From positions 1,590,046-1,654,045 of the forward strand of contig NZ_LT707409.1 in assembly GCF_900156875.1 (NCBI RefSeq): a DNA stretch of 64,000 nt, written 5' to 3'. Origin of the DNA: Robertmurraya dakarensis (GTDB lineage Bacteria; Bacillota; Bacilli; Bacillales; Cytobacillaceae). Both the position numbers and the translations under genes were made by a program. The notes below the pieces were generated by a model that was given only the letters and a program-made list of their open reading frames with translations, searched no databases and was not told the origin of the DNA. Shown here one piece after another: positions 1 to 64,000 of this stretch (position 1 is its first letter; every line of letters begins with the position of its first letter).

Positions 1-73
1 CAGCATGAGTATGCACAAACATCATTTCATCAACATATTTGAGCACCCTCAACAATAATCTACATCAGCTATT

Positions 74-616
74 TCATATTATTGAACCATTTAAACATCC
101 TTTTATATGTTCTAATGCCCATTTATGACCTGTTTCATTAAAACTAGCAACAGCTTTTTCATGGACAAAGATATTGAAACCTTTATTATAGGCATCTACT
201 GCTGTATGCAGGACACAGATATCAGTGCATACTCCCACTAAATGAAGATCTGTAATTCCTCTTTCTCTCAATTTTATTTCTAAGTCCGTCCCAGCAAATG
301 CACTGTATCTAGTTTTATCCATCCAATAGACATGATCGCGGTCTCTGTTTTTTTCATAAACTTCTTTTAGTTTACCGAACAAATCTCTGCCGCTCGTACC
401 TTCTATATTATGGGGCGGAAAAAGTTTTGTTTCTGGATGGTGTGGATCATCTTTTGTATGTAAATCTATCGCAAAGACAACATAATCTCCTTCACTAATA
501 AAAGTTTCGGTTATCTTCGATATTTCCTCTTCTATCGCTTCCCCTGGTTCACCGCAAGGCAATGCACCATTCACAAAATCAACGGTATAATCAATGTTTA
601 AAAGTGCCTTTCTCAT
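74..616 (-). CDS. pncA: nicotinamidase (isochorismatase-fold amidohydrolase)
   Basis: Hydrolyses nicotinamide to nicotinate plus ammonia for NAD salvage in the cytoplasm. The 180-residue product has the isochorismatase-like fold: Asp9 in the first strand (NIDYTVDF), a metal-site region around DLHTKDDPHH, the lysine in DKTRYSAF and the nucleophilic cysteine in GVCTDICVL, which together make the Asp-Lys-Cys triad. It closely resembles B. subtilis PncA over its whole length. An ATG three codons upstream (625) lies directly on the AGAAGGGG ribosome site, so the ATG at 616, 9 nt downstream, is the better start. It is divergent from bioY. The family and the nicotinamidase assignment are both well supported by the sequence. 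Confidence 0.93.
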   Translation of the reverse strand: MRKALLNIDYTVDFVNGALPCGEPGEAIEEEISKITETFISEGDYVVFAIDLHTKDDPHHPETKLFPPHNIEGTSGRDLFGKLKEVYEKNRDRDHVYWMDKTRYSAFAGTDLEIKLRERGITDLHLVGVCTDICVLHTAVDAYNKGFNIFVHEKAVASFNETGHKWALEHIKGCLNGSII

Positions 617-794
617 AGGACCCATCCCCTTCTAAATAAAATGTTATATATTATTTAAATTTTAACTCATTTTAATGAGATAATCACGTTCGATAACATA
701 TATAAGGAAAAAGAAACTGCTTATGGTAACTGCTAATTAAAATAATAAGACCAGATTTTTTTCTACTTAAATAGGAAAAAATCTAGAAAAGATG

Positions 795-823
795 TTGACA
801 AATATTTCAGATAATTTTATAGT
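795..823 (+). promoter_or_regulatory. sigma-A promoter of bioY
   Basis: TTGACA at 795-800 and TATAGT at 818-823 are separated by exactly 17 nt. Transcription would start near 829-831, inside the BirA-like operator. Seen directly in the sequence; activity is inferred. Confidence 0.75.
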
Positions 824-827
824 TTAT

Positions 828-859
828 ATGTCAACTGAAAATGCATAAAGGTTAACCAA
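828..859 (+). promoter_or_regulatory. BirA-type biotin operator
   Basis: The half sites ATGTCAAC (828-835) and GTTAACCA (851-858) are separated by 15 nt. This matches the Bacillus BirA box (TTGTTAAC-N15-GTTAACAA) at 13 of 16 positions. It sits just downstream of the -10 box, over the expected start point, and directly before a biotin transporter gene. Biotinyl-AMP-loaded BirA would repress bioY here. Confidence 0.8.
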
Positions 860-873
860 AAGGAGATAGACGA

Positions 874-1452
874 ATGACTAAAGAACAACTTAAATTAAGA
901 TCAATGATTCTGACAGCTCTCTTTGCTGCTGTCATTGGAGTTTTAGCGCAACTGACAATCCCTCTCCCGCTTGTCCCAATTACCGGACAAACACTAGCAA
1001 TTGGACTTGCTGCTACCATATTAGGCGCTCGTTACGGTACCCTTTCTGTTATTTTGTATTTAATTATAGGTTCTGCAGGTGTACCTGTTTTTGCAGAATT
1101 TTCCGCAGGGATTTCAAAACTTGTTGGTCCAACTGGAGGATTTTTAGTAGGCTTCGTTCCAGCTGCCTTTTTGATGGGAATATACATGGAAAAATGGGGT
1201 TTTAACTTTAAAAACGCGTTAATAGCAAATATAATCGGGATGATTGTCACATTGATATTTGGTACAGTTTGGCTGAAAATATCTGCCAGCCTAACATGGA
1301 CAGCCGCCTTTGCCAGCGGGTTTACCCCATTTCTAATCGTTGGTATCATTAAAGCTGCACTTGCTTCATGGATTGGCATTACCATTAGAAAACGTTTAAT
1401 ATCCGCTAGATTATTAATTTCAGCTCAGAAGAATCTGGACCATAGTATTTAA
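874..1452 (+). CDS. bioY: biotin transporter BioY (S component)
   Basis: Substrate-binding integral membrane component that takes up biotin, either alone or with the shared ECF ATPase/transmembrane module encoded elsewhere. The 192-residue protein has about six hydrophobic segments and the BioY signature features, including the PITGQTLAIGLA region near residues 35-47 and the LVGPTGGFLVGF loop near residues 83-94. The start has a clean AAGGAGATAGACGA ribosome site. A consensus promoter with a BirA-type operator stands immediately upstream and an intrinsic terminator follows, so it is a single-gene biotin-repressed unit. No biotin synthesis genes are in the window. Confidence 0.93.
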   Translation: MTKEQLKLRSMILTALFAAVIGVLAQLTIPLPLVPITGQTLAIGLAATILGARYGTLSVILYLIIGSAGVPVFAEFSAGISKLVGPTGGFLVGFVPAAFLMGIYMEKWGFNFKNALIANIIGMIVTLIFGTVWLKISASLTWTAAFASGFTPFLIVGIIKAALASWIGITIRKRLISARLLISAQKNLDHSI

Positions 1453-1459
1453 TGACTTA

Positions 1460-1487
1460 GAGTTGTCGTTTTGACAGCTCTTTTTTT
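1460..1487 (+). terminator. intrinsic terminator of bioY
   Basis: Stem GAGTTGTC (1460-1467) pairs with GACAGCTC (1473-1480), with one G-U pair, followed by seven T. Confidence 0.8.
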
Positions 1488-1511
1488 ATGCACATAAGCC
1501 TTATGAAAATA

Positions 1512-1922
1512 TTATCTCTTACTTAAGATATCTTGTATAATTTCAATATGTACCGATGCCCAAGCTTTTTCACGAAAATGAATAATAGCGCTAAAGGTAA
1601 GAACCAAAACATAAATAAATACGAATATTGCCCATAATAGACTCCCCTCTTTAAAAAGAAATTGCTGGAGCTGAGTAGAAAATAAAAATAAAAGCCATGG
1701 AATGGAAGTGACAAAGATTGGAATAATTCCCGAACCATTTTTTTCCTTAATCATTCGATAATAAATTAGTTTTAAAGCACTGCTGTCGATGTTTTGATAA
1801 GTGTTTTTAATTTCTTCTATCTCTCTCAAATTTTTAAGTTGTTGAACAGCTAATTTGTTATTAGTTCGCTCTCTTATTTGAAGATATAATCTATGGGCAT
1901 CTCCTCGAAAAGTAAACAACAC
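1512..1922 (-). CDS. hypothetical two-segment membrane protein
   Basis: Not recognised. The 136-residue product has a charged N-terminal half with a short helical, coiled-coil-like stretch (QLKNLREIEEIKNTY), then two hydrophobic segments separated by a short loop, then a cytoplasmic-looking charged tail. The GTG at 1922 is preferred: the reading frame opens three codons earlier, but that codon overlaps the AGGGAG ribosome site, whereas 1922 is 8 nt beyond it. It is convergent with bioY. No catalytic motif is visible. Confidence 0.6.
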   Translation of the reverse strand: MLFTFRGDAHRLYLQIRERTNNKLAVQQLKNLREIEEIKNTYQNIDSSALKLIYYRMIKEKNGSGIIPIFVTSIPWLLFLFSTQLQQFLFKEGSLLWAIFVFIYVLVLTFSAIIHFREKAWASVHIEIIQDILSKR

Positions 1923-2041
1923 TTTCAGCACTCCCTACAACATATTAATTGAGCTTTTATTTCTAACATAATAATAGCAGCCTCAAAAGTCGTTAATTAC
2001 GAAATTTAAGACCGCTATTTATTAAGTAGAAGTATTATTAT

Positions 2042-2248
2042 TTACTGAATGTCTTCAAAATAATCCTTGTAAAATCCCCCAACTTTACCAGAATTGTCTA
2101 CAATAAAGTAGAACTCCTCTGTTTCATTTTTTACATCATAAATTTCTCCTACAGTTAATGCGTGGTTAACAATGTATTTTTCTGCATTAGTATGAATACA
2201 CTTTACCTTTTTTAACGTTTCCGAGTTGTTCCATGTTAAATGTCTCAT
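2042..2248 (-). CDS. small conserved protein, DUF6501-like
   Basis: A 68-residue soluble protein with no catalytic motif. Its pattern (KKVKCIHTNAEKY, then VGEIYDVKNETEEFYFIVDNSGKVGGFYKDYF) matches my memory of a short conserved Bacillaceae family, DUF6501; the function is unknown. The ATG at 2248 is chosen because AAGGAG lies 8 nt upstream, while the frame's earlier ATG at 2281 has no ribosome site. It follows another small gene in the same direction after 39 nt, so the two may be co-transcribed. Confidence 0.7.
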   Translation of the reverse strand: MRHLTWNNSETLKKVKCIHTNAEKYIVNHALTVGEIYDVKNETEEFYFIVDNSGKVGGFYKDYFEDIQ

Positions 2249-2287
2249 TACTGCCACTCCTTCTTGTATTACCATTTCCAACCTTTA

Positions 2288-2539
2288 TTATATGGAATAA
2301 TCGATATAACTCGCAACTTTATTTTCCTTTCTTTTTCGTTTTGATGGAAAATGAAAGAGTCTTTTTCGGACTTTATGGATATTTTCTTGATCGAAAGTAA
2401 ACATCTCTCCAGTGACAACATTTTTTAATGTTACATAACTTTTATCACATATGGTATCTATACGAATAAATTCCAAAAACTCATAAGATTTGTTTTCATA
2501 CACCACTTCATAATAGCCATTTTCGGTAAATAACTTCAT
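2288..2539 (-). CDS. hypothetical small basic protein
   Basis: Not recognised. The 83-residue protein begins with a predicted beta-rich half (NGYYEVVYENKSYEFLEF, VTLKNVVTGEMFTF) and ends in a very basic segment with KRKRKENK near residues 67-74. That basic tail could contact nucleic acid or membrane, but this is only inference. An AGAGGG ribosome site precedes the ATG. It lies directly upstream of the DUF6501-like gene on the same strand. Confidence 0.55.
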   Translation of the reverse strand: MKLFTENGYYEVVYENKSYEFLEFIRIDTICDKSYVTLKNVVTGEMFTFDQENIHKVRKRLFHFPSKRKRKENKVASYIDYSI

Positions 2540-2719
2540 TATATGACCCTCTTTCTAAAATGGTGATAGTTTTATTTACCACAAAATGCGCTTGTATAAA
2601 ACATAGTACATTTAATAATTAGTGCAAATGGCTTTAGTGCTTTTTGAATTCCGTAAGGATATGTCGTTTTTTTAATTGTTACAAATATGTTAAATGGGTT
2701 TTCAAAATCTTCAAAAAGA

Positions 2720-2749
2720 TTTACAATAGATAAACAGTCAGAATATTAT
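2720..2749 (+). promoter_or_regulatory. possible sigma-A promoter of the Sda-like gene
   Basis: TTTACA at 2720-2725 and TATTAT at 2744-2749 with an 18-nt spacer, about 25 nt before the start codon. I could not find a clear DnaA box (TTATNCACA) here, although B. subtilis sda is DnaA-controlled. Confidence 0.4.
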
Positions 2750-2772
2750 ATCCTTTTCCAGGAGGTATGCAA

Positions 2773-2904
2773 ATGAAGATTATGAGTAACGAATTGTTGA
2801 TTGTCTCGTATCGTGATGCATTAAAATCAGGTAAGGATGAGGAATGGGCCAAACTTTTGAAAGATGAAATCAGAAGAAGAGGCTTGAAACCGTTTAAGAA
2901 TTAG
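2773..2904 (+). CDS. sda: Sda-like sporulation histidine kinase inhibitor
   Basis: A 43-residue protein. Known Sda is a helical-hairpin peptide that binds sporulation kinases such as KinA and blocks phosphorelay entry when DNA replication is disturbed. The match is in the pattern: ELLIVSYRDA at residues 7-16, then a second helix with KLLKDEIRRRGL near residues 27-38, like the ELLIESY and IENEIKRRSL regions of B. subtilis Sda. The GGAGG ribosome site at 2761-2765 lies 7 nt before the ATG at 2773; an in-frame ATG at 2767 is too close to it. The gene is isolated between opposite-strand genes. Family membership is likely; kinase inhibition is inferred from the family. Confidence 0.75.
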   Translation: MKIMSNELLIVSYRDALKSGKDEEWAKLLKDEIRRRGLKPFKN

Positions 2905-2941
2905 ATCTCAACTGGCTTATAAAAATTCAATAAAGCTCATC

Positions 2942-2973
2942 AAAAAAACCCACCGTTTGCAAACGGTGGGTTT
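2942..2973 (-). terminator. intrinsic terminator of odhAB
   Basis: Near-perfect palindrome with arms AACCCACCGTTTG and CAAACGGTGGGTT. On the minus strand it is followed by a run of T, immediately after odhB. Confidence 0.9.
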
Positions 2974-2982
2974 CAATATTTC

Positions 2983-4236
2983 TTATGCTTCAAATAACAG
3001 TGATTCAGGGTCTTCAAGTAATTGCTTAACTCTCACTAGGAATGTCACAGCTTCTTTACCATCAACAATTCTATGGTCATAAGATAGAGCAACATACATC
3101 ATCGGACGGTTTTCCATTCTTTCAGCATCGATTGCAACCGGACGCATTTGGACACTATGCATACCAAGAATACCGACTTGGGGCCCATTAAGGATTGGAG
3201 TTGATAATAAAGATCCAAATACTCCTCCATTTGTGATGGTGAATGTTCCACCTTGTAAATCTGAAAGCGCCAATTTATTAGAACGAGCCTTAACAGCAAG
3301 TTCTGAAATATCCTTTTCGATTTCAGCAAAATTTTTGCGGTCCGCATCACGTACAACAGGTACGACAAGGCCATCTGGAGCAGATACGGCAATACCGATG
3401 TCATAGAATTTCTTTAAGACAATTTCATTACCTTGAATTTCTGCATTTAATAAAGGATTCTTCTTCAACGCTGCTACAACAGCCTTTGTGAAGAAAGACA
3501 TAAAGCCCAATTTTACATCATTCTCTTCTAAGAATTGATCTTTACGACGCTTACGAAGATTCATTACATTTGTCATATCAATTTCGTTAAAAGTAGTTAG
3601 CATTGCAGATGTTTGCTGTACATCAACAAGTCTGTTCGCAATCGTTTGGCGGCGGCGCGACATACGAATTCTTTCAACTGGCTTCGTTGTATCTTGAGAC
3701 TCTTGAGCTTTTGGCTCTTGTTTTGGTGCTTGAGCTGCAGGTGCTGATGTTTGTCCAGGAGTAAAACTTGAAACATCTTGTGCACGTACTCGTCCAAGCG
3801 GATCGGCTGTCGGCACCTGGGAAAGATCAATGCCCTTTTCTCTAGCTAGTTTTCTTGCTGCTGGAGAAGCAATCGGACGATTTGTATTGTCCACTGTTGT
3901 TGTTTCTGGCTGTTGTACATTTTTTTCAGGTTGTGTTTGAGGCGCTGCTTCTTGTTTCTGCTCTTCTTTTGCAGGTTCTTCAGATGCAGCAGCGGCTGTA
4001 CCACCCTCTTCAATAATCGCAATCGCTTCACCAACATTAACTGTATCGCCTTCAGCAAACTTAACTTCCTTTAAAACTCCGCTATATTCGGAGATAATTT
4101 CGACGTTCACTTTATCTGTCTCTAATTCTACAACATAGTCGCCTTTTTCAATTGCATCACCAGGCTGCTTTAACCACTGTGCGATCGTACCTTCTGTAAT
4201 TGATTCTGCTAATTCTGGGACTTTAATTTCTGCCAC
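2983..4236 (-). CDS. odhB: 2-oxoglutarate dehydrogenase E2, dihydrolipoyl succinyltransferase
   Basis: Core subunit of the 2-oxoglutarate dehydrogenase complex of the TCA cycle; transfers the succinyl group from lipoate to CoA. The 417 residues hold a lipoyl domain with the modified lysine in ETDKVNVE (about residue 40), a Pro/Ala/Gln-rich linker, a peripheral subunit-binding domain ([16 protein letters not shown], about residues 123-140) and the catalytic domain ending in SYDHRIVDG with its HxxxDG motif. The start is read as the GTG at 4236, which gives [12 protein letters not shown] like B. subtilis OdhB. Its AAGGAGG lies inside the last codons of odhA and there is 1 nt between the genes, implying translational coupling. 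Confidence 0.96.
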
Positions 4237-4237
4237 C

Positions 4238-7078
4238 TTAATTTCCTCCTTCATCCGTACGCGTTAATGCTTTTCCAATAATACATGATTGTTCCATTTT
4301 GTGTACATCCGGGTCACCTTCCGCTGGGCTAGAACGACGACGGCGGCCAATATAGCCTATTTCTATATGCTTCGGAGCAATGTACTTTAATCGAGGTTCC
4401 ACAAACGTCCATGCACCCATGTTTTTTGGTTCTTCCTGAATCCAATATATTTCTTTTAGATTAGGATATCTCTCAAAAATTTCCTGAACATCTTGAATTG
4501 GGAAAGGATAGATTTCTTCAACTCTAACTAAATGAAGCCAGCTGTAATCCTTTTCTTTGTCCATTTGTTCAACGAGATTGACCATTATTTTACCCGAACC
4601 AAGAACAATACGTTCAACTTTATCTTTGTCAGCACCCAAACCTGGCTGTTCGATTACAGGCTTAAATTCCCCTTCACTGAGCTCAGATCCTGCAGAAGCA
4701 ACTAGCGGGTTACGCAGCAAACTTTTTGGTGTCATCATAATCAGAGGTCGAACTTCCTCTTTCGTTAAGATAGCTGCTTGCCTTCTTAAAATATGGAAAT
4801 ATTGTGCTGCAGTCGTCACATTAGCTACTGTCCAGTTGTTTTCTGCAGCGAGTGTTAAGAATCGCTCAATTCTGGCACTTGAATGCTCAGGTCCTTGTCC
4901 TTCATAACCATGTGGAAGCAGCACTACTAAACCTGATTTCTCACCCCATTTAGCTCTTCCTGCAGAGATAAACTGGTCAAAGATTACCTGTGCAGTGTTG
5001 GCAAAATCACCAAATTGCGCTTCCCATAAAACAAGTGTTTCTGGCGCAAAGACATTGTATCCATATTCAAATCCAAGAACTGATCCTTCTGATAATGGAC
5101 TGTTGTATACAGAAAAAGATGCTTTTGCTGTTGACAGATTGTGCAACGGCGAGAATGATTCGCCTGTTTTTTGATCGTAAAGAACAATATTTCTATGAGC
5201 AAAAGTTCCTCGTTCTGAGTCCTGTCCAGAAAGTCTTATAGGAGTTCCGTCAGATATGATTGAAGCGAATGCAAGTGTTTCTGCAAGTCCCCAATCAATC
5301 TTTTCATTCTCCTCAAATGCTTTTAGTCTGCGTTTTAGAATTCTCTCTAACTTTCCAAATACATTAAAGCCTTCAGGCCATGTTAATAGTTCCTCGTTGA
5401 TTCTCTTTAAGAGATCTAATGGCACAGCCGTCTCAATTTTTGGCAGGCCTTTCTCAACGACAACAGGTGGCATTGGTTCCTTTACTTCATTCTTTTCATT
5501 TGGAACTTTTTGGTACGCATCTTGAATTTTATTCAAAACACTCTCGCTGATTTCAGTAATCTCCTTATCAGAAAGAATGCCTTCTTCAGTAAGCCGCTTA
5601 GCATACAATTCTTTTACAGTTGGGTGTTTGTGAATTAAATTGTATAGTAACGGATTGGTAGTCATCGGTTCATCCATTTCATTATGACCAAAACGACGGT
5701 ATCCCACCAAATCAATTAGAAAATCCTTTTTAAATGTTTCACGATATTCACATGCAAGTTTCGCTGCTGCCAAGACAGCCTCTGGATCATCTGCATTTAC
5801 ATGAACAATAGGAATTTCATAACCTTTTGCCAAATCGCTAGAGTAACGAGTCGATCTGGAATCAGTTCTCTCTGTTGTAAAACCAATCAAGTTGTTTGCA
5901 ATAATGTGAATACTTCCACCTGTGCGGTAGCCTTTTAATTGGCTTAAGTTTAATGTTTCCGCAACGATTCCTTCTCCTGGGAAAGCTGCATCCCCGTGTA
6001 CTAGAATCGATAGTGAGGAGCTTAAATCCTCTTTTGCATAACCTTTTAATGTTCGGTCATCCTGGGATGCGCGAGTGAAACCTTCTACCACTGCACCTAC
6101 GAATTCTAGATGTGAAGGATTATTGGCAAGAGTTAGTTTCACATTAGATTGGTCTTCTTGATATTGACGATTAAGTCCTAAATGGTACTTAACATCTCCT
6201 GTCCAGCCGAAGTTAATGCCGATTGAACCTTCTGATGGTACAAGCTCTTTATTAGGCGCATGCTGGAACTCAGCAAATATCATTTCATATGGTTTACCTA
6301 GTACATGAGCAAGGACATTTAGTCTTCCCCTGTGCGCCATGCCGATATTGATCGTCTTAGCTCCATTGGATACGGAACTTGAGATGATCTTATCAATTAA
6401 TGGTACCATTGAATCCAAACCTTCTATTGAAAAACGCTTTTGACCTACAAATGTTTTATGTAGAAATTTTTCGAATTCCTCAACTTCTGATAGTCTATTT
6501 AAAACCGATTTTTTCTGGTCACGGTTTAAGCTTGGTAATAAACTTCCAGATTCAACTTTTTGGCGAAGCCAAAGTTTTTCTTTTATGTTATTCACGTGTC
6601 GGATTTCAAACGCAATCTTCCCACAATAAACTTGTTTTAAATAATTAATTGCATCATAACCATTCTTAATATTAGAAGGAATGTCAGTTGAAATGACCTT
6701 AGCAGGCAGCCCCTTTAAATCAGAGTCTGTTAATCCAAAATACTCTTGTTTGATTAACTCCGTTTCTGCCTCTCTTTGATATAACGGGTATATATCTGCC
6801 GCAAGATGACCATACCCTCTAATCTTATCCGCCAAATCTGTTGCAGCTAGAATTTTTTCTACCTGTGGTCCTCCTGCAGCAGCAATTGGCCCAGCTTCAT
6901 TTTGAATTCCTTTTTCCTCATTTTGCGGCGGACCGTATGCTTCAAAGTAATCCCTGATCTCCTCATCTACTGAATCAGGATTTTCGAGAAATTTCTCATA
7001 TAAATCCCATACATACCCTAGATTAGGACCGTGAAACCCTTGCCATGCAGGTCCTTGACCATCGTATGGCTTACCCAT
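4238..7078 (-). CDS. odhA: 2-oxoglutarate dehydrogenase E1 (thiamine diphosphate dependent)
   Basis: Decarboxylates 2-oxoglutarate and passes the succinyl group to the lipoate of OdhB. At 946 residues it matches the usual length of Bacillus OdhA. Visible signatures are the N-terminal [18 protein letters not shown] helix region that docks in the complex, the active-site stretch [12 protein letters not shown], the ThDP/metal segment [19 protein letters not shown], and in the C-terminal half [15 protein letters not shown] and [21 protein letters not shown]. It is the first gene of the odhA-odhB operon. The lipoamide dehydrogenase E3 is not in the window and is probably shared with another complex. 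Confidence 0.97.
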
Positions 7079-7512
7079 TTAAATAACCCCCAAAATTATT
7101 ACTAATAGTGGCTTATACTCCTTTATATCCAGATTCTAATATATCAGTTTTCAGTCGGTTATTAGAATAATAATATTTTTCAGAGGATAAACCGTTTCCA
7201 ATTGCTATTTTAACACTTTCACCCAACTATCTCAAAAGTTTTTAACATCTTTATAGTGAAAAATTTTTTTATTTAATCATAAAAATGTTTTTATACTAAA
7301 ATAGTAAATTTTTTCTAAAAAGAAAGAAAACTTAACAGTCGTTAGGTTTTCATTAACTTTACTATTTTTCCGCTTTTTTTGACAATTGGTTTATAAGAAA
7401 TCAAAAAAAGTCATCATAAAGTTGCGAAAAGAACTTTTTCTGCGAATAGAGGATAAATTTCACCTTAAATAGACATATTATATATGATATTATTTTAGGA
7501 GGAATGAAATTC
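7079..7512. other. odhA / sspH divergent intergenic region
   Basis: A very AT-rich 434-nt spacer. It must hold the odhA promoter on the minus strand and a forespore promoter for sspH on the plus strand. A G-T-T-A-G-rich stretch around 7330-7350 and several A/T tracts are present, but I could not identify a convincing CcpC or CcpA operator for odhA. Confidence 0.5.
7451..7480 (+). promoter_or_regulatory. possible sigma-G type promoter of sspH
   Basis: GGATAA at 7451-7456 and CATATTA at 7474-7480, with 17 nt between them, resemble the sigma-G -35 and -10 elements (G-ATA and CAT--TA). The downstream gene is a spore SASP, a typical sigma-G target. The assignment rests on a short pattern. Confidence 0.4.
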
Positions 7513-7695
7513 GTGAATGTCGGTCGTGCAAAGGAAATAGTAGAAAGTGCGGAGATTCATCATGTTTCCTACGATGGTAAGCCTGTGATCATTCAACATG
7601 TTGATGAAAAGACAAAAATGGCAAGAATTTATTCAAGATCTAATCCAGAAAATGAGCAAGACGTTCCGGTGTTAAATTTAATTGAAGAAATATAG
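7513..7695 (+). CDS. sspH: H-type small acid-soluble spore protein
   Basis: Minor SASP of the H family, packed in the spore core and degraded at germination. The 60-residue product has the family pattern: [10 protein letters not shown] near the N-terminus, [15 protein letters not shown] in the middle and [22 protein letters not shown] at the end. The frame opens with an ATG at 7504 that touches the AGGAGG (7497-7502). The GTG at 7513, 10 nt downstream, gives the expected short N-terminus and is preferred. It shows the organism forms spores. Confidence 0.9.
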
Positions 7696-7737
7696 CAATC
7701 AGTACTGCTAATGAATTACAATAAGAAGCAGAGCTGC

Positions 7738-7765
7738 AGCCTTTCGTAAACTCAAAAGGCTTTTT
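7738..7765 (+). terminator. intrinsic terminator of sspH
   Basis: Stem AGCCTTT (7738-7744) and AAAGGCT (7755-7761), then four further T. Confidence 0.7.
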
Positions 7766-7810
7766 ACACCCTATATAACATTTATAAATTCATTTTCACT
7801 TTTCTTACTA

Positions 7811-7839
7811 TTGACATTAATACGTTGGTGTAGTAAAGT
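7811..7839 (+). promoter_or_regulatory. promoter of the S-box met operon
   Basis: TTGACA at 7811-7816, a 17-nt spacer and TAAAGT at 7834-7839. Transcription would begin near 7846, about 15 nt before the riboswitch aptamer. Confidence 0.65.
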
Positions 7840-7860
7840 TTAGAAAATTAAATTAATGGG

Positions 7861-7976
7861 TTCTTATCAAGAGAGGTTGAGGGTCTGGCCCTGTGAAGCC
7901 TCAGCAACCTGCAGTGGTTTTTTACATATGCAAGGTGCTAATTCCAGCAAGTTCTTGAAACTTGGCAGATAAGAAG
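7861..7976 (+). promoter_or_regulatory. S-box (SAM-I) riboswitch aptamer
   Basis: Canonical SAM-I aptamer. The P1 arms TTCTTATC (from 7861) and GATAAGAA (ending near 7975) enclose the conserved blocks AGAGAGGTTGAGGG, ending the 5' side of P2, GAAGCCTCAGCAACC, and AAGGTGCTAATTCCAGCAAG. With S-adenosylmethionine bound, P1 forms and the downstream terminator (7998-8028) folds. Without it, the 3' arm of P1 can pair with the 5' side of the terminator stem (TCTTCTTCTT) as an antiterminator. It controls metI-metC-yitJ-metH. Confidence 0.97.
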
Positions 7977-7997
7977 GATGGCTTGTTAACGGTTTGA

Positions 7998-8028
7998 AAG
8001 TCTTCTTCTTAAAGAAGACTTTTTTATT
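7998..8028 (+). terminator. riboswitch-controlled intrinsic terminator
   Basis: Arms AAGTCTTCTT (7998-8007) and AAGAAGACTT (8012-8021) with a 4-nt loop, followed by a T-rich tract. It is the expression platform of the S-box. Confidence 0.95.
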
Positions 8029-8035
8029 TTTATTA

Positions 8036-8076
8036 AGCTGCAGAGCAATTGTCAGTTGATTAGGATTTCTGCAGCT
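8036..8076 (+). repeat. second leader hairpin downstream of the S-box terminator
   Basis: Perfect 9-bp arms AGCTGCAGA (8036-8044) and TCTGCAGCT (8068-8076) in the 180-nt leader between the S-box terminator and metI. No T tract follows. It may stabilise the processed mRNA 5' end, which is inference. Confidence 0.5.
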
Positions 8077-8210
8077 ATTAACGTATAATAATTAATGTTG
8101 ACTATTCAGCCGGGTTTACTTATTCATCATTATCTGCTATGCGAACTTTCTTGATAGAATGCTAGATTCTAGATTTAGAAACTATCTCGTAACTTAAGGA
8201 GTGTTGTTTA

Positions 8211-9323
8211 ATGCATCAAGTAGAAACAAAGCTTGCACAAATTGGAAATCGAAGTGAATCAATAACAGGTGCGGTAAATCCCCCCGTTTATTTTTCAACT
8301 GCCTACAGACATGAGGGGATTGGAGAATCCACAGGCTATGATTACTCTCGTACAGGAAATCCAACTAGACATGTACTTGAAAACGCCATTGCCGAACTCG
8401 AGGATGGCGAACAGGGCTACGCTTGCAGTTCAGGCATGGCAGCTATAATGACAATTCTTTCTCTATTCAAATCCGGAGACGAATGGATTGTCTCCAAGGA
8501 TTTATATGGGGGCACCTATCGCCTGCTAGAACAAGGTTTTAAAAAATGGGGTCTAAAAGTTACATATGTAAACACAAGTTGTCCTGATAACATCGCAGAA
8601 GCAATGACCGAAAACACAAAAGCAATCTTTCTTGAAACTCCTACAAACCCATTAATGGAAGTTACCAATATAAAGGATGTCGCAGGTATTTGTAATGAAA
8701 ACGGAGTACTGCTGATAGTTGATAACACATTCTATACACCTTATATTCAAAAACCATTACAAGATGGCGCTGATATCGTCATCCATAGTGCAACAAAATA
8801 CTTAGGCGGTCACAATGATGTCCTAGCCGGGTTAATTGTTGCAAAAGGGAAAGAACTTTGTGAATCACTTGCTTTATATCATAATGCAGCAGGAGCTGTT
8901 TTAAGTCCTTTTGATTCTTGGCTTTTAATACGTGGAATGAAAACACTAGCATTAAGAATGGAAAGACATGAACAAAACGCAAAGGAAGTCGTTCAGTATT
9001 TAAAGGAACACGAGGCTGTGAAGGATGTACTTTATCCAGGCCGCGGCGGCATGATCTCCTTTCGAATTCAGGACGAAAATTGGGTGAATCCATTTTTAAA
9101 ATCGTTGAATTTGATTACCTTTGCAGAAAGTTTGGGTGGTGTAGAAAGCTTTATCACATATCCAGCAACACAGACCCATGCCGATATTCCGGAACAGGTT
9201 CGTATTGAAACCGGTGTTGATAATACATTATTACGTTTTTCAGTCGGAATTGAAAATGCAAGTGACCTTATAAATGATTTACAGCAAGCCCTATTAAAAG
9301 TAAGTTCGGAGGTTTTATCATGA
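8211..9323 (+). CDS. metI: cystathionine gamma-synthase / O-acetylhomoserine thiolyase
   Basis: PLP enzyme of the Cys/Met metabolism family that condenses O-acylhomoserine with cysteine (or sulfide) in methionine synthesis. The 370 residues contain the YDYSRTGNPTRH substrate region near residue 43, the cofactor region CSSGMAA, the aspartate in LIVDNTFYTPY and the Schiff-base lysine in IHSATKYLGGHND (about residue 195). Length and sequence fit B. subtilis MetI. It is the first gene of the S-box operon, with an AAGGAG ribosome site, and its stop overlaps the metC start by 4 nt (ATGA), as in coupled pairs. Its exact sulfur donor cannot be read from sequence. Confidence 0.93.
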   Translation: MHQVETKLAQIGNRSESITGAVNPPVYFSTAYRHEGIGESTGYDYSRTGNPTRHVLENAIAELEDGEQGYACSSGMAAIMTILSLFKSGDEWIVSKDLYGGTYRLLEQGFKKWGLKVTYVNTSCPDNIAEAMTENTKAIFLETPTNPLMEVTNIKDVAGICNENGVLLIVDNTFYTPYIQKPLQDGADIVIHSATKYLGGHNDVLAGLIVAKGKELCESLALYHNAAGAVLSPFDSWLLIRGMKTLALRMERHEQNAKEVVQYLKEHEAVKDVLYPGRGGMISFRIQDENWVNPFLKSLNLITFAESLGGVESFITYPATQTHADIPEQVRIETGVDNTLLRFSVGIENASDLINDLQQALLKVSSEVLS

Positions 9324-10465
9324 GTGAACATCATTATTCATTTGAAACAAAATTACTACACAATCAACATAAATTTGATCCCGTAACTGGTGGAGTCAGC
9401 GTACCTATTCAACATGCATCAACATTCCACCAATCAAACTTCGATACATTTGGAAAGTATGACTACAGTCGAAGCGGCAATCCCACTCGCGAAGCATTAG
9501 AAGAAGCTATTGCGGAATTAGAAGAAGGAGCAAGGGGATTCGCCTTTTCTTCTGGAATGGCTGCCATTTCAACCGCCTTTCTTCTATTATCTAAGGGTGA
9601 TCATGTCGTTATTACTGAAGACGTATACGGAGGTACATTCCGTATGGTCACAGAGGTGCTGGTACGCTTTGGAATTGAACACACTTTCGTTGATATGACA
9701 GACTTGCAAGCTGTAGAAAACGCAATCCAGCCAAATACAAAGGTTTTGTATGTAGAAACTCCTTCTAATCCCACATTAAAGGTTACTGACATCAGGGCAG
9801 TTTGTGAACTTGCTAAGAAGAATGATGCCTATACTTTTGTGGACAATACTTTTTTAACTCCTGCCATCCAAAAACCTTTACAATTAGGGGCAGACATCGT
9901 ACTTCATAGTGCAACGAAATTCCTTTCAGGACACAGTGATGTTGTTGCAGGACTTGCAGTTGTGAATAACGAAGAGCTTGGCAAAAAATTAGCCTTTTTA
10001 CAAAATTCATTTGGTGCTGTACTGGGCGTTCAAGATGCATGGCTTGTGCTAAGAGGTTTAAAGACTCTATCTGTCCGCTTAGAAAAATCTGTAGATTCTG
10101 CAAATAAATTAGCACATTTTTTAAAGTCTCATCCGCGTGTTAAGAAGGTATACTATCCAGGTATTGAGGACCATCCACACTATCATTTGCAATTAAGTCA
10201 AGCTGCAAATGCCGGTGCTGTACTTTCTTTTGAACTTGAGAACGAAGAAGCTGCCCGCTCTCTTGTGGAAAATGTAAAAATCCCTGTCTTCGCTGTAAGC
10301 TTGGGAGCTGTCGAATCTATTCTTTCGTATCCAGCTAAAATGTCCCATGCTGCGATGCCAAAAGAAGAACGTGAAAAGCGCGGAATTAGCGATAGCTTAT
10401 TTAGATTATCAGTTGGCTTAGAAAACGCAGATGACCTTATTAAAGATTTATCTGCTGCCTTATAA
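9320..10465 (+). CDS. metC: cystathionine beta-lyase
   Basis: PLP enzyme that cleaves cystathionine to homocysteine, pyruvate and ammonia, the step after MetI. It is paralogous to Met[16 protein letters not shown] near residue 48, [22 protein letters not shown] and the PLP lysine in [13 protein letters not shown] (about residue 196), ending with [14 protein letters not shown]. The 381 residues are the normal size. The gene starts inside the metI stop codon with GGAGG upstream and is followed after 17 nt by yitJ. The MetI/MetC split is assigned by gene order and resemblance to the B. subtilis pair, since both enzymes share all catalytic residues. Confidence 0.92.
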
Positions 10466-10482
10466 TTGAAAGGGGTAAGTTT

Positions 10483-12336
10483 ATGAGTTTCCTAGAGAAG
10501 TTAAAACAGCAAATTTTAATAGCAGACGGTGCAATGGGAACCCTGCTTTACTCCTTCGGAACAGACAGCTGCTTTGAGCAAATTAATCTATCACATCCTG
10601 ATGATATTTTAAGAATTCATGAAACTTATATCGCTGCTGGATCAGATGTTATCCAAACGAATACCTATGCTGCCAATTATTTAAAGCTTCAGAGATATGG
10701 GTTAGAGGATCAAGTGAAGGAAATCAATAAGGCTGCTGTGACCATCGCCAAAAAAGCAGCTGGGAACAGTACCTATGTACTTGGTACAATCGGTGGCAAT
10801 CGGGGTATTAACATGAAGGCCATCGGTATCAATGATATTAAAGAAAGTTTTCAAGAACAATTATCCTCCCTTCTCTCAGAAGGTGTTGATGGAATTTTAC
10901 TAGAAACTTTCTATGATTTTGAAGAAATCAAAACTGTTCTGCAAATTGCAAGAAAAGAAACGAATATCCCAATCATTGCTCAAGTCTCGATTCAAGAGAT
11001 TGGTATTTTGCAAGATCGAACACCGTTGAATGATGCATTTGATATTCTTGAAAGCTTAGGTGCAGATGTCGTCGGTTTGAATTGCAGATTAGGACCACAT
11101 CATATGATTAAAAGTTTCGAGCAAATTCAAATTCCTAAAAAAGCGTTCTTATCTGCTTACCCTAATGCCAGTCTACCAGCTTATATAGATGGAAAGATTC
11201 ATTTTGAGGGAGATGCAGACTACTTCAAAGCATCTGCAAGAGCTTTTCGTGAACAAGGTGTTAGATTGCTTGGAGGGTGCTGTGGAACAACACCAGAACA
11301 TATCAGAGCATTTTCAACAGAATTAAAAGGGAAAGCTCCGATTACAGAAAAAGTAATAGAACAAAACAAGTCTGAATTTATTTATGTTGAACCCGTACAA
11401 ATTGAAAGAGACGAAGTTCCGTTGCACACAATTGCAAAAGAAAGACCTTCTGTTATTGTTGAACTTGATCCACCTAGAAAATTGGATACTACGAAATTCT
11501 TTGAAGGCGCTAAGAAGCTAAAGGATACAGGTATCGATGCGATTACCTTGGCAGATAATTCACTAGCCTCCCCGAGAATTTCAAATTCAGCTCTTGCCCA
11601 TTTAACCAAGACTAAAATTGGAGTTCGTCCACTTGTGCATATCACCTGCAGAGACCGTAACATTATTGGCTTACAGTCTCACTTAATGGGTCTTCATACC
11701 CTGGGATTAAATGATATTTTAGCGATAACCGGCGACCCTGCCAAAGTTGGTGATTTTCCAGGTGCTTCTTCCGTTTATGATGTGTCTTCTTTTGAACTGA
11801 TAAAGATGATTAAACAGTTTAACGAGGGGCTGTCTTTATCAGGGAAAGACCTAGGGCAAAAAGGAGCATTCTCTGTTGCAGCTGCTTTTAATCCTAATGT
11901 CCGATCAGTTGAAAAAGCTGTACAACGGATGGAAAAGAAAATTGATTGCGGCGCAGATTATTTTATTACTCAGCCAGTTTATTCAGAAGAAAAGTTAAGA
12001 GAGGTATATGATGCAACAAGGCATTTAAGCACTCCTATCTATATTGGACTGATGCCCTTAACAAGCAGTAAAAATGCAGAGTTCTTGCACAATGAGGTTC
12101 CTGGTATTAAGATTTCTCAATCTATTCGTGATAAAATGTTTGCGCTAAAGGATGACCCTGTACACTCAGCTCGTGAAGGCGTTGCAATCACCAAATCATT
12201 AATTGACGCTGCAGCAGAGTTATTTAACGGTATATACTTAATTACACCATTTTTACGTTATGAAATGACCGTTGAGCTTGCTCAATATGCTAGAGAAAAG
12301 AGCACCGAGTTGTTAAGGAGGAAGCAAAATGTCTAA
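10483..12336 (+). CDS. yitJ: bifunctional homocysteine S-methyltransferase / methylenetetrahydrofolate reductase
   Basis: Two-domain protein of 617 residues. Residues 1 to about 290 are a homocysteine methyltransferase barrel with the zinc cysteines in GLNCRLGP (about 205) and [10 protein letters not shown] (about 262-263). From about residue 315 (VIVELDPPR) to the end is a flavoprotein methylenetetrahydrofolate reductase with [15 protein letters not shown] and [13 protein letters not shown]. It makes methyl-THF for methionine synthesis and may itself methylate homocysteine. It overlaps metH by 8 nt. In B. subtilis yitJ is a separate S-box unit; here it is fused to metIC and metH in one operon. 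Confidence 0.93.
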
Positions 12337-15300
12337 ACAAGCATTACAAGAACAGTTAAATAAAAAAATCTTGATTATGGATGGTGCCATGGGAACCATG
12401 CTCCAACAGGCAGATTTAACTGCGGATGACTTTGGCGGTGAAGAGTATGATGGCTGTAATGAAAATCTAAATTTCACCAGGCCTGATGTCATCGAGTCTA
12501 TCCATCTCCAATACCTTGAGGCTGGCGCAGACATCATCGAAACAAATACTTTTGGCGCCACAAGAATTGTGTTGGATGAATATAATCTCGGTTCTAAAGC
12601 TTATGAAGTCAATAAAGTAGCTGCATTATTAGCTAGAAAAGCTGTTGATCAAATGTCCACACCAGATTGGCCGCGTTATGCAGCAGGTTCTATGGGACCA
12701 ACTACGAAGACGCTAAGTGTCACAGGCGGTTCCACCTTCGAGGAGCTAAAAGCCTGTTACGAAGAACAAGCTTTAGGGTTGATTGATGGTCAGGTCGATC
12801 TTTTCCTGCTTGAAACGAGCCAGGATTTGTTAAATGTAAAAGCGGCATTTTTAGGAATTAAACAAGCATGTGAAAAAAGAAATGTTAAACTGCCTATCAT
12901 TCTTTCAGGTACGATTGAACCAATGGGGACAACTCTGGCCGGGCAAACAATTGAAGCATTTTATATTTCTATTGAGCATATGAAGCCTTTGGCTGTCGGT
13001 TTGAACTGTGCTACCGGTCCTGAGTTCATGCAGGATCATATTCGTTCCCTATCCGGTCTCGCAACGATGGCAGTGAGCTGCTATCCGAATGCAGGTCTTC
13101 CTGATGAAGAAGGCAATTACCATGAGACACCTGATTCACTTGCAAAAAAATTAGGCGGATTTGCTGCTGAGGGCTGGTTAAATATTGTCGGCGGATGCTG
13201 TGGTACAACTCCAGAACATATTAGAGCAATTGCTGAAGAGATGAAAAATTACAAACCTAGAGAGCCTGTGAACACAAAATCTCATATGGTGTCAGGAATT
13301 GAACCTTTTATTTATGATGACCCTACCTTAAGGCCTATTATGGTTGGTGAGCGGACTAATGTAATTGGATCAAGAAAGTTTAAACGCCTGATCCAAGAGG
13401 GAAAATTTGAAGAAGCAGCAGAAATAGCTAGAGCTCAAGTTAAAGGTGGCGCTCATGTTATCGATATCTGCTTAGCCGACCCTGATCGTGAAGAAATGGA
13501 AGATATGGTGAACTTCCTTAAAGAAGTAACGAAAAAAATAAAGGTTCCCCTTGTGATTGATTCTACGGATGATAAAGTAATCGAAAAAGCATTAACCTTT
13601 TCACAAGGAAAAGCGATTATTAATTCGATTAACCTTGAAGACGGCGAGGAACGATTTGAAACAATCTCTAAGCTTGTTCATCGTTTTGGTGCAGCTGTTG
13701 TGGTTGGAACAATTGATGAAAAAGGCATGGGAGTTACGGCGGAAAGAAAACTTGAAATTGCAGCAAGATCGTACGACCTGTTAGTCAATAAATATGGTGT
13801 GTCTCCACAGGATATTATCTTTGACCCGCTTGTATTTCCAGTTGGTACAGGAGATGAGCAATACATCGGCTCAGCAAAAGCAACTGTTGATGGCATTCGC
13901 ATGATTAAAGAAAAATTCCCTGAGACATTAGCCATCCTTGGTGTCAGCAATGTATCCTTTGGTTTGCCGCCTGTTGGAAGGGAAATCCTGAACTCTGTGT
14001 TCCTATACCATTGTACACAGGCTGGCCTCGACTATGCGATTGTCAACACGGAAAAACTAGAAAGATTTGCTTCCATTTCAAAGGATGAAGTTGAAATGGC
14101 TGAGAAGCTATTGTTTGAGACAACGGATGAATCACTTGCAGGTTTTACTGAGTTCTATCGTGATAAAAAGAAAGAATCAAAAAGCATCATGCCAGATATG
14201 ACACTTGAAGAAAGATTAGCTTATTATGTCGTAGAAGGTACGAAAGAAGGGTTAATACCTGACCTTGAACTAGCACTTGCTGCCTACCCTTCCCCACTTG
14301 ATATCATTAATGGTCCATTAATGGATGGTATGAAGGAAGTCGGTCGTCTATTTAATGATAACGAATTAATTGTAGCTGAGGTCCTGCAAAGTGCTGAAGT
14401 AATGAAAGCTTCGGTTGCTCACCTTGAACCGCATATGGAGATCAATGATTCTTCTTCTAGTAAAGGAAAGATTGTATTGGCAACGGTTAAGGGGGATGTC
14501 CATGATATAGGCAAAAATCTAGTCGATATTATTTTAAGTAATAATGGCTTTGAAGTGGTCGACTTAGGTATCAAAGTCACCCCTGCTACATTAATAGAAA
14601 CGATTAAGAAAGAAAAGCCAGATATGATTGGTTTATCCGGTCTCCTTGTTAAATCAGCACAGCAAATGGTATTAACAGCGCATGATCTAAAACAAGCCGG
14701 CATCGATATACCGATTTTAGTAGGAGGAGCGGCTCTATCAAGGAAATTTACAGATACTAAAATCTCTAAAGAGTATGATGGACTTGTTCTTTATGCGAAG
14801 GATGCAATGAATGGATTAAACATTGCAAACCAGGTACAAGATCCTTCTGAACAGAAGAAGCTATATGAAATAAAACAAGCCAAGCTTACCGAAACAAAAC
14901 CTGTCTATGTACCCCCTGCCGGTTCAACTGCAACAGCGGTCATGACAAAGCCAAAAATCAGTACAACTGCACCTGTGTTTATACCAAAAGATACAAAAAG
15001 ACATATACTAAAGTCTTATTCACTAGCGCATATTGAACCGTATATCAATAAACAGATGCTGCTAGGCCACCACTTAGGGGTAAAAGGAAAAATCGAAAAG
15101 TTATTGCAGGAGAATGATGAAAAGGCTGTGAAGATTAACCAAGTGGTTCAAGAATTGATGTTAGAAGCTAAAGAAAAATCTTGGATTACACCTGCAGCCC
15201 TCTATCAATTTTTCCCAGCGCAATCAGATGGAAATAAAGTCATCATTTATGATCCAAATGACCACGGGAAAGTAATTGAACAGTTTGAGTTTCCTAGACA

Positions 15301-15790
15301 GGAGTTTGGTGCACATCTTTGTCTTGCAGATTTTCTTAAATCTGTTGATTCTAATGAAATGGATTATGTTGGATTTTTTGCAGTAACAGCTGGTAAAGGA
15401 ATTCGACAAGCAGCTGATCAGCTGAAAAATGATGGCCGTTTCTTAGAGTCTCATGCTCTTCAATCATTAGCATTAGAAAGTGCTGAAGGTTTTGCAGAAC
15501 TTATCCATAGGCAGATGCGTGATGCTTGGGGATTCCCTGACCCTGCCAGCATGACCATGAAGGAACGGTTTGCCGCAAAGTATCAAGGACAGCGCTTCTC
15601 ATTTGGATATCCTGCTTGTCCAAACCTGGAAGACCAAGAAAAGCTCTTTAACTTAGTTCGTCCAGAAGATATCGGCATTGAGTTAACAGATGGTTTTATG
15701 ATGGAACCAGAAGCATCCGTTACTGCCATTGTCTTTGCACATCCGGAAGCCCGATATTTTAACGTATTAAAGAATCAATCACTATACTAA
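12329..15790 (+). CDS. metH: cobalamin-dependent methionine synthase
   Basis: Transfers methyl from methyl-THF through cobalamin to homocysteine. The 1153 residues show all four modules: a homocysteine domain with zinc cysteines in GLNCATGP (about 226) and [10 protein letters not shown] (about 288); a pterin domain ([18 protein letters not shown], about 334 on); a cap plus B12 domain with the base-off motif DVHDIGKN (about 722) and a [10 protein letters not shown] segment; and a C-terminal activation domain ending with [12 protein letters not shown], which binds SAM for reductive reactivation. It is the last gene of the S-box operon. A B12 source is therefore needed; no cobalamin riboswitch or B12 genes are seen here. 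Confidence 0.97.
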
Positions 15791-15793
15791 AAA

Positions 15794-15830
15794 AAACTCG
15801 TTCCCAATTATATGGGGAACGAGTTTTTTT
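15794..15830. terminator. bidirectional terminator, metH / broken small gene
   Basis: Arms ACTCGTTCCC (15796-15805) and GGGAACGAGT (15815-15824), with A tracts before and T tracts after, so it can work from both strands. Confidence 0.9.
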
Positions 15831-15838
15831 CTAACCCC

Positions 15839-16053
15839 TTACCATGGGAAGAAACGTTTTCGATTTCTATCCTCTGCACCAAGAACATCATCATGGTGTT
15901 TATTACGACGGTCCATTGACGGTCCATTTCTTCTGCTGCATCTTCATCTCTATCAAAGCGTCTCTTATCCCTTGCTTCAATTACTATCACTTCATCTGCG
16001 TGAATGATCACTTTGTCTGCCCGAAAAATCGGTTGTTTTCTATTCTTAGACAA
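15839..16053 (-). pseudogene. small conserved-looking protein gene broken by an 11-bp tandem duplication
   Basis: It starts at TTG 16053, 7 nt after AGGAGG. The N-terminal frame encodes MSKNRKQPIFRADKVIIHAD and then an acidic/basic stretch up to EEMDR. There an 11-bp unit is present twice (15906-15927), shifting the frame. With one copy removed, the frame continues as MDRRNKHHDDVL, AEDRNRKRFFPW and stops at 15839, just before the terminator, giving a 67-residue charged protein. As the sequence stands, the frame runs to 15808 through the terminator stem, which is unlikely to be native. The function is unknown. It could be a true mutation in this strain or a reversible slippage tract. Confidence 0.7.
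15906..15927. repeat. 11-bp tandem duplication
   Basis: CGACGGTCCAT at 15906-15916 is followed directly by TGACGGTCCAT at 15917-15927; only the first base differs. It causes the frameshift in the small minus-strand gene. Confidence 0.9.
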
Positions 16054-16128
16054 AAGTAATTCCTCCTTTCTATTCGTATAATCTATCTTACGCAGGCAGC
16101 TCGGGAGTGAGTGGACAAGTATAAAAAA

Positions 16129-16177
16129 AAAAGGAAAAGGGCATCAAAGAATTTTCACTTTGATCTCTTTTCCTTTT
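16129..16177. terminator. terminator downstream of the ABC transporter operon
   Basis: Arms AAGGAAAAG and CTTTTCCTT enclose a second pair, ATCAAAG and CTTTGAT. An A tract on the plus strand serves as the T tract for the minus-strand operon. Confidence 0.8.
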
Positions 16178-16191
16178 GTCATGACGTAGAA

Positions 16192-17208
16192 TTAACGTCC
16201 TGCAGTTGTTGTCCCGATAAATTGTCCGTCAATAAGATCTGTAAAGTCTGGTTGTTCTTTCAAGAATTTTAATGCATATGAGCTGTCAGCAAACGCTTGA
16301 ACTGCATCCTGGTCAACTTCATAAGTAAAGCCAATTCTTTCCCACGCTAGGTCAACAACTTCTTTAGACAATTCCTGTTTAGTTGTATCTTTAATATCCT
16401 TAATCGTAATTTCCTTAGCTTCTTCTGGATTATCATTTATAAATTCTACTGCTTGTTTATGAGCATTTACGATTTTTTCAATTGTTTCAGGATTATTTTC
16501 AATCATTTCTCCGCTAGTAACCAATACAGAAGCCGGTAATGTTTCACCAAATGATACTTCATTCCACGGAATTACTACTTCAGCATTTGTTTCAATTTGA
16601 ATTTGCGCTGCCCATGGTTCTGGTGCAACAGCCACGTCAATCTTTCCTTGCTCAAGCATTGCTGAGTACTGTGCTGGGTTCCCAGTTAAGTGCTTCATTG
16701 TACCGCCAATACGTTCTGATGTTACACCTAGATCCTCAAGATATGTCTCATATTGTACATCATGTGTGCAGCCGATTCCTGGTGTGATGAATGTCTTTCC
16801 GGAGAAATCTTCCGGAGATTTAATATCGCTGCCTGCCTTCGCTAGTACAACCGTACCACCCGTTGAGCCACCAGCAATAATCTTTACATCTGCACCTGTT
16901 GTATAGTTATTCATCGCTGGTCCTGGTCCGACTAAACCTGCATCAACATCACCCGTTTTTAATGCAGTCATGAATGATCCGCCTTCGGCAAATGTTCTGT
17001 ATTCAATTACAGTACCGTCCCCAAGTTGTTCTTGGAAAAAGCCTTTTTCTTTTGCAACCATTGCAGGAACATGATTGATATTTGGAAAATAACCGATGAC
17101 GATTTTATCTTTTGAACCTGTAGATGCATCGTCACTTGACCCGCAAGCTGCAAGAATTCCTGTCAACAACATAACGGTAATAAAAACTAAAAATGATTTC
17201 TTTTTCAT
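16192..17208 (-). CDS. NitT/TauT-family ABC transporter substrate-binding lipoprotein
   Basis: A 338-residue extracytoplasmic binding protein. It has a signal peptide with lipobox LLTGILAAC, then the type II periplasmic-binding fold of the SsuA/TauA/NrtA family (IGYFPNINHVPAMVAKEKGFF, AEGGSFMTALKTGDVDAGLVG, PGIGCTHDVQYETYL). The family carries aliphatic sulfonates, taurine, nitrate or pyrimidine precursors, and the ligand cannot be fixed from sequence. The ATG at 17208 is chosen because the AGGGGG ribosome site is 8 nt upstream; the frame's earlier ATG at 17235 lies within the end of the permease gene. It is the third gene of an ATPase-permease-binding-protein operon. A nitrate module lies about 4 kb away, so nitrate is one candidate ligand. 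Confidence 0.88.
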   Translation of the reverse strand: MKKKSFLVFITVMLLTGILAACGSSDDASTGSKDKIVIGYFPNINHVPAMVAKEKGFFQEQLGDGTVIEYRTFAEGGSFMTALKTGDVDAGLVGPGPAMNNYTTGADVKIIAGGSTGGTVVLAKAGSDIKSPEDFSGKTFITPGIGCTHDVQYETYLEDLGVTSERIGGTMKHLTGNPAQYSAMLEQGKIDVAVAPEPWAAQIQIETNAEVVIPWNEVSFGETLPASVLVTSGEMIENNPETIEKIVNAHKQAVEFINDNPEEAKEITIKDIKDTTKQELSKEVVDLAWERIGFTYEVDQDAVQAFADSSYALKFLKEQPDFTDLIDGQFIGTTTAGR

Positions 17209-17224
17209 TTCTTTTTCCCCCTTT

Positions 17225-17980
17225 TTAAGTTTCAAGTCCCCATCTTTGCATAACTGATTTTTCTATTTTTGAGAAAATCAATTGATCGACAATTGATCCA
17301 ATAATACCGATTATTACAATAACACCAATTACGAGACTCATATTCCCGAAATCTGAAGCGTAACGGAGAGTGTATCCGAGTCCCGGTCCAGTACTTAAAA
17401 GTTCTCCAGCCATCAATGCGCGCCACGCAAATGCCCATGCAAGCCGGGCTCCTGTGACAACATACGGAATTGATGCCGGAAAAATCACTCTAGTAAATAA
17501 ATCAATGCCCTTAGAACCCATCGTTTGTGCTGCCCTAATATACAATGGTGAAACGTTCTTAATCCCCATTCTAACATTTAGCGTCATAACAAACGTGCCG
17601 CCGAGAACAACAACAAAAATAACAGATACTTCATTAAGACCAAACCACATGATCGCAAGTGGCAGCCAGACAATACTAGGAACGCTTTGAAGAGCCAAAA
17701 TCACTGTTCCAATGGTCTCATCCGCACTTTTAGACTTTGCTAGAAGAATCCCTAACAGAGCCCCAAGTATTAGTGAAATGACTAAGCCAATTGCCAGCCT
17801 TTGAAAGCTTGCGATTAAATCATAGATTAATGTTTTATCTAAAAATCCTGCCATCAATGCCTCTCCTACCATTGTTGGTGATGGTAGAATCGTAGGCAGC
17901 CAAAGCTCCAATCGGGAACCTAATTCCCAAACAACGATCACTGCAGCGAAGAAAATAAGACGCTTGATATTAGGATTCAT
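17225..17980 (-). CDS. NitT/TauT-family ABC transporter permease
   Basis: A 251-residue inner-membrane permease of the SsuC/TauC type with about six transmembrane segments. It has the EAA-type coupling loop near residues 157-177 (AAQTMGSKGIDLFTRVIFPAS), which contacts the ATPase, and the typical LPSPTMVGEAL segment after the first helix. It overlaps the ATPase gene by 4 nt and is followed by the binding-protein gene after 16 nt, forming one operon. Confidence 0.9.
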   Translation of the reverse strand: MNPNIKRLIFFAAVIVVWELGSRLELWLPTILPSPTMVGEALMAGFLDKTLIYDLIASFQRLAIGLVISLILGALLGILLAKSKSADETIGTVILALQSVPSIVWLPLAIMWFGLNEVSVIFVVVLGGTFVMTLNVRMGIKNVSPLYIRAAQTMGSKGIDLFTRVIFPASIPYVVTGARLAWAFAWRALMAGELLSTGPGLGYTLRYASDFGNMSLVIGVIVIIGIIGSIVDQLIFSKIEKSVMQRWGLET

Positions 17981-18753
17981 ATGGCCAATTCCTCACTAAC
18001 CACTTTATCAATTTCTGTCTTTAAATAACTCATGATATGTTCCTCAAGTTCAATGATTTTTTTCTTGTGTTCTTCGCGTGGTCTTGGAATATCAACTTTA
18101 ATATCCTGTAGGATCGTCCCTGGTTTCGTTCCCATGACAATAATTCGATCAGAAAGCTTAATAGATTCAGATATACTATGTGTGACGAATAGAATGGTTT
18201 TCTTTGTTTCTGTCCAGATCGTTTCGAGCTGGGTGTGCAAACGTGAACGGGTTTGTTCATCCAAAGCACCAAACGGTTCATCCATTAACAGGATTTCCGG
18301 ATCCATCGCTAATGCTCTTGCTATAGCAACACGCTGCTGCATTCCACCGGACAACTCATGAGGATAATGGGAAACATACTTCCCTAACTGAACCATTTGT
18401 AAGTATTTTTTTGCTCTTTCTTCAGCTTCTCTTTTAGGTACTTCTTTCTTTAACGGAAAAGTAACATTGTCCATCACATTCAACCAGGGAAAAAGTGCTG
18501 CCTGTTGAAATACCATCCCGCGGTCTTTGCCTGGTTTCTCGATTTTTTTATTATTTACAAGAATATCTCCGCTAGTAGCTTTCGTTAGTCCTGCCACAAT
18601 ATTCAGAAGCGTTGATTTACCACATCCAGATGGTCCAAGAATGGAAATAAATTCACCCTTTTCTATCGTTGTATTAATATCTTTTAATACATCCACTGGG
18701 CTTTGATCTTTATTTAAGAACTGTTTTTGTATATTATTAATTTCAATAAACAT
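17977..18753 (-). CDS. NitT/TauT-family ABC transporter ATPase
   Basis: A 258-residue ATPase. It shows the Walker A GPSGCGKST (about residues 41-49), the Q-loop region FQQAALFPWL, the signature LSGGMQQR, Walker B ILLMDEPFGALDEQ and the switch histidine in FVTHSISES. It is of the SsuB/TauB type and powers import with the next two genes. It is the first gene of the operon, about 50 nt downstream of a near-consensus promoter. The DEPFGALD form is typical of the sulfonate/nitrate/taurine branch. Confidence 0.92.
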   Translation of the reverse strand: MFIEINNIQKQFLNKDQSPVDVLKDINTTIEKGEFISILGPSGCGKSTLLNIVAGLTKATSGDILVNNKKIEKPGKDRGMVFQQAALFPWLNVMDNVTFPLKKEVPKREAEERAKKYLQMVQLGKYVSHYPHELSGGMQQRVAIARALAMDPEILLMDEPFGALDEQTRSRLHTQLETIWTETKKTILFVTHSISESIKLSDRIIVMGTKPGTILQDIKVDIPRPREEHKKKIIELEEHIMSYLKTEIDKVVSEELAI

Positions 18754-18810
18754 AGTTTATACCGCCTATTCTAATAAATCTTATAAAATAACTCGGATTA
18801 GATGGTTTTA

Positions 18811-18838
18811 ATTATAATCTATTCACAGTGGTTGTCAA
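18811..18838 (-). promoter_or_regulatory. consensus sigma-A promoter of the ABC transporter operon
   Basis: On the minus strand, TTGACA (18838-18833) and TATAAT (18816-18811) have a 16-nt spacer. Both hexamers are perfect, so tight repression by an unseen regulator is likely. Confidence 0.8.
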
Positions 18839-18885
18839 TATTTCTTATTAAAAATTAGATTATTATTAAAAAAAACATCTACAAT

Positions 18886-18920
18886 AAAAAGAGACAACCA
18901 ACACTAAGGTTGATTGTCTT
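18886..18920 (-). terminator. intrinsic terminator of the 51-residue gene
   Basis: On the minus strand, AGACAATCAAC pairs with GTTGGTTGTCT (one G-U pair) and is followed by CTTTTT. The stem includes the stop codon of the small gene. Confidence 0.8.
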
Positions 18921-19059
18921 CATCTTTATCCATTAGTTCCATTTCAGCTTTCATTCTCTCTTCCTCTTCATCAACACTGATTCTTGCTATTTGTTCTACA
19001 AGTTGGTGATGTACAATGTCCATATCTTCTTGACATTCGAAAGGCTGCTTTTTCTCCAT
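18904..19059 (-). CDS. hypothetical 51-residue acidic helical protein
   Basis: Not recognised. It begins MEKKQPFECQEDMDIVHH and is acidic, with a helical, coiled-coil-like centre (HHQLVEQIARISVDEEEERM) and a charged tail rich in Met, Glu and Asp. An AAAGGAGTG ribosome site lies about 11 nt before the ATG. A dedicated terminator starts within the last codons, and a 7-bp inverted repeat (CTTTGAT/ATCAAAG, 19076-19095) lies across the ribosome-site region. Those flanking signals support a real single-gene unit. No function can be given. Confidence 0.55.
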   Translation of the reverse strand: MEKKQPFECQEDMDIVHHQLVEQIARISVDEEEERMKAEMELMDKDEDNQP

Positions 19060-19209
19060 ATTCTTAATTACACTCCTTTGATCTTGAAATCAAAGCATCA
19101 TAAAATAAGCATTTCGTAAACATTTAATTGCTCTTCTTTTGTTTGTTATAGTGTCCCCTTATGCTGAAAATGAATGCATGAAAAATGAATCATATTAAAG
19201 CTTCAGCAG

Positions 19210-19782
19210 CTATTGAAACTTTATTCCTGTTAGTTTCGAAATCGATTTACAAAACTTAAACCAATCTTTTGGAAAGCATTGTAATCCTTCACTTTCATAG
19301 ACTGTCGCTTTTGTTCTTAGTTTCACACTCCAACTCGTCCCATCTAATACCAATGAATCTGGCTGGTAATCTTGTTCCCAGTCCCAGATCTTCAAACGGT
19401 ATATCTCTTTCTTAAATTCTTCCACGCTTCCAACGTTATACACACGCTGCCTTTCTTTCGGCTGTGGAGAATCAAAGATCAGATCAAAAAAGTAAAACCT
19501 ATTTCTAGAAAAATCAACGGTTAGCTTATAGGATGGCCCAAGTATTCCTGCAATATATACGGAAAGAGAAAGAAATTCTTTTTCTTCACGGATTGAAACA
19601 AGATCATTTTCAACTGAAAACAAGTCCTTTTTCCTGCTAACAACGGACTTAATATGTGAAAGCTGTACAGGTCTTTTGCGAGGACTATTAAGCGGCATTT
19701 CGTTCAACTCATTCAAAATCGAAGTGAAAGTCACTGGACCTTTTTTATCGATGATGTCTAGAATTATTTCATACATATTCAT
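19210..19782 (-). CDS. hypothetical protein with N-terminal winged-helix-like domain
   Basis: A 190-residue protein. Residues 1-65 look like a HARE-HTH-type winged helix (YEIILDIIDKKGPVTFTSILNEL, then PVQLSHIKSVVSRKKDLFSVENDLVSI), a fold that reads DNA or partners in transcription or DNA-modification contexts. The C-terminal 125 residues (LTVDFSRNRFYFFDLI and LKIWDWEQDY) form an unrecognised alpha/beta domain. The frame opens at a TTG at 19800; the ATG at 19782 is preferred, 10 nt after AAGGA. It stands alone between small unknown genes. The HTH call is by pattern only. Confidence 0.6.
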   Translation of the reverse strand: MNMYEIILDIIDKKGPVTFTSILNELNEMPLNSPRKRPVQLSHIKSVVSRKKDLFSVENDLVSIREEKEFLSLSVYIAGILGPSYKLTVDFSRNRFYFFDLIFDSPQPKERQRVYNVGSVEEFKKEIYRLKIWDWEQDYQPDSLVLDGTSWSVKLRTKATVYESEGLQCFPKDWFKFCKSISKLTGIKFQ

Positions 19783-19952
19783 TGTAATCATTTCCTTCAA
19801 ATTTATATCAAAACAAGTAAAATGAATAACATCTAATTAATATAAGTACCATGAAACTTGTCCAAAATCATTCTAAAGAATATCTTTTTTAAAATTATAA
19901 GGGATTAAACTTTAAATGAATGTAACAAATGACACGTTCACGAATATTTTAC

Positions 19953-19990
19953 AAAAAAAAAATTAACCCCCAAGCTCCGGGCGGTTAATT
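19953..19990 (-). terminator. intrinsic terminator of the coiled-coil gene
   Basis: Arms AATTAACC (19961-19968) and GGTTAATT (19983-19990) with inner GC pairing, followed on the minus strand by a long T run. It overlaps the end of the upstream gene. Confidence 0.8.
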
Positions 19991-20329
19991 TTTATGATTT
20001 TTAAGCGTCAGTATTTCTTCTTCAGTTTTTGCAATCTTTAGAAGTTGGCTGTCCATTCTTCGGTTAATTTGTTCAACATGGCTTTGATAGGTCTTTTCGA
20101 ATCTCGTAATCGCACCTTCAATAGCATTGATAATTTTCGGCTGTTCTCCTAATTTTTGAACTAATTCTTTTATGTCTGTAATATCAATTTGATTTACTGT
20201 CACTCGATGCTCAATACTATCTACTTTTTCAAGCCTTGCCAGTCTAGTTTCAATTGTATTAAGTTTCTTTTCGAAATTTTCATTCATATTATGAAGTAGT
20301 TGTACTACTTGTTGAAGTTCATTTTCCAT
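19985..20329 (-). CDS. hypothetical coiled-coil protein
   Basis: A 114-residue soluble protein that is almost wholly helical. Heptad patterns run through ELQQVVQLLHNMNENFEKKLN, TIETRLARLEK, DITDIKELVQKL and SQLLKIAKTEEEILTLKNH. The ATG at 20329 follows AAGGGGG by 9 nt; the open frame extends 29 codons further, but the extension is low-complexity and lacks a better ribosome site. The function is unknown. It is divergent from the next small gene (20467). Confidence 0.6.
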   Translation of the reverse strand: MENELQQVVQLLHNMNENFEKKLNTIETRLARLEKVDSIEHRVTVNQIDITDIKELVQKLGEQPKIINAIEGAITRFEKTYQSHVEQINRRMDSQLLKIAKTEEEILTLKNHKN

Positions 20330-20466
20330 GCTGCCATGCCCCCTTATATTTTCTATTGTACCATTATCACCATTCCTATTATGTTTAATATTTTGTCTGT
20401 TTCTTGACATTAGCAAACATAATAATAGCCGATAATGCTCAATATAACTTCGAGGAGGTGGATGCT

Positions 20467-20664
20467 ATGGAGCAAAATCAACCAGGCAGTAAACAAATGC
20501 CGGATTTTAAAGAATTGACAGATCGAATGATTGCCAAACCTTCTACTTCACCAAAGCTGGTAATCAAAACAAACTTAGATCCTAAAACAATTGCCGATGA
20601 AAATCCCTATTATCATCAGCAAGGAAACGACGAAAAAGAATTCACGGAATACTTTGATGAGTGA
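20467..20664 (+). CDS. hypothetical 65-residue hydrophilic protein
   Basis: Not recognised. A polar, Pro/Asn/Gln/Asp-rich protein without hydrophobic segments, with MPDFKELTDRMIAKP in the first half and NPYYHQQGNDEKEF near the end. The ATG at 20467 is chosen for the AGGAGG eight nucleotides upstream; the longer frame from 20404 has no ribosome site. A hairpin terminator follows directly. Its composition is similar to small cytosolic proteins of spore formers, but no function can be given. Confidence 0.55.
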   Translation: MEQNQPGSKQMPDFKELTDRMIAKPSTSPKLVIKTNLDPKTIADENPYYHQQGNDEKEFTEYFDE

Positions 20665-20670
20665 TTCTCA

Positions 20671-20718
20671 GACTCGATGATGGTATATATTACCAAAATC
20701 GAGTCAGTTTCTTTTTAA
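20671..20718 (+). terminator. hairpin terminator
   Basis: GACTCGAT (20671-20678) pairs with ATCGAGTC (20698-20705) and encloses a second palindrome, TGGTATATATTACCA. A T-rich tract follows. Confidence 0.7.
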
Positions 20719-20746
20719 AGTGCTTTTAATTTGTGAAGGTATAAAA

Positions 20747-21769
20747 TTACGATAAGGGTACCTCAAAAATAACCTTTGTGCCTTTTCCTGGTTTAGATGT
20801 AATCGTTAGTTCACCTTGAACTGCACGACTTCTTTCTTCCATGCTGAATAAGCCTACTCCACGTGTCAGCAAACTCATATCAAAGCCTTTCCCATCATCT
20901 TCAACCATCACACGCACGATGCCATCTATCTGCCGAATAGTGACAGCCACCTCATCTGCATCAGCATATTTACGTGTATTTGTCAGTGCCTCTTGTATAA
21001 TTCGGTAAATCGCAATCTCTTTATTCATTGGTAGTCTTTTATCCAATGAACACTCAAAGCGGACATCTATCCCGTAGTGCTCTGAGCAGCGGCTTAAATA
21101 ACTTCGAATAGCGGGAACTAAACCCAGATCATCAAGTACAGACGGACGAAGTTCCCATGAAATTTCACGAATTTCTTGTATTAAATCGGTAGCTTCTTTT
21201 TGCATCTGATCGATTAAAGGATGGTTTATTTGTGATTGTAAAATATTAATCGTTATAAGATGACTATAAAGATTTTGACCGATCCCATCATGTAAATCCC
21301 TAGAAAGCCTTTTCCGTTCCTCTTCCTGAACGTCGATCAATTTCAGCGTCATCTCTTGAAGCTCTTCTTCCATTTCCTTTCGTTTCGTAATTTCATAACG
21401 AATCGCTAAATACTGATAGGGACTCCCATCCTCTTTAAGAAATGGCACGATGGTTGTATCCACCCAATAATATGAACCATCCTTTGCACGATTTCGTATC
21501 TCGCCTTTCCATACATTACCTGAAGAAATCGTTCTCCATAAATTCTTAAAAAACTCCTTAGAATGGTAGCCAGAATTAACAATTCGATGGTCTTCTCCAA
21601 CTAATTCTTCCCTGGAATATTTAGATATCTCACAAAATTTATCGTTCACATGCTGTATAATCCCTCGTTCATTTGTATACGCAACAATGGCTGATTCATC
21701 TAATGCATATTTTAAATCAAATAGCTCTTTGTATGCATTTGCACCATCTGATTGTTGTGGCTTTTCCAC
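20747..21769 (-). CDS. PAS-domain sensor histidine kinase, NreB-like (HisKA_3)
   Basis: A soluble 340-residue kinase. Residues about 20-140 are a PAS domain (AYTNERGIIQHVNDKFCEIS, HRIVNSGYHSKEFF, NVWKGEIRNRAKDGSYYWVD) like the flavin-binding PAS of NifL/Aer/MmoS. Next comes a HisKA_3 box with the phospho-histidine in SRDLHDGIGQNLYSHL and a HATPase domain (N box, EDDGKGFD G1 box). Known NreB senses oxygen with four PAS cysteines; only one cysteine is present here, so a flavin or another cofactor is more likely. The start is the GTG at 21769, whose AGGTGG lies in the last codons of the GAF gene 4 nt upstream. Partner regulator: 22242-22895. Confidence 0.85.
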   Translation of the reverse strand: MEKPQQSDGANAYKELFDLKYALDESAIVAYTNERGIIQHVNDKFCEISKYSREELVGEDHRIVNSGYHSKEFFKNLWRTISSGNVWKGEIRNRAKDGSYYWVDTTIVPFLKEDGSPYQYLAIRYEITKRKEMEEELQEMTLKLIDVQEEERKRLSRDLHDGIGQNLYSHLITINILQSQINHPLIDQMQKEATDLIQEIREISWELRPSVLDDLGLVPAIRSYLSRCSEHYGIDVRFECSLDKRLPMNKEIAIYRIIQEALTNTRKYADADEVAVTIRQIDGIVRVMVEDDGKGFDMSLLTRGVGLFSMEERSRAVQGELTITSKPGKGTKVIFEVPLS

Positions 21770-21773
21770 GTTG

Positions 21774-22226
21774 TCACCACCTGTCTTCATCCAAATGAGT
21801 ATTCATCAATTCTTCTATTTTAATAGCTGCTTTTTGAACGCTCTTTTGTTGTTCTTCCTCGAAAATACGCTTATTCTTTCTTTCCCCGACTAATAAAACA
21901 CCCTTAGCAATCCCATTGAGATGAATGGGTACCGCATAAGAATGCAATAAGTTTTCAGCTAACATAATCGGATATTCAAGTGCTTTTCCTAATATGTTAT
22001 TTGGAAAATCAGCAATCATCATCGGCCTGTCTGTTGATATGACACGACCTGCAATTCCCTTTCCATATCGAACTGTTATCCTTTTATATTTGTCATTGCG
22101 GTTTCCTGCTGCGACTAGCCATCTAATATTTGGTCCTATTCTATCTTGAAAAGCATAGCCAACAAAATCACATTGTATATGTAATAATAGCTCATCACAA
22201 ACTCGAGCAATTGATTTATTTTTCAT
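21774..22226 (-). CDS. GAF-domain protein, NreA-like nitrate receptor candidate
   Basis: A 150-residue single GAF domain (VCDELLLHIQCDFVGYAFQDRIG, RYGKGIAGRVISTDRPMMIAD, YAVPIHLNGIAKGVLLVGERK). In Staphylococcus, NreA is a GAF protein that binds nitrate and restrains NreB. The position between an NreC-like regulator and an NreB-like kinase, 15 nt and 4 nt from its neighbours, and the nearby nitrate genes make this the likely counterpart. The nitrate ligand is inferred from context, not read from residues. Confidence 0.8.
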   Translation of the reverse strand: MKNKSIARVCDELLLHIQCDFVGYAFQDRIGPNIRWLVAAGNRNDKYKRITVRYGKGIAGRVISTDRPMMIADFPNNILGKALEYPIMLAENLLHSYAVPIHLNGIAKGVLLVGERKNKRIFEEEQQKSVQKAAIKIEELMNTHLDEDRW

Positions 22227-22241
22227 GTCAATAGTCGTCCT

Positions 22242-22895
22242 TTATAACCCGTATCCTAGTAAACCCTTTTTTAAAGCATAGGCAACTAACTCTGGTCTCG
22301 TTTTCATCTGAAGCTTTTCCATTAAATTACCTTTATGTGTTTCGACTGTTTTTACGCTAATGCCCAGTTGTTCAGCGATATCTTTATTGGCATATCCCTT
22401 TGCGATTAGTGTAAGCACTTCTCTTTCACGATCTGATAGAATATTAAAGGGATCCGCATCACCATTCTTCGCATTGTTTAAGTACTCTTCCATTAATCGT
22501 TTGGTTGCAGACGGATGAAGATAAGCATCTCCGTTTGATACTGATAAAATAGCCTGAATAAGTTCATCATGAGGAGCACTTTTTAAAATACAGCCGGAAG
22601 CTCCTGCTTGTATAGCGCGAAACAAATATTCTTCATCATCGTGCATCGTTAATATTAATATAGATATTTCTGGCAATTGTTTCTTTAATTCAGATGTAGC
22701 TGAAAGACCATCCTTTCCATGAGGCATGCTCAAATCCATTAAGATCACATCAGGTGTGAGTTCTTTAGCCTTTTCTATCCCCTCATTTCCTTCGGATGCC
22801 TCTCCAACCACCTCCATTTGCGGGTGATTATTTAAAAGCATTTTTAATCCCATTCGAACGACAGCATGATCGTCTACAAGCAAAATTTTTATCAA
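22242..22895 (-). CDS. LuxR-type response regulator, NreC-like
   Basis: A 217-residue regulator. The receiver domain has acidic DD at residues 8-9, the phosphorylated Asp54 in VILMDLSMP, a conserved Thr in LILTMHDDEEYL and Lys in CILKSAP. The C-terminal LuxR helix-turn-helix (LSDREREVLTLIAKGYANKDIAEQLGISVKTVETHKGN) ends the protein. It is flanked by two HisKA_3 kinases and a GAF protein. It probably activates the nitrate operon upstream at 23.8-30.2 kb and perhaps its own genes. Confidence 0.88.
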   Translation of the reverse strand: MIKILLVDDHAVVRMGLKMLLNNHPQMEVVGEASEGNEGIEKAKELTPDVILMDLSMPHGKDGLSATSELKKQLPEISILILTMHDDEEYLFRAIQAGASGCILKSAPHDELIQAILSVSNGDAYLHPSATKRLMEEYLNNAKNGDADPFNILSDREREVLTLIAKGYANKDIAEQLGISVKTVETHKGNLMEKLQMKTRPELVAYALKKGLLGYGL

Positions 22896-22921
22896 ATCCT
22901 GTTCCCCCTAAACACGGTTGC

Positions 22922-23575
22922 CTACGATTGCAACGGTAAAAATAATTTAATAACCGTTCCTTCCCCTATAACTGATGATATGATGCAATTTCCACCAATA
23001 ATTTTCATTCTTTCTATCATCGCTGCTATCCCAGCTGACTGTTGAACTTCTTTATCTACATCAAAACCCTTACCAAAATCCTTAACAAGGATTTCAAGGC
23101 AATCAGACTTCCAGACTACATTGATTTCGATTTGTAGGGAATCAGCATACTTTGCGATATTTACCAATGCTTCTTGACAGACCCGAAACAAAGTCATCCG
23201 ATGATGTTCGGGTAACCGGCTTTCTGTCCCATCGTTAATGAAATCAACTAAAATACCGTAAGTAGAGGTGTATAGCTTTAAATAGCTTTTCAAGGCAGGA
23301 ATAAATCCTAATGTCGTTAGAGTTGGAGGATGTAATTCAACCGCTAACAGGCGAACCTCTTGAATGGTCTTTTCCAACAATTCTCCCATTTCGTGGATAT
23401 ATCCTTTCAAACTATCTCCTTCCACACTTGTCTCTAAAAATTGAAATCCAGTAAACACACTATATAATGTCTGCCCTACACCCTCATGCAGTTCTAGGGC
23501 GATTCGTTTTATTTCCTCTTCTTGAGATTGAATTATATAAGAGCTAATTTGATTTCTAGAAGGTAAACTCTCCAT
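22922..23575 (-). CDS. soluble HisKA_3 histidine kinase without sensor domain
   Basis: A 217-residue protein that consists only of the transmitter. It has an HisKA_3 box with histidine in RIALELHEGVGQTLYS (about residue 30), the helical dimerisation region, then HATPase with an N box (RVCQEALVNIAKYA), G1 (KDFGKGFD) and G2 (AGIAAMIERM) boxes. No transmembrane or input domain is visible. It is the first gene of the four-gene regulatory cluster, 26 nt before the response regulator. Having two kinases of one class for a single regulator is unusual; it may phosphorylate, dephosphorylate or heterodimerise with the PAS kinase. Confidence 0.82.
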   Translation of the reverse strand: MESLPSRNQISSYIIQSQEEEIKRIALELHEGVGQTLYSVFTGFQFLETSVEGDSLKGYIHEMGELLEKTIQEVRLLAVELHPPTLTTLGFIPALKSYLKLYTSTYGILVDFINDGTESRLPEHHRMTLFRVCQEALVNIAKYADSLQIEINVVWKSDCLEILVKDFGKGFDVDKEVQQSAGIAAMIERMKIIGGNCIISSVIGEGTVIKLFLPLQS

Positions 23576-23731
23576 CGGATTTCCCCTTACCCCTTGTTTT
23601 TATAGGCTTAATGTACACAATTCTATCATAATATACCATATAGATTAAAATCTCATTACATCAAACATAATAAGTTAATTTTCCTTATAATAAACATTTC
23701 AAAAAAGAATGAAAGTGATAAATATCTTTAC

Positions 23732-23779
23732 AAAAAAATGACCAGCTCTCCTATTGATAAACATGGAAGAGCGGTCATT
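23732..23779 (-). terminator. terminator between narK and the regulatory genes
   Basis: On the minus strand AATGACCGCTCTTCC pairs with GGAGAGCTGGTCATT and is followed by seven T. It ends the nitrate operon, so the regulatory genes have their own promoter in 23580-23730. Confidence 0.85.
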
Positions 23780-23826
23780 CTTAGATCCATAGAAGTTCGT
23801 ATTTCGGACTACTGCAGCCCTGTTTT

Positions 23827-25134
23827 CTATGACGCTTTTGCAATTTTCACTTGTTTTTTCGCTGTTCTTTGGTAATAGTACCAGTTTAGAGCCATTGAAA
23901 TGATATATAATGCGATAAAGAAATAAAGTGCTGTTACTGGTGATCCCGTTGCGCTTGTTGACCAGCCAAATAATTGTGGAATAAAATAAGATCCATATGC
24001 AGCAAAGGCAGCTGTGATTCCTAATACAGGTGCCGCTTCTTTCGGAACAAAGATCTCTGGGATCATTTGGAATGTTGAACCAGAACCAATACCAGAAGCG
24101 AGGAACAAAATTAAGAATGACGCCAGGAATCCTGCAAACTCTTTTGCATTAGTAAAATAAATAACTCCACCTGCACCAATAATCATGACGATAAATACCC
24201 AAGCTGTAACAACTGCTCCGCCAAGCTTATCCGAAATCCATCCACCAACAGGTCTTGCTGCTGCTGCTAGTAGAGCACCCAAGAAAGCAAGAGACACATG
24301 TTCAGGAAATTGAGAGCGAAGAAGCAGTGGAAAAGCTGCTGAATATCCGATGAATGAACCAAAAGTTGCTACATATAATACGGTCATGATCCATGTATGT
24401 TTTCTTTTTAAAACAACAAATTGATCTGCAACTGATTGACTAGTATTTGGAAGATTATCCATTCCAAAATAAGCGACAATCGTCATAATGATAATTGGGA
24501 TTACCCAGATGAATGCTGCATTTTGCAGCCAAACGGTTTCACCATTAGCCATTACTTGACCTTCTCCAATAAATGCAAACGTGCTAGATGCAATAATAAG
24601 CGGTGTAACAAATTGGACAACAGAAACTCCCATGTTTCCTAAGCCGCCATTGATCCCAAGTGCTGTTCCTTTTTCGGATTTTGGGAAGAAGAAACTCAAA
24701 TTTGATGAAGAAGAAGAAAAGTTTCCTCCACCCAATCCGCAAAGTGCTGCTAACAAGAGCATGACAGAATAGGGTGTTTCTGGGTTTTGCACAGCAAAAC
24801 CGATTCCGATAGCAGGGATGATTAGTACGGCTGTAGAAAATACCGTCCAGTTTCTACCTCCAAATTTACCAACCCCAAAAGTATAAATAAAACGAAGTGT
24901 TGCCCCTACTAGTCCTGGAATCGCAGCCAATGTAAACAATTGCTCTTGTGTATAAGTAAATCCTGCTTCCCCTAAGCTTGCTGCTACTACAGACCAAATT
25001 TGCCAAACGATAAAAGCTAGCATTAAGGAAGGCACAGAAATTGAAAGGTTCCTTTTTGCATGCTTTTTACCTGTCTCTTGCCAAAACGTTGGATCTTCTG
25101 GTGTCCAGCTTGTAATCCGCTTATTTTTACTCAT
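23827..25134 (-). CDS. narK: nitrate/nitrite MFS transporter, NarK type
   Basis: A 435-residue transporter with 12 expected transmembrane segments. It has the nitrate-porter signatures: Arg in GATLRFIYTFGVGKFGGRNW after helix 2, and the glycine/serine-rich GLGGGNFSSSSSNLSFF with GTALGINGGLGNMGVS in helices 4-5. It would import nitrate and/or export nitrite for the reductase encoded upstream in the same operon. It overlaps the preceding small gene by 4 nt and is the last gene before the terminator. Confidence 0.92.
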   Translation of the reverse strand: MSKNKRITSWTPEDPTFWQETGKKHAKRNLSISVPSLMLAFIVWQIWSVVAASLGEAGFTYTQEQLFTLAAIPGLVGATLRFIYTFGVGKFGGRNWTVFSTAVLIIPAIGIGFAVQNPETPYSVMLLLAALCGLGGGNFSSSSSNLSFFFPKSEKGTALGINGGLGNMGVSVVQFVTPLIIASSTFAFIGEGQVMANGETVWLQNAAFIWVIPIIIMTIVAYFGMDNLPNTSQSVADQFVVLKRKHTWIMTVLYVATFGSFIGYSAAFPLLLRSQFPEHVSLAFLGALLAAAARPVGGWISDKLGGAVVTAWVFIVMIIGAGGVIYFTNAKEFAGFLASFLILFLASGIGSGSTFQMIPEIFVPKEAAPVLGITAAFAAYGSYFIPQLFGWSTSATGSPVTALYFFIALYIISMALNWYYYQRTAKKQVKIAKAS

Positions 25135-25415
25135 TGTTCTTCTACCCTTCTAATAATATAGGTTAAATTACTTAACTGGTCATAGGCACTCCACTGCTTG
25201 TCCTCAAATAAGACCGTTGAACCAAGGGGGACTGCAAAGAATTTTTGTTGATCAAAGTAGATTCGGACATGTGTATGATCGGGACATAACTCTACTTTTG
25301 TAACTTCTTTACGGATGAACGGGGCACGATCATCGCCTTCCTCATCTTGAATCGCTACTTCTACAGCTGCTGACGCTATAAATTCCGATAAACGTTGTAA
25401 ATTAATGAGTTCCAC
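25131..25415 (-). CDS. hypothetical protein of the nitrate operon (94 residues)
   Basis: Not recognised. A small soluble protein with a mixed alpha/beta pattern: EFIASAAVEVAIQDEE, then FIRKEVTKVELCPDHTHVRIYFD and AVPLGSTVLFEDKQWSAYD. It starts at a GTG at 25415 about 10 nt after AAAGGA, overlaps the upstream gene by 14 nt and narK by 4 nt, so it is made with the nitrate proteins. It could be an assembly factor or a small subunit, but no motif supports a specific role. Confidence 0.75.
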   Translation of the reverse strand: MELINLQRLSEFIASAAVEVAIQDEEGDDRAPFIRKEVTKVELCPDHTHVRIYFDQQKFFAVPLGSTVLFEDKQWSAYDQLSNLTYIIRRVEEQ

Positions 25416-25713
25416 AGCTGCTGCATCCTTTCTTTACGGGGTAGACGAACATTTTATATCCTTGCAGATACTTCCAAAAATGCTCTCCTCCCCGATCTTC
25501 TAAAAATTCTATTACTTCTTCCTCTGACTGAAATCTGCTCATGCCTTTTACCTCGGCAATCACCATTTCGGCATCGTCAATTTGTTTTTCTTCTAAGTAC
25601 CAATGGAGACGGATCTCTTTAAATAGCTCTGCTAGCATCTCCTGTATATCAGAACCGAAATTTCCTTTCGCCTCTCTTACAAAACAGAAATCCAAAAATG
25701 TTTCACTGTTCAT
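25402..25713 (-). CDS. hypothetical protein of the nitrate operon (103 residues)
   Basis: Not recognised. An acidic, mostly helical protein (DIQEMLAELFKEIRLHWYLEE, EEEVIEFLEDRGGEHFWKYLQG) ending in KKGCSSCGTH, a C-x2-C tail that could bind metal. Molybdoenzyme operons usually encode a TorD/NarJ-type chaperone of about 180-230 residues; this protein occupies the expected gene position but is half that size and shows no clear NarJ motif. It lies 6 nt downstream of the two-helix membrane protein gene. Confidence 0.75.
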   Translation of the reverse strand: MNSETFLDFCFVREAKGNFGSDIQEMLAELFKEIRLHWYLEEKQIDDAEMVIAEVKGMSRFQSEEEVIEFLEDRGGEHFWKYLQGYKMFVYPVKKGCSSCGTH

Positions 25714-25719
25714 ACTAGT

Positions 25720-25911
25720 TCACACCTTCTGTTTTTTATCGCTTTTATAAACGAATAACGCAATTGGGAATACGATCAAGTTTAGTACACAAAAGATAAT
25801 CGCATTTTCATAGTTTTCAAATTTAAACTGGTGAACCATTTTTTGTGTAAAAACAATATTCAGCGCTAAGCACACAAGCAAAATTCCAAAATATATATGT
25901 TTACGATTCAT
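25720..25911 (-). CDS. small two-helix membrane protein of the nitrate operon
   Basis: A 63-residue protein with two hydrophobic segments (about residues 6-22 and 38-55) separated by a polar loop, and a basic C-terminus (KSDKKQKV). Its start overlaps the end of the Rieske gene by 11 nt. It may anchor or assemble the membrane part of the reductase. No family is recognised. Confidence 0.7.
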   Translation of the reverse strand: MNRKHIYFGILLVCLALNIVFTQKMVHQFKFENYENAIIFCVLNLIVFPIALFVYKSDKKQKV

Positions 25912-26425
25912 AGCGCTTCACCCTCACTGCGTAAACTGCACCCTTATCAACTTTCACTTCGATGGTCGGTAATGGACGTCTTGGCGGTCCTGCAGTTGGT
26001 GCCCCTGTTTCAACATCGAATTTGCCATGGTGACATGGACAGAGCATTTCACCTTTTTCCTTTTGCCAAAAAACCGGACACTGTAAATGTGTACAAGCAC
26101 TGTTATAGGCAACAAACTTTTCTTCTGACAGCCTTATTAAAATCGCATCATCATGCTCGCCAGGAAACTTAAAGTCTACCGCTTCCCCTACAGCTATTTT
26201 GTTTAAATCTGCAATTTTTTTGTGGGGATACTCTTTATCTCCTAAACCCATTAATTCTTTCGCTGCAACAGCTCCCCATGGAAGAGAAGAGACAGCGAAT
26301 ACTCCAGCTGCGCCTACAATGGTTTTCATGAATCCGCGTCGATCTAATTTTCTTTCATTGTTGCGATTTATATTATGTGTGTAATTATCTTCATCAAAGG
26401 GGATCCTATTATTTTTGTCTGACAT
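25901..26425 (-). CDS. Tat-exported Rieske [2Fe-2S] protein
   Basis: A 174-residue protein. The N-terminus has a twin-arginine motif, DRRGFMK at about residues 28-34, followed by a hydrophobic stretch, so the folded protein is exported and probably anchored by that helix. The Rieske domain has the two ligand boxes CTHLQCPV and CPCHHGKFD, that is C-x-H and C-x2-H. It lies between the four-cluster ferredoxin-like gene and small operon genes. Such a protein is normal in bc complexes but not in bacterial Nas or Nar operons; an analogous Rieske plus cytochrome b pair is known for haloarchaeal nitrate reductase. Confidence 0.88.
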   Translation of the reverse strand: MSDKNNRIPFDEDNYTHNINRNNERKLDRRGFMKTIVGAAGVFAVSSLPWGAVAAKELMGLGDKEYPHKKIADLNKIAVGEAVDFKFPGEHDDAILIRLSEEKFVAYNSACTHLQCPVFWQKEKGEMLCPCHHGKFDVETGAPTAGPPRRPLPTIEVKVDKGAVYAVRVKRYES

Positions 26426-26437
26426 GATTAATCCCTC

Positions 26438-26995
26438 CTAAAACAATTTCGTTACGCCTTGTAATATACCAGGCAAATTGACTTTTACGTTCGTTTCACT
26501 TTCTAAATGCATGCTTGCAACCCATTTACCGTTATCCAAGTTAAATTGCTTTTGTTTTGCTTCGATCTCTTCATCTGTTAGCCATTGAAGCGTATTTGAC
26601 GGACAAACACTAGCACACATTGGTGGAATACCATCTTTCGTACGATCAATACAGAGGTCACATTTATACATCAGATTTTGTTCTGTATCAAACTTAGGAA
26701 TTCCATAAGGACAGGCAATCGTACAGTTTTGACAGCCGATACATTTTTCCACAAGAGCTGAAAGAACAGCTCCTGTTTCATGAATTTGAATCGCTTGTGC
26801 CGGACAGCTTCTTGCACAGGCCGGGTTCACACAGTGAAGACACATAAGCGGCATCGTTTGTCTGTTAACAAGCGGATTAACATCATAGACATAGTTTCGG
26901 TTTCTTTCATCATGCCCGCCGCACTGTGTGCAGGCAGCGAGGCATGAACGGCAGCCGATACAATTTTCAAGTTCTAAATATAGCCTTTTCTTCAT
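26438..26995 (-). CDS. four-cluster ferredoxin-like electron-transfer subunit
   Basis: A 185-residue iron-sulfur protein of the DmsB/FdhB/NrfC type. Four cysteine groups are visible: CIGCRSCLAAC near residue 12, CLHCVNPACARSC in the first third, CIGCQNCTIACPYG in the middle, and CDLC with CASVCP later, together fitting four [4Fe-4S] clusters. It should carry electrons between the membrane subunit and the molybdenum subunit. There is no export signal, so it works on the cytoplasmic face. Its ATG directly follows the stop of the catalytic gene with no gap. Confidence 0.9.
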   Translation of the reverse strand: MKKRLYLELENCIGCRSCLAACTQCGGHDERNRNYVYDVNPLVNRQTMPLMCLHCVNPACARSCPAQAIQIHETGAVLSALVEKCIGCQNCTIACPYGIPKFDTEQNLMYKCDLCIDRTKDGIPPMCASVCPSNTLQWLTDEEIEAKQKQFNLDNGKWVASMHLESETNVKVNLPGILQGVTKLF

Positions 26996-29152
26996 TTATT
27001 GCACCTTCTTTACTGCTACTTTTTCGATCTGTGCAGCACACGCTTTAAATTCAGGCATTCTTGACATCGGATCAAGAGCTGCAATCGTTAATAGATTAAT
27101 AGAATCTTCGTGACCAAAGTGATATGGTACAAACACAGTATCTTTCCGAATGGCTTCAGTAATTTTTACTTTATACACCGCTTCTCCTCTTCTTGTAAAA
27201 AGGCGGACACGTTCTTCATGCTTGATTTTATATTTTTCAGCTGTTTCTGGATGTACCTCAACAAATGGTTCTGGGCACATATCATATAAAAACTTTATAC
27301 GTCTTGTTTGATTTCCTGATAAGTAATGGAACACGACACGGCCTGTTGTTAATCGCAGCGGGTAGTTTTCATCAGGTTCTTCAGCCGGCGGACGGTATGG
27401 CAATGCGCAAATTTTTGCTTTTCCATCTGGATGATAGAATTTTTTATCTAAGAACATATGCGGTGTTCCTGGGTCATCTTCACTTTTACAAGGCCAGAAC
27501 ACTCCATCTTGTTTCTCAATTTTGTCCCATGTTGCACCAGAATAGTCTGCATATCCGCCTTTCGTTGCTCCTCTAAATTCATCTGCAACATCTTTAGCAG
27601 TTTTTAAGTGCGAGAAGTATTTTCCTTTTCCTAACCGTTCTGCTAACTCTACTTGAATCTGCCAGTCAGGCTTAGACTCTCCTACAGGCTCCTGAGCTTT
27701 GTTAATTTTGATAATGCGTCCTTCAATATTTGTCACTGTTCCTTCATCCTCGGACCATGTAACAGCTGGCAGTACGACATCTGCAAATTCAGCTGACTCA
27801 GATAGATAGAAATCAGAACATACCATGAAATCAAGACCTTTTAATGCTTTACGGACAAAGTTCTGATTTGGCGCAGATACTGCTGGGTTTGAACATAATA
27901 GATATAATCCGCGTATTTCTTTTTGATCCATTAATTCGAACATTTCATATGCGGATACACCTGGTTTTGGCATTTCTTCCGGAGTGATCCCCCAGAAATT
28001 GCACACTTCTTTAACATGTTCCGGGTTTGTTAGCTTACGGTAACCTGGAAGCAAATCCGATTTTTGACCGTGCTCACGGCCTCCTTGGCCATTACCTTGA
28101 CCTGTGAATGTGGCAACACCGGATTTAGGACGGCCAATTTTGCCCGTAACTAAAGCCATATTTGTATAAGCAGACACATTATCTACACCCTTATGCTGCT
28201 GCTCAACACCACGAGCAAACATCACAACCGCATTAGGGGCTTTTCCGTAGATTTCTGCTGCACGGATAATTTTTTCAGGAGCAACTCCTGTTAACTCGCT
28301 TGTATATTCTGGAGTAAATTGTTTAACAAGCTCTTTTGTTTCTTCAAAACCATTTGTGTGATTGTTCACAAATTGTTCATCTGCAAAGCCGTTTTGGATT
28401 AATAAGTTAAGTATTCCATTAGCCAATGCAAGGTCTGTACCTGGCATCAAATCAAGGTGCAAATCAGCTCTTCTTGCAATCGGCGTTTCACGAGGATCTA
28501 CTACAATGATATAGCCTCCTCTTTCCTGTACGTTCCAAATGCGGAACATAGAAGTTGGATGACATTCAGCTGTATTGCTTCCTGCTATAAACAAGCAGTC
28601 TGTCTCATGGATATCTGTCCAAGGTAATGTTGAACCGCGGTCCACACCGAATGAACGAAGGAATCCACCTGCTGCACTAGACATACAGAATCTTCCGTTA
28701 TAATCAATATAGCGTGTTCCAAGAGCGACACGAGCAAACTTGCCTGTTAGGTAGCACTTTTCATTTGTCATTGACACGCCGCTAAAGACGGACAGGCTGT
28801 CTTTCCCATATTCCTTCTGAAGCTTTTGGAAGTTTTGAGCGATTAGATCGTAGGCTTCATCCCAACTTGCTTCTCTAAATCCTTTTGTCGTTCCCTTTAA
28901 TGAAGCATCGTCACGAATTAAAGGTTTCAAGATACGATCATCATGGTTTGTTTGCTGATAGGCTGTAACTCCTTTAGGACACATTTTTCCGACTGTCACC
29001 GGCCAGCTGTAACGAGGTTCCACCCCGATAATTTTATTGGTTTTTGTATTTACACGTAAATTCATCCCGCAATAGCTGCAATGTGTCTTTACAAGTGTTT
29101 CATTAGGATGAACAACGTTTTGAACTTCTTTAAAAAATTTATCCCTTTGCAT
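26996..29152 (-). CDS. Nas-type bis-MGD molybdoenzyme, probable nitrate reductase catalytic subunit
   Basis: A 718-residue molybdopterin oxidoreductase. Near the N-terminus a cluster motif holds Cys25, Cys28 and Cys58, but the position expected for the third of four cysteines is Leu32. The molybdenum ligand is probably the cysteine in YNGRFCMSSAAGG, and TGQGNGQGGREHGQK is close to assimilatory nitrate reductases such as B. subtilis NasC. The C-terminal dinucleotide-binding domain is present (LTTGRVVFHYLSGNQTRR). There is no Tat signal, so it is cytoplasmic. It lacks the extra C-terminal cluster of NasC-type enzymes and is encoded with membrane and ferredoxin-like subunits and NarK, so a respiratory role fits better than assimilation. 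Confidence 0.88.
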   Translation of the reverse strand: MQRDKFFKEVQNVVHPNETLVKTHCSYCGMNLRVNTKTNKIIGVEPRYSWPVTVGKMCPKGVTAYQQTNHDDRILKPLIRDDASLKGTTKGFREASWDEAYDLIAQNFQKLQKEYGKDSLSVFSGVSMTNEKCYLTGKFARVALGTRYIDYNGRFCMSSAAGGFLRSFGVDRGSTLPWTDIHETDCLFIAGSNTAECHPTSMFRIWNVQERGGYIIVVDPRETPIARRADLHLDLMPGTDLALANGILNLLIQNGFADEQFVNNHTNGFEETKELVKQFTPEYTSELTGVAPEKIIRAAEIYGKAPNAVVMFARGVEQQHKGVDNVSAYTNMALVTGKIGRPKSGVATFTGQGNGQGGREHGQKSDLLPGYRKLTNPEHVKEVCNFWGITPEEMPKPGVSAYEMFELMDQKEIRGLYLLCSNPAVSAPNQNFVRKALKGLDFMVCSDFYLSESAEFADVVLPAVTWSEDEGTVTNIEGRIIKINKAQEPVGESKPDWQIQVELAERLGKGKYFSHLKTAKDVADEFRGATKGGYADYSGATWDKIEKQDGVFWPCKSEDDPGTPHMFLDKKFYHPDGKAKICALPYRPPAEEPDENYPLRLTTGRVVFHYLSGNQTRRIKFLYDMCPEPFVEVHPETAEKYKIKHEERVRLFTRRGEAVYKVKITEAIRKDTVFVPYHFGHEDSINLLTIAALDPMSRMPEFKACAAQIEKVAVKKVQ

Positions 29153-30224
29153 TTTGGTTTGCCTCCTTCACCTTTACTTCATGTGTAGGGAATCCTGAGA
29201 ATTGAGCAATACGATATTTCCTGCGGCAAGGCAGACACAACTCTGCAAGATGGAAATCTTCCTTTTTAAATTCAATTTCGTTCGTTGCTAAAACGCTCAG
29301 CACATCTTGTGATTGTTCAGTTGATACAAATTCTTCTCCGCAAACTTTACAAGGTTTCATTGATTGTTCTCCGTAGTGTTCTCTGTAATTTCTTGCAAGC
29401 ACACTCATTGGTCTGAATGGGATATGTGCCAGCTTGCCAAAAGGCAGGTAGATTAATGTAATAATGACAGAATACTGATGGATTAAGGACATTACTGAAT
29501 GTCCCCAGCCATGTAAGAACATGTTGATAAATGTTAGTGCAAGTCCTGTAATACTTACGAATAGCAATAGGTATAGCGGCATAAAATCGTACATAAATTT
29601 CTGCTCTGCACGAGCCTGCATATTCTTTAAGCGACGGTAAAGCGCCATTGTCACACCAGCAATTACCATAATAGCCGAGATATTTAATGCATTATAAGAA
29701 AGGTAGGCAATAAAACCATCAGCTGGAATTGTAATTAAGCTAATCCCCATTGCAACGATCGTATAATAACCATTTTCCGGCATTGTAAAATACATCCAGC
29801 CAAACACAAGAGGAAATGTTACTAAACAAGCTAACACGCAGCCCCAGCCTATTAATAAATGCTGTGTCCAACGATATACTCCTCGATTCCAAATAAATCT
29901 GTAAGTTGCTAAATGCTCTACTGTTGTTTGTGGTGTTGTTTTTCTAAAAAGCAGCTTTAAACCTTTTTTGATAAAAACTTTTGTAGGCGGCCTTTCTCCC
30001 CAAGCGATAAATCGGTAAAAGAATCCGCCTAAAAATACAATTGTTCCAACCATGTATCCATATAAATTTAGGTCAACATGCGTAAACATTCTCGTTCCGA
30101 TAAAAGTTAAAATTGCAAGTCCGAGCACTGAGATAAACATTGATTTTGCAAAATGTGAGGCAAATGCGTGATTTATGGAATGTTCTTTTTTGACTTTTGG
30201 TTTCGTGGCAACTTGTGCTTCCAT
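29139..30224 (-). CDS. cytochrome-b-like membrane subunit with C-terminal paired CxxC
   Basis: A 361-residue membrane protein and the first gene of the operon. It has about six hydrophobic segments, with histidines in WTQHLLIGWG and FLHGWGHSVMSLIHQYS plus KLAHIPF that could bind heme b as in NarI-like quinol oxidising subunits. The cytoplasmic tail carries CKVC and CLPC about 48 residues apart, a likely metal or Fe-S site. The ATG at 30224, 7 nt after AAGGAGG, is preferred over the frame opening at 30245. Its end overlaps the catalytic gene by 14 nt. It is the expected route from menaquinol to the cytoplasmic subunits. Confidence 0.82.
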   Translation of the reverse strand: MEAQVATKPKVKKEHSINHAFASHFAKSMFISVLGLAILTFIGTRMFTHVDLNLYGYMVGTIVFLGGFFYRFIAWGERPPTKVFIKKGLKLLFRKTTPQTTVEHLATYRFIWNRGVYRWTQHLLIGWGCVLACLVTFPLVFGWMYFTMPENGYYTIVAMGISLITIPADGFIAYLSYNALNISAIMVIAGVTMALYRRLKNMQARAEQKFMYDFMPLYLLLFVSITGLALTFINMFLHGWGHSVMSLIHQYSVIITLIYLPFGKLAHIPFRPMSVLARNYREHYGEQSMKPCKVCGEEFVSTEQSQDVLSVLATNEIEFKKEDFHLAELCLPCRRKYRIAQFSGFPTHEVKVKEANQNAKG

Positions 30225-30286
30225 TGTTGGTCCTCCTTGAATCAATTAAGTTAGTATCATTGTAAAAGGAATTGTTTTTTTGCCGT

Positions 30287-30304
30287 ATCGGGGAATTTCC
30301 CTAT
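30287..30304. promoter_or_regulatory. palindromic candidate operator upstream of the nitrate operon
   Basis: GGGAATTTCCC (30291-30301) is a perfect odd palindrome within ATCGGGGAATTTCCCTAT, about 65-80 nt before the first nitrate gene. Staphylococcal NreC sites have TAGGG and CCCTA halves about 4 nt apart; here TAGGG and CCCC are 5 nt apart. It is a candidate NreC-like site, not proven. Confidence 0.45.
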
Positions 30305-30355
30305 CGGATGAGTAAAACTCCCTTACCAGCCAATTTCCACGATACTAAAGCTGAC

Positions 30356-30380
30356 AAAACCCTTGATATACAAGGGTTTT
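30356..30380. repeat. perfect inverted repeat, copy 1 of a shared motif
   Basis: AAAACCCTTG-ATATA-CAAGGGTTTT has perfect 10-bp arms, in the spacer upstream of the nitrate operon. A near copy (CCCTTGATATATAAGGGTTT) occurs at 31331-31350. Confidence 0.7.
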
Positions 30381-30438
30381 ATCTAATGTGGCAGATTTGT
30401 TACGAATTCAATTTACTATGCAAAACGATCAATTTGCA

Positions 30439-30471
30439 CAAAAAAAGTCCATGCAAAGTATGCATGAACTT
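30439..30471 (-). terminator. intrinsic terminator of the 96-residue membrane gene
   Basis: On the minus strand AAGTTCATGCA pairs with TGCATGGACTT and is followed by a T run (plus strand A at 30440-30446). Confidence 0.85.
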
Positions 30472-30472
30472 T

Positions 30473-30763
30473 CTACCTGCTCATATCGCCAACAAAAAGA
30501 ATATAGGCGAGAAATACGATTAAAACTAAAGTAAATCCCACTGTAAATATACTTCTAAGAGCAGCCTTCCAATTATAAATTCCTGAAAAGCCGATTATTC
30601 CTAGGAGCAAAACCGTTAAAGCAAAATACAACGCAATTTCAAGGGGATGAATACCAATCCACATGATAATTCGGTAACTAATTGAATGAAATGACAAAAT
30701 AATGACAAATACTCCACAAACCCATGACATATAAAAGGACAAACGATTTATGGATTCTGCCAT
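30473..30763 (-). CDS. hypothetical three-helix membrane protein
   Basis: A 96-residue protein with about three hydrophobic segments (residues 8-30, 40-60 and 68-90) and short polar ends (MAESINRLS and GDMSR). No catalytic motif is seen. The resemblance is only to generic small YwdI/DUF-type membrane proteins, so no name is given. It has its own terminator directly after the stop codon and lies downstream of the PTH2-type gene on the same strand, with a 51-nt gap. Confidence 0.6.
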   Translation of the reverse strand: MAESINRLSFYMSWVCGVFVIILSFHSISYRIIMWIGIHPLEIALYFALTVLLLGIIGFSGIYNWKAALRSIFTVGFTLVLIVFLAYILFVGDMSR

Positions 30764-30814
30764 GATCTCATCCCCCTTTTATCACAGTAAAAAGATACGT
30801 TTTCTCCTTACACT

Positions 30815-31174
30815 CTAATACAGTGAGAACTCACCAATAAAGCGTTGTCCTATAATTCTTGGCATTGGCGGTAATGTAACAACCGTCAAGGAGCCAGCGG
30901 GCACTTCAGTTAGGCCAGCATCCCTAATGGAATAGAAGCCATTTTCCTTAAGCTTCTGCAGCTGATCATCACTGCCTTTCAGAACAATTTTACTCATTCC
31001 TGATTGATACCATTCCACGAAATAATTAAAGTAATCAGGAAATTGACAATTGTTTGCACTTACCATATTTATCGTTGAAATGGTTGCGGCATGGGCAACC
31101 TGAGCTGCAACCTTTCCTGGCCTCATTTCTAAGTCACTATTCACAACAAAATATTGAACAATATCGTTATCCAT
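30815..31174 (-). CDS. PTH2-type peptidyl-tRNA hydrolase family protein
   Basis: A 119-residue protein with the archaeal/eukaryotic Pth2 fold: MRPGKVAAQVAHAA at residues 17-30 with the conserved lysine and histidine, SKIVLKGSDDQLQKL, and the C-terminal DAGLTEVPAGSLTVVTLPPMPR, which matches the Pth2 Asp/Thr active-site region. The family releases tRNA from stalled peptidyl-tRNA. Most bacteria use the unrelated Pth1, so this would be an additional copy with an uncertain substrate. The ATG at 31174 is chosen for the AGGAGGGG ribosome site 7 nt upstream; the frame opens 14 codons earlier. Confidence 0.8.
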   Translation of the reverse strand: MDNDIVQYFVVNSDLEMRPGKVAAQVAHAATISTINMVSANNCQFPDYFNYFVEWYQSGMSKIVLKGSDDQLQKLKENGFYSIRDAGLTEVPAGSLTVVTLPPMPRIIGQRFIGEFSLY

Positions 31175-31330
31175 GAATACCCCTCCTGCCATTTCAGTTG
31201 TTTGCCTTATAATCATTTATACGGTTAAAGGAGGATTCTTATGTTTTTTCATTGTGAATTGAAAAATATCGATATTTATCCTTTTTTTATATTACTGTTA
31301 TATTACAAAGTTTACGTTTTGGATACCTGT

Positions 31331-31350
31331 CCCTTGATATATAAGGGTTT
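31331..31350. repeat. inverted repeat, copy 2 of a shared motif
   Basis: CCCTTGATATATAAGGGTTT shares 18 of 20 bases or so with the core of the perfect palindrome at 30356-30380. It lies about 80 nt before the LysM hydrolase gene and about 155 nt upstream of the divergent PTH2 gene. Confidence 0.6.
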
Positions 31351-31432
31351 ATACAAGTTGGTAAATTTTAGACGATGTCTCTATTATTCTAGCATGATAA
31401 TGTAAGGGAGAGCTTTCAAGGAGGTATTTATT

Positions 31433-32005
31433 ATGAAAAAACTAGTATCAGTCGTAGCATTTTTCACATTAATGTTTGGGATTCAAAGCAGTACATTAGC
31501 GGCAACATCACATACTGTAACAAAAGGTGATACTTACTGGAAAATTGCTTCAAAATACGGAGTTCCTGTACAAAAATTAATGGCATCAAACAATGCTAAG
31601 AGCAGCTATTTAGATATTGGTCAAAAAGTGGCAGTTCCTGCAACAACTGTAACAAGCGCAGAAAAAGATTTACTAGCGAGATTAGTAGAAGCAGAAGCAA
31701 AAGGTGAGCCTTATGCAGGCAAAGTTGCTGTTGCAACGGTTGTATTAAATCGAGTTGACAGTGATATTTTTCCAAATTCTATACATGCAGTCATTTATCA
31801 AGCTGGGCAATTTACTCCTGTAAGTAATGGAGAAATTAATAATCCTGCAAGCGCAGAATCGAAACATGCAGTAAATGAAGCAATTGCATTCCGCGGGCAA
31901 GGAAACGGGTCTCTTTACTTTTATAACCCAAGCAAAACATCCAACCAGTGGCTTCGTACAAAGGCAGTTACGACTACCATTGGTAACCATGTATTCGCAA
32001 AATAA
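31433..32005 (+). CDS. LysM-containing cell wall hydrolase (SleB/CwlJ-type domain)
   Basis: A 190-residue secreted protein: a signal peptide ending near ATLAA, one LysM domain (HTVTKGDTYWKIASKYGVPVQKLMASN, about residues 28-70) that binds peptidoglycan glycan strands, then a Hydrolase_2 domain (LARLVEAEAKGEPYAGKVAVATVVLNRV, SLYFYNPSKTSNQWLRTK) of the kind found in the cortex-lytic enzymes SleB and CwlJ. The catalytic glutamate is expected in VEAEAKGEP. It resembles B. subtilis YkvT. A strong AAGGAGG precedes the start and a terminator follows. A vegetative wall or germination role cannot be decided from sequence. Confidence 0.88.
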   Translation: MKKLVSVVAFFTLMFGIQSSTLAATSHTVTKGDTYWKIASKYGVPVQKLMASNNAKSSYLDIGQKVAVPATTVTSAEKDLLARLVEAEAKGEPYAGKVAVATVVLNRVDSDIFPNSIHAVIYQAGQFTPVSNGEINNPASAESKHAVNEAIAFRGQGNGSLYFYNPSKTSNQWLRTKAVTTTIGNHVFAK

Positions 32006-32029
32006 GCACTCCATTTGGGGTGCTTTTTT
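32004..32029 (+). terminator. intrinsic terminator of the LysM hydrolase gene
   Basis: AAGCACTCC pairs with GGGGTGCTT (one G-U) over an ATTT loop, followed by T residues. Confidence 0.85.
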
Positions 32030-32032
32030 ACT

Positions 32033-32728
32033 TTAACTTTTTCGATTACTAGAAGATATCGAAAACATATCATAGAGTTTACTGAGCTTTTTTATAAACT
32101 CCTCGTACTGAAAGACTGTAGATTGATTGAACCACTTTCTTACACTTTCAACAACCCATAGAGGCACTGGTTTCCCTTCAATAAGGTGATAATAATCTTC
32201 ATACCCTCTCTTTAAGTATTCCCAACGGTAATCATTTCCTTCTTTCATATATTCTGAAACATCAACTATCTTTGCCCTGCCATTATGCATTAATATATTT
32301 TTCAAATGAATGTCCCTTGGATTCAATCCCTTTTCTATTACTTCACTACGTGCATTTTCCACATCAATGATTACTTGTTTAGGGATAGGGATTCCTCTTA
32401 CAACACAATCATATAAAGTAACGCCCTCTTCAAAACTTATAATCATATAATTTACGCCGCTGCCATAGCAGTGCGGATAAAAATTTGATTCTCCTATATT
32501 TCTATAAACGTCAAGTTCCATTTTTAATTTATCACATTTTTCGTTTGCAAAAACTTTAATCGCTTTGTCTGGAGCTGGCAAGAAACGAAAGACTGCAGCA
32601 TCTGTTCCAGCGGCAATTAATTTCAAATCTTTATGATCCCCTTTTATTTTTACCTGTTCATTATTGGGAGATGACTGTACTTCTATACGCCTAACAGCCT
32701 TTTCTATTAATATTTTTTCATGATTCAT
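32033..32728 (-). CDS. eukaryotic-type Ser/Thr protein kinase-like protein
   Basis: A 231-residue cytoplasmic protein with a reduced Hanks kinase domain: a glycine-poor N-lobe loop GTDAAVFRF, lysine in KAIKVF (about residue 53), catalytic loop NPRDIHLKNILM and a metal-binding aspartate in KIVDVSEY, where DVS replaces DFG. It resembles the small B. subtilis kinase-like YrzF/YbdM group. The open frame extends 26 codons upstream, but that part runs through the terminator of the next gene, so the ATG at 32728, ten nucleotides after AAAGG, is preferred. The substrate is unknown. Confidence 0.8.
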   Translation of the reverse strand: MNHEKILIEKAVRRIEVQSSPNNEQVKIKGDHKDLKLIAAGTDAAVFRFLPAPDKAIKVFANEKCDKLKMELDVYRNIGESNFYPHCYGSGVNYMIISFEEGVTLYDCVVRGIPIPKQVIIDVENARSEVIEKGLNPRDIHLKNILMHNGRAKIVDVSEYMKEGNDYRWEYLKRGYEDYYHLIEGKPVPLWVVESVRKWFNQSTVFQYEEFIKKLSKLYDMFSISSSNRKS

Positions 32729-32760
32729 CCATTCACAACCTTTGATAATTCTTGATGACC

Positions 32761-32802
32761 AAAATAAAAACAGCGGTCGGGAAATGTCACGATCCGCTGT
32801 TT
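32761..32802 (-). terminator. intrinsic terminator of the ArAE/FUSC gene
   Basis: On the minus strand AAACAGCGG pairs with CCGCTGTTT around a loop, followed by TTTTATTTT. Confidence 0.85.
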
Positions 32803-32848
32803 CCATTATATATTGATATGTGATTTTTTACATAAATAAGGACTCAAT

Positions 32849-33874
32849 TTATTTAATTTTTAAATATTGCTCTATAAGCCTATTTAAGCGCTGTAAATGA
32901 AAGGAGTACTCAAAGATTGACGAACCTATCGTAATTAAGCGCTGCTTATCCCTGCGGTCTTCCGCTTCTATATTAAGGACATCTTCTAGAAATGTCCCGC
33001 TATCTTCCAATATATCTTTTCTAAGATGACCTTCATTCGTTTTTACCTTTCCTTGATATTTTAGCAGCAAATATTCATGTTGTTTCGTTAAAGCTTCTAA
33101 GTGTTGATCAAAAAAGACATTAATCTCATTATTTTTTTTGATTTGAAAATAATGTTCTTCAATAATTTCTAAAACTTCCTCTCCTTGCTGCAGACATCTT
33201 AGCATTTGCTTAAAGACGACGATTTCTCTCGTATCTAGAGGGTTTAATTTGGCCATTTTGGATCTTTCTTCATTAAATAGATTAAAAAGTTCCTCTAATT
33301 TATTGATATCTTTCGTTAAACGATCAAATTCTTCTTTATAAGACTTTTCTGTGAGCTCATCAGATATGGCTGTTCTGATTAATAATGACATATTCTGAAA
33401 AACCTTTTCACTATTCTCTAGGTAATTCTTTTTATATTTTGGAGGGAAGATAGTTAGATTCACCAAAAAGGCTGAGCTAATTCCTATTAAAATGATTAAA
33501 AACCGGTTAATGGCAAACATCCAATCCTCAGTACCGGTAGCACTCATGACAGCAAGCACCGTTACTAATGTCAGAGCAATATTACTTTCCATTTTCAGCT
33601 GCAAGCATACCAAGATCACCATAATCATGACTAGCCCAATAATAATAGGATCATTTCCAATAAAATGAATTGCAAATAATGCAACCGCTGCACCGAGAGT
33701 ATTCGTGATGAGCTGATCTAAGAAATATTTCCAAGTACGATAAATGGATGGCTGAACTGCGAAAATGGCAGCCACTCCCGCAAACGCAGCCTGCTCCAGC
33801 TGTAGAAAATAACATATGTATAAAGCCACTGTTACAGAAATTCCTGTTTTTAAAATCCGCGGTCCTAAAGTCAA
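32849..33874 (-). CDS. ArAE/FUSC-family membrane protein, YqjA-like
   Basis: A 341-residue protein. The first 140 residues hold about five transmembrane segments of the aromatic acid exporter fold, including FAGVAAIFAVQPSIYRTW and QLITNTLGAAVALFAIHF. The remaining 200 residues form a long helical cytoplasmic domain (VFQNMSLLIRTAISDEL, LTKDINKLEELFNLF, LQRLNRLIEQYLKIK). The two-part layout fits the ArAE_1 family with its C-terminal domain, as in B. subtilis YqjA. An efflux role for organic acids or wall precursors is inferred from the family only. A dedicated terminator follows the stop. Confidence 0.85.
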   Translation of the reverse strand: MTLGPRILKTGISVTVALYICYFLQLEQAAFAGVAAIFAVQPSIYRTWKYFLDQLITNTLGAAVALFAIHFIGNDPIIIGLVMIMVILVCLQLKMESNIALTLVTVLAVMSATGTEDWMFAINRFLIILIGISSAFLVNLTIFPPKYKKNYLENSEKVFQNMSLLIRTAISDELTEKSYKEEFDRLTKDINKLEELFNLFNEERSKMAKLNPLDTREIVVFKQMLRCLQQGEEVLEIIEEHYFQIKKNNEINVFFDQHLEALTKQHEYLLLKYQGKVKTNEGHLRKDILEDSGTFLEDVLNIEAEDRRDKQRLITIGSSIFEYSFHLQRLNRLIEQYLKIK

Positions 33875-33936
33875 AATAATTCATATCCTCTTTTCTATTC
33901 AAATCTATTATGTTAATCATATTATAATGCAAAATG

Positions 33937-33969
33937 AAAAAACTTCAGCACCAAAATGCTGAAGTTTTT
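33937..33969 (-). terminator. intrinsic terminator of the ligase operon
   Basis: AAACTTCAGCA and TGCTGAAGTTT arms. The A tract at 33936-33942 gives the T run on the minus strand, right after the acyl-CoA ligase gene. Confidence 0.85.
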
Positions 33970-33973
33970 GAAG

Positions 33974-35560
33974 CTACCTTAGAGTGTGCTTTAATACTTT
34001 TCCTGAAGCAGTCTTCGGTAATTCTTCCATAAATTCAAATAATTCCGGGACTTTGAACTTTGCTAAATACTGTTTGCAATAAGAGCGAATAGCATCCGTA
34101 CTGTCATCGTTCAAAGTATCTGATACGATGATTGCTTTAACTCTTTCTCCAAAGATTTCATCCGGTACAGCAACAACCGCTGCTTCAATTATCTCCGGGT
34201 GTTTCTTTAAAACATCTTCAACCTCGATGGAAAATATCTTTTCTCCACCTCTATTAATCATATCTTTTTTACGATCCATGATATAGATAAAACCATCTTC
34301 ATCTACTTTTGCGAGATCTCCTGATCGCCAGTATCCATCAATGAAAGAGGTTTTGTTTGCTTCAGGATTATCCCAATATTCCCCGATTACCATTGGCCCC
34401 TTGATGAGCAGTTCTCCAATTTCATTTACACCCGCCTCGTTGTCATGATCATCAACAATCTTCACATCACCAGTTTCCACTGGCAGTCCCACCGATGTCG
34501 CTTTTGACATTGGGTAGCTTGCGGGCATAATCGTTGTAGGCGATGTAGTTTCTGTTGCTCCATAAACGTTATGATAGGTAGCATTCGGAAACACTTGCTT
34601 TAGCATTTCTAACGTTTGCTGATAAATAGGAGAACCACCGTATCCGACCATTTTCACAAAATCAAAAGAATACTCCTTTAATAATGGACTTGTCGCCATC
34701 ATTGCAAAGATAGTAGGAACATTCAATTGAAAATTCACCTTGTATTCATAGCATTGCTTAATATACTTTTCGTTTTGATAGGTCTTTAGAATCACCATCG
34801 ATCCACCAATATATAAGATATGAAGAAATTGTGCTACCAAACCAGTAACATGAAAAAAAGGGACGGCAAGCATAGTCCGTACATCCTCGGTTGAGTTATA
34901 AGCGCGCTGAAAATGCATGATACTATGAATGACGTTAATATGACTGATTGTTGCCCCTTTTGGACGGCCTGTTGTACCTGAAGTATATAAAAGAAAAGCT
35001 GGATCCGTTTCAGTCAACTCAACCTCTTTTGGTGGCTGCTGCTCAGCTAAGAGGGTAGAGAAACGATCATACTTGGCAGACGCATTACCGATACATACTA
35101 AATTTTTAGTGTATGGCATTACTTCGCTGTCGTATTGGTTACATTCCTCAACCAAAGAGCAAAGCTCTTCATCTGCAATAATTAATTTTGGTTTTGAATG
35201 GCTAAGTATATAAGTAATTTCAGGTGCTGTGAGCTTAATATTAACCGGAACCATGATGATTCCACTCTTGATACATGCTAGCACGACGGTGGCAAATTCA
35301 AAGCGATTACTAATTAAAGAAACAATCCGATCGCCCTTTTGGATATTATATTTATTTTGCATAGCTGCAATTAGAGCATCAGACTCTTTATCCAATTCCT
35401 GATAAGTCATATATCCGCCATCTAAAATCAATGCATCTTTATTTCCGAATTTGCTAACCGTATTTTTCACAACTTCTCTTAATGTAGAAGGTCTGTTTGC
35501 AAACACTTTCACATTCTCTCTTCCAAAGAGAGTTACTTTTGTTATATCTTTTACTTCCAA
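33974..35560 (-). CDS. acyl-CoA / organic acid CoA ligase (class I adenylate-forming)
   Basis: A 528-residue enzyme that activates a carboxylic acid with ATP and CoA. The motifs are in order: P-loop-like LLYTSGTTGRPKGATISH (about residue 190), VYGATETTSPT, the ATP-binding YWRSGDLAKVDEDGFIYIMDRKKDMINRGGEKI and the catalytic lysine in PKTASGKVLKHTLR at the C-terminus. The acid is unknown; medium/long-chain fatty acid or aromatic acids are usual for this branch. It is the second gene of an operon, 15 nt after the phosphotriesterase-like gene, suggesting that the hydrolysis product of the first enzyme is its substrate. Confidence 0.88.
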   Translation of the reverse strand: MEVKDITKVTLFGRENVKVFANRPSTLREVVKNTVSKFGNKDALILDGGYMTYQELDKESDALIAAMQNKYNIQKGDRIVSLISNRFEFATVVLACIKSGIIMVPVNIKLTAPEITYILSHSKPKLIIADEELCSLVEECNQYDSEVMPYTKNLVCIGNASAKYDRFSTLLAEQQPPKEVELTETDPAFLLYTSGTTGRPKGATISHINVIHSIMHFQRAYNSTEDVRTMLAVPFFHVTGLVAQFLHILYIGGSMVILKTYQNEKYIKQCYEYKVNFQLNVPTIFAMMATSPLLKEYSFDFVKMVGYGGSPIYQQTLEMLKQVFPNATYHNVYGATETTSPTTIMPASYPMSKATSVGLPVETGDVKIVDDHDNEAGVNEIGELLIKGPMVIGEYWDNPEANKTSFIDGYWRSGDLAKVDEDGFIYIMDRKKDMINRGGEKIFSIEVEDVLKKHPEIIEAAVVAVPDEIFGERVKAIIVSDTLNDDSTDAIRSYCKQYLAKFKVPELFEFMEELPKTASGKVLKHTLR

Positions 35561-35575
35561 AGAGAACCCCCTCCC

Positions 35576-36553
35576 TTACGCACTGAAAATGTTTCTTGGA
35601 TTATCAACCAAGATTGCATCAATATCCCCATCTGTAACACGGCTTTCTTTTAAAACAGGAATAATATTTTTGAAAATATGGTCAATTCCCCAATTTTCTA
35701 CCATCGCTGCCATTTCTTCTGGCCATTGAGGTTCAGCACCTAACCAAATGTTTACGGTATCATGTGATAGGGTTATTTGATTAGCGTATCCTCTTCCAAT
35801 AAGTCCGACTAACACTGCGATTCTTTCACTATCAAGAGGCGTACCAACAAGGCCTTCAAGTCCTACACGGTCAAATCCTACATATACACCGTGCTTAAGA
35901 GTATCAAGCTGATAACGGATATCTGTGTTCCCACACATATGTCCAACAACTGTTTTCTTAGGGTCGGCTCCGGCTTCAACCAATAATGCAGCCTGTTCTG
36001 GACCCATCGTTCCTTCCTGAGTATGTGTAATGATTGGAACACCCGTTGCTTGTTGTGCTTTAGCTGCTACTTTGATCATCAATTTTTCATAATCGGTAAT
36101 GGTATCTTTGCTTGTCCCTAATTTAATCACACCAGGCCTAATCCCTGTTTTTCCAATCCCATTCGTAATTTCACCGACAAGTAGCTCATATAGTTCTTGT
36201 TCAGCTACTCCTAGTGTCTGCTTGAATTTGAAATAGGCTGGTGCCCCTTCACCTTCATAATAATATCCTGTGGAACAAATAATATGGATTCCGCTTTGTT
36301 CAGAAATCTCCTTTAAGATCTCAGGCTCACGTCCACAATCATTAGGAGTTGCATCCACGATTGTTTTTACACCCTGAGCCTTTGCTTTATTTGCAACTTC
36401 CACTCCGAGTCTTACCAGCTCAGAACGTTCTTTTACGTGGACAGTGTTTCCATAATAGCCAGGAAATCCGAAACAAAAGTGCTCGTGCATTAATGTTTTT
36501 CCTAGTTGGTCAGATGACACCGGTCCTAATACCGTATTTACCAATTTACTCAT
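35576..36553 (-). CDS. phosphotriesterase-family metal-dependent hydrolase
   Basis: A 325-residue amidohydrolase-fold enzyme. Metal ligands are visible in LMHEHF (HxH on strand 1), the bridging carboxylated lysine in GVIKLGTSKD (about residue 145), histidines in ITHTQEG and VGHMCGN and the aspartate in TLSHDTVN. The family includes phosphotriesterases and phosphotriesterase-like lactonases, which hydrolyse lactones. The ATG at 36553 lies 7 nt after AGGAGG. It is paired with a CoA ligase: lactone opening to a hydroxy acid followed by CoA activation would be consistent, but this is inferred from gene order. Confidence 0.87.
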   Translation of the reverse strand: MSKLVNTVLGPVSSDQLGKTLMHEHFCFGFPGYYGNTVHVKERSELVRLGVEVANKAKAQGVKTIVDATPNDCGREPEILKEISEQSGIHIICSTGYYYEGEGAPAYFKFKQTLGVAEQELYELLVGEITNGIGKTGIRPGVIKLGTSKDTITDYEKLMIKVAAKAQQATGVPIITHTQEGTMGPEQAALLVEAGADPKKTVVGHMCGNTDIRYQLDTLKHGVYVGFDRVGLEGLVGTPLDSERIAVLVGLIGRGYANQITLSHDTVNIWLGAEPQWPEEMAAMVENWGIDHIFKNIIPVLKESRVTDGDIDAILVDNPRNIFSA

Positions 36554-36823
36554 CAAATTACCTCCTAAAAATGTTTTTCAAAAATACATTTACTTAGTTG
36601 TCTATTAATTTTATATGATATTCTAGGCTGCTATTATTCTACTTTTAATAATATTACGAAAATTCTTTAAGTTCAATAAATTACCTTTTTTCTTTTATAT
36701 AGTTCAATAGTCATTGTTTCTAGTTATCAGACTTCACAAATTAAATAGGAATAAAATCAAGTTCTCTACTAAACAATAAACTGATGCCCTCATCATAATG
36801 TTAAATTTAAATGGAGGTTCGAA

Positions 36824-37723
36824 ATGAGATTTTCATGGATGCTCGCATTCCTTCTCCTCGTACAGCAAAGCGGTCCCGCTATAAATTTGGTACTTGAAGA
36901 AAAAGGAGATGTCATTGCTGTTGTCAATAGAGAGGAATTTACAATGCCCGTTCCAGGATTAGAAACTGTAGTTAATAGGGAAAAGCTTAATGAACTTTTA
37001 GATCAATTAGATCAGCAAATTCGAAAACCAGCGGTCAATGCATCGCTTGATCATTTTGGAAGAATCATCCCCGAACAAGCAGGTTATAAGTTCAATCGGG
37101 AAGCTTTCCTAAATCAATTTTATGAGTATTTTTACTCGAATAGTTCGTTAAAAATAGAAGTACCTACATCAGTTATCTACCCTAGAGTGGACAGTGAACT
37201 ACTTTCAGATATTAAAGTAAAACGAATCGGTCAGTATATTACGTATTATAATTCTAGAAATACATCACGTGCGAAAAACATTTCATTGGCTGTGGAAGCA
37301 ATTAATAATCAGGTTGTGTTTCCCGGAGAATCATTTTCATTCAATAAAATTGTTGGAAAGAGGACAGAAGCTAGAGGATACATGAAAGCTCCTGAGATCA
37401 TAAAAGGGAAAGTAATAGAAGGAATAGGCGGAGGAATCTGTCAGGTGTCATCGACCTTATTTAATGCGATCGATCGTTCGGGTGTTAAGATTATCGAGCG
37501 CTACTCTCATAGCAAACGAGTACCGTATGTTCCACCTGGCAGAGATGCGACTGTCAGCTGGTACGGGCCGGATTTTATATTTAAGAATGATTATAATCAG
37601 CCGATACTAATTCGGGCCAGAGCAATGGAAGGAAAGGTAGTTGTCTTTATTTACTCCTCAGAAGACATTAATTATGAACCCAAAAATGTACCTGGCGGTT
37701 TATTCAACATACTTAGCCATTAA
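36824..37723 (+). CDS. VanW-family protein
   Basis: A 299-residue secreted or membrane-anchored protein with an N-terminal signal-like stretch (FSWMLAFLLLVQQSG), a middle region of unknown fold and the VanW domain in the last 150 residues (NISLAVEAINNQVVFPGESFSFNKIVG and IGGGICQVSSTLFNAIDRSG). VanW-like proteins occur in vancomycin operons and widely in Firmicutes; their role is unproven and probably concerns the cell wall. It resembles B. subtilis YoaR. GGAGG is upstream. It is convergent with the next gene across a shared terminator. Confidence 0.88.
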   Translation: MRFSWMLAFLLLVQQSGPAINLVLEEKGDVIAVVNREEFTMPVPGLETVVNREKLNELLDQLDQQIRKPAVNASLDHFGRIIPEQAGYKFNREAFLNQFYEYFYSNSSLKIEVPTSVIYPRVDSELLSDIKVKRIGQYITYYNSRNTSRAKNISLAVEAINNQVVFPGESFSFNKIVGKRTEARGYMKAPEIIKGKVIEGIGGGICQVSSTLFNAIDRSGVKIIERYSHSKRVPYVPPGRDATVSWYGPDFIFKNDYNQPILIRARAMEGKVVVFIYSSEDINYEPKNVPGGLFNILSH

Positions 37724-37755
37724 GAAATGACAGTAAAGAACTCACTGTCATTTCT
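37723..37755. terminator. bidirectional terminator between convergent genes
   Basis: AGAAATGACAGT (37723-37734) and ACTGTCATTTCT (37744-37755) form a perfect 12-bp stem that overlaps both stop codons. Confidence 0.85.
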
Positions 37756-38557
37756 AATGGAATGCCAACTCTTTTCTGTGAGAGGATAACCAGTTTCGTG
37801 TTGCTGAAATCAACTCATTAAAATGTGCTGTGGATGAGAATGTATGGTTAGCATTAGCAATAATCTTTCTTTCACTTGAACCTGCCGTTCTTTGAAGAAA
37901 AGCTTGATAATATAACTCACTGTATTCGACAGGGATTTCATCATCACCAGATCCGTGCAAAATTAGGACATCCCCTGAAAATGCATGCAATTCTGTCAGA
38001 GGGCTAAACATGGATAAGGATTCAAAATACTTTTTTTCAAAAGAATAGCCTAAATAATCTACTGGGATTGATTTTTTAATGGAAGGGATGTTATGAACTC
38101 CTACAATATTAATAATGTCCCTGAATGGCTTGGCAACTGCTGACCATATTACCAAATTTCGAACGCGTTGATCACGTACAGCTGTAAGTACAGCAGTAGC
38201 ACCGCCTAGGCTGTGGCCTAGAAGATAGATTTGATTCTTGTCTACTTTGGAAAGCTTTTCTCCAAAATCTATTACAGAACGCGTTTGATCAATAAAATCA
38301 TCTAGTCCTGTTTGACCGTAAACTCCTTCGCTTTCTCCGCAGCCGCTATAATCAAACCTTAAGACGATGCTCGGATCTTTTGTTAACTCCATTGCCGCCT
38401 TAACGAACAATCGATCAACGCCAATTCTGCTCCCAACGAACCCATGACAGATAATAATTAGTGGATATTCAGCGAGTGAAGACGATTGTTCATTTGGATA
38501 ATGAATTGTTCCAGTAAGTTCTTTATTTTTCCATGGTATAGTGACTTGTGTTGCCAT
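37754..38557 (-). CDS. alpha/beta hydrolase, S9/esterase type
   Basis: A 267-residue cytoplasmic hydrolase with the nucleophile elbow LLGHSLGGATA (Ser about residue 106), an HGFVGSRIGVDR oxyanion region near residue 40, an acid residue in LILHGSGDDEIPVEYSELYY and the catalytic histidine in IIANANHTFSSTAHF. The layout matches acyl esterases and cinnamoyl-ester-like hydrolases of Firmicutes. The ATG at 38557 has GAAAGGG nine nucleotides upstream; the frame opens 7 codons earlier. The substrate is not predictable. Confidence 0.85.
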   Translation of the reverse strand: MATQVTIPWKNKELTGTIHYPNEQSSSLAEYPLIIICHGFVGSRIGVDRLFVKAAMELTKDPSIVLRFDYSGCGESEGVYGQTGLDDFIDQTRSVIDFGEKLSKVDKNQIYLLGHSLGGATAVLTAVRDQRVRNLVIWSAVAKPFRDIINIVGVHNIPSIKKSIPVDYLGYSFEKKYFESLSMFSPLTELHAFSGDVLILHGSGDDEIPVEYSELYYQAFLQRTAGSSERKIIANANHTFSSTAHFNELISATRNWLSSHRKELAFH

Positions 38558-38746
38558 TGCTCTCAGCCCTTTCAGCATGTTTGGTTTTAATTCCGAGTAT
38601 TTTTATAAGAATACTATAAATCATACTAAAAGATCCGTCAACCATATTTGTTTTCAGGGTGGTCCTTAATTGTTTTACCATAATGTATAAATTTGTTTAA
38701 TAATAAGGAAATTAGAAAGAGACAATATACGCTTTGAGGTGTAAAA

Positions 38747-39988
38747 ATGAAAAAGTTGATTCGAATTTTAATCATTTTTGTTATTTTACTAACCTTCCCT
38801 CAGGTCTCCTATGTAAATGCAGAAAATGAAAAAGACATAAAAGCTGCATTCATACGTGATGGCAACCTTTGGACGGTTATCAATTCGAAGGAAACAGAAA
38901 TTACGCAGTCAGGTCACATCCATGGACCTTTATGGTCATATGATGGAAGCTGGATTCTCTATCAAAAGCAAGCCCCCTCGCAATTCGAAGAGGAGCAGAC
39001 TCAAAATGAAATCTGGGTGTATAATACAAAAACGGAAGAAAAAAAGAAGGTTTTTGATGATGGCTATAATCCACAATGGTCGCCAATAAAGAATATGATT
39101 GCCTTTCAGGACAATGGTGTGTTAAATATTTCTGATTTGGAAAAATTCCACAATTTCGCATTAGGTATCTCTAGTTATGAATGGTTTCCAGACGGCGAAA
39201 AGATTTTACTTTCTTCACAAGCAAATCTAGAACCAAATGGTTGGACAAACCCTGTTCTATACACTAAAGAAGTGCCGGACTTTTTTGAAAACGAAAACCT
39301 CTTTGGAAATGTTCACGAGTTGTTTACCATTCCAGGTAAACTTCAAGTAGATAATAAAAATATTATGTCAATTAATGCGCATTCCTTTTTCTTTTCACCA
39401 AGTGGAAAATGGGTATCCTTAATTGTTTCTCCCACTGCTTCTATGGCAATGGATAGTAATATGCTCTGTGCCATAACGGCAGACGGTGAAAAATTTGAGG
39501 TTCTAGATGAAATGATTTATCACATTGGTAAACCTAAGTGGGCTCCTTCGAAGGATATTTTAGCGTATATTGCTGGAGGGGGACGAATCGTTTTTGGGTT
39601 TAAAGATAAAAACCTTAAATATAAAGAATTCCCTGTCTCTTCATTAACACCAAACAACTATGCCGAGCTTAATTTTACTTGGGTTAACGATGAGACTCTC
39701 ATTACATCCAGGGTAGAAGCACGTGAATGGTCTAATGAAGTTTCCGAACATCCGCTGCCATCACTTTATACCATTAACTTACAGAATAACCAGCAAACAA
39801 AAATAATGGAGCATCCAGCAAGTCTAGGGGATTACGATCCACAATTTTTAAAAAATGAAAAAAAGCTTGTCTGGTTCCGAGGGAAATCAATAACAGACAA
39901 CAATCGTAATATTTGGATTTCAGACCAAGACGGTTCCAATTCTAAATTATGGTTAAAAAACGTTGAAGAGATTGTATTTTATGAATGA
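38747..39988 (+). CDS. secreted TolB-like beta-propeller protein
   Basis: A 413-residue protein with a clear signal peptide (RILIIFVILLTFPQVSYVNA). The mature part consists of repeated blade-like units (GNLWTVINS, PLWSYDGSWILYQ, NPQWSPIKNMIAFQD, SSYEWFPDGEKILLS, PKWAPSKDILAYI, NIWISDQDGSN) as in TolB/WD40 propellers. No catalytic motif is visible, so it is probably a binding or scaffolding protein at the cell surface. An unusual hairpin lies after the stop (40014-40040). No neighbour gives a functional hint. Confidence 0.7.
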   Translation: MKKLIRILIIFVILLTFPQVSYVNAENEKDIKAAFIRDGNLWTVINSKETEITQSGHIHGPLWSYDGSWILYQKQAPSQFEEEQTQNEIWVYNTKTEEKKKVFDDGYNPQWSPIKNMIAFQDNGVLNISDLEKFHNFALGISSYEWFPDGEKILLSSQANLEPNGWTNPVLYTKEVPDFFENENLFGNVHELFTIPGKLQVDNKNIMSINAHSFFFSPSGKWVSLIVSPTASMAMDSNMLCAITADGEKFEVLDEMIYHIGKPKWAPSKDILAYIAGGGRIVFGFKDKNLKYKEFPVSSLTPNNYAELNFTWVNDETLITSRVEAREWSNEVSEHPLPSLYTINLQNNQQTKIMEHPASLGDYDPQFLKNEKKLVWFRGKSITDNNRNIWISDQDGSNSKLWLKNVEEIVFYE

Positions 39989-40013
39989 AAGATCATGAAG
40001 TAAGCTGTTTTTC

Positions 40014-40040
40014 GGGTCATCACAGTAAGAGTGATGACCC
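40014..40040. repeat. 10-bp perfect hairpin without T tract
   Basis: GGGTCATCAC and GTGATGACCC around AGTAAGA, between the propeller gene and the AlaX-like gene. A strong stem with no T run on either side, so it may be a factor-dependent end or an RNA stabiliser rather than a standard terminator. Confidence 0.5.
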
Positions 40041-40101
40041 CTAAACATTTAATCTCCAATTATTTCAATTATCTTCGCTAACAAGTCCTCACCGGTCAAG
40101 A

Positions 40102-41247
40102 CTAATGGACCGCCGCCTTGTGCTGCTGATTCGCTCCACCACCCTTGCCGTTTATTAAAGGCAGAATTTGGGCAGCGATAGATTTCATGTTTAATTTTCC
40201 TTTTGCACCTCGAACGCAGACAAATTGCAGTCCCCCCTCACTTTCCGTTATGAAAAAGACTTCGGTACCAGCATCTATGTTCACCATTATTTTCGCAAGT
40301 TTCTGCAGTTCTTTAACATTCCGGTTTTGGAAGACCTTTCCCATTACTTGAAACCCGTTCTTAAAAATACTTTGCTTTAACAGTTCTCGTGCTTCATATT
40401 CTAATAATTCCTCTTTCAATCCTTCAATTATCTTTTCCTGATGCTTTCCATTTTGTAATAAACGTGTGACCGCGACTGTCATCTCTTGTTCTGGAGAACT
40501 TAAAAGCTTGTTCAAATCCTGCAAGACTTTATGTTTATGGTGAAATTGTTTTATCACTCGATTTCCGCATATAAATTGCAGTCGTATGTTTTTCTTTTGT
40601 CTTTCCATGTTTAATACTTTAAGAGCCTGAACTTGCCCTGTTGAAGAAGGGTGGATTCCTCCACAACCGTTATAATCAAATTCCGGAATAATCACGAGAC
40701 GAATATTCTCTGAAACAGAAAGCTGCTTCCTGAGAGTATAGTTGACTGCTTCCTCCATCGTAACCCATTTCGTTTCAATCTGACGGTTCTCTAATATGAT
40801 TTCATTTGCACGTCTCTCTGCTTGCAGCACCATATCGTCCGATAGATTTTCAGTATTGAGATCAATCGTACAGAATTCTCTACCGAGATGAAAGCTTACC
40901 GTTACTATTTCAAATAGTTCTACAAAGGATGCAGTTAAAATATGCTGGCCGTTATGCTGCTGCATATGATCAAAGCGCCGGTCCCAATTAATTTTCCCTT
41001 TTATTAAATCCAATCGTGATAACGGCTCTTTAACAAAATGCCTGATCTCACCCTCCACTTCCTCGACATTTACCACTTCGATTCCATTAAGAATACCTGT
41101 ATCAAATGGCTGCCCGCCTCCTGTTGGATAAAAGGCGGTTTGTTCTAAGACAACATACGTGTTCCCTTTTTGATCCTGCTGCTGTCTTATTCCTCTAGTT
41201 TGAAACTCCTCTATGTATGCATCTTGATAAAATAATCTTTCGTTCAA
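40102..41247 (-). CDS. AlaX-L-type alanyl-tRNA editing protein
   Basis: A 381-residue trans-editing protein that clears serine or glycine from mischarged tRNA-Ala. It has the editing-domain zinc ligands in HNGQHILTASF (HxxxH, about residue 95) and NGCGGIHPSSTG (CxxxH, about residue 186), followed by a C-terminal coiled and DHHA1-like region ending in KGGGANQQHKA. It is longer than the small AlaX-S proteins. The start is the TTG at 41247, because GAGGGG is just upstream and the frame further out runs towards a terminator. It is transcribed alone; the upstream operon ends at the terminator 41305-41342. Confidence 0.85.
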   Translation of the reverse strand: MNERLFYQDAYIEEFQTRGIRQQQDQKGNTYVVLEQTAFYPTGGGQPFDTGILNGIEVVNVEEVEGEIRHFVKEPLSRLDLIKGKINWDRRFDHMQQHNGQHILTASFVELFEIVTVSFHLGREFCTIDLNTENLSDDMVLQAERRANEIILENRQIETKWVTMEEAVNYTLRKQLSVSENIRLVIIPEFDYNGCGGIHPSSTGQVQALKVLNMERQKKNIRLQFICGNRVIKQFHHKHKVLQDLNKLLSSPEQEMTVAVTRLLQNGKHQEKIIEGLKEELLEYEARELLKQSIFKNGFQVMGKVFQNRNVKELQKLAKIMVNIDAGTEVFFITESEGGLQFVCVRGAKGKLNMKSIAAQILPLINGKGGGANQQHKAAVH

Positions 41248-41304
41248 AATAATCCCCTCTTTAGTAACTAGAATACTTTTAATTATAGCTAAAATATATA
41301 CCAA

Positions 41305-41342
41305 TCAAAAATACCACAGCCATAAGAACTGTGGTATTTTTG
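41305..41342. terminator. intrinsic terminator of the murein peptide operon
   Basis: ATACCACAG (41311-41319) pairs with CTGTGGTAT (41329-41337), flanked by A on one side and T on the other. Confidence 0.85.
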
Positions 41343-41408
41343 ATTACCTTTCTGGAATCAATACTTTATAGGTAACTTTCTATCCAAAGAAGGAACAAAC
41401 CTTCTTCG

Positions 41409-42377
41409 TTAATCCTTCTTGTATAAATGACATGCAACGAAATGATCTTTATCGATTTCTTGCCATTCTGGTTTGATTTCTGCGCACACATCCATTGCCG
41501 CTGGACAGCGGGTTCTAAACACACACCCACTCGGTGGATTAATTGGAGACGGCAGATCACCTTCAAGAATAATTCTTTCACGCTGATCCTCCACATCGGG
41601 GTCTGGAATTGGAATAGCGGATAGAAGAGCTTTTGTATATGGATGAAGAGGATTGGTATACAATTGATTGCTGGATGTTAGTTCCACAAGATTTCCTAAG
41701 TACATCACCCCGATCCGATCACTAATTTGCTTAACCATTGAAAGATCATGGGCAATAAATAAATACGTTAATCCTTTTTCTCTTTGAAGCTTTTTTAATA
41801 AATTAACCACTTGGGCCTGCACGGACACATCAAGTGCAGAGATCGGTTCATCTGCAATGATAAATTCAGGATTTAGTGCTAGTGCACGTGCAATCCCTAT
41901 TCTCTGTCTCTGCCCGCCGCTAAATTCATGTGGATAGCGATTGGCATGATCTCGGTTTAACCCTACATCCTCAAGCAGCTGATACACACGTTCTAGCCGC
42001 TCTTGTTTATTCGGCAGTATCCCATGAACCTCCATTGGTTCCGAAATAATTTCACGTACAGTTGAACGTGGATTTAGAGACGCGTAAGGATCCTGGAAAA
42101 TCATTTGTATTTTTTGATGCAGGGTAAATTTCTCTTTTTTATTTAAAGAATGAACGTTTTTCCCATCAAAAACTACATCTCCATCCGTTTGATCATATAG
42201 GCCCATAATGGTTCTTCCCGCTGTCGATTTACCACATCCAGATTCACCAACAATACCAAACGTTTCCCCTTTAAAAACCTTAAATGTAACACCATCAACC
42301 GCCTTAAGCGTTTCTTTCTTTGATAGAAAAAAATATTTTTTTAGGTTGTTAACTTCTAGAAGTACTTTTTTCTCCAA
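41409..42377 (-). CDS. ykfD: oligopeptide ABC transporter ATPase, OppF/YkfD type
   Basis: A 322-residue ATPase. It shows Walker [15 protein letters not shown] (about residue 42), signature [15 protein letters not shown], Walker [15 protein letters not shown] and the oligopeptide-family C-terminal cysteines in [15 protein letters not shown] (about residue 285 onward), which in DppF/OppF-type proteins bind a [4Fe-4S] cluster or zinc. It is the last gene of the murein peptide operon, 18 nt after ykfC, and the partner ATPase is the DppD-like protein at 46219. Together they drive dppBC-type import. Confidence 0.9.
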
Positions 42378-42395
42378 TTTTTTCTTCCTCCAAAT

Positions 42396-43304
42396 CTACC
42401 AATAACGGCTTGCTGCACAAAGCTCTTTTTCGTAAATCGTTCCTTCTAAACTAATAATCTCAATACTTTTTCCTGTCTTTGGAGAATGGATCATTTTACC
42501 ATCACCATAGTATATTCCTACATGATGAAGCTTACCTTTCCCTTCATCATAAGCAAAAAAGAGAAGATCTCCTGGTTCTATTTCTGCTAACTTAATACTT
42601 TTACCATTCTTTGCTTGATCTGTTGCATCTCTCGGAATGATATAGCCATTTGCTTTACACATGTTATAGCTGAATCCTGAGCAATCATATCCATAACTGC
42701 TCATCCCGCCCCAAAAATAAGGAAGGTCTAAAAATTGTTCTCCCGCTGCAACAATATCGGGACCTGTTCCCTTCCATCTTTCTTTGAAACTTGGATATTG
42801 TATGACACTAGAGTTTTTTAGCATTCCATAACCAGTAGGTGTTAGGACTTTTATCCAATCACCCTCAACACCTTCTACTGGTAATATCGTTTGGTAACTT
42901 AGCTCTATTAAGGGCTGAATATCCTCGCTATATAGCTCAGCTTTCTTGCTTGTTACAACCGCAATTGGTGAGGATTGTACATTCCAATCAACTGCTTGAG
43001 TAATCTGAGCTTTCGGAACCCATCCAGGGTATCCTCTTTCATCCTTAGAAGACGTTTGGTTTAGAAGGATAACGTTTGCCCATTCATCTTTCTCACCAAT
43101 GATCAATACTTCTTCCCCATATAAAGCTTGAGTTTGGACCAGATTTGCATCACATAATTCTAAAAGCTTTTCATAGTCTAAGCTATCAATCCAGTCTTGA
43201 ACATTAGTTGTACTTGTTAAAGCCTGTTCATCAATCATTCTAGGTGAATCGGCATTTGTCCATATTGTTGAAACTGGAACATTCACGACCCCTTTTCTAT
43301 CCAC
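42396..43304 (-). CDS. ykfC: gamma-D-glutamyl-L-amino acid endopeptidase, NlpC/P60 (YkfC type)
   Basis: A 302-residue cytoplasmic peptidase without signal peptide. Two SH3-like domains (about residues 60-180) are followed by NlpC/P60 with the catalytic cysteine in YGYDCSGFSYNM (about residue 205), histidine in LHHVGIYYG and a third His in MIHSPKTG. It cuts the gamma-D-Glu-meso-A2pm or gamma-D-Glu-L-Lys bond of recycled murein peptides whose N-terminus is free. The start is GTG 43304, with GGGGGAG upstream, overlapping ykfB by 8 nt. Together with YkfB it turns L-Ala-D-Glu peptides into ordinary dipeptides. Confidence 0.92.
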   Translation of the reverse strand: MDRKGVVNVPVSTIWTNADSPRMIDEQALTSTTNVQDWIDSLDYEKLLELCDANLVQTQALYGEEVLIIGEKDEWANVILLNQTSSKDERGYPGWVPKAQITQAVDWNVQSSPIAVVTSKKAELYSEDIQPLIELSYQTILPVEGVEGDWIKVLTPTGYGMLKNSSVIQYPSFKERWKGTGPDIVAAGEQFLDLPYFWGGMSSYGYDCSGFSYNMCKANGYIIPRDATDQAKNGKSIKLAEIEPGDLLFFAYDEGKGKLHHVGIYYGDGKMIHSPKTGKSIEIISLEGTIYEKELCAASRYW

Positions 43305-44397
43305 GAGGAACTCCCCCTTCAGTCTCGATGCTTTCTATTCCTAAGCCCGCCTTTTCAGAAAATGTAATCTTTCTGCCATTATATCGAATGCCGCCTTTTA
43401 CAATATCTTTTGCTAGCATTAGCGGCGCATCAAAATCAAATCGGGTAATATTCTTTTTGCTAGCTGCAAAATGTGCAGCTGCTGTAATGCCTAATCTTGT
43501 TTCTATCATACTCCCAACCATACATTCCATTCCATTAAGTTCTGCTAATTGGTTAATAATGGTTGCTTGATAAATCCCGCCTGATTTCATTAATTTAATA
43601 TTGATAGAATCTGCACTTCTAGTTTTGACCACTTCAAAGGCTTGTTTTGGGGTAAACACACTTTCATCTGCCATAATCAGCGTATCTACTGCATCTGTTA
43701 CCTTTTTAAGGCCTTCGATATCATGCGCTTTTACCGGCTGCTCCACTAACTCAATATCAAATCCAAGATCTTCCATTTTCCGAATAATCTTAATCGCATC
43801 TTTCGGTGTCCATCCTTGGTTCGCATCAAGCCTAATTTTAATATCCTTACCTACTACCTTTCTTATTTCGGAAATACGAGTAAGATCGGTAGAAACATCA
43901 TCTTTCCCTACTTTTACTTTTAAAACATTGAAACCCTGCTGCACATAAGATACAGCATCCTCGCCCATTTCCTCAGGACCGTTCACACTAACAGTAAAAT
44001 CTGTTTCTATTTTGTTTTGAAATCCTCCAAGAAATTGATAAAGAGGTAAACCACAGTGCTGTGACAGACAATCATAAATAGCCATATCAACCGCTGCCTT
44101 CGCACTAGAATTTCCAACTAGAACAGTCTGGAGCATTTGGAAAATTTCTTCATGGTTTAGTAAACTTTTTCCCGTTAATACTGGCTTAAAGACTTGGTTT
44201 ATGGCGAAGTCAATACTAGATAAGCTATCACCAGTAATAACATGAGTTGGCGGGGCCTCCCCCCATCCAACAATGCCATTGTCACAAGTGATTTTGAGAA
44301 TGATTGAATCCGCAATATGAACTGTTCTTAGAGCCGTTTTAAATGGTTTTATTAATGGAACTGCTGCTCTAAATGTATCGATATTTGTAATTCTCAC
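43297..44397 (-). CDS. ykfB: L-Ala-D/L-Glu dipeptide epimerase (enolase superfamily)
   Basis: A 366-residue enolase-superfamily enzyme that epimerises L-Ala-D-Glu to L-Ala-L-Glu, letting the cell use murein-derived dipeptides. The barrel has lysine in KVKVGKDD (about residue 162), the metal aspartate/glutamate positions in RLDANQGW, ELVEQPV and LIMADESV and the second catalytic lysine in INIKLMKSGG (about residue 268). It follows the binding-protein gene after a hairpin (44441-44477) and overlaps ykfC. Substrate is inferred from gene order and the YkfB/AEE family signature. Confidence 0.92.
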   Translation of the reverse strand: MRITNIDTFRAAVPLIKPFKTALRTVHIADSIILKITCDNGIVGWGEAPPTHVITGDSLSSIDFAINQVFKPVLTGKSLLNHEEIFQMLQTVLVGNSSAKAAVDMAIYDCLSQHCGLPLYQFLGGFQNKIETDFTVSVNGPEEMGEDAVSYVQQGFNVLKVKVGKDDVSTDLTRISEIRKVVGKDIKIRLDANQGWTPKDAIKIIRKMEDLGFDIELVEQPVKAHDIEGLKKVTDAVDTLIMADESVFTPKQAFEVVKTRSADSINIKLMKSGGIYQATIINQLAELNGMECMVGSMIETRLGITAAAHFAASKKNITRFDFDAPLMLAKDIVKGGIRYNGRKITFSEKAGLGIESIETEGGVPRG

Positions 44398-44440
44398 TAT
44401 GTATCATCCTTATTAGAGTTTTAAGAAATTATAAATTTAT

Positions 44441-44477
44441 AGAGAAAAGGGGATGTCCTGAAGAACACCCCTCTTTT
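44441..44477 (-). terminator. intercistronic hairpin after the binding-protein gene
   Basis: On the minus strand GGGGTG and ACATCCCC form an imperfect stem followed by TTTTCTCT. It probably causes partial termination, leaving the binding protein more abundant than the ykf enzymes, as is common in such operons. Confidence 0.6.
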
Positions 44478-44490
44478 ATTTGTAAACAGC

Positions 44491-46116
44491 CTATTTTTTG
44501 TCTGCCCACTTGAATTCAATATAACCAACTGGGTGAAGAACAACGCCTGTGACATCATCATTAAGCAGCAGCGGCTGGTTATAAAAATGAACCGGCGCAA
44601 CTGGAGCTTCCTCGATTAAAATCTTTTCCGCGTTGTATAGGTTTTCAAATCGTTTTGCTTCATCGCCTTCGTTCTTCGCTGCTTCAATAAGTGCATCGAA
44701 TTCGGCATTACTCCATCCTGTACGATTCATTGAATGACCTGTTTGAAAGCCTTCAAGTGTGTTAATTGGATCTGCAAAGTCATTTAAAAATGAACTTCTA
44801 GAGAACTGGTATTTCAATTCCTTTTGTTCGGAAACAAACACGCTTGATTCAACACTCGCAAGCTTAATGTCTACTCCTAGGTTTTCTTTCAGCATTGGCT
44901 GAACTGCTTCTGCGATTTTTTTGTGTGTTTCACTTGAACTATATGTTAATGTAACTTCCGGAAGAGTTTCATATCCTTCCTCTTCCATCCCTTTAGCTAG
45001 CAATTTTTTTGCTTCTTCTACATTTGTTTTAATAAGATCACCATTTGCTTCACGGAAATCCTGGCCGTTTGCATCTTTAAATCCAGGAGAAACAAAGCCA
45101 TAAGCTGGTTTTTCTTGGTTTTTCGTAACATAATCAACAATTTGCTGCTGATCAATTGCTAAAGCAAAAGCTTTACGAATATTTTTGTTTTGGAACGGCT
45201 CCATTGTTACATTAAAGCGGTAGAAATATACACCAGCTTGGTCGGCTACATCTACTTTTCCCTCTGCATAAAGCTGTTCACTTAACTCAGGCGGTACTTT
45301 TGATGCATCCAGTTCCCCTGTTTGAAACATTTGATACTCTGTATTAGGATCATCTACTAACGCCCAATTAATTTTATCGACTTTGACCGTCTCTGCATCC
45401 CAGTATTGATCATTTTTCTCCATAACTAAATGGCTGTCATGCTCCCACTCCGTTAAGTTAAATGGTCCATTTCCAACGAACGTTTCTGCCTCTGTAAACC
45501 ATTCTGGATTTTCAGTTGCAACACTTTCGTTAATTGGGAAAAACGTTGGCAGAGAAATAATATTTAAGAAATAAGCTTGTGGACTCGTTAAGGTTACTTC
45601 TAATGTTTTCTCGTCTAGAGCCTTCACTGCTACATCCTCAGGCGAACCCTCTCCGCTATTATATGCTTCTCCACCTTGTATTAGATATCCTAAAAATGCT
45701 GATGAAGCTGCCAACTCTGGGTCTAAAGCACGTTTCCATGCAAACACGAAATCACCTGCTGTCAAATCATCACCATTTGACCACTTAGCATTTTCACGAA
45801 TATGGAATGTATATGTTTTTCCATCTTCGGAAACATCCCATTTCTCAGCAATCGCCGGCTGAGGCATATGGTCCTCACCCAAGCGTGTCAAACCTTCCAT
45901 CAGGTTATTTAATGGATTCCATGAAACCGCATTAAAACCAATTGGAGGGTCAAAAGAAGTTGGTTCTTGTCCATTATTCCAATTTAAAACCTTCTCGCCG
46001 CTCTTTTCAGCTGACCCATCGTTACCTGTGTCTTCCCCTGCGTTGTCATTTGCTGTACACGCAGCAAGAAGAAGTACGAGGAATGAGGCCAGTAAAAGTG
46101 ACCACAATTTCTTCAT
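44491..46116 (-). CDS. dppE: oligopeptide ABC transporter binding lipoprotein (DppE/OppA type)
   Basis: A 541-residue extracytoplasmic lipoprotein: signal peptide and lipobox SFLVLLLAACTAND, then the type 5 peptide-binding fold (GQEPTSFDPPIGFNAVSWNPLNNLMEGL, YTFHIRENAKWSNGDDLTAGDFVFAWKR, ALAIDQQQIVDYV). In B. subtilis the cognate DppE binds dipeptides and murein tripeptides. It lies after the dppD-like ATPase and before ykfB, with hairpins on either side, which suggests it is expressed at a different level from its operon partners. Confidence 0.9.
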   Translation of the reverse strand: MKKLWSLLLASFLVLLLAACTANDNAGEDTGNDGSAEKSGEKVLNWNNGQEPTSFDPPIGFNAVSWNPLNNLMEGLTRLGEDHMPQPAIAEKWDVSEDGKTYTFHIRENAKWSNGDDLTAGDFVFAWKRALDPELAASSAFLGYLIQGGEAYNSGEGSPEDVAVKALDEKTLEVTLTSPQAYFLNIISLPTFFPINESVATENPEWFTEAETFVGNGPFNLTEWEHDSHLVMEKNDQYWDAETVKVDKINWALVDDPNTEYQMFQTGELDASKVPPELSEQLYAEGKVDVADQAGVYFYRFNVTMEPFQNKNIRKAFALAIDQQQIVDYVTKNQEKPAYGFVSPGFKDANGQDFREANGDLIKTNVEEAKKLLAKGMEEEGYETLPEVTLTYSSSETHKKIAEAVQPMLKENLGVDIKLASVESSVFVSEQKELKYQFSRSSFLNDFADPINTLEGFQTGHSMNRTGWSNAEFDALIEAAKNEGDEAKRFENLYNAEKILIEEAPVAPVHFYNQPLLLNDDVTGVVLHPVGYIEFKWADKK

Positions 46117-46188
46117 TGTATTTCCTCCTGTATTAACCTTTATTCCACTCTATCAAAGAATTTTCCTGAAGAATGGTATATGAATAAC

Positions 46189-46213
46189 CTTTAGAGAACG
46201 TAATTTCTCTAAA
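46189..46213 (-). repeat. intercistronic hairpin before the binding-protein gene
   Basis: CTTTAGAGAA (46189-46198) and TTCTCTAAAG-type arm (46205-46215) with a short loop, in the 102-nt gap between dppD and dppE. Possibly a processing or stability element. Confidence 0.45.
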
Positions 46214-46218
46214 AGTAA

Positions 46219-47217
46219 TTACCTTATGTTTACTTTCATTTTCTTTGCCCGCTCATCTTGAAGCCAGCATTCTACCAGATGTTCATCGCTAAGTTTTGTC
46301 TCGAATGGATAAACCTTTTCACACACTTCCATCGTATATTGACATCTTGCTGCAAATGCACAGCCATGAGGCGGTGAAAATAAATCTGGCGGAGAGCCAT
46401 CAATTGGCTTAAGATCTCCGCTCTCTACATCCAAGCGCGGAACTGAGTTCAGGAGTCCTTTCGTATAAGGATGCTGAGCCTTATAAAATATTTCTCTTCG
46501 ATTGCCTGTCTCAACAATTTTCCCTGCATACATAACGGCAATCCGATCCGCTACTTGGGCAACAACGCCTAAATCATGTGTGATTAGAATGATCGAAACC
46601 CCAGTCTTCTTTTGGATATCTCTGAACAAGTCAAGTATTTGTGCCTGGATGGTTACGTCTAACGCGGTTGTTGGTTCGTCGGCAATTAGTACCTCTGGTT
46701 CACACACAAGACTCATGGCAATAACAATTCTCTGCCTCATGCCGCCGCTGAATTGATGAGGGTATTGCTTCATACGGCTTTCAGGACTAGGAATTCCTAC
46801 AAGCTGAAGCATCTCCACTGCTTTTTTTCGAGCTTCATCACGGGAAATGTTCTTATGCTGAATGATCCCTTCTGTGATTTGATCCCCTACTTTTAGCGTT
46901 GGATTCAGCGCCGTCATCGGATCTTGAAAAATCATTGAAATATCCGCACCGCGAATTTTCCTCATTTCTTTATCTGTTAGTTGAACCAAGCCTTTTTCTT
47001 TAAATAGGATTTTTCCATTTGTAATCTTTCCTGGAGGGTTAGGAATTAATTTCATAATGCTTTGTGAAGTAACACTCTTTCCACAACCTGACTCACCCAC
47101 AATAGCAAGCGTCTCACCCTTGTGCAAATCAAACGTTACACCTCTAACAGCCTTAACTTCCCCTCCATATGTTTTAAAAGAAACATGCAAGTCTTGTACC
47201 TGTAGTACTTTTTCCAT
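46219..47217 (-). CDS. dppD: oligopeptide ABC transporter ATPase (DppD type)
   Basis: A 332-residue ATPase with Walker [15 protein letters not shown] (about residue 38), signature FSGGMRQRIVIAMSL, Walker B VLIADEPTTALDVT, switch LITHDLGVVAQ and the family C-terminal GCAFAARCQYTMEVC cysteines. It pairs with YkfD and the DppB/DppC permeases. It is 5 nt downstream of dppC. The long 102-nt gap to the binding-protein gene contains a hairpin. Confidence 0.92.
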   Translation of the reverse strand: MEKVLQVQDLHVSFKTYGGEVKAVRGVTFDLHKGETLAIVGESGCGKSVTSQSIMKLIPNPPGKITNGKILFKEKGLVQLTDKEMRKIRGADISMIFQDPMTALNPTLKVGDQITEGIIQHKNISRDEARKKAVEMLQLVGIPSPESRMKQYPHQFSGGMRQRIVIAMSLVCEPEVLIADEPTTALDVTIQAQILDLFRDIQKKTGVSIILITHDLGVVAQVADRIAVMYAGKIVETGNRREIFYKAQHPYTKGLLNSVPRLDVESGDLKPIDGSPPDLFSPPHGCAFAARCQYTMEVCEKVYPFETKLSDEHLVECWLQDERAKKMKVNIR

Positions 47218-47222
47218 CAGCG

Positions 47223-48176
47223 TTACCTCCTTAACTTTGGATCAAGAGCATCCTGCAATCCATCTCCTAAAACATTAAACGAAAACATGGTTAAAGAGAT
47301 AAAGAATGCTGGAAAGAACAGACGCCACCAATGTCCTGATAGAATGACCGGCAAGGCATCACTTGCCATTGATCCCCAGCTTGCAAGAGGAGGCTGAATA
47401 CCAATCCCCAAAAAGCTCAAGAATGCCTCAGCAAATATCGCCGCTGGTACCGTTAATGTCATTTGTACAATAATCGGTCCCATCGTATTCGGTAAAAGAT
47501 TTTTTCGAATAATCCTTGAAGTCTTTGTTCCAAATGTCTGAGACGCAAGAACAAATTCATAGTTTTTGATTTGCAGTACTTGACCCCGTACCATCCTGGC
47601 CATTCCAACCCAGCCTGTTACAGATAATGCTAGAATAATTGAAAATAACCCAGGCTCCAGCACAACGCTGACCAAGATAACGACCAAAAGATATGGCAAT
47701 CCATATAAAATCTCAACAAATCTCATCATATAATGATCAACTTTACCGCCTTTGTAGCCAGCAATTCCACCATATGTAACACCCACGATAAAATCTATTA
47801 ATGCGGCAACAACTCCAACAAATAAGGAGACACGTGCCCCTTCCCATGTCCGCGTAAATACATCCCGGCCAAGTTCATCTGTTCCGAACCAATGCTCTGC
47901 AGAAGGCGGCTGATTTTGGTTTTCAAGCACCTGTTGATCGCCCGGGTGCGGTGAAATGACAGGGCCGAAAATAGCCATAACTACGAGTAGAATTAAAAAA
48001 ATTAGTCCCAGCATCGCTAATTTATTTTTTACTAGCCGCAGCCAAGAATCTTTCCAATATGAAACACTTGGTCTTACTACCTGTTCGGCCTCATCTCTAT
48101 TTTTCTCTTTTGGAACAAACCATTCATCGAGAATATCCGGCGCAAGCTTCGGGTCTTGTTGTTTATTCAGCTCCAT
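47223..48176 (-). CDS. dppC: oligopeptide ABC transporter permease (DppC type)
   Basis: A 317-residue permease with a cytoplasmic N-terminal extension and about six transmembrane segments. The family marks are PPSAEHWFGTDELGRDVFTRTWEGARVSLFVGVVAA after the first helix and the coupling loop ASQTFGTKTSRIIRKNLLPNTMG (about residues 210-232). It directly follows dppB with no gap and is followed by dppD. Imports peptides together with the other components of the operon. Confidence 0.92.
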   Translation of the reverse strand: MELNKQQDPKLAPDILDEWFVPKEKNRDEAEQVVRPSVSYWKDSWLRLVKNKLAMLGLIFLILLVVMAIFGPVISPHPGDQQVLENQNQPPSAEHWFGTDELGRDVFTRTWEGARVSLFVGVVAALIDFIVGVTYGGIAGYKGGKVDHYMMRFVEILYGLPYLLVVILVSVVLEPGLFSIILALSVTGWVGMARMVRGQVLQIKNYEFVLASQTFGTKTSRIIRKNLLPNTMGPIIVQMTLTVPAAIFAEAFLSFLGIGIQPPLASWGSMASDALPVILSGHWWRLFFPAFFISLTMFSFNVLGDGLQDALDPKLRR

Positions 48177-49118
48177 TTATTTCCCCTCCCCTTTATGCAG
48201 CTTAATTCTCGGGTCTAAAATACCATAAGCAATATCTACCAAAAATAGCAGAAAGATTAATAGTGCACTATAGAAGACTGTCGTGCCCATAATAACTGGA
48301 TAGTCTCGGTTATTAATACTATCAACGAAGTACTTACCCATTCCTGGAATTGCAAAGATTTGTTCAATAACAAATGTACCTGTCAAAATTCCTGCCGCTA
48401 GAGTTCCTAATACTGTTACGACAGGTAAAAGGGCATTTTTCAATGCATGTTTAAAGACAATTTTAAATGGTGAAAGCCCTTTCGCCACTGCTGTCCGAAT
48501 ATAATCTTGCGTTAACACCTCTAGCATACTTGAACGTGTTAATCGGGCAATAATAGCCATCGGCCCTGTCGCAAGCGCTAATGTCGGCAGCACCATATGC
48601 TGCCAGCTTTTCCAAGTAGCAACAGGTAAAATCCCCCAGTTCACAGCGAACTGTTGAATGAGAAGTGTTGCCATCACGAAGTTTGGGATAGAGATACCGA
48701 AAACAGCTATTGTCATCGCTATATAATCCACTATGCCATTATGTCGGAGTGCAGCAAACACGCCAAGGGTAATTCCAGAGATGATCGCGACAAGTAATGT
48801 TAGCATTCCAAGTTCAAATGAAACTGGAAATCCTCTTCCCAGCATTTCATTCACAGTATCTGAAGGTTTTTTAATGGATGGGCCAAAATCCAATTGTATG
48901 ACAGATTTTAAATAGCTGACATACTGTACTGGAAGAGGCTTGTCCAAGTTAAAATGTGCTTCTAGGTTTTTCTGTACAGCTTCACTTGTAGTTCGCTCCT
49001 CGTTAAACGGGGATCCTGGCAAGGAATGCATTAGAAAAAAAGTTAGGGTAATGATGAGCCATAATGTAACGATCATGGCAAAAAAGCGTTTAAATATGTA
49101 TGTAACCATCTTTCTCAC
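48177..49118 (-). CDS. dppB: oligopeptide ABC transporter permease (DppB type)
   Basis: A 313-residue permease with about six membrane segments. The family marks are LLITLTFFLMHSLPGSPF-like first helix, the periplasmic LDFGPSIKKPSDTVNEML and the coupling loop RTAVAKGLSPFKIVFKHALKNALLP (about residues 203-228). It is the first gene of the operon dppB-dppC-dppD-dppE-ykfB-ykfC-ykfD. In B. subtilis the first gene is dppA, a D-aminopeptidase, which is absent here. Confidence 0.92.
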   Translation of the reverse strand: MRKMVTYIFKRFFAMIVTLWLIITLTFFLMHSLPGSPFNEERTTSEAVQKNLEAHFNLDKPLPVQYVSYLKSVIQLDFGPSIKKPSDTVNEMLGRGFPVSFELGMLTLLVAIISGITLGVFAALRHNGIVDYIAMTIAVFGISIPNFVMATLLIQQFAVNWGILPVATWKSWQHMVLPTLALATGPMAIIARLTRSSMLEVLTQDYIRTAVAKGLSPFKIVFKHALKNALLPVVTVLGTLAAGILTGTFVIEQIFAIPGMGKYFVDSINNRDYPVIMGTTVFYSALLIFLLFLVDIAYGILDPRIKLHKGEGK

Positions 49119-49511
49119 TTCCTAGCTGTGTGTATTGTATGCGCATCCAGTTTTGAGACACGCAATATAAATTATGTTGTGTCCGCACTTTTTTTAGATT
49201 CTAGCTGACTAGTAAAATGAAATTTAAAAATTATACTGTCATTATTCGAAGAAGATTTCTTTTGGATAATATTATGTAAAAATAATGTAATATTTTTATA
49301 TTATAATTTAGTGAATCTTTATTATCAACGAGAAATACATTAAGTTTCCCTATTTTAGCAATTTAATTAATATTTCGATAAAACAAAAAAAGTATTCAAA
49401 ATATATACTGATTTACTAGTTTTGTCAATTTAAAAATTATGAGAATTTTCGTATAAGAACTGTACAACTGGGAAATATATACATAGTCCTGTTAGAAAGG
49501 AGGGTACATAA
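49119..49511. other. intergenic region upstream of dppB and the 57-residue gene
   Basis: 393 nt, very AT-rich. It must contain the minus-strand dpp promoter. AATTATGAGAATTTT at 49435-49449 matches the CodY motif AATTTTCWGAAAATT at 11 of 15 positions, but is 317 nt from dppB and only 63 nt from the plus-strand gene, so its target is uncertain. I see no other clear structure. Confidence 0.35.
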
Positions 49512-49685
49512 ATGGAAGTATCGATGAGTTCTGCTGAAGTGCTTCAAGAAATTAAACAAATGAATGCTGAAGGCTTGAGCTTAAGCAAGAAGATGGTTAA
49601 GAAAAGCAATCCACAGCTCATGAGAAGCGCACTTCATTATTTTCCTGATTGGGAAAGCGCAATCGAAAGAAGTGTCTCTAGTTAA
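49512..49685 (+). CDS. 57-residue protein resembling one repeat of a helical DNA-binding-type domain
   Basis: A small protein with an N-terminal helix (VLQEIKQMNAEGLSLSKKMV) followed by KKSNPQLMRSALHYFPDWESAIE. The pattern G-x-S-x-S-K-K-x-V, P-x-L-x-x-x-A and W-x-x-A-I resembles single units of repeat domains (K-L-x-x-G-x-S-L-x-x-x-x-V-x-x-x-x-P-x-L-x-x-A-A-x-x-x-F-G-x-W) found in some Bacillus DNA-associated proteins. It has a strong AAGGAGGG site 7 nt before its ATG. No function is known. It is the only plus-strand gene between the dpp operon and lysC. Confidence 0.65.
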   Translation: MEVSMSSAEVLQEIKQMNAEGLSLSKKMVKKSNPQLMRSALHYFPDWESAIERSVSS

Positions 49686-49726
49686 GCTTTTCGCTACTTA
49701 CCATCATGTATGTCGATAATAGAGAC

Positions 49727-49770
49727 AAAAAAAACAGAGACACCTGGTAGATTTAAGCAGATGTCTCTGT
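49727..49770 (-). terminator. intrinsic terminator of the aspartokinase gene
   Basis: On the minus strand ACAGAGACA (revcomp of 49762-49770) pairs with TGTCTCTGT (revcomp of 49734-49742), followed by seven or more T. Confidence 0.85.
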
Positions 49771-49790
49771 AATATATTTTATTCAATTTT

Positions 49791-51152
49791 TTAAACCGGA
49801 ACGGCTACAAAGAATTGTTCGTATAATGCACTTACCGCTAATTTTTCATCAGCTTCCCTTACTCCAAACATCATACTTACTTCAGATGACCCTTGATTAA
49901 TCATTTCGATATTTACGCCTGCATCAGCCAAGGCTTTTGCCGCTTTTGCAGTTGTACCAACATTTTGTCTCATGCCTTCTCCTACTACCATAATCAACGC
50001 AAGATCATGTTTAATTTTAACTTCATCGGCACATAGTTCCTTCTTAATACGATCAATGACATCTTTTTCTGTATATTGGTCCATTTGATTTTGCCTTAAA
50101 ATAATGGTGATATCATCAATGCCTGATGGTGTATGTTCATAAGACATTCCATAATCTTCTAATATCCTTAAGAGTTTGCTTCCGAAACCAATTTCTCGGT
50201 TCATTAAATACTTTCCAACGTAAATACTGCAGAATCCTTTGTCACTGGCAATCCCAACTACTGGCCCATTGGAATTTTCCCTTTTATTCACAATTCTAGT
50301 ACCTGGTGCAGATGGATTGTTTGTGTTTTTAACATTTACCGGAATCTCAGCACGAAATGCTGGAATTAAAGCTTCATCGTGGAAAACAGAGAAACCTGCA
50401 TAAGAAAGCTCTCTCATTTCTCGATATGTAAGCTCAGAGATTTCTTTAGGGTTTTGAACAATATTTGGGTTTACGGAATAAACAGCATCTACGTCTGTGA
50501 AGTTTTCATATAGCTCCGCTTTTACACCATTTGCTAAAATGGATCCCGTAATATCCGATCCGCTTCTTGAGAAGGTAACGACGTCACCATTCTCTGTATA
50601 CCCAAAAAATCCCGGAAAAACGATAATCCCTGATTTCTCTCGTAATGAGTATAAATTCTCATAAGATTTTGCCAACACTTGTGCGTTACCTGATTCATCT
50701 GTTACGAAAAGTCCAGCGTCCTTCGGGCTAACGTACTGCGCTTCTACTCCTTTACTTTGGAAGTAACTTGCAACAAGCTTTGCATTATTATCTTCACCGC
50801 TTGCTTTCACAGCATCCATGAAACGATCTTTGTTGGTATGATCGCCTTCCAATAGGGATTTTAAATCTAAACGAATCTTTTCTATTACATCCGTTTCTAA
50901 GTTTAATTCTCTAGCAATGCTTGCATATCTCTCAATAATGGTTTCAAATAGTGAACTGTAATCTTTTCCTTGCAGTATATGATCAGCACATTCGATTAAT
51001 AAATCAGTTACTTTAATGTCCTGTGGGTTTCTCTTTCCTGGTGCCGAAACTACAACAAATTTTCGTTTTGGATCGGACACAACAATGTTAAAAACTTTAT
51101 CGAGCTGTTCCCCTGTTGCTAATGATGATCCACCAAACTTGACTACTTTCAT
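49791..51152 (-). CDS. aspartokinase III (lysine/threonine responsive)
   Basis: A 453-residue enzyme that phosphorylates aspartate, the first step to lysine, threonine and methionine. The kinase domain has KFGGSSLATGEQLDKV at residues 4-19, TFSRSGSDITGSILANGV and LYENFTDVDAVYS; the C-terminus carries paired ACT domains (GIASDKGFCSIYV, LALIMVVGEGMRQNVGTTAKAAKALADAGVNIEMINQGSSEVSMMFGV). The length and sequence are those of B. subtilis YclM (ThrD), a lysine-plus-threonine-inhibited isozyme. The ATG at 51152 follows AGGAGA; the open frame upstream is extended without a site. No lysine riboswitch is seen upstream. Confidence 0.9.
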   Translation of the reverse strand: MKVVKFGGSSLATGEQLDKVFNIVVSDPKRKFVVVSAPGKRNPQDIKVTDLLIECADHILQGKDYSSLFETIIERYASIARELNLETDVIEKIRLDLKSLLEGDHTNKDRFMDAVKASGEDNNAKLVASYFQSKGVEAQYVSPKDAGLFVTDESGNAQVLAKSYENLYSLREKSGIIVFPGFFGYTENGDVVTFSRSGSDITGSILANGVKAELYENFTDVDAVYSVNPNIVQNPKEISELTYREMRELSYAGFSVFHDEALIPAFRAEIPVNVKNTNNPSAPGTRIVNKRENSNGPVVGIASDKGFCSIYVGKYLMNREIGFGSKLLRILEDYGMSYEHTPSGIDDITIILRQNQMDQYTEKDVIDRIKKELCADEVKIKHDLALIMVVGEGMRQNVGTTAKAAKALADAGVNIEMINQGSSEVSMMFGVREADEKLAVSALYEQFFVAVPV

Positions 51153-51570
51153 GTATTCCATCTCCTGCTCCAAAAATTTCCCAAAAAGATAGGGAGTGTA
51201 ATTCCTTCCATGTCTTATTATTTTGCTCATTTGTTTTCACCTTACGTTTTTTACAAAAATCATATGAATGTCGGAATTTACTGTAAAGTTGTTCTTATTA
51301 TCACAAGAATCAGGAAAAGAATCAAGCATTTTCTACCTGTGGTGAACAATTGTATTTTTAGGGTGGATATCAAATGTACAGTCATACGCTTCAACCGTCT
51401 ACTGCATATTCTGTAGAAGATGGGTAATGTACTGCACAACGGTAACAATCAAACAACAGTATTATTAATAAAAGAATATATATAGTAATTATGTACATCA
51501 TCATGTAAAATATTGTTTAGTGACTCTAAATAATTTTTAAATTTTAGAAAATTCAAGGAAAGGTGTTATT
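51153..51570. other. intergenic region between aspartokinase and the MFS gene
   Basis: 418 nt, AT-rich, with the start region of the divergent aspartokinase and MFS transporter genes. Contains an orphan 17-codon frame (ATG at 51374) with an AGGGTGG before it, and no recognisable riboswitch or tRNA-like fold. I see no clear operator. Confidence 0.4.
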
Positions 51571-52770
51571 ATGAGCCAATCAATTGCACAGGAATCATCA
51601 GAGAAACAACTGCAATCTGAAAAAATTTGGACCCGGGATTTCTCGCTGATCGTACTGTCCAATTTTTTTATATTTTTAGGATTTCAAATGACACTTCCAA
51701 CAATACCATTATTTGTAGCAAAACTTGGAGGAAATGATCAGTTAATTGGAATTGTAACAGGCATATTTACCTTTTCAGCCCTTCTTACCCGTCCATTTGC
51801 AGGGAAATTTTTAGAAACAAAAGGGCGGCAATTTGTTTACATGCTAGGACTAGGTATTTTTGTGCTATCTGTTGGATCATACGGCTTGGTACATAGCTTA
51901 TTCTTCCTCTTTATCATGAGAATGGTCCAAGGAAGTGGTTGGGGTTTTTCTACAACAGCTTCTGGAACCATTGTAACAGACTTAATTCCTCCAAAAAGAC
52001 GCGGTGAAGGAATGGGATATTATGGTCTATCAGGTAACCTAGCAATGGCCATTGGTCCCACATTAGGTCTTGCTTTAACAGGGGTTATCTCATTTCCGAT
52101 GTTGTTCATGATTTGTGCTATTCTCGGCGCAGTAGCCTTTATACTATCTTCTACTATCCATTATAAAAAAGTCGAACCCCTGCCAACATCAGAACACAGT
52201 AAGAAATTTGATATATTTGAAAAGTCAGCACTTCCCCCATCATTATTACTATTTTTCATTACGACAACTTTTGGGGGAATCGCGACGTTCCTCCCTATTT
52301 ATTCTTTAGGGAAAGGAATAACAGGGATACATTGGTATTTCCTACTATACGCATGCGCTTTAATGATCTCTCGAACATTTGCAGGAAAAATCTACGATCG
52401 AAAAGGTCATGAGGCTGTTTTTATCCCTGGAGCTGTGCTCGTGATCATAGCAATGATTTTCCTAGCCTGGCTTCCTAGCAGTGTCACGTTATACGCTGCA
52501 GGTGTCCTGTATGGATTAGGGTTTGGTACAATACAGCCAGCTCTACAAGCCTGGGCTGTTGAAAAAGCTGCACCGCATCGCAGAGGAATGGCTAATGCTA
52601 CGTTTTTTTCCTTTTTTGATCTCGGTGTAGGGGTTGGCGCAATAGCCTTCGGGCAAATTGCACATTGGCTTGGATACAGCAGCATCTATATTATTTCGTC
52701 TATTTCCGTGCTGTTTTCTATTTTTCTTTATATAGCGATTCTGTTAAAAAACCGGAATACTGCTGTATAA
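51571..52770 (+). CDS. major facilitator superfamily efflux transporter
   Basis: A 399-residue transporter with 12 predicted helices. The motif A-like segment GKFLETKGRQFVYMLG between helices 2 and 3, and the SGWGFSTTASGTIVTDLIPPKRRGEGMGYYG region of helices 4-6 with its G-rich motif C, mark the DHA1 drug/proton antiporters. The substrate is unknown. It is divergent from aspartokinase and is followed by a bidirectional hairpin. A GGAAAGG site precedes the ATG. Confidence 0.85.
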   Translation: MSQSIAQESSEKQLQSEKIWTRDFSLIVLSNFFIFLGFQMTLPTIPLFVAKLGGNDQLIGIVTGIFTFSALLTRPFAGKFLETKGRQFVYMLGLGIFVLSVGSYGLVHSLFFLFIMRMVQGSGWGFSTTASGTIVTDLIPPKRRGEGMGYYGLSGNLAMAIGPTLGLALTGVISFPMLFMICAILGAVAFILSSTIHYKKVEPLPTSEHSKKFDIFEKSALPPSLLLFFITTTFGGIATFLPIYSLGKGITGIHWYFLLYACALMISRTFAGKIYDRKGHEAVFIPGAVLVIIAMIFLAWLPSSVTLYAAGVLYGLGFGTIQPALQAWAVEKAAPHRRGMANATFFSFFDLGVGVGAIAFGQIAHWLGYSSIYIISSISVLFSIFLYIAILLKNRNTAV

Positions 52771-52791
52771 ATATTAATTTATTTGAGTTTT

Positions 52792-52820
52792 GCCTGGGTT
52801 ATTTTTGACCCAGGCTTTTT
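52792..52820 (+). terminator. intrinsic terminator of the MFS gene
   Basis: GCCTGGGT (52792-52799) pairs with ACCCAGGC (52808-52815), followed by TTTTT. Confidence 0.9.
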
Positions 52821-52846
52821 ATTGGACAGCTTTTTTTCATTTATTA

Positions 52847-53635
52847 TTACTTAAGCACTTTTTTCTTAGTAAGCAATGGTCTTTCATAACTCCATATTAC
52901 TTCAACTTCTAATTCAAAAAACTTTGATAGAATACCTTCAGATATCATTTCACTTGTATCTCCAGCAGCGAACACTTCACCGTTTTTTAAAAGTAATGTT
53001 TTCTTAAAAATAGGCAGTATCTCCTCTAGATGATGTGTTACGTATAACAATGTCGGGGCTTTTGAAGTATTAGCGATTCTTTCAATCGTCTCCAATAACT
53101 TTTCTCTTGCAATAAAATCCAATCCATTGGTTGGTTCATCCAAAATGAGGATTTCAGGATCATTCATTAATGCCCGCGCTATAAGGACTCTTTGCTTTTC
53201 ACCTTGTGATAAAGTTTCGTAGTTTCGGTCTGCATAGTGCAGGGCACCAAGACTTTCGAGCAAAGAGACCGCTTTCTGACGCATTTCATCTGTTGGAGTA
53301 TCGTAAAGTCCAATTGATGTAAACGCCCCGCTCAAGACAATTTCGTAAGCGCTGTCTGTTTTATAAAGCTTCTCCTGTAATGATGAAGAAACTAATCCAA
53401 TTTTCCGCCTCACATGTTCACGAAGATCAACCTTTCCAAATTCCTTTCCTAAAACCTTGACTACACCCGAAGAAGGAAAATGATAGCCGTTCAATAAATT
53501 AAGAATTGCCGTCTTCCCTGCACCGTTTAAGCCGAATAACACCCAATGCTCCCCTTTTTCGACGTTCCAATTGATATCTTTCAAAATAGGAGATCCATCT
53601 CGTTTCAAATAAACGTTTGTTAATTGTATGGTCAT
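52847..53635 (-). CDS. ylmA: ABC ATPase, YlmA-like
   Basis: A 262-residue ABC ATPase without a membrane partner in the operon. Walker A is GLNGAGKTAILNLL, the signature is LSQGEKQRVLIARALMND, Walker B is ILILDEPTNGLDFIA and the switch is YVTHHLEEI. The layout, with LYKTDSAYEIVLSGAF, resembles B. subtilis YlmA and molybdate/iron-type ModF ATPases. The function is unclear. A GGCAGGG-type site is upstream. It may act with a permease encoded elsewhere or alone. Confidence 0.82.
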   Translation of the reverse strand: MTIQLTNVYLKRDGSPILKDINWNVEKGEHWVLFGLNGAGKTAILNLLNGYHFPSSGVVKVLGKEFGKVDLREHVRRKIGLVSSSLQEKLYKTDSAYEIVLSGAFTSIGLYDTPTDEMRQKAVSLLESLGALHYADRNYETLSQGEKQRVLIARALMNDPEILILDEPTNGLDFIAREKLLETIERIANTSKAPTLLYVTHHLEEILPIFKKTLLLKNGEVFAAGDTSEMISEGILSKFFELEVEVIWSYERPLLTKKKVLK

Positions 53636-53780
53636 ATCCCTGCCCCTTTCTATCCTACCTAATATTTTAAAGCTGATTTTCAGTTATTGCCATCATTTTA
53701 TCTGGATTGAATTTCCAAACTTATGTAACGAGATAAGCACTAGATGAATATCTTATTGGTGCAAAGGAGGAGGGATAGAA

Positions 53781-54194
53781 ATGTATAATAATAATTTTCC
53801 GCAGGGTATGTTTCCAATGAATCAACCTAACACAGGTTCACAAATGCCCAGCCAAATGAACCAGATGAATCAAATGAAACATATGTGTGAGCAGTACCTA
53901 GACTACTATGTAACCGGACAAATGACGAATGGCAGTCAGGTAGAAGGAATTTTAGAAGATGCTGATGACGAAGGCGTAACCATGTTAATGCCTGAGGATG
54001 TTCCTGCAGGCGATGATATGGACGATATGAATATGAACGATATGCGTTTATATGGATTCGGGGGATATGGCGGCTATGGCGGCTATGGCGGTTACGGCAG
54101 ACCAAGAAGAAGATATCGCCGCTTCCGCAGAAGACGTTTTCCATATAGTCAGTTTGTTTTCCCGATTGTTATCCCATTCCCATTCTACTACTAA
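53781..54194 (+). CDS. small protein with LSm-like core and Gly/Tyr- and Arg-rich tail
   Basis: A 137-residue protein. Residues 1-35 are rich in Asn, Gln, Met and Pro; residues 37-75 (QYLDYYVTGQMTNGSQVEGILEDADDEGVTMLMPE) show a beta-sheet pattern like an Sm/LSm or Hfq core; then come a short acidic Met/Asp stretch, four GGY repeats, an Arg-rich block and a hydrophobic proline-rich end. Glycine-tyrosine runs and basic tracts are typical of spore coat or RNA-binding proteins. Neither is proven. A strong AAGGAGG precedes the start. A strong hairpin follows. Confidence 0.65.
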   Translation: MYNNNFPQGMFPMNQPNTGSQMPSQMNQMNQMKHMCEQYLDYYVTGQMTNGSQVEGILEDADDEGVTMLMPEDVPAGDDMDDMNMNDMRLYGFGGYGGYGGYGGYGRPRRRYRRFRRRRFPYSQFVFPIVIPFPFYY

Positions 54195-54199
54195 GAACA

Positions 54200-54231
54200 A
54201 CCCGTTGAGCTGGAAACCCAGCTCAACGGGT
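54200..54231. terminator. strong 14-bp hairpin between convergent genes
   Basis: ACCCGTTGAGCTGG (54200-54213) and CCAGCTCAACGGGT (54218-54231) with a 4-nt loop; no T run follows. It separates the Gly/Tyr-rich gene from yogA. Confidence 0.65.
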
Positions 54232-54244
54232 ATCATACAAATCG

Positions 54245-55243
54245 TTATTCTTCTATAATGAATCCAATTTTTCCTAATTGTTCTGCTTTCTCCATGCGAC
54301 TAAAAGCACTTTCGAATTGGCTCAGGGAGAACGTCCGATCTAAAACAGGTCTAATTTGATTCTTTTCAATGAATTGAAGCATTTCCACATACTCCTCAGA
54401 ACTCCCCATCGTAGTACCTAATAAATTATATTGCCCATAAAAGAATTTACGAAGATCAAAATCAACGACATCACCTGCTGAAGCGCCGAAAGTGACCATT
54501 GTTCCACCTAATCGCAATTGATCTAATGTTTTATTAAATGTAGCCGCTCCCACAGATTCGATAGCAAGATCGACTTTTTCCCCGTCAAGCATGCTTTCCC
54601 AATCATCATTATTACTGTCAATAGCTTTATCCGCACCTAACTGTAACGCCTTCTCCCGCTTTTCCTGCGAACGAGAAGTCACATAGACTTTAGCTCCTGC
54701 TGCTTTTGCAAATTGCAATAAGAATGTTGCTACTCCACTGCCAATCCCTGGTATTAAAACCTTCATACCTGATTGAACTTTTCCTCTTGTAAAAAGAGCT
54801 CGATAGGCTGTTAGTGCAGCTAATGAAAGTACACCAGCTTCTTCCCACGATAGATACGCCGGCTTCGAAACAGCATTCTCAGCAGGAATCACAATGTATT
54901 CTGCAAAAGTGCCATGGTATGGAAGCCCAACTATTTCAAATCCGCTTGGTGGTGCATCGCTATTCTTCTGCCATCCGAGACTCGGGTTGATGATGACTTC
55001 CTCTCCAATTTTGACATTCGTTACTCCTGCTCCAACCGAGTCAATTACACCGGCACCGTCTGAACCAATAATTAACGGTGGGTCTGTCGGCTTATGTCTA
55101 TTTAAAATAAATAAATCACGGTGGTTTAATCCCGCCGCTTTTAACTTAACTACAACTTCCCCTTCTTTCGGTTCCAGTTTATTGAAATCTCTAAACTTTA
55201 GCCCCTCAAATCCAGCCTTTTCTGCATGAACTAATGCTTTCAT
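54245..55243 (-). CDS. yogA: quinone oxidoreductase / zinc-type alcohol dehydrogenase family, YogA-like
   Basis: A 332-residue medium-chain dehydrogenase/reductase. The catalytic domain has AGLNHRDLFILN, GSDGAGVIDSVG and EIVGLPYHGTFAEYIVIPAENAV; the Rossmann domain has VLIPGIGSGVATFLLQFAKAAGAKVYVTS (about residue 163). The catalytic zinc cysteine of true alcohol dehydrogenases is absent near residue 42, as in the quinone oxidoreductase branch. It matches B. subtilis YogA in length. NADPH-dependent reduction of quinones or carbonyls is inferred. Confidence 0.85.
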   Translation of the reverse strand: MKALVHAEKAGFEGLKFRDFNKLEPKEGEVVVKLKAAGLNHRDLFILNRHKPTDPPLIIGSDGAGVIDSVGAGVTNVKIGEEVIINPSLGWQKNSDAPPSGFEIVGLPYHGTFAEYIVIPAENAVSKPAYLSWEEAGVLSLAALTAYRALFTRGKVQSGMKVLIPGIGSGVATFLLQFAKAAGAKVYVTSRSQEKREKALQLGADKAIDSNNDDWESMLDGEKVDLAIESVGAATFNKTLDQLRLGGTMVTFGASAGDVVDFDLRKFFYGQYNLLGTTMGSSEEYVEMLQFIEKNQIRPVLDRTFSLSQFESAFSRMEKAEQLGKIGFIIEE

Positions 55244-55423
55244 TTAAAAACTCACCCCTACGCTAAATTTTTATGTACATGTCTATGATACTCCGTTCAA
55301 AACGATTAAAAAACCTTTATGCTTATATAAACAATACTGTTATTGGAATTTATTCACTTATAGTATATCCCCCAAAATTGAACACAATAAAAAAAGAGTC
55401 AATATAGAGGGGAATGAGTAAAA

Positions 55424-56284
55424 ATGGATAAAGAACTTACCTATGGCAGTGATTATAAATATATCCCAGCTACATCGGTAGGATCAGGCATTGGGATACA
55501 AGTGCTGCCAGACGTGTTTAGTCATACAATTCAAATCGTTAATATTTGTTTTATTGGACATCCAGAGAAAGAGGAGTTTGTATTGGTTGATGCTGGAATG
55601 CCAGAATCTGCAGAGATGATTATTTCTGCTGCAGAAGAGCATTATGGTCCCGGTGCAAAACCTTCTTGCATTCTTTTAACTCATGGCCATTTCGATCATG
55701 TTGGTGCGATTATTGAATTAATAAACCACTGGAAAGTACCGGTGTATGCACACCAAACTGAAATTCCTTACCTGACAAATAAAATGAGTTATCCTGAACC
55801 AGATCCAACCGTCGAGGGCGGTATGATTGCAAAAATGTCTCCATTATTTCCTAATGAACCAATAAATTTAGGAGACCACGTCCAAGCACTTCCAGCGGAC
55901 GGCAAAGTGCCAAACTTGCCTGAATGGCGCTGGATTCATACACCTGGACATACACCTGGGCATGTATCATTTTTTAGAGATACTGATAAAGCTCTTATTG
56001 CTGGCGATGCATTTGTTACTGTTAAACAAGAATCCCTCTACAAGGTCTTGACCCAGGAACAGGAGATAAGTGGTCCGCCTCGTTACTTGACCCCGGATTG
56101 GGATTCAGCTTGGCAATCGGTTAAAACCCTGGAATCACTAAAACCATCTGCCGCTATAACAGGACATGGATTACCAATGACCGGTGAAGAGCTCTCTAAA
56201 AACTTAGAAATGCTTGCGCGCGACTTTGATAAGATTGCCATTCCTGACTATGGAAAATTCACCGATAAATATAAAAACCATTAA
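55424..56284 (+). CDS. metallo-beta-lactamase fold hydrolase
   Basis: A 286-residue protein with the MBL metal motif THGHFDHVG (HxHxDH, about residues 88-94), a second His in TPGHTPGHVSFF (about residue 178), an aspartate in IAGDAFVT and a final His in TGHGLPM (about residue 246). These are the five ligands of a dinuclear zinc/iron site. The family includes lactonases, glyoxalases and thioesterases; substrate is unknown. A GAGGGGAATG site precedes the ATG. Confidence 0.85.
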   Translation: MDKELTYGSDYKYIPATSVGSGIGIQVLPDVFSHTIQIVNICFIGHPEKEEFVLVDAGMPESAEMIISAAEEHYGPGAKPSCILLTHGHFDHVGAIIELINHWKVPVYAHQTEIPYLTNKMSYPEPDPTVEGGMIAKMSPLFPNEPINLGDHVQALPADGKVPNLPEWRWIHTPGHTPGHVSFFRDTDKALIAGDAFVTVKQESLYKVLTQEQEISGPPRYLTPDWDSAWQSVKTLESLKPSAAITGHGLPMTGEELSKNLEMLARDFDKIAIPDYGKFTDKYKNH

Positions 56285-56645
56285 GAAAATGAGACAAAAC
56301 AATGATTACTTCTGAGTGAAATTAGCGTAAAATGACAAACTTTTTGTTTATTTGCACATTTATACAAGTTACGACACATAACTCTCGGGAAATGTCAAGT
56401 ATTGCGCTTTCCCGAGAAATAATTATTTCTTCCCCTCATCATTTCCCCCTTCTTCTGCAAATTCCTTATTTTTTTTATCCTTTTACAAGGTTTACATCAA
56501 AATCATCTAATATTCCGACTAATTTCGTTCTCATTGTTCAGTTTTTGGTGATTAACTTCTTCTTTTGATAGCTTTTGTCATACAGCAGGAAAATCCACTC
56601 CTTCATAAAGAATAATACTGTTAAAGAAATTGAAGGGGTGGAATT
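56285..56645. other. intergenic region upstream of the MerR-type gene
   Basis: 361 nt, pyrimidine-rich on the plus strand. Contains the perfect inverted repeat at 56383-56417 and a 78-codon frame that I regard as spurious. A plausible promoter for the next gene lies in the final 60 nt but I could not define hexamers. Confidence 0.4.
56383..56417. repeat. perfect 10-bp inverted repeat
   Basis: TCTCGGGAAA (56383-56392) and TTTCCCGAGA (56408-56417) with a 15-nt loop, in the spacer between the MBL and MerR-type genes. There is no T run, so it is not a typical terminator. It could be a factor site or an RNA hairpin. Confidence 0.6.
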
Positions 56646-57584
56646 ATGTCTAGCAATCAAATCTTAAGAGCATATTCTATTAAGGAAGTATCTAAAAAAA
56701 TTAATATCCCTACTGGTACTATCAGACAGTGGGAAAAAGATTTAAACGGATTATTAATTATTCCAAGAACAAAGCAAGGAGCTAGATTTTACACAGAAAA
56801 GGAAATTGACCTGCTGAAAAAAGTTAAAGAAATGCGTGAACAAAATGTAAGCAAGGATATGATTCGAATCATGATGCAAAAGCATCTGGCTGTTCAAGAA
56901 AATGAGTCAGCGGATTCCGTCGAGATGTTCCCTGCACCTTTACAAGTTCCAGAAAATCAAGAATCTAGCGAACTCTCTTCAAATCAGGTTGACAAAGCGT
57001 TACAGGAATTTCATGCCACTCTTGAACAATATAAACAAGAGATGATCAACGAAATTAAAACTGAGATGGCTTTTAATCGAAATGAAATTATTGATGAGGT
57101 TAAAAACGAATTATTAACTTCTTCCCTTCATACTGTTAAGGAGCTCTCTAAATCAATCCAAAGATCCAACGACAAGCGTAAAGGAGAATTACAAGAAATT
57201 TCTGGGGCAATAACGAAGGCTTCGGAACGTCATTCCGAATCAGTCGCAACACTCAGCGACCGCATTGCGAAAAATTCAAAGGGTACTTACGAACAGCTAT
57301 CTAAACGAATTGCTGATAGTTCTAGAACCGCCGCAAAAGATCAAAAGCTTGTACTGAACAAAGTTTCTAAAACGGTAGAGGAAGCAAAGTTGAATATTAA
57401 TAAAGTGGCAAAATCGATTGATGAGAAACAAGAACAACTTATTGAAACGATTAACGAATTGAAGCAATCGACAGAAGAGATTCAGCAGCGCGAAGATGTT
57501 TTTCAAAATATGCTTACAAGCTATCGTGAAGTAGCGGCCGCAAAAACGACTAAAAAGAAAAAGTGGTGGCAAATTTGGTCCTAA
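56646..57584 (+). CDS. MerR-type HTH protein with long coiled coil and Trp-rich C-terminus
   Basis: A 312-residue protein. Residues 8-75 are a MerR-like winged helix (YSIKEVSKKINIPTGTIRQWEKDLNGLLIIPRTKQGARFYTEKEIDLLKKVKEM), then a long predominantly helical region up to about residue 300 (LEQYKQEMINEIKTEM, LNINKVAKSIDEKQEQLIETINEL) and the ending TKKKKWWQIWS. The HTH plus coiled coil resembles B. subtilis RacA, and DUF3967-type plasmid proteins also end in a Trp-rich tip. The tip could bind membrane. Chromosome anchoring or partition is inferred from architecture only. Confidence 0.75.
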   Translation: MSSNQILRAYSIKEVSKKINIPTGTIRQWEKDLNGLLIIPRTKQGARFYTEKEIDLLKKVKEMREQNVSKDMIRIMMQKHLAVQENESADSVEMFPAPLQVPENQESSELSSNQVDKALQEFHATLEQYKQEMINEIKTEMAFNRNEIIDEVKNELLTSSLHTVKELSKSIQRSNDKRKGELQEISGAITKASERHSESVATLSDRIAKNSKGTYEQLSKRIADSSRTAAKDQKLVLNKVSKTVEEAKLNINKVAKSIDEKQEQLIETINELKQSTEEIQQREDVFQNMLTSYREVAAAKTTKKKKWWQIWS

Positions 57585-57664
57585 CACCAACTTTCACTTA
57601 CTTTCAAGCTACATAAACTATCTATATGTTATGAAAGATATAAAAATAACCTCTTAAAAGACAA

Positions 57665-57693
57665 GAAGACAGGTTTTTTGGATACCTGTCTTC
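57665..57693. terminator. bidirectional terminator between MerR-type gene and trhO
   Basis: GAAGACAGGT (57665-57674) and ACCTGTCTTC (57684-57693), a perfect 10-bp stem, followed by a T-rich stretch on either strand. Confidence 0.8.
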
Positions 57694-57707
57694 CTGCTTT
57701 TTACTTT

Positions 57708-58673
57708 CTATGCATTAATTGTTCTGCTATTGCTAATAGCCATTAATCTATTATGAACTTCTTCCTCGCTTAAATCGTGTTGTGCAATATAGCGGTTACG
57801 GGGATGGACGCGGCATTCATCCGAACAGCTTCGCATATATTTATGCTCATTCTCCTCTGAGCAAAGAATTTTCTTATTGCATTCAGGGTTAGCACAGTTA
57901 ACATACCTTTCACATGGTTCACCCGAGAAATGATCTTTCCCCACAATAACATGTTCTTTTCCATTTACTGGTACACTTATTCTTTCATCAAAAACATAGC
58001 ACAGGCCATCCCAAAGCTCTCCCTGAACTTCTGGGTCTTTTCCGTAGGTAACGATTCCTCCCTCTAGTTGAGAAACATCGTCAAACCCCTCTTCTAATAG
58101 CCAGCCTGAAAATTTCTCACAGCGGATTCCGCCCGTACAATACGTCAGAATCTTCTTTCCCTCAAACTGTTGTTTATTTTCCTTTATCCACTGAGGCAAT
58201 TCACGGAAAGCATTGATATCCGGTCTTACTGCACCTTTAAAATGACCTAAATCGTACTCGTAATCATTTCTAGCATCGATCACGACCGTATCTTCCCTTT
58301 GCATAGCTTCAAAAAACTCTTTCGGCTTTAAGTGTTTTCCTGTTGTCGCATTTGGGTTTATATCATTCTCTAGTCGAAGGGTAACAAGCTCATTCCTACA
58401 ACGAACACGCATCTTCTTAAATGCATGCTCTTTTGCATCATCTATTTTAAAAATGGTCTCTTTAAATAGTGGATGATTATTCATGAACTCCATATACGCG
58501 TCCGTCTGTTCGACCGTACCCGATACAGTACCATTTATCCCTTCAGATGCAATAATAATTCGCCCTTTCAACCCCAACTCATCACAAACTTGCTTATGCT
58601 CATTCGTGCACTCCTCCGGGTTTTCAATATGAACGTATTTATAATAAAGCAAAACTTTATATGATGACTCCAT
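57708..58673 (-). CDS. trhO: tRNA uridine-34 hydroxylase, rhodanese domain
   Basis: A 321-residue protein of the YceA/TrhO family, which hydroxylates U34 of certain tRNAs to 5-hydroxyuridine. The N-terminal acylphosphatase-like domain ([29 protein letters not shown]) is followed by a rhodanese domain with the active-site cysteine in [20 protein letters not shown] (about residue 174) and a C-terminal cysteine-rich zinc-like region ([30 protein letters not shown]). It resembles B. subtilis YbfQ. Single gene; a terminator follows. Confidence 0.88.
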
Positions 58674-58901
58674 TGATATTTCACCTTACACTTTCTATAA
58701 ATTAAAAAGATCGGTCTTTTTACCATATCTCTGTTGTTAACCTTAACAATATAACAAAAAAAAGGTCATTAAAACAAGTATGAAGATTTCATCAAGCAGA
58801 AGGGCGGGGTAAACCTCCGCTAAGTAATGGGTCAGTTTATGTAGAAAATTAGTTCATAAAATATTAATAAATTCCTTTACAATTATGAGAATCCGTTGTA
58901 A

Positions 58902-58949
58902 ATTCATATAATAGTATATTCAAATAATCAAATATACTATTATATGAAT
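58902..58949. promoter_or_regulatory. 19-bp perfect inverted repeat, candidate ArsR operator
   Basis: ATTCATATAATAGTATATT (58902-58920) and its exact reverse complement (58931-58949) are separated by 10 nt, ending 21 nt before the SulP start. Each arm contains ATTCATATA-type half sites seen in ArsR/SmtB operators. An ArsR-family gene follows SulP, so autoregulation is likely. Confidence 0.75.
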
Positions 58950-58970
58950 ATATAAAAAGAAGGGTTGATC

Positions 58971-60737
58971 ATGCAGGAGAAATGGTTTTTTACTGGAAGG
59001 TTCAAGGGGTACTCGATTCAGAGCTTTCAAAAGGATTTGATATCCGGATTGGTTGTTGGTGTTATTGCAATTCCACTTGGTATGGCGTTTGCAATTGCAT
59101 CAGGAGTTAAACCTGAATATGGAATATACACAACAATCATCGCAGGTATCCTCATTTCCCTGTTAGGAGGTTCCAAATACCAAATTGGCGGTCCAACGGG
59201 AGCTTTTATACCCATACTATTCGGTGTTGTCATTACATACGGGTATGAAAATCTTTTAATCGCCGGGTTATTAGCAGGAATCATGCTTTTTCTTATGGGT
59301 GTATTTAAACTCGGATCTTTGATAAAATTTATTCCGAGGCCTGTCACAATCGGATTTACTAGTGGAATTGCTGTAATTATTTTCACAGGACAAATTGCTA
59401 ACTTTTTAGGGTTAAGCGATGTCGAAAATCATGAATTATTTTTAGACAATGTTAGCGAGATTATTAGTCACCTAGGCAGTATTAATCTATACAGTATTCT
59501 TACCGCTGTCATTTGTTTGTCGACCATAATCTTGACACCTAGACTCTTTCCCAAGGTACCAGGTCCATTAATCGGATTGCTGCTTTCAACTTTAGTGGCT
59601 GCATTTTTCTATCCAACGCAGGTAGCAACGATTGGGTCAACCTATGGAGAAATCCCAAATAGCTTGCCGCAATTTCATTTTCCTGAGATTACGATGGATA
59701 AAATCATACAGCTTCTCCGTCCTGCTTTTGTTATTGCCATTCTAGGCGGAATTGAATCGTTATTATCCGCCGTAGTTGCAGACGGAATGACAAATAGTAA
59801 GCATCACAGTAACCGCGAGCTCGTCGGACAAGGAATCGCCAATATAGTTACACCATTATTTGGAGGAATACCTGCAACAGGCGCAATTGCAAGGACTGCG
59901 ACTAATATTAAAAATGGGGCCGTTTCCCCTGTTTCGGGAATTGTTCACGGTTTAATGGTTCTGCTCATTTTGGTTCTTTTTGCGCCATACGCTTCAAACA
60001 TTCCGCTCGCCAGTATGGCACCAATCTTAATGGTGGTAGCGTGGAATATGAGTGAAAGAAAAGTTTTTTACCATGTTTTAAAAACGAAGACCAGCGATTC
60101 CTTTGTGTTAGTTGTTACCTTTTTATTGACTGTATTTATGAATTTGACAATTGCTGTCGAAGTTGGATTATTACTTGCTGTTATTTTATTTACAAAACGA
60201 ATGAGTGATAGTATGGTAACCGTAAAGGCCTTGCCAAATCAAAATTCAAAAAATAAAAAGGTCGTCTCTCACATTGTGTCAGACACACATGATTGCCCCC
60301 AAATTAGTATCTATAATGTGGAAGGCCCATTATTTTTCGGAGCAGTCCAAACTTTTGCACAGACAATTATGAACACGATTGATTACAAGCCGAAAGTACT
60401 ACTGCTACGAATGGGAAAAGTACCTCTAATAGACACAACTGGGGAAGCTAATTTATCAAGTATTGTTACCAATTTCTCAAAACATGGGATCGTATTAATA
60501 TCAGGCTTAAGATCTCAACCGAAGAGCGTTCTGAAAAAGACGGGGTTGTATGATTGTATCGGAGAAGATTATTTCTTTGATCACACTGGAGAAGCAATCG
60601 ACTATGCACTTCGTCAATTAAATGAAAATAAATGTATTGGCTGCAAACATTTTGCGTTTAAAGAATGCGCACATCTTTCAAATCCTGAGCATGCAATACA
60701 GGATGAAAAAGTATATTCGCATATGAACGGACAATAA
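58971..60737 (+). CDS. SulP-family anion transporter with STAS domain and Cys-rich tail
   Basis: A 588-residue transporter: about ten to twelve membrane segments (LVVGVIAIPLGMAFAIASGVKPEYGIYTTIIAGI, then TGAIARTATNIKNGAVSPVSGIVHG) and a STAS domain (residues 440-550, with PLIDTTGEANLSSIV). After it comes a tail with CIGCKHFAFKECAH, three cysteines and histidines that could bind metal or respond to thiol chemistry. Substrates of the family are sulfate, bicarbonate or similar anions; which one is unknown. The ATG at 58971 follows AAGAAGGG; the frame opens 2 codons earlier at TTG. It is followed by an ArsR-family gene. Confidence 0.85.
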   Translation: MQEKWFFTGRFKGYSIQSFQKDLISGLVVGVIAIPLGMAFAIASGVKPEYGIYTTIIAGILISLLGGSKYQIGGPTGAFIPILFGVVITYGYENLLIAGLLAGIMLFLMGVFKLGSLIKFIPRPVTIGFTSGIAVIIFTGQIANFLGLSDVENHELFLDNVSEIISHLGSINLYSILTAVICLSTIILTPRLFPKVPGPLIGLLLSTLVAAFFYPTQVATIGSTYGEIPNSLPQFHFPEITMDKIIQLLRPAFVIAILGGIESLLSAVVADGMTNSKHHSNRELVGQGIANIVTPLFGGIPATGAIARTATNIKNGAVSPVSGIVHGLMVLLILVLFAPYASNIPLASMAPILMVVAWNMSERKVFYHVLKTKTSDSFVLVVTFLLTVFMNLTIAVEVGLLLAVILFTKRMSDSMVTVKALPNQNSKNKKVVSHIVSDTHDCPQISIYNVEGPLFFGAVQTFAQTIMNTIDYKPKVLLLRMGKVPLIDTTGEANLSSIVTNFSKHGIVLISGLRSQPKSVLKKTGLYDCIGEDYFFDHTGEAIDYALRQLNENKCIGCKHFAFKECAHLSNPEHAIQDEKVYSHMNGQ

Positions 60738-60786
60738 ATTCTGCTGTTTCGCGGTGCAACACGTTAATGAAGTGAGGTTGTTTTTA

Positions 60787-61125
60787 TTGAACCAGGATAT
60801 ACAGCAATTCAAGGCTGATTTTTTTAAGGCGCTTGCCCATCCATTACGTATTAGAATCCTAGAGCTTTTAGCTGAAGGGAATAAAAATGTCAATGAAATT
60901 CAAATCCTATTAGGAAGTGAAGGATCTGCGGTCTCACAACAGTTAACCGTATTAAGAAATAAAAATATTGTCACAGGTACAAAAGATGGAAATCGTGTCA
61001 TCTATTCTTTGAGAGATCCGATGATTATCGAGTTACTGCATGTAGCCCGTCAAATATTTAATAATCATCTTGTTGATACCATCTCCATGCTCGACCAATT
61101 TAACGGCAGTGATGGAGAGGAATAA
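60787..61125 (+). CDS. ArsR-family transcriptional regulator
   Basis: A 112-residue winged-helix repressor (FFKALAHPLRIRILELLAEGNKNVNEIQILLGSEGSAVSQQLTVLRNKNIVTGTKDGNRVIYSLRDP). No cysteine is present, so classic arsenite, cadmium or persulfide sensing by cysteines is excluded; metal sensing by His/Asp residues or another ligand remains possible. The start is the TTG at 60787 after GAGG; the frame opens at GTG 60754. It is downstream of the SulP gene in the same transcript and probably binds the palindrome 58902-58949. Confidence 0.85.
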   Translation: MNQDIQQFKADFFKALAHPLRIRILELLAEGNKNVNEIQILLGSEGSAVSQQLTVLRNKNIVTGTKDGNRVIYSLRDPMIIELLHVARQIFNNHLVDTISMLDQFNGSDGEE

Positions 61126-61167
61126 CAAAAAACAGCTGACTTTTATGTTTGTCAGCTGTTTTTTGTT
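61124..61167. terminator. bidirectional terminator, ArsR / OB-fold gene
   Basis: AACAAAAAACAGCTGAC (61124-61140) and GTCAGCTGTTTTTTGTT (61151-61167) form a 17-bp perfect stem. Confidence 0.9.
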
Positions 61168-61169
61168 AT

Positions 61170-61487
61170 TTATGATTTTTTTGCAAAAAGGTACTGATTT
61201 TCTTCATTATTGATACATGTCACGCTGTCATTGATTTCTACCCGCCCAGATATTCTTCCAGTAATTCTTAATCCATTAGGTAATTGCACTAGAGCTATCG
61301 TATATGGTGTCAGTTCAGCAAATTCTTTAGATGATATGTGGATGGTCGTATGGGAAAAAACGGTGCCTTCTCCAGGAATATTCCGTAAATGAAACTCTGT
61401 TCCTTTGCAAGTTGAACATATCCACTTTTTCTGCACATACTCTTTTTTGCAATTAGAACATTGATAAAGTTGAATATCAGCCATCAC
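61170..61487 (-). CDS. DUF35 / zinc-ribbon OB-fold protein, thiolase partner
   Basis: A 105-residue protein. A zinc ribbon (YQCSNCKKEYVQKKWICSTCKG, two CxxC pairs) is followed by an OB-fold core (GEGTVFSHTTIH, IALVQLPNGLRITGRI). Such DUF35 proteins form complexes with SCP2/lipid-transfer-type thiolases, acting in CoA-thioester degradation. It overlaps the thiolase gene by 4 nt (ATGA), so the two are made in equal amounts. Confidence 0.85.
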   Translation of the reverse strand: MMADIQLYQCSNCKKEYVQKKWICSTCKGTEFHLRNIPGEGTVFSHTTIHISSKEFAELTPYTIALVQLPNGLRITGRISGRVEINDSVTCINNEENQYLFAKKS

Positions 61488-62623
61488 GCATTCACCCTTT
61501 CAAAAATGTGAACGGTCGAATAAGCACCCGTCCCTCCTAAATTTTGGGCTAATCCAATCCTTGCTCCATCCACTTGGTTACAGCTAGTCCCTCTTAACTG
61601 TGAGACAACTTGATAAATTTGTGAAATTCCAGTCGCTCCAATCGGATGGCCTTTTGACAACAAACCTCCGCTCGTATTAACAGGAATTTTACCACCATGC
61701 TTAGTCAATCCTTTTTCAACAGCTTCCCAGCCTGTTCCTTTTTCAAAAAATCCCAGTTCTTCAATAGCGAGTATTTCAGTCATCGTAAAACAATCATGCA
61801 ACTCAACGACATCAATATCAGATGGACCTAATCCTGCTTGTTCGTACGCCGTGTTCGCGGATGCACGAACAGCCGGAATACTTAGGAGATCTTCTGTTTC
61901 CTGCATTTGCGTCGTACCAGAGGCCTGAGCAGATGCCCTGACGATTACGCCATGTTCTCCTTTTGACAGTACAATTGCAGCGGCTCCATCCGTTGTCGGG
62001 GAGCAATCAAAAAGTCCTAAAGGTTCTGTAATCATTCTAGCTGCCATAATTTCTTCTAAACTAGCAGGCTTTCTAAATTGAGCCTTATGATTATTTAAAG
62101 CATATTCCCGATTTTTAAGAGCTACCATCGCCAAATGCTTTTTGGAAGCCCCTGTTTCATAAAAGTAGCGGTTTGCTAATGTTCCAAAAAAACCTGGGAA
62201 GGTTAATCCAGCATTTTTCTCATTAGAGTCATTATCCATCGCAGCATTTATGGCTCTCGTTACATCTTCTGTCGATGCATGCTTCATTTTCTCGACACCA
62301 GCAATTAAGACATGATCACAAACACCATTTTGGATATTTAAGTAAGCTTGGCGAAAAGCAATCCCCCCTGACGCACAAGCTCCCTCTACCTTTGTCGTCG
62401 GAATATTCCCAAGCCCAAGATCATTTGCAACAATTGCCCCAAGAATTTCCTGGTTTCCTAAAGAACCACCCATAAAATTTCCAATATAGACTGCATCTAT
62501 CTTAGGGAAATTCGCTTCCTTTAAAGCATCCACACAGGCATCCATCAAAAGTGTTTTTAAGGATGTATGTTCATGCTTTCCAAATGGTGTCATGCCGATT
62601 CCTGAAACCGTCACTTTTCTCAT
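61484..62623 (-). CDS. lipid-transfer/SCP-x-type thiolase
   Basis: A 379-residue thiolase-fold enzyme. The acyl-enzyme cysteine is in KVEGACASGGIAFRQAYLN (about residue 87), the catalytic HDCF is in DVVELHDCFTMTE and the GHPIGATG motif holds the other catalytic histidine (about residue 338). The second nucleophilic cysteine of classical biosynthetic thiolases is missing near the C-terminus (NLGGTGAYS), as in SCP-x/lipid-transfer thiolases. The neighbouring CoA ligase and OB-fold protein suggest degradation of an acyl-CoA, possibly a branched or cyclic one. Confidence 0.88.
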   Translation of the reverse strand: MRKVTVSGIGMTPFGKHEHTSLKTLLMDACVDALKEANFPKIDAVYIGNFMGGSLGNQEILGAIVANDLGLGNIPTTKVEGACASGGIAFRQAYLNIQNGVCDHVLIAGVEKMKHASTEDVTRAINAAMDNDSNEKNAGLTFPGFFGTLANRYFYETGASKKHLAMVALKNREYALNNHKAQFRKPASLEEIMAARMITEPLGLFDCSPTTDGAAAIVLSKGEHGVIVRASAQASGTTQMQETEDLLSIPAVRASANTAYEQAGLGPSDIDVVELHDCFTMTEILAIEELGFFEKGTGWEAVEKGLTKHGGKIPVNTSGGLLSKGHPIGATGISQIYQVVSQLRGTSCNQVDGARIGLAQNLGGTGAYSTVHIFERVNA

Positions 62624-64000
62624 TTCGCTACACCGCCATCCATATTTTTTAACTCTCTTTTTAAGATTTTCCCGTAACTGCTCTTTGGCAGCTCTTTAAC
62701 AATATGAATTTCTTTCGGTTTCTTAAAGCTTGCTAGATGATCCTGACATAACTGCAAAAGCTCTTCTTCGAGTACCTCGCAGCCTTCATTTAGGACACAA
62801 TAAGCAACCACCGCTTCTCCCCATTTATCATGGTGCTTTCCGACAACAGAAGTTTCTTTTATACCATCATGCTTGTTCAATATCTCTTCTATTTCACGCG
62901 GATATATATTCATACCGCCGCTTATAATCACATCTTTTTTGCGATCGACCAAGTGGAGATAACCTTTTTCATCTGCCCAGCCTAAATCACCTGTATAAAG
63001 CCATCCATCTCTCAAAGTATCTGCCGTTGCCTCAGCATTGCGCCAATACCCCTGCATAACGAGCGGACCCTTACAAATTACCTCGCCAACTTCCCCAGAA
63101 TTTACTTCATTTCCGTCATTATCGACAAGTTTCATTTCAACAAATGGACCTGCAGCCCCGCATGATTCTAATCTTGATGATAGTTCATGACGCGGCATTG
63201 TCGTGATTACCATAGGTGCTTCGACCTGTCCATATGTTTCTACAAAAATTGGTCCAGCTGTATCAATCGCTTGTTTTAGTTTACTGGCTGCTATCGGAGA
63301 ACCAGCCATATTGATAGACTTGATATGCCTTAATTTCTTAACATCAAAATTCGGGTCTTGAAACATCAAATTAACCATAGTTGGCACTAAAAAGATGACA
63401 GAAACTCTTTCTTTTTCAATATCATTTAAAAACTCGGATGGATCAAATTTGTTAAAAACAACCTGTGTTAGCCCATATATCCAAGAAACATGTGATAAAA
63501 AATTACTTCCATGTGTTAACGGTGCCACATGGCCAATCGTATCTTCGGGTGTTACTTCGCATACAATTGCTAATGAAAGAGCCCCTGATATAATATTGCG
63601 ATGAGATAACATCACACCTTTTGGTTTGCCAGTTGTCCCCGAGGTATACATAATGGCAAACAAATCATCTTCCTTTGAAACAATTTCAGGTTCTAAATCA
63701 TATTGCGCCAATAACCATTCTTCATATTGGTCCCCGATGAACACCACTTGACAATTTGGTTTTTCTAGAGGATCGATTAAATCTTCTTCGCCAATTAATA
63801 CTTTTGGTTCAGCATTTCCAATGATATAATCCACTTCTTTTGGATGAAGTCGATAATTTAATGGTACTTTTATAAACCCGCCTATCGCTGCTGCTAAATC
63901 TAATTCAATATGTTCAACTCTATTCGACATAAGAATCGCAATACGGTCTCCTTTTTTTAACCCTATTTGTTTTAAGGCCCAATAGAGACGGTAAGCGCGA
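62620..64000 (-). CDS. acyl-CoA synthetase (AMP-binding), truncated at the window edge
   Basis: At least 460 residues of a class I adenylate-forming enzyme; the reading frame runs through 64000, so the true N-terminus lies outside the window. The upstream codons (WALKQIGLKKGDRIAIL) match the usual family N-terminal region, so the first ATG inside the window, at 63930, is not the start. Motifs: IMYTSGTTGKPKGVMLSH, YGQVEAPMV, WLYTGDLGWADEKGYLHLVDRKKDVIISGG and catalytic lysine in PKSSYGKILKREL. It overlaps the thiolase gene by 4 nt. Likely activates a carboxylic acid for the thiolase to process. Confidence 0.88.
   Translation of the reverse strand, partial: RAYRLYWALKQIGLKKGDRIAILMSNRVEHIELDLAAAIGGFIKVPLNYRLHPKEVDYIIGNAEPKVLIGEEDLIDPLEKPNCQVVFIGDQYEEWLLAQYDLEPEIVSKEDDLFAIMYTSGTTGKPKGVMLSHRNIISGALSLAIVCEVTPEDTIGHVAPLTHGSNFLSHVSWIYGLTQVVFNKFDPSEFLNDIEKERVSVIFLVPTMVNLMFQDPNFDVKKLRHIKSINMAGSPIAASKLKQAIDTAGPIFVETYGQVEAPMVITTMPRHELSSRLESCGAAGPFVEMKLVDNDGNEVNSGEVGEVICKGPLVMQGYWRNAEATADTLRDGWLYTGDLGWADEKGYLHLVDRKKDVIISGGMNIYPREIEEILNKHDGIKETSVVGKHHDKWGEAVVAYCVLNEGCEVLEEELLQLCQDHLASFKKPKEIHIVKELPKSSYGKILKRELKNMDGGVAK

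Follow-up and report, generated by a model that had tools for sequence, protein, structure and literature searches.

Genes at the locus

The analysed window comprises 64,000 nt of Robertmurraya dakarensis DNA (GCF_900156875.1, NZ_LT707409.1, positions 1,590,046-1,654,045, forward strand), of which positions 20,747-30,304 form the locus studied here. All operon and regulatory genes lie on the minus strand of the window as stop-free open reading frames (Table 1). From cytb to the NarK-type gene the junctions are tight (overlaps of 14, 11, 14 and 4 bases, elsewhere 0 to 12 bases between genes), and these genes thus probably form one transcription unit; four regulatory genes follow after a gap of 251 bases. 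Every gene that a preliminary description of this DNA had listed for the operon (cytochrome-b-like, Nas-type, four-cluster, Tat-dependent Rieske, three small proteins and NarK) was present. An open reading frame list placed the cytb start at 30245, an upstream TTG; we preferred the ATG at 30224, which is preceded by AGGAGG.

Table 1. Features of the locus in window positions
Feature	Position	Strand	Basis
cytb, NarI-like membrane subunit, 361 aa	29139..30224	-	PF02665, conserved residues, hydropathy, charges
Catalytic Mo-bisPGD subunit, NasC clade, 718 aa	26996..29152	-	domains, models, tree, Cys156-Met157 at metal
Catalytic gene 12 bases (4 residues, one cluster Cys) shorter than in relatives, approximate site	29060..29071	-	CX2CX3C alignment
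FeS subunit, 185 aa, 17 Cys, up to four [4Fe-4S]	26438..26995	-	Fer4_11, Cys count
Rieske protein, 174 aa, Tat motif LDRRGFMKT	25901..26425	-	PF00355, motifs
63-aa protein, two predicted helices	25720..25911	-	hydropathy, gene position
s103, 103 aa, predicted ferredoxin-like fold	25402..25713	-	structure prediction, pLDDT 91.8
s94, 94 aa, predicted mostly beta	25131..25415	-	structure prediction, pLDDT 83.6
NarK-type nitrate/nitrite transporter, 435 aa	23827..25134	-	2A0108, NarU models
Histidine kinase, 217 aa, no sensor domain seen	22922..23575	-	model search, motif scan
Response regulator, presumably NarL/NreC type, 217 aa	22242..22895	-	sequence layout
NreA-like protein, 150 aa	21774..22226	-	NF038250, 90.4 bits, cut-off 175
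PAS histidine kinase, 347 aa, no Fe-S cysteines of NreB type	20747..21790	-	models, motif scan
Palindrome TAGGG-N6-CCCGATA ahead of cytb, candidate regulator site	30286..30303	-	upstream-region scan

Among the small proteins, s103 has a predicted beta-alpha-beta-beta-alpha-beta order and a C-terminal CxxC, s94 carries a conserved CPDxTHxR, and none matched the NarJ family. The NarK-type protein reached 308.3 bits with the 2A0108 model (cut-off 311.7) and 426.9 with NarU (cut-off 836); that is, the NarK reported earlier is a NarK-type transporter, but one just below the model cut-off. The regulatory genes can be called Nre-like, as in that description, only loosely: the NreA-like protein scored under its cut-off, and CX2C-X8-14-CX2C, which we take to be the NreB-like Fe-S motif, occurred in 0/75 and 0/73 kinases. 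Palindromes of the type found ahead of cytb were present in 74 of 78 upstream regions (mean of 6.8 in shuffles, 6/77 inside the gene). From this position and conservation, we infer that an NreC-like regulator would control the operon via the candidate site.

Conservation and other nitrate enzymes

The genes for cytb, the catalytic subunit, the FeS subunit, the Rieske protein and the 63-aa protein occur in the same order and on one strand in 80/80 related Bacilli loci. Next to them lies s103 in 76 loci (two further weak matches are more distant), and s94 is found in 75. This order is not due to chance. Since the 80 loci were chosen by close catalytic-subunit similarity, they are not independent, but the four core subunits are also encoded in this order further afield, in 8/8 additional loci (seven divergent type II, one type I) and 4/4 Deinococcus plasmids. 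In Deinococcus, the slot of the 63-aa protein is held by DUF6755 or a hypothetical protein, a correspondence in position. Within the host's family, 154 of 193 genomes encode the membrane subunit, type II included.

The host encodes further nitrate enzymes. On C10, a separate NasC adjoins NirB, with a small Rieske protein next to them; neither NirB nor NirD was found in the operon cluster of the window. Two NarG (2164 and 1736 bits) and a NapA are encoded elsewhere, and the operon is therefore unneeded for nitrate respiration in this host. The host's QcrA-like protein is likewise encoded elsewhere, with a gene for a cytochrome b6-like protein after it (L145).

Among the genomes of the 80 loci, NarG exceeded its cut-off in 28, and 2 had a broken or split NarG. 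Among the 50 others, 29 had NasC over the cut-off, and 2 of the 21 left had NapA. In 19/80 genomes, no NarG, NapA or NasC reached the model cut-off, an absence count that uses curated cut-offs and, for some genomes, only part of the first-look candidates. NirB was found in 7 and NrfA in 4 of these 19, neither in 11, with ferredoxin-type nitrite reductase outside the test. One of the 19 (G052) encodes a second NasC-like enzyme (921.5 bits, a type II-like score). R. massiliosenegalensis JC6 belongs to the 11 genomes without NarG, NapA, NasC, NirB and NrfA. This strain is described as positive for nitrate reduction in API 20E, a single commercial test, with weak anaerobic growth (PMC3746431).

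Subunits of the putative complex

The catalytic subunit exceeded the cut-offs of PF00384, PF01568 and PF04879. Among the family models, it scored 855.6 with NasC (NF047855, cut-off 1100), 651.5 with formate dehydrogenase (TIGR01591, near but under the cut-off of 666.25), 329.5 with NapA (TIGR01706, cut-off 930.55) and 60.5 bits with NarG (TIGR01580, cut-off 1084.15). A type II relative (L140) exceeded the formate dehydrogenase cut-off with 690.2, and its NasC score was higher (919.2, cut-off 1100). In the tree, the subunit grouped with NasC (support 97/94 and 100/100), and a common clade with formate dehydrogenases was rejected (p-AU 1.4e-42). The tree included 17 operon-type enzymes (12 of type I, one of type II and four from Deinococcus), and each carries Cys-Met at the metal, like NasC, NasA and NapA; in its six formate dehydrogenases this pair is C-H, Sec-H or C-Q. 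Model scores, tree and metal site together support the Nas-like assignment of the preliminary description over NarG, Nap and the formate dehydrogenase grouping that it had named as refutation. RR-x-[FLIVM] occurred within the first 45 residues of 0/80 catalytic subunits. The CX2CX3C cluster motif, intact in 80/80 relatives, lacks its third cysteine in the window, and to judge by this lost ligand the window's enzyme copy may be impaired. The missing cysteine had been overlooked in the preliminary description.

For cytb, the sole domain match was PF02665 with 21.3 bits, just below the cut-off of 22.9 (22.2 in Deinococcus). Hydropathy and charge layout predict about six helices with both termini inside, and the C-terminal domain carries CX2C...CX2C. 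H120, H247 and H265 (fragment numbering; add 2 for the ATG start) and four cysteines are invariant among 11 sequences from two phyla, and the conserved histidines appear placed for two haems. The FeS subunit matched Fer4_11 (76.7 bits). Its 17 cysteines recur within the first 170 residues of 80/80 relatives, in keeping with the four-cluster ferredoxin described before. No export signal was seen in the window's FeS subunit, and RR-x-[FLIVM] occurred in the first 45 residues of one of the 80 related ones. The molybdenum, four-cluster and membrane subunits of a complex iron-sulfur molybdoenzyme are all encoded in this one operon.

The Rieske protein (PF00355, 40.2 bits, cut-off 20.3) contains the cluster motif CTHLQC...CPCHHGKF and a long, conserved N-terminal tail. 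DRRxFM was found in 80/80 Rieske proteins, in keeping with the Tat dependence noted earlier. Its second-best model was the arsenite oxidase small subunit (TIGR02694, 56.3 bits, under the cut-off of 95.65), and the AioB entry 8r3a_B aligns with it through the Tat region.

A candidate respiratory nitrate reductase

We consider it likely, with a probability of roughly two in three, that the operon encodes a membrane-bound, menaquinol-dependent, cytoplasm-facing respiratory nitrate reductase whose catalytic subunit is of NasC type. Menaquinol would be oxidised near the outer face of the diheme cytochrome b, with H47 and H247 as ligands of the outer haem and H120 and H265 as those of the inner one. 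Electrons would move inward, possibly via the CX2C...CX2C tail if this binds a cluster, then to the four-cluster ferredoxin, the catalytic [4Fe-4S] cluster and Mo, where nitrate would be reduced to nitrite on the cytoplasmic side; NarK would exchange nitrate and nitrite. The Rieske protein would lie outside, probably held by its Tat-signal anchor with the conserved N-terminal tail inside. Its most likely role, a guess, would be to accept or donate electrons where the outer haem or the quinol lies. The separate quinol-dependent nitrate route proposed earlier stands in so far as a Nas-type enzyme is encoded with membrane, ferredoxin and Rieske partners; respiration, a quinol donor and a part of the Rieske protein in nitrate reduction are putative. 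The reading as a respiratory enzyme draws on the conserved gene order, the NasC clade and Cys-Met site, the charge layout and histidines of the membrane subunit, the RR motifs that lie on the Rieske proteins and hardly on the catalytic and FeS subunits, the separate NasC beside NirB, the many genomes in which the operon has the sole candidate nitrate reductase by the three marker models, and the JC6 phenotype. Several observations speak against a membrane-bound respiratory enzyme. An outer Rieske protein is superfluous to a NarI-like design, the NasC score is under its cut-off with that for formate dehydrogenase close to its own, the membrane subunit is under the NarI cut-off, and the window copy lacks one cluster ligand. 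A quinol-bifurcating nitrate reductase is rather unlikely. In it, the diheme cytochrome and a Rieske protein of low potential would jointly oxidise menaquinol at the outer face, sending one electron inward to nitrate and the other out to the Rieske protein and from there to another acceptor. Such an enzyme would combine a bc-like quinol site with a NarI-like anchor and a catalytic subunit of Nas type.

An assimilatory nitrate reductase, with membrane and Rieske parts merely supplying electrons, would fit the NasC clade, the published reading for B. bataviensis (PMC3475470) and the NirB in 7/19 genomes without NarG, NapA or NasC. We consider it unlikely because nasC and nirB form a cluster of their own elsewhere in the host. 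In addition, a separate NasC exceeds the cut-off in 29 of the 50 genomes without NarG, 11/19 lack both of the nitrite reductases tested, NirB and NrfA, and the membrane and four-cluster subunits and the Nre-like set point to respiration. AioA hitch-hikes on AioB in export, and the catalytic and FeS subunits might likewise leave with the Tat-dependent Rieske protein, so that nitrate would be reduced outside. The set's conserved Tat motif on the Rieske protein (80/80) and the two likenesses to AioB would agree with export, but the NarI-like membrane subunit with its conserved tail on the predicted inside, the NarK-type and NreA-like genes and the Cys at Mo, which in AioA is described as having no amino-acid ligand (PMC7331816), make it decidedly improbable. 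The complex might instead reduce a different oxyanion (chlorate, selenate, iodate) or, like a formate dehydrogenase, act as an oxidase that feeds the quinone pool, for which there is precedent among superfamily relatives. Sequence alone cannot give the substrate, and the formate dehydrogenase model came near its cut-off in type I and exceeded it in type II. Given the Cys-Met site, the NasC clade, the rejected formate dehydrogenase clade, the NarK-type and NreA-like genes and the reported JC6 phenotype, this is very improbable.

The operon enzyme shares with B. subtilis-type NasC the clade, Cys-Met at Mo and an N-terminus without the RR motif, but its NasC score is below the cut-off, and in place of NirB/NirD its cluster encodes a membrane, a four-cluster and a Rieske partner. 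In NarI, two histidines lie 18 apart in the last helix. The operon shares this spacing with NarGHI, as well as Mo, four-cluster and putatively diheme membrane subunits, but differs in its Rieske protein and in having no NarJ-family match; its low NarG score agrees with the earlier remark that Bacillus NarGHI has a different catalytic subunit. Unlike Nap, it has neither a NapA score near the cut-off nor the RR motif, and unlike bc1/b6f, it combines a Rieske domain with a membrane subunit that matches PF02665 only. The NreABC system differs in the NreA score and the NreB-type motif. In AioAB, too, a Tat-signal Rieske protein accompanies a Mo subunit, and the two Mo subunits are of nearby clades, but the AioA clade is said to have no membrane and four-cluster partners (PMC7331816). 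The haloarchaeal parallel drawn earlier is loose; it holds for a Rieske protein and cytochrome b (NarB/NarC) encoded beside the nitrate reductase NarGH, but there the catalytic subunit is described as exported, NarC as no NarI homologue and NarB (Rieske) as not co-purified (PMC7754194).

Surveys describe the NasC/NasA, NapA and AioA clade as having no four-cluster or membrane-anchor partners, and NasC/NasA as purely assimilatory (PMC7331816, PMC10100899); Wells et al. (2020) describe the clade without such partner subunits. The operon is a conserved counter-example to this no-partner statement, found in some Deinococcus as well as in many bacteria of the Bacillus type. Should it respire nitrate, a nitrate reductase of a large bacterial group would go unseen in surveys that look for narG/napA and take NasC-like genes to be assimilatory; the 19/80 genomes without NarG, NapA or NasC over the cut-off give the extent of what could be missed here.

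The set has been seen in part before. Heylen and Keltjens (2012) described in B. bataviensis a 729-aa NasC, called assimilatory, beside FeS and Rieske genes, with NarK unlinked; the available passages of that paper make no mention of a membrane subunit (PMC3475470). This nasC-FeS-Rieske set, from a species outside the loci sampled here, is very probably the operon described above. NarK was also unlinked in many of our Neobacillus loci.

Gene set and spread of the operon

Judged from its sequence, the operon is real, widespread and largely unrecognised, and probably encodes a membrane-bound nitrate reductase of Nas type. Its genes fall into two tight groups (see table). The preliminary description had named an operon of cytochrome-b-like, Nas-like, ferredoxin and Rieske proteins, three small proteins and NarK beside a regulatory set, and this was borne out by open frames in the window and a conserved order in relatives. 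One genome scan provided 103 relatives, and 80 loci were kept. A joint search of the operon proteins, which the same description had proposed, revealed the membrane subunit (cytb), the catalytic subunit (Cat), the four-cluster ferredoxin (FeS), the Rieske protein and the 63-aa protein on one strand and in fixed order in all 80 loci, followed by the small proteins s103 (76 loci) and s94 (75 loci). NarK was matched in 50 of the 80 loci, 11 at at least 78% identity and 39 at 22–26% (one of these on the opposite strand). The response regulator and the NreA-like protein were each matched in 72/80 loci, in 63 of them downstream and on the same strand. Matches to the ABC transporter genes of the window occurred, within the flanks covered, in 1/80 loci for the binding protein and 3/80 for the ATPase.

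Coordinates of the operon and of further features (window positions unless another record is named)
Feature	Position	Strand	Content
Both gene groups	20747-30303	minus	
Group 1, in order		minus	cytb, catalytic subunit, FeS, Rieske, 63-aa membrane protein, s103, s94, NarK
Group 2, in order		minus	histidine kinase without visible sensor, response regulator, NreA-like protein, PAS histidine kinase
cytb	30224-29139	minus	
12-base in-frame loss in Cat	near 29060-29071		
Peptidyl-tRNA hydrolase gene	30815-31216		PTH2 family, upstream of the operon
ABC transporter genes	16192-18753		NMT1-like binding protein, permease, ATPase
Type II locus L140	6941-12396 of L140		Mrp-like ATPase gene inserted between FeS and Rieske
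Arthrobacter plasmid L115	1399-6620 of L115		transporter-like ORF, NasC-clade enzyme (39% identity), FAD-protein-like ORF in a row
Formate dehydrogenase gene	G000:C11:1564138-1566186 (host, outside window)		one in-frame TGA

Profile searches with the membrane subunit matched 154 of 193 host-family genomes, 39/398 genomes of a class sample and 2/398 of a phylum sample, the host being one of these two. Scores among the matches listed formed two sets, ~575–673 bits for the form of the window (type I) and 299–353 bits for a divergent form with the same core (type II), with three fragments in between. By E-values, about 31 host-family genomes carry type II without type I. All eight further loci that we read, seven of type II (L140, L152–L155, L157, L158) and one of type I (L156), keep cytb, Cat, FeS and Rieske; NarK matches lie near the type II operons of L152, L153, L154 and L158, and near that of L155 on the opposite strand. 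Among 72,556 plasmid records, only four Deinococcus plasmids (L114, L126, L127, L128) matched the membrane subunit. They encode cytb (annotated 'MFS transporter'), the catalytic subunit, a 4Fe-4S protein, Rieske, a small protein (annotated DUF6755 in three of the four) and a second MFS protein, which in the two plasmids checked scored below the NarK cut-off (277 and 268 versus 311.7). This plasmid search gave no membrane-subunit match on the Arthrobacter plasmid.

A palindrome TRGGG-N4-7-CCCYA (at most one mismatch) precedes cytb in 74 of 78 upstream regions (the window and 77 loci with sufficient upstream sequence), which share common ancestry and are therefore not independent sites. Over 20 shuffle rounds the count averaged 6.8 and never exceeded 14, and inside the gene it was 6/77. 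A passage of a review (PMC8139620) describes a GC-rich palindrome as the binding target of phosphorylated NreC. Judging by position and conservation, the NreC-like response regulator would control the operon through the palindrome ahead of cytb.

Catalytic subunit

The preliminary description had proposed placing Cat in a tree against NarG, NapA, NasC and formate dehydrogenases, and had counted a grouping with the latter against its reading. In a 41-row tree, the window enzyme grouped with NasC, the Deinococcus enzymes and one Arthrobacter enzyme (support 97/94), and formate dehydrogenases, NapA, NasA and NarG all fell outside. Thinning to 28 rows (dropping both NarG, three long rows and eight near duplicates) gave a NasC/operon-enzyme group without the Arthrobacter row at 100/100. 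Forcing the operon enzymes into one clade with formate dehydrogenases was rejected (p-AU 1.4e-42). The residues at the metal are Cys-Met in 17 operon-type enzymes, as in NasC, NasA and NapA, and Cys-His, Sec-His or Cys-Gln in six formate dehydrogenases.

The best library match of the window enzyme was the NasC model (855.6 bits, cut-off 1100), and the formate dehydrogenase model also stayed under its cut-off (651.5 versus 666.25). The type II enzyme of L140 scored 919.2 bits with NasC and 690.2 with the formate dehydrogenase model, passing the latter cut-off, which we read as a sign that this model is broad. This score slightly raises the alternative that the operon enzyme reduces another oxyanion or is an oxidase such as a formate dehydrogenase, and slightly lowers our preferred reading; we still consider the alternative improbable. 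The best explanation, to which we give a probability of about two in three, is a membrane-bound respiratory nitrate reductase built on a NasC-type catalytic subunit.

CX2CX3C of the N-terminal [4Fe-4S] cluster is present in all 80 relatives; the window enzyme lacks its third cysteine through the 12-base loss, at a site where the relatives shown carry an imperfect direct repeat. Either a fault in the assembly or a genuine mutation could account for the loss; in the latter case, this strain probably has an impaired enzyme. The remaining operon genes have open frames of usual length.

Membrane subunit and Rieske protein

From hydropathy windows and charges, cytb is predicted to have six helices with both termini inside; this count was read from overlapping windows, in which 153–187 could be more than one helix. 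Lys and Arg number 4, 10, 5 and 14 in the inner loops (1–22, 75–120, 188–216, 269–359) and 1, 0 and 0 in the outer ones. Across 11 sequences from two phyla, H120, H247 and H265 do not vary (add 2 to count from the ATG), and a further His occupies position 47 in the Bacillota sequences and 46 in those of Deinococcus. In the predicted topology, H47 and H247 are near the outer and H120 and H265 near the inner side, which suits two haems b, a layout that matches that of NarI. The invariant cysteines (290, 293, 328, 331) all lie in the inner tail.

DRRxFM was found in the Rieske protein of all 80 relatives. The Tat model gave 14.8 for the window protein, under its cut-off of 16.7, so the Tat call depends on this motif. 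A conserved tail of 28 residues (NYTHNI) precedes the RR, versus 7 in the host QcrA-like protein. The cluster motif reads CPCHHG[KFIA]F in 80/80 relatives, and CPCHxGxF in the eight further loci and the one Deinococcus Rieske protein read, whereas the same site is CPCHNGLYT in the host QcrA-like protein, CPCHGGVYD in a Thermus protein and CPCHFSVFD in AioB. In Rieske proteins, the potential falls when the Ser and Tyr found in bc1 members are lost. Since host QcrA already lacks Ser but keeps Tyr, the gap to the operon protein may be modest. Menaquinol would be the electron donor, with electrons flowing inward and nitrate as the substrate.

Nitrate reduction in carrier genomes

NarG exceeded its cut-off in 28 of the 80 operon genomes and was broken or split in two more; NasC did so in 29 of the other 50, and NapA was found in two of the remaining 21. 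This leaves 19/80 genomes, two of them metagenome assemblies (G011, G060), with the operon and no NarG, NapA or NasC over cut-off, in a first look that scored candidates in part in some genomes (in R. massiliosenegalensis JC6, NarG 12/40, NasC 17/23, NapA 27/34, NirB 28/30, NrfA 3/3). One of the 19 (G052) has a second NasC-like enzyme (921.5 bits). NirB occurred in seven, NrfA in four and neither in 11, a tally that covered these two families. JC6, one of the 11, is described as positive for nitrate reduction with weak anaerobic growth (PMC3746431).

The evidence for the nitrate reductase reading is sequence-based: gene set, clade, metal site, topology signals, spread and gene absences by model. 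In the literature searched, as far as the sources were available, the only earlier description found was that of Heylen and Keltjens 2012 (PMC3475470), who named nasC with FeS and Rieske genes in B. bataviensis an alternative assimilatory system; the sections available mention no membrane subunit for this set. Wells et al. 2020 (PMC7331816), in the parts available, associate four-cluster and membrane-anchor subunits with none of the clade of NasC/NasA, NapA and AioA and assign NasA/NasC exclusively to nitrogen assimilation; on this function, the corresponding parts of a 2023 survey (PMC10100899) agree.

The 5.48 Mb host genome, probably a Robertmurraya judged from its closest catalytic subunit, encodes two NarG (2164 and 1736 bits, cut-off 1084), one NapA (968 bits), a NasC (1308.6 bits), which on contig C10 adjoins NirB as well as a small Rieske protein, and an NrfA-family protein; nitrate reduction is thus served by multiple other enzymes. 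The host formate dehydrogenase with an in-frame TGA is probably a selenoprotein, and several relatives carry similar TGA-containing formate dehydrogenases.
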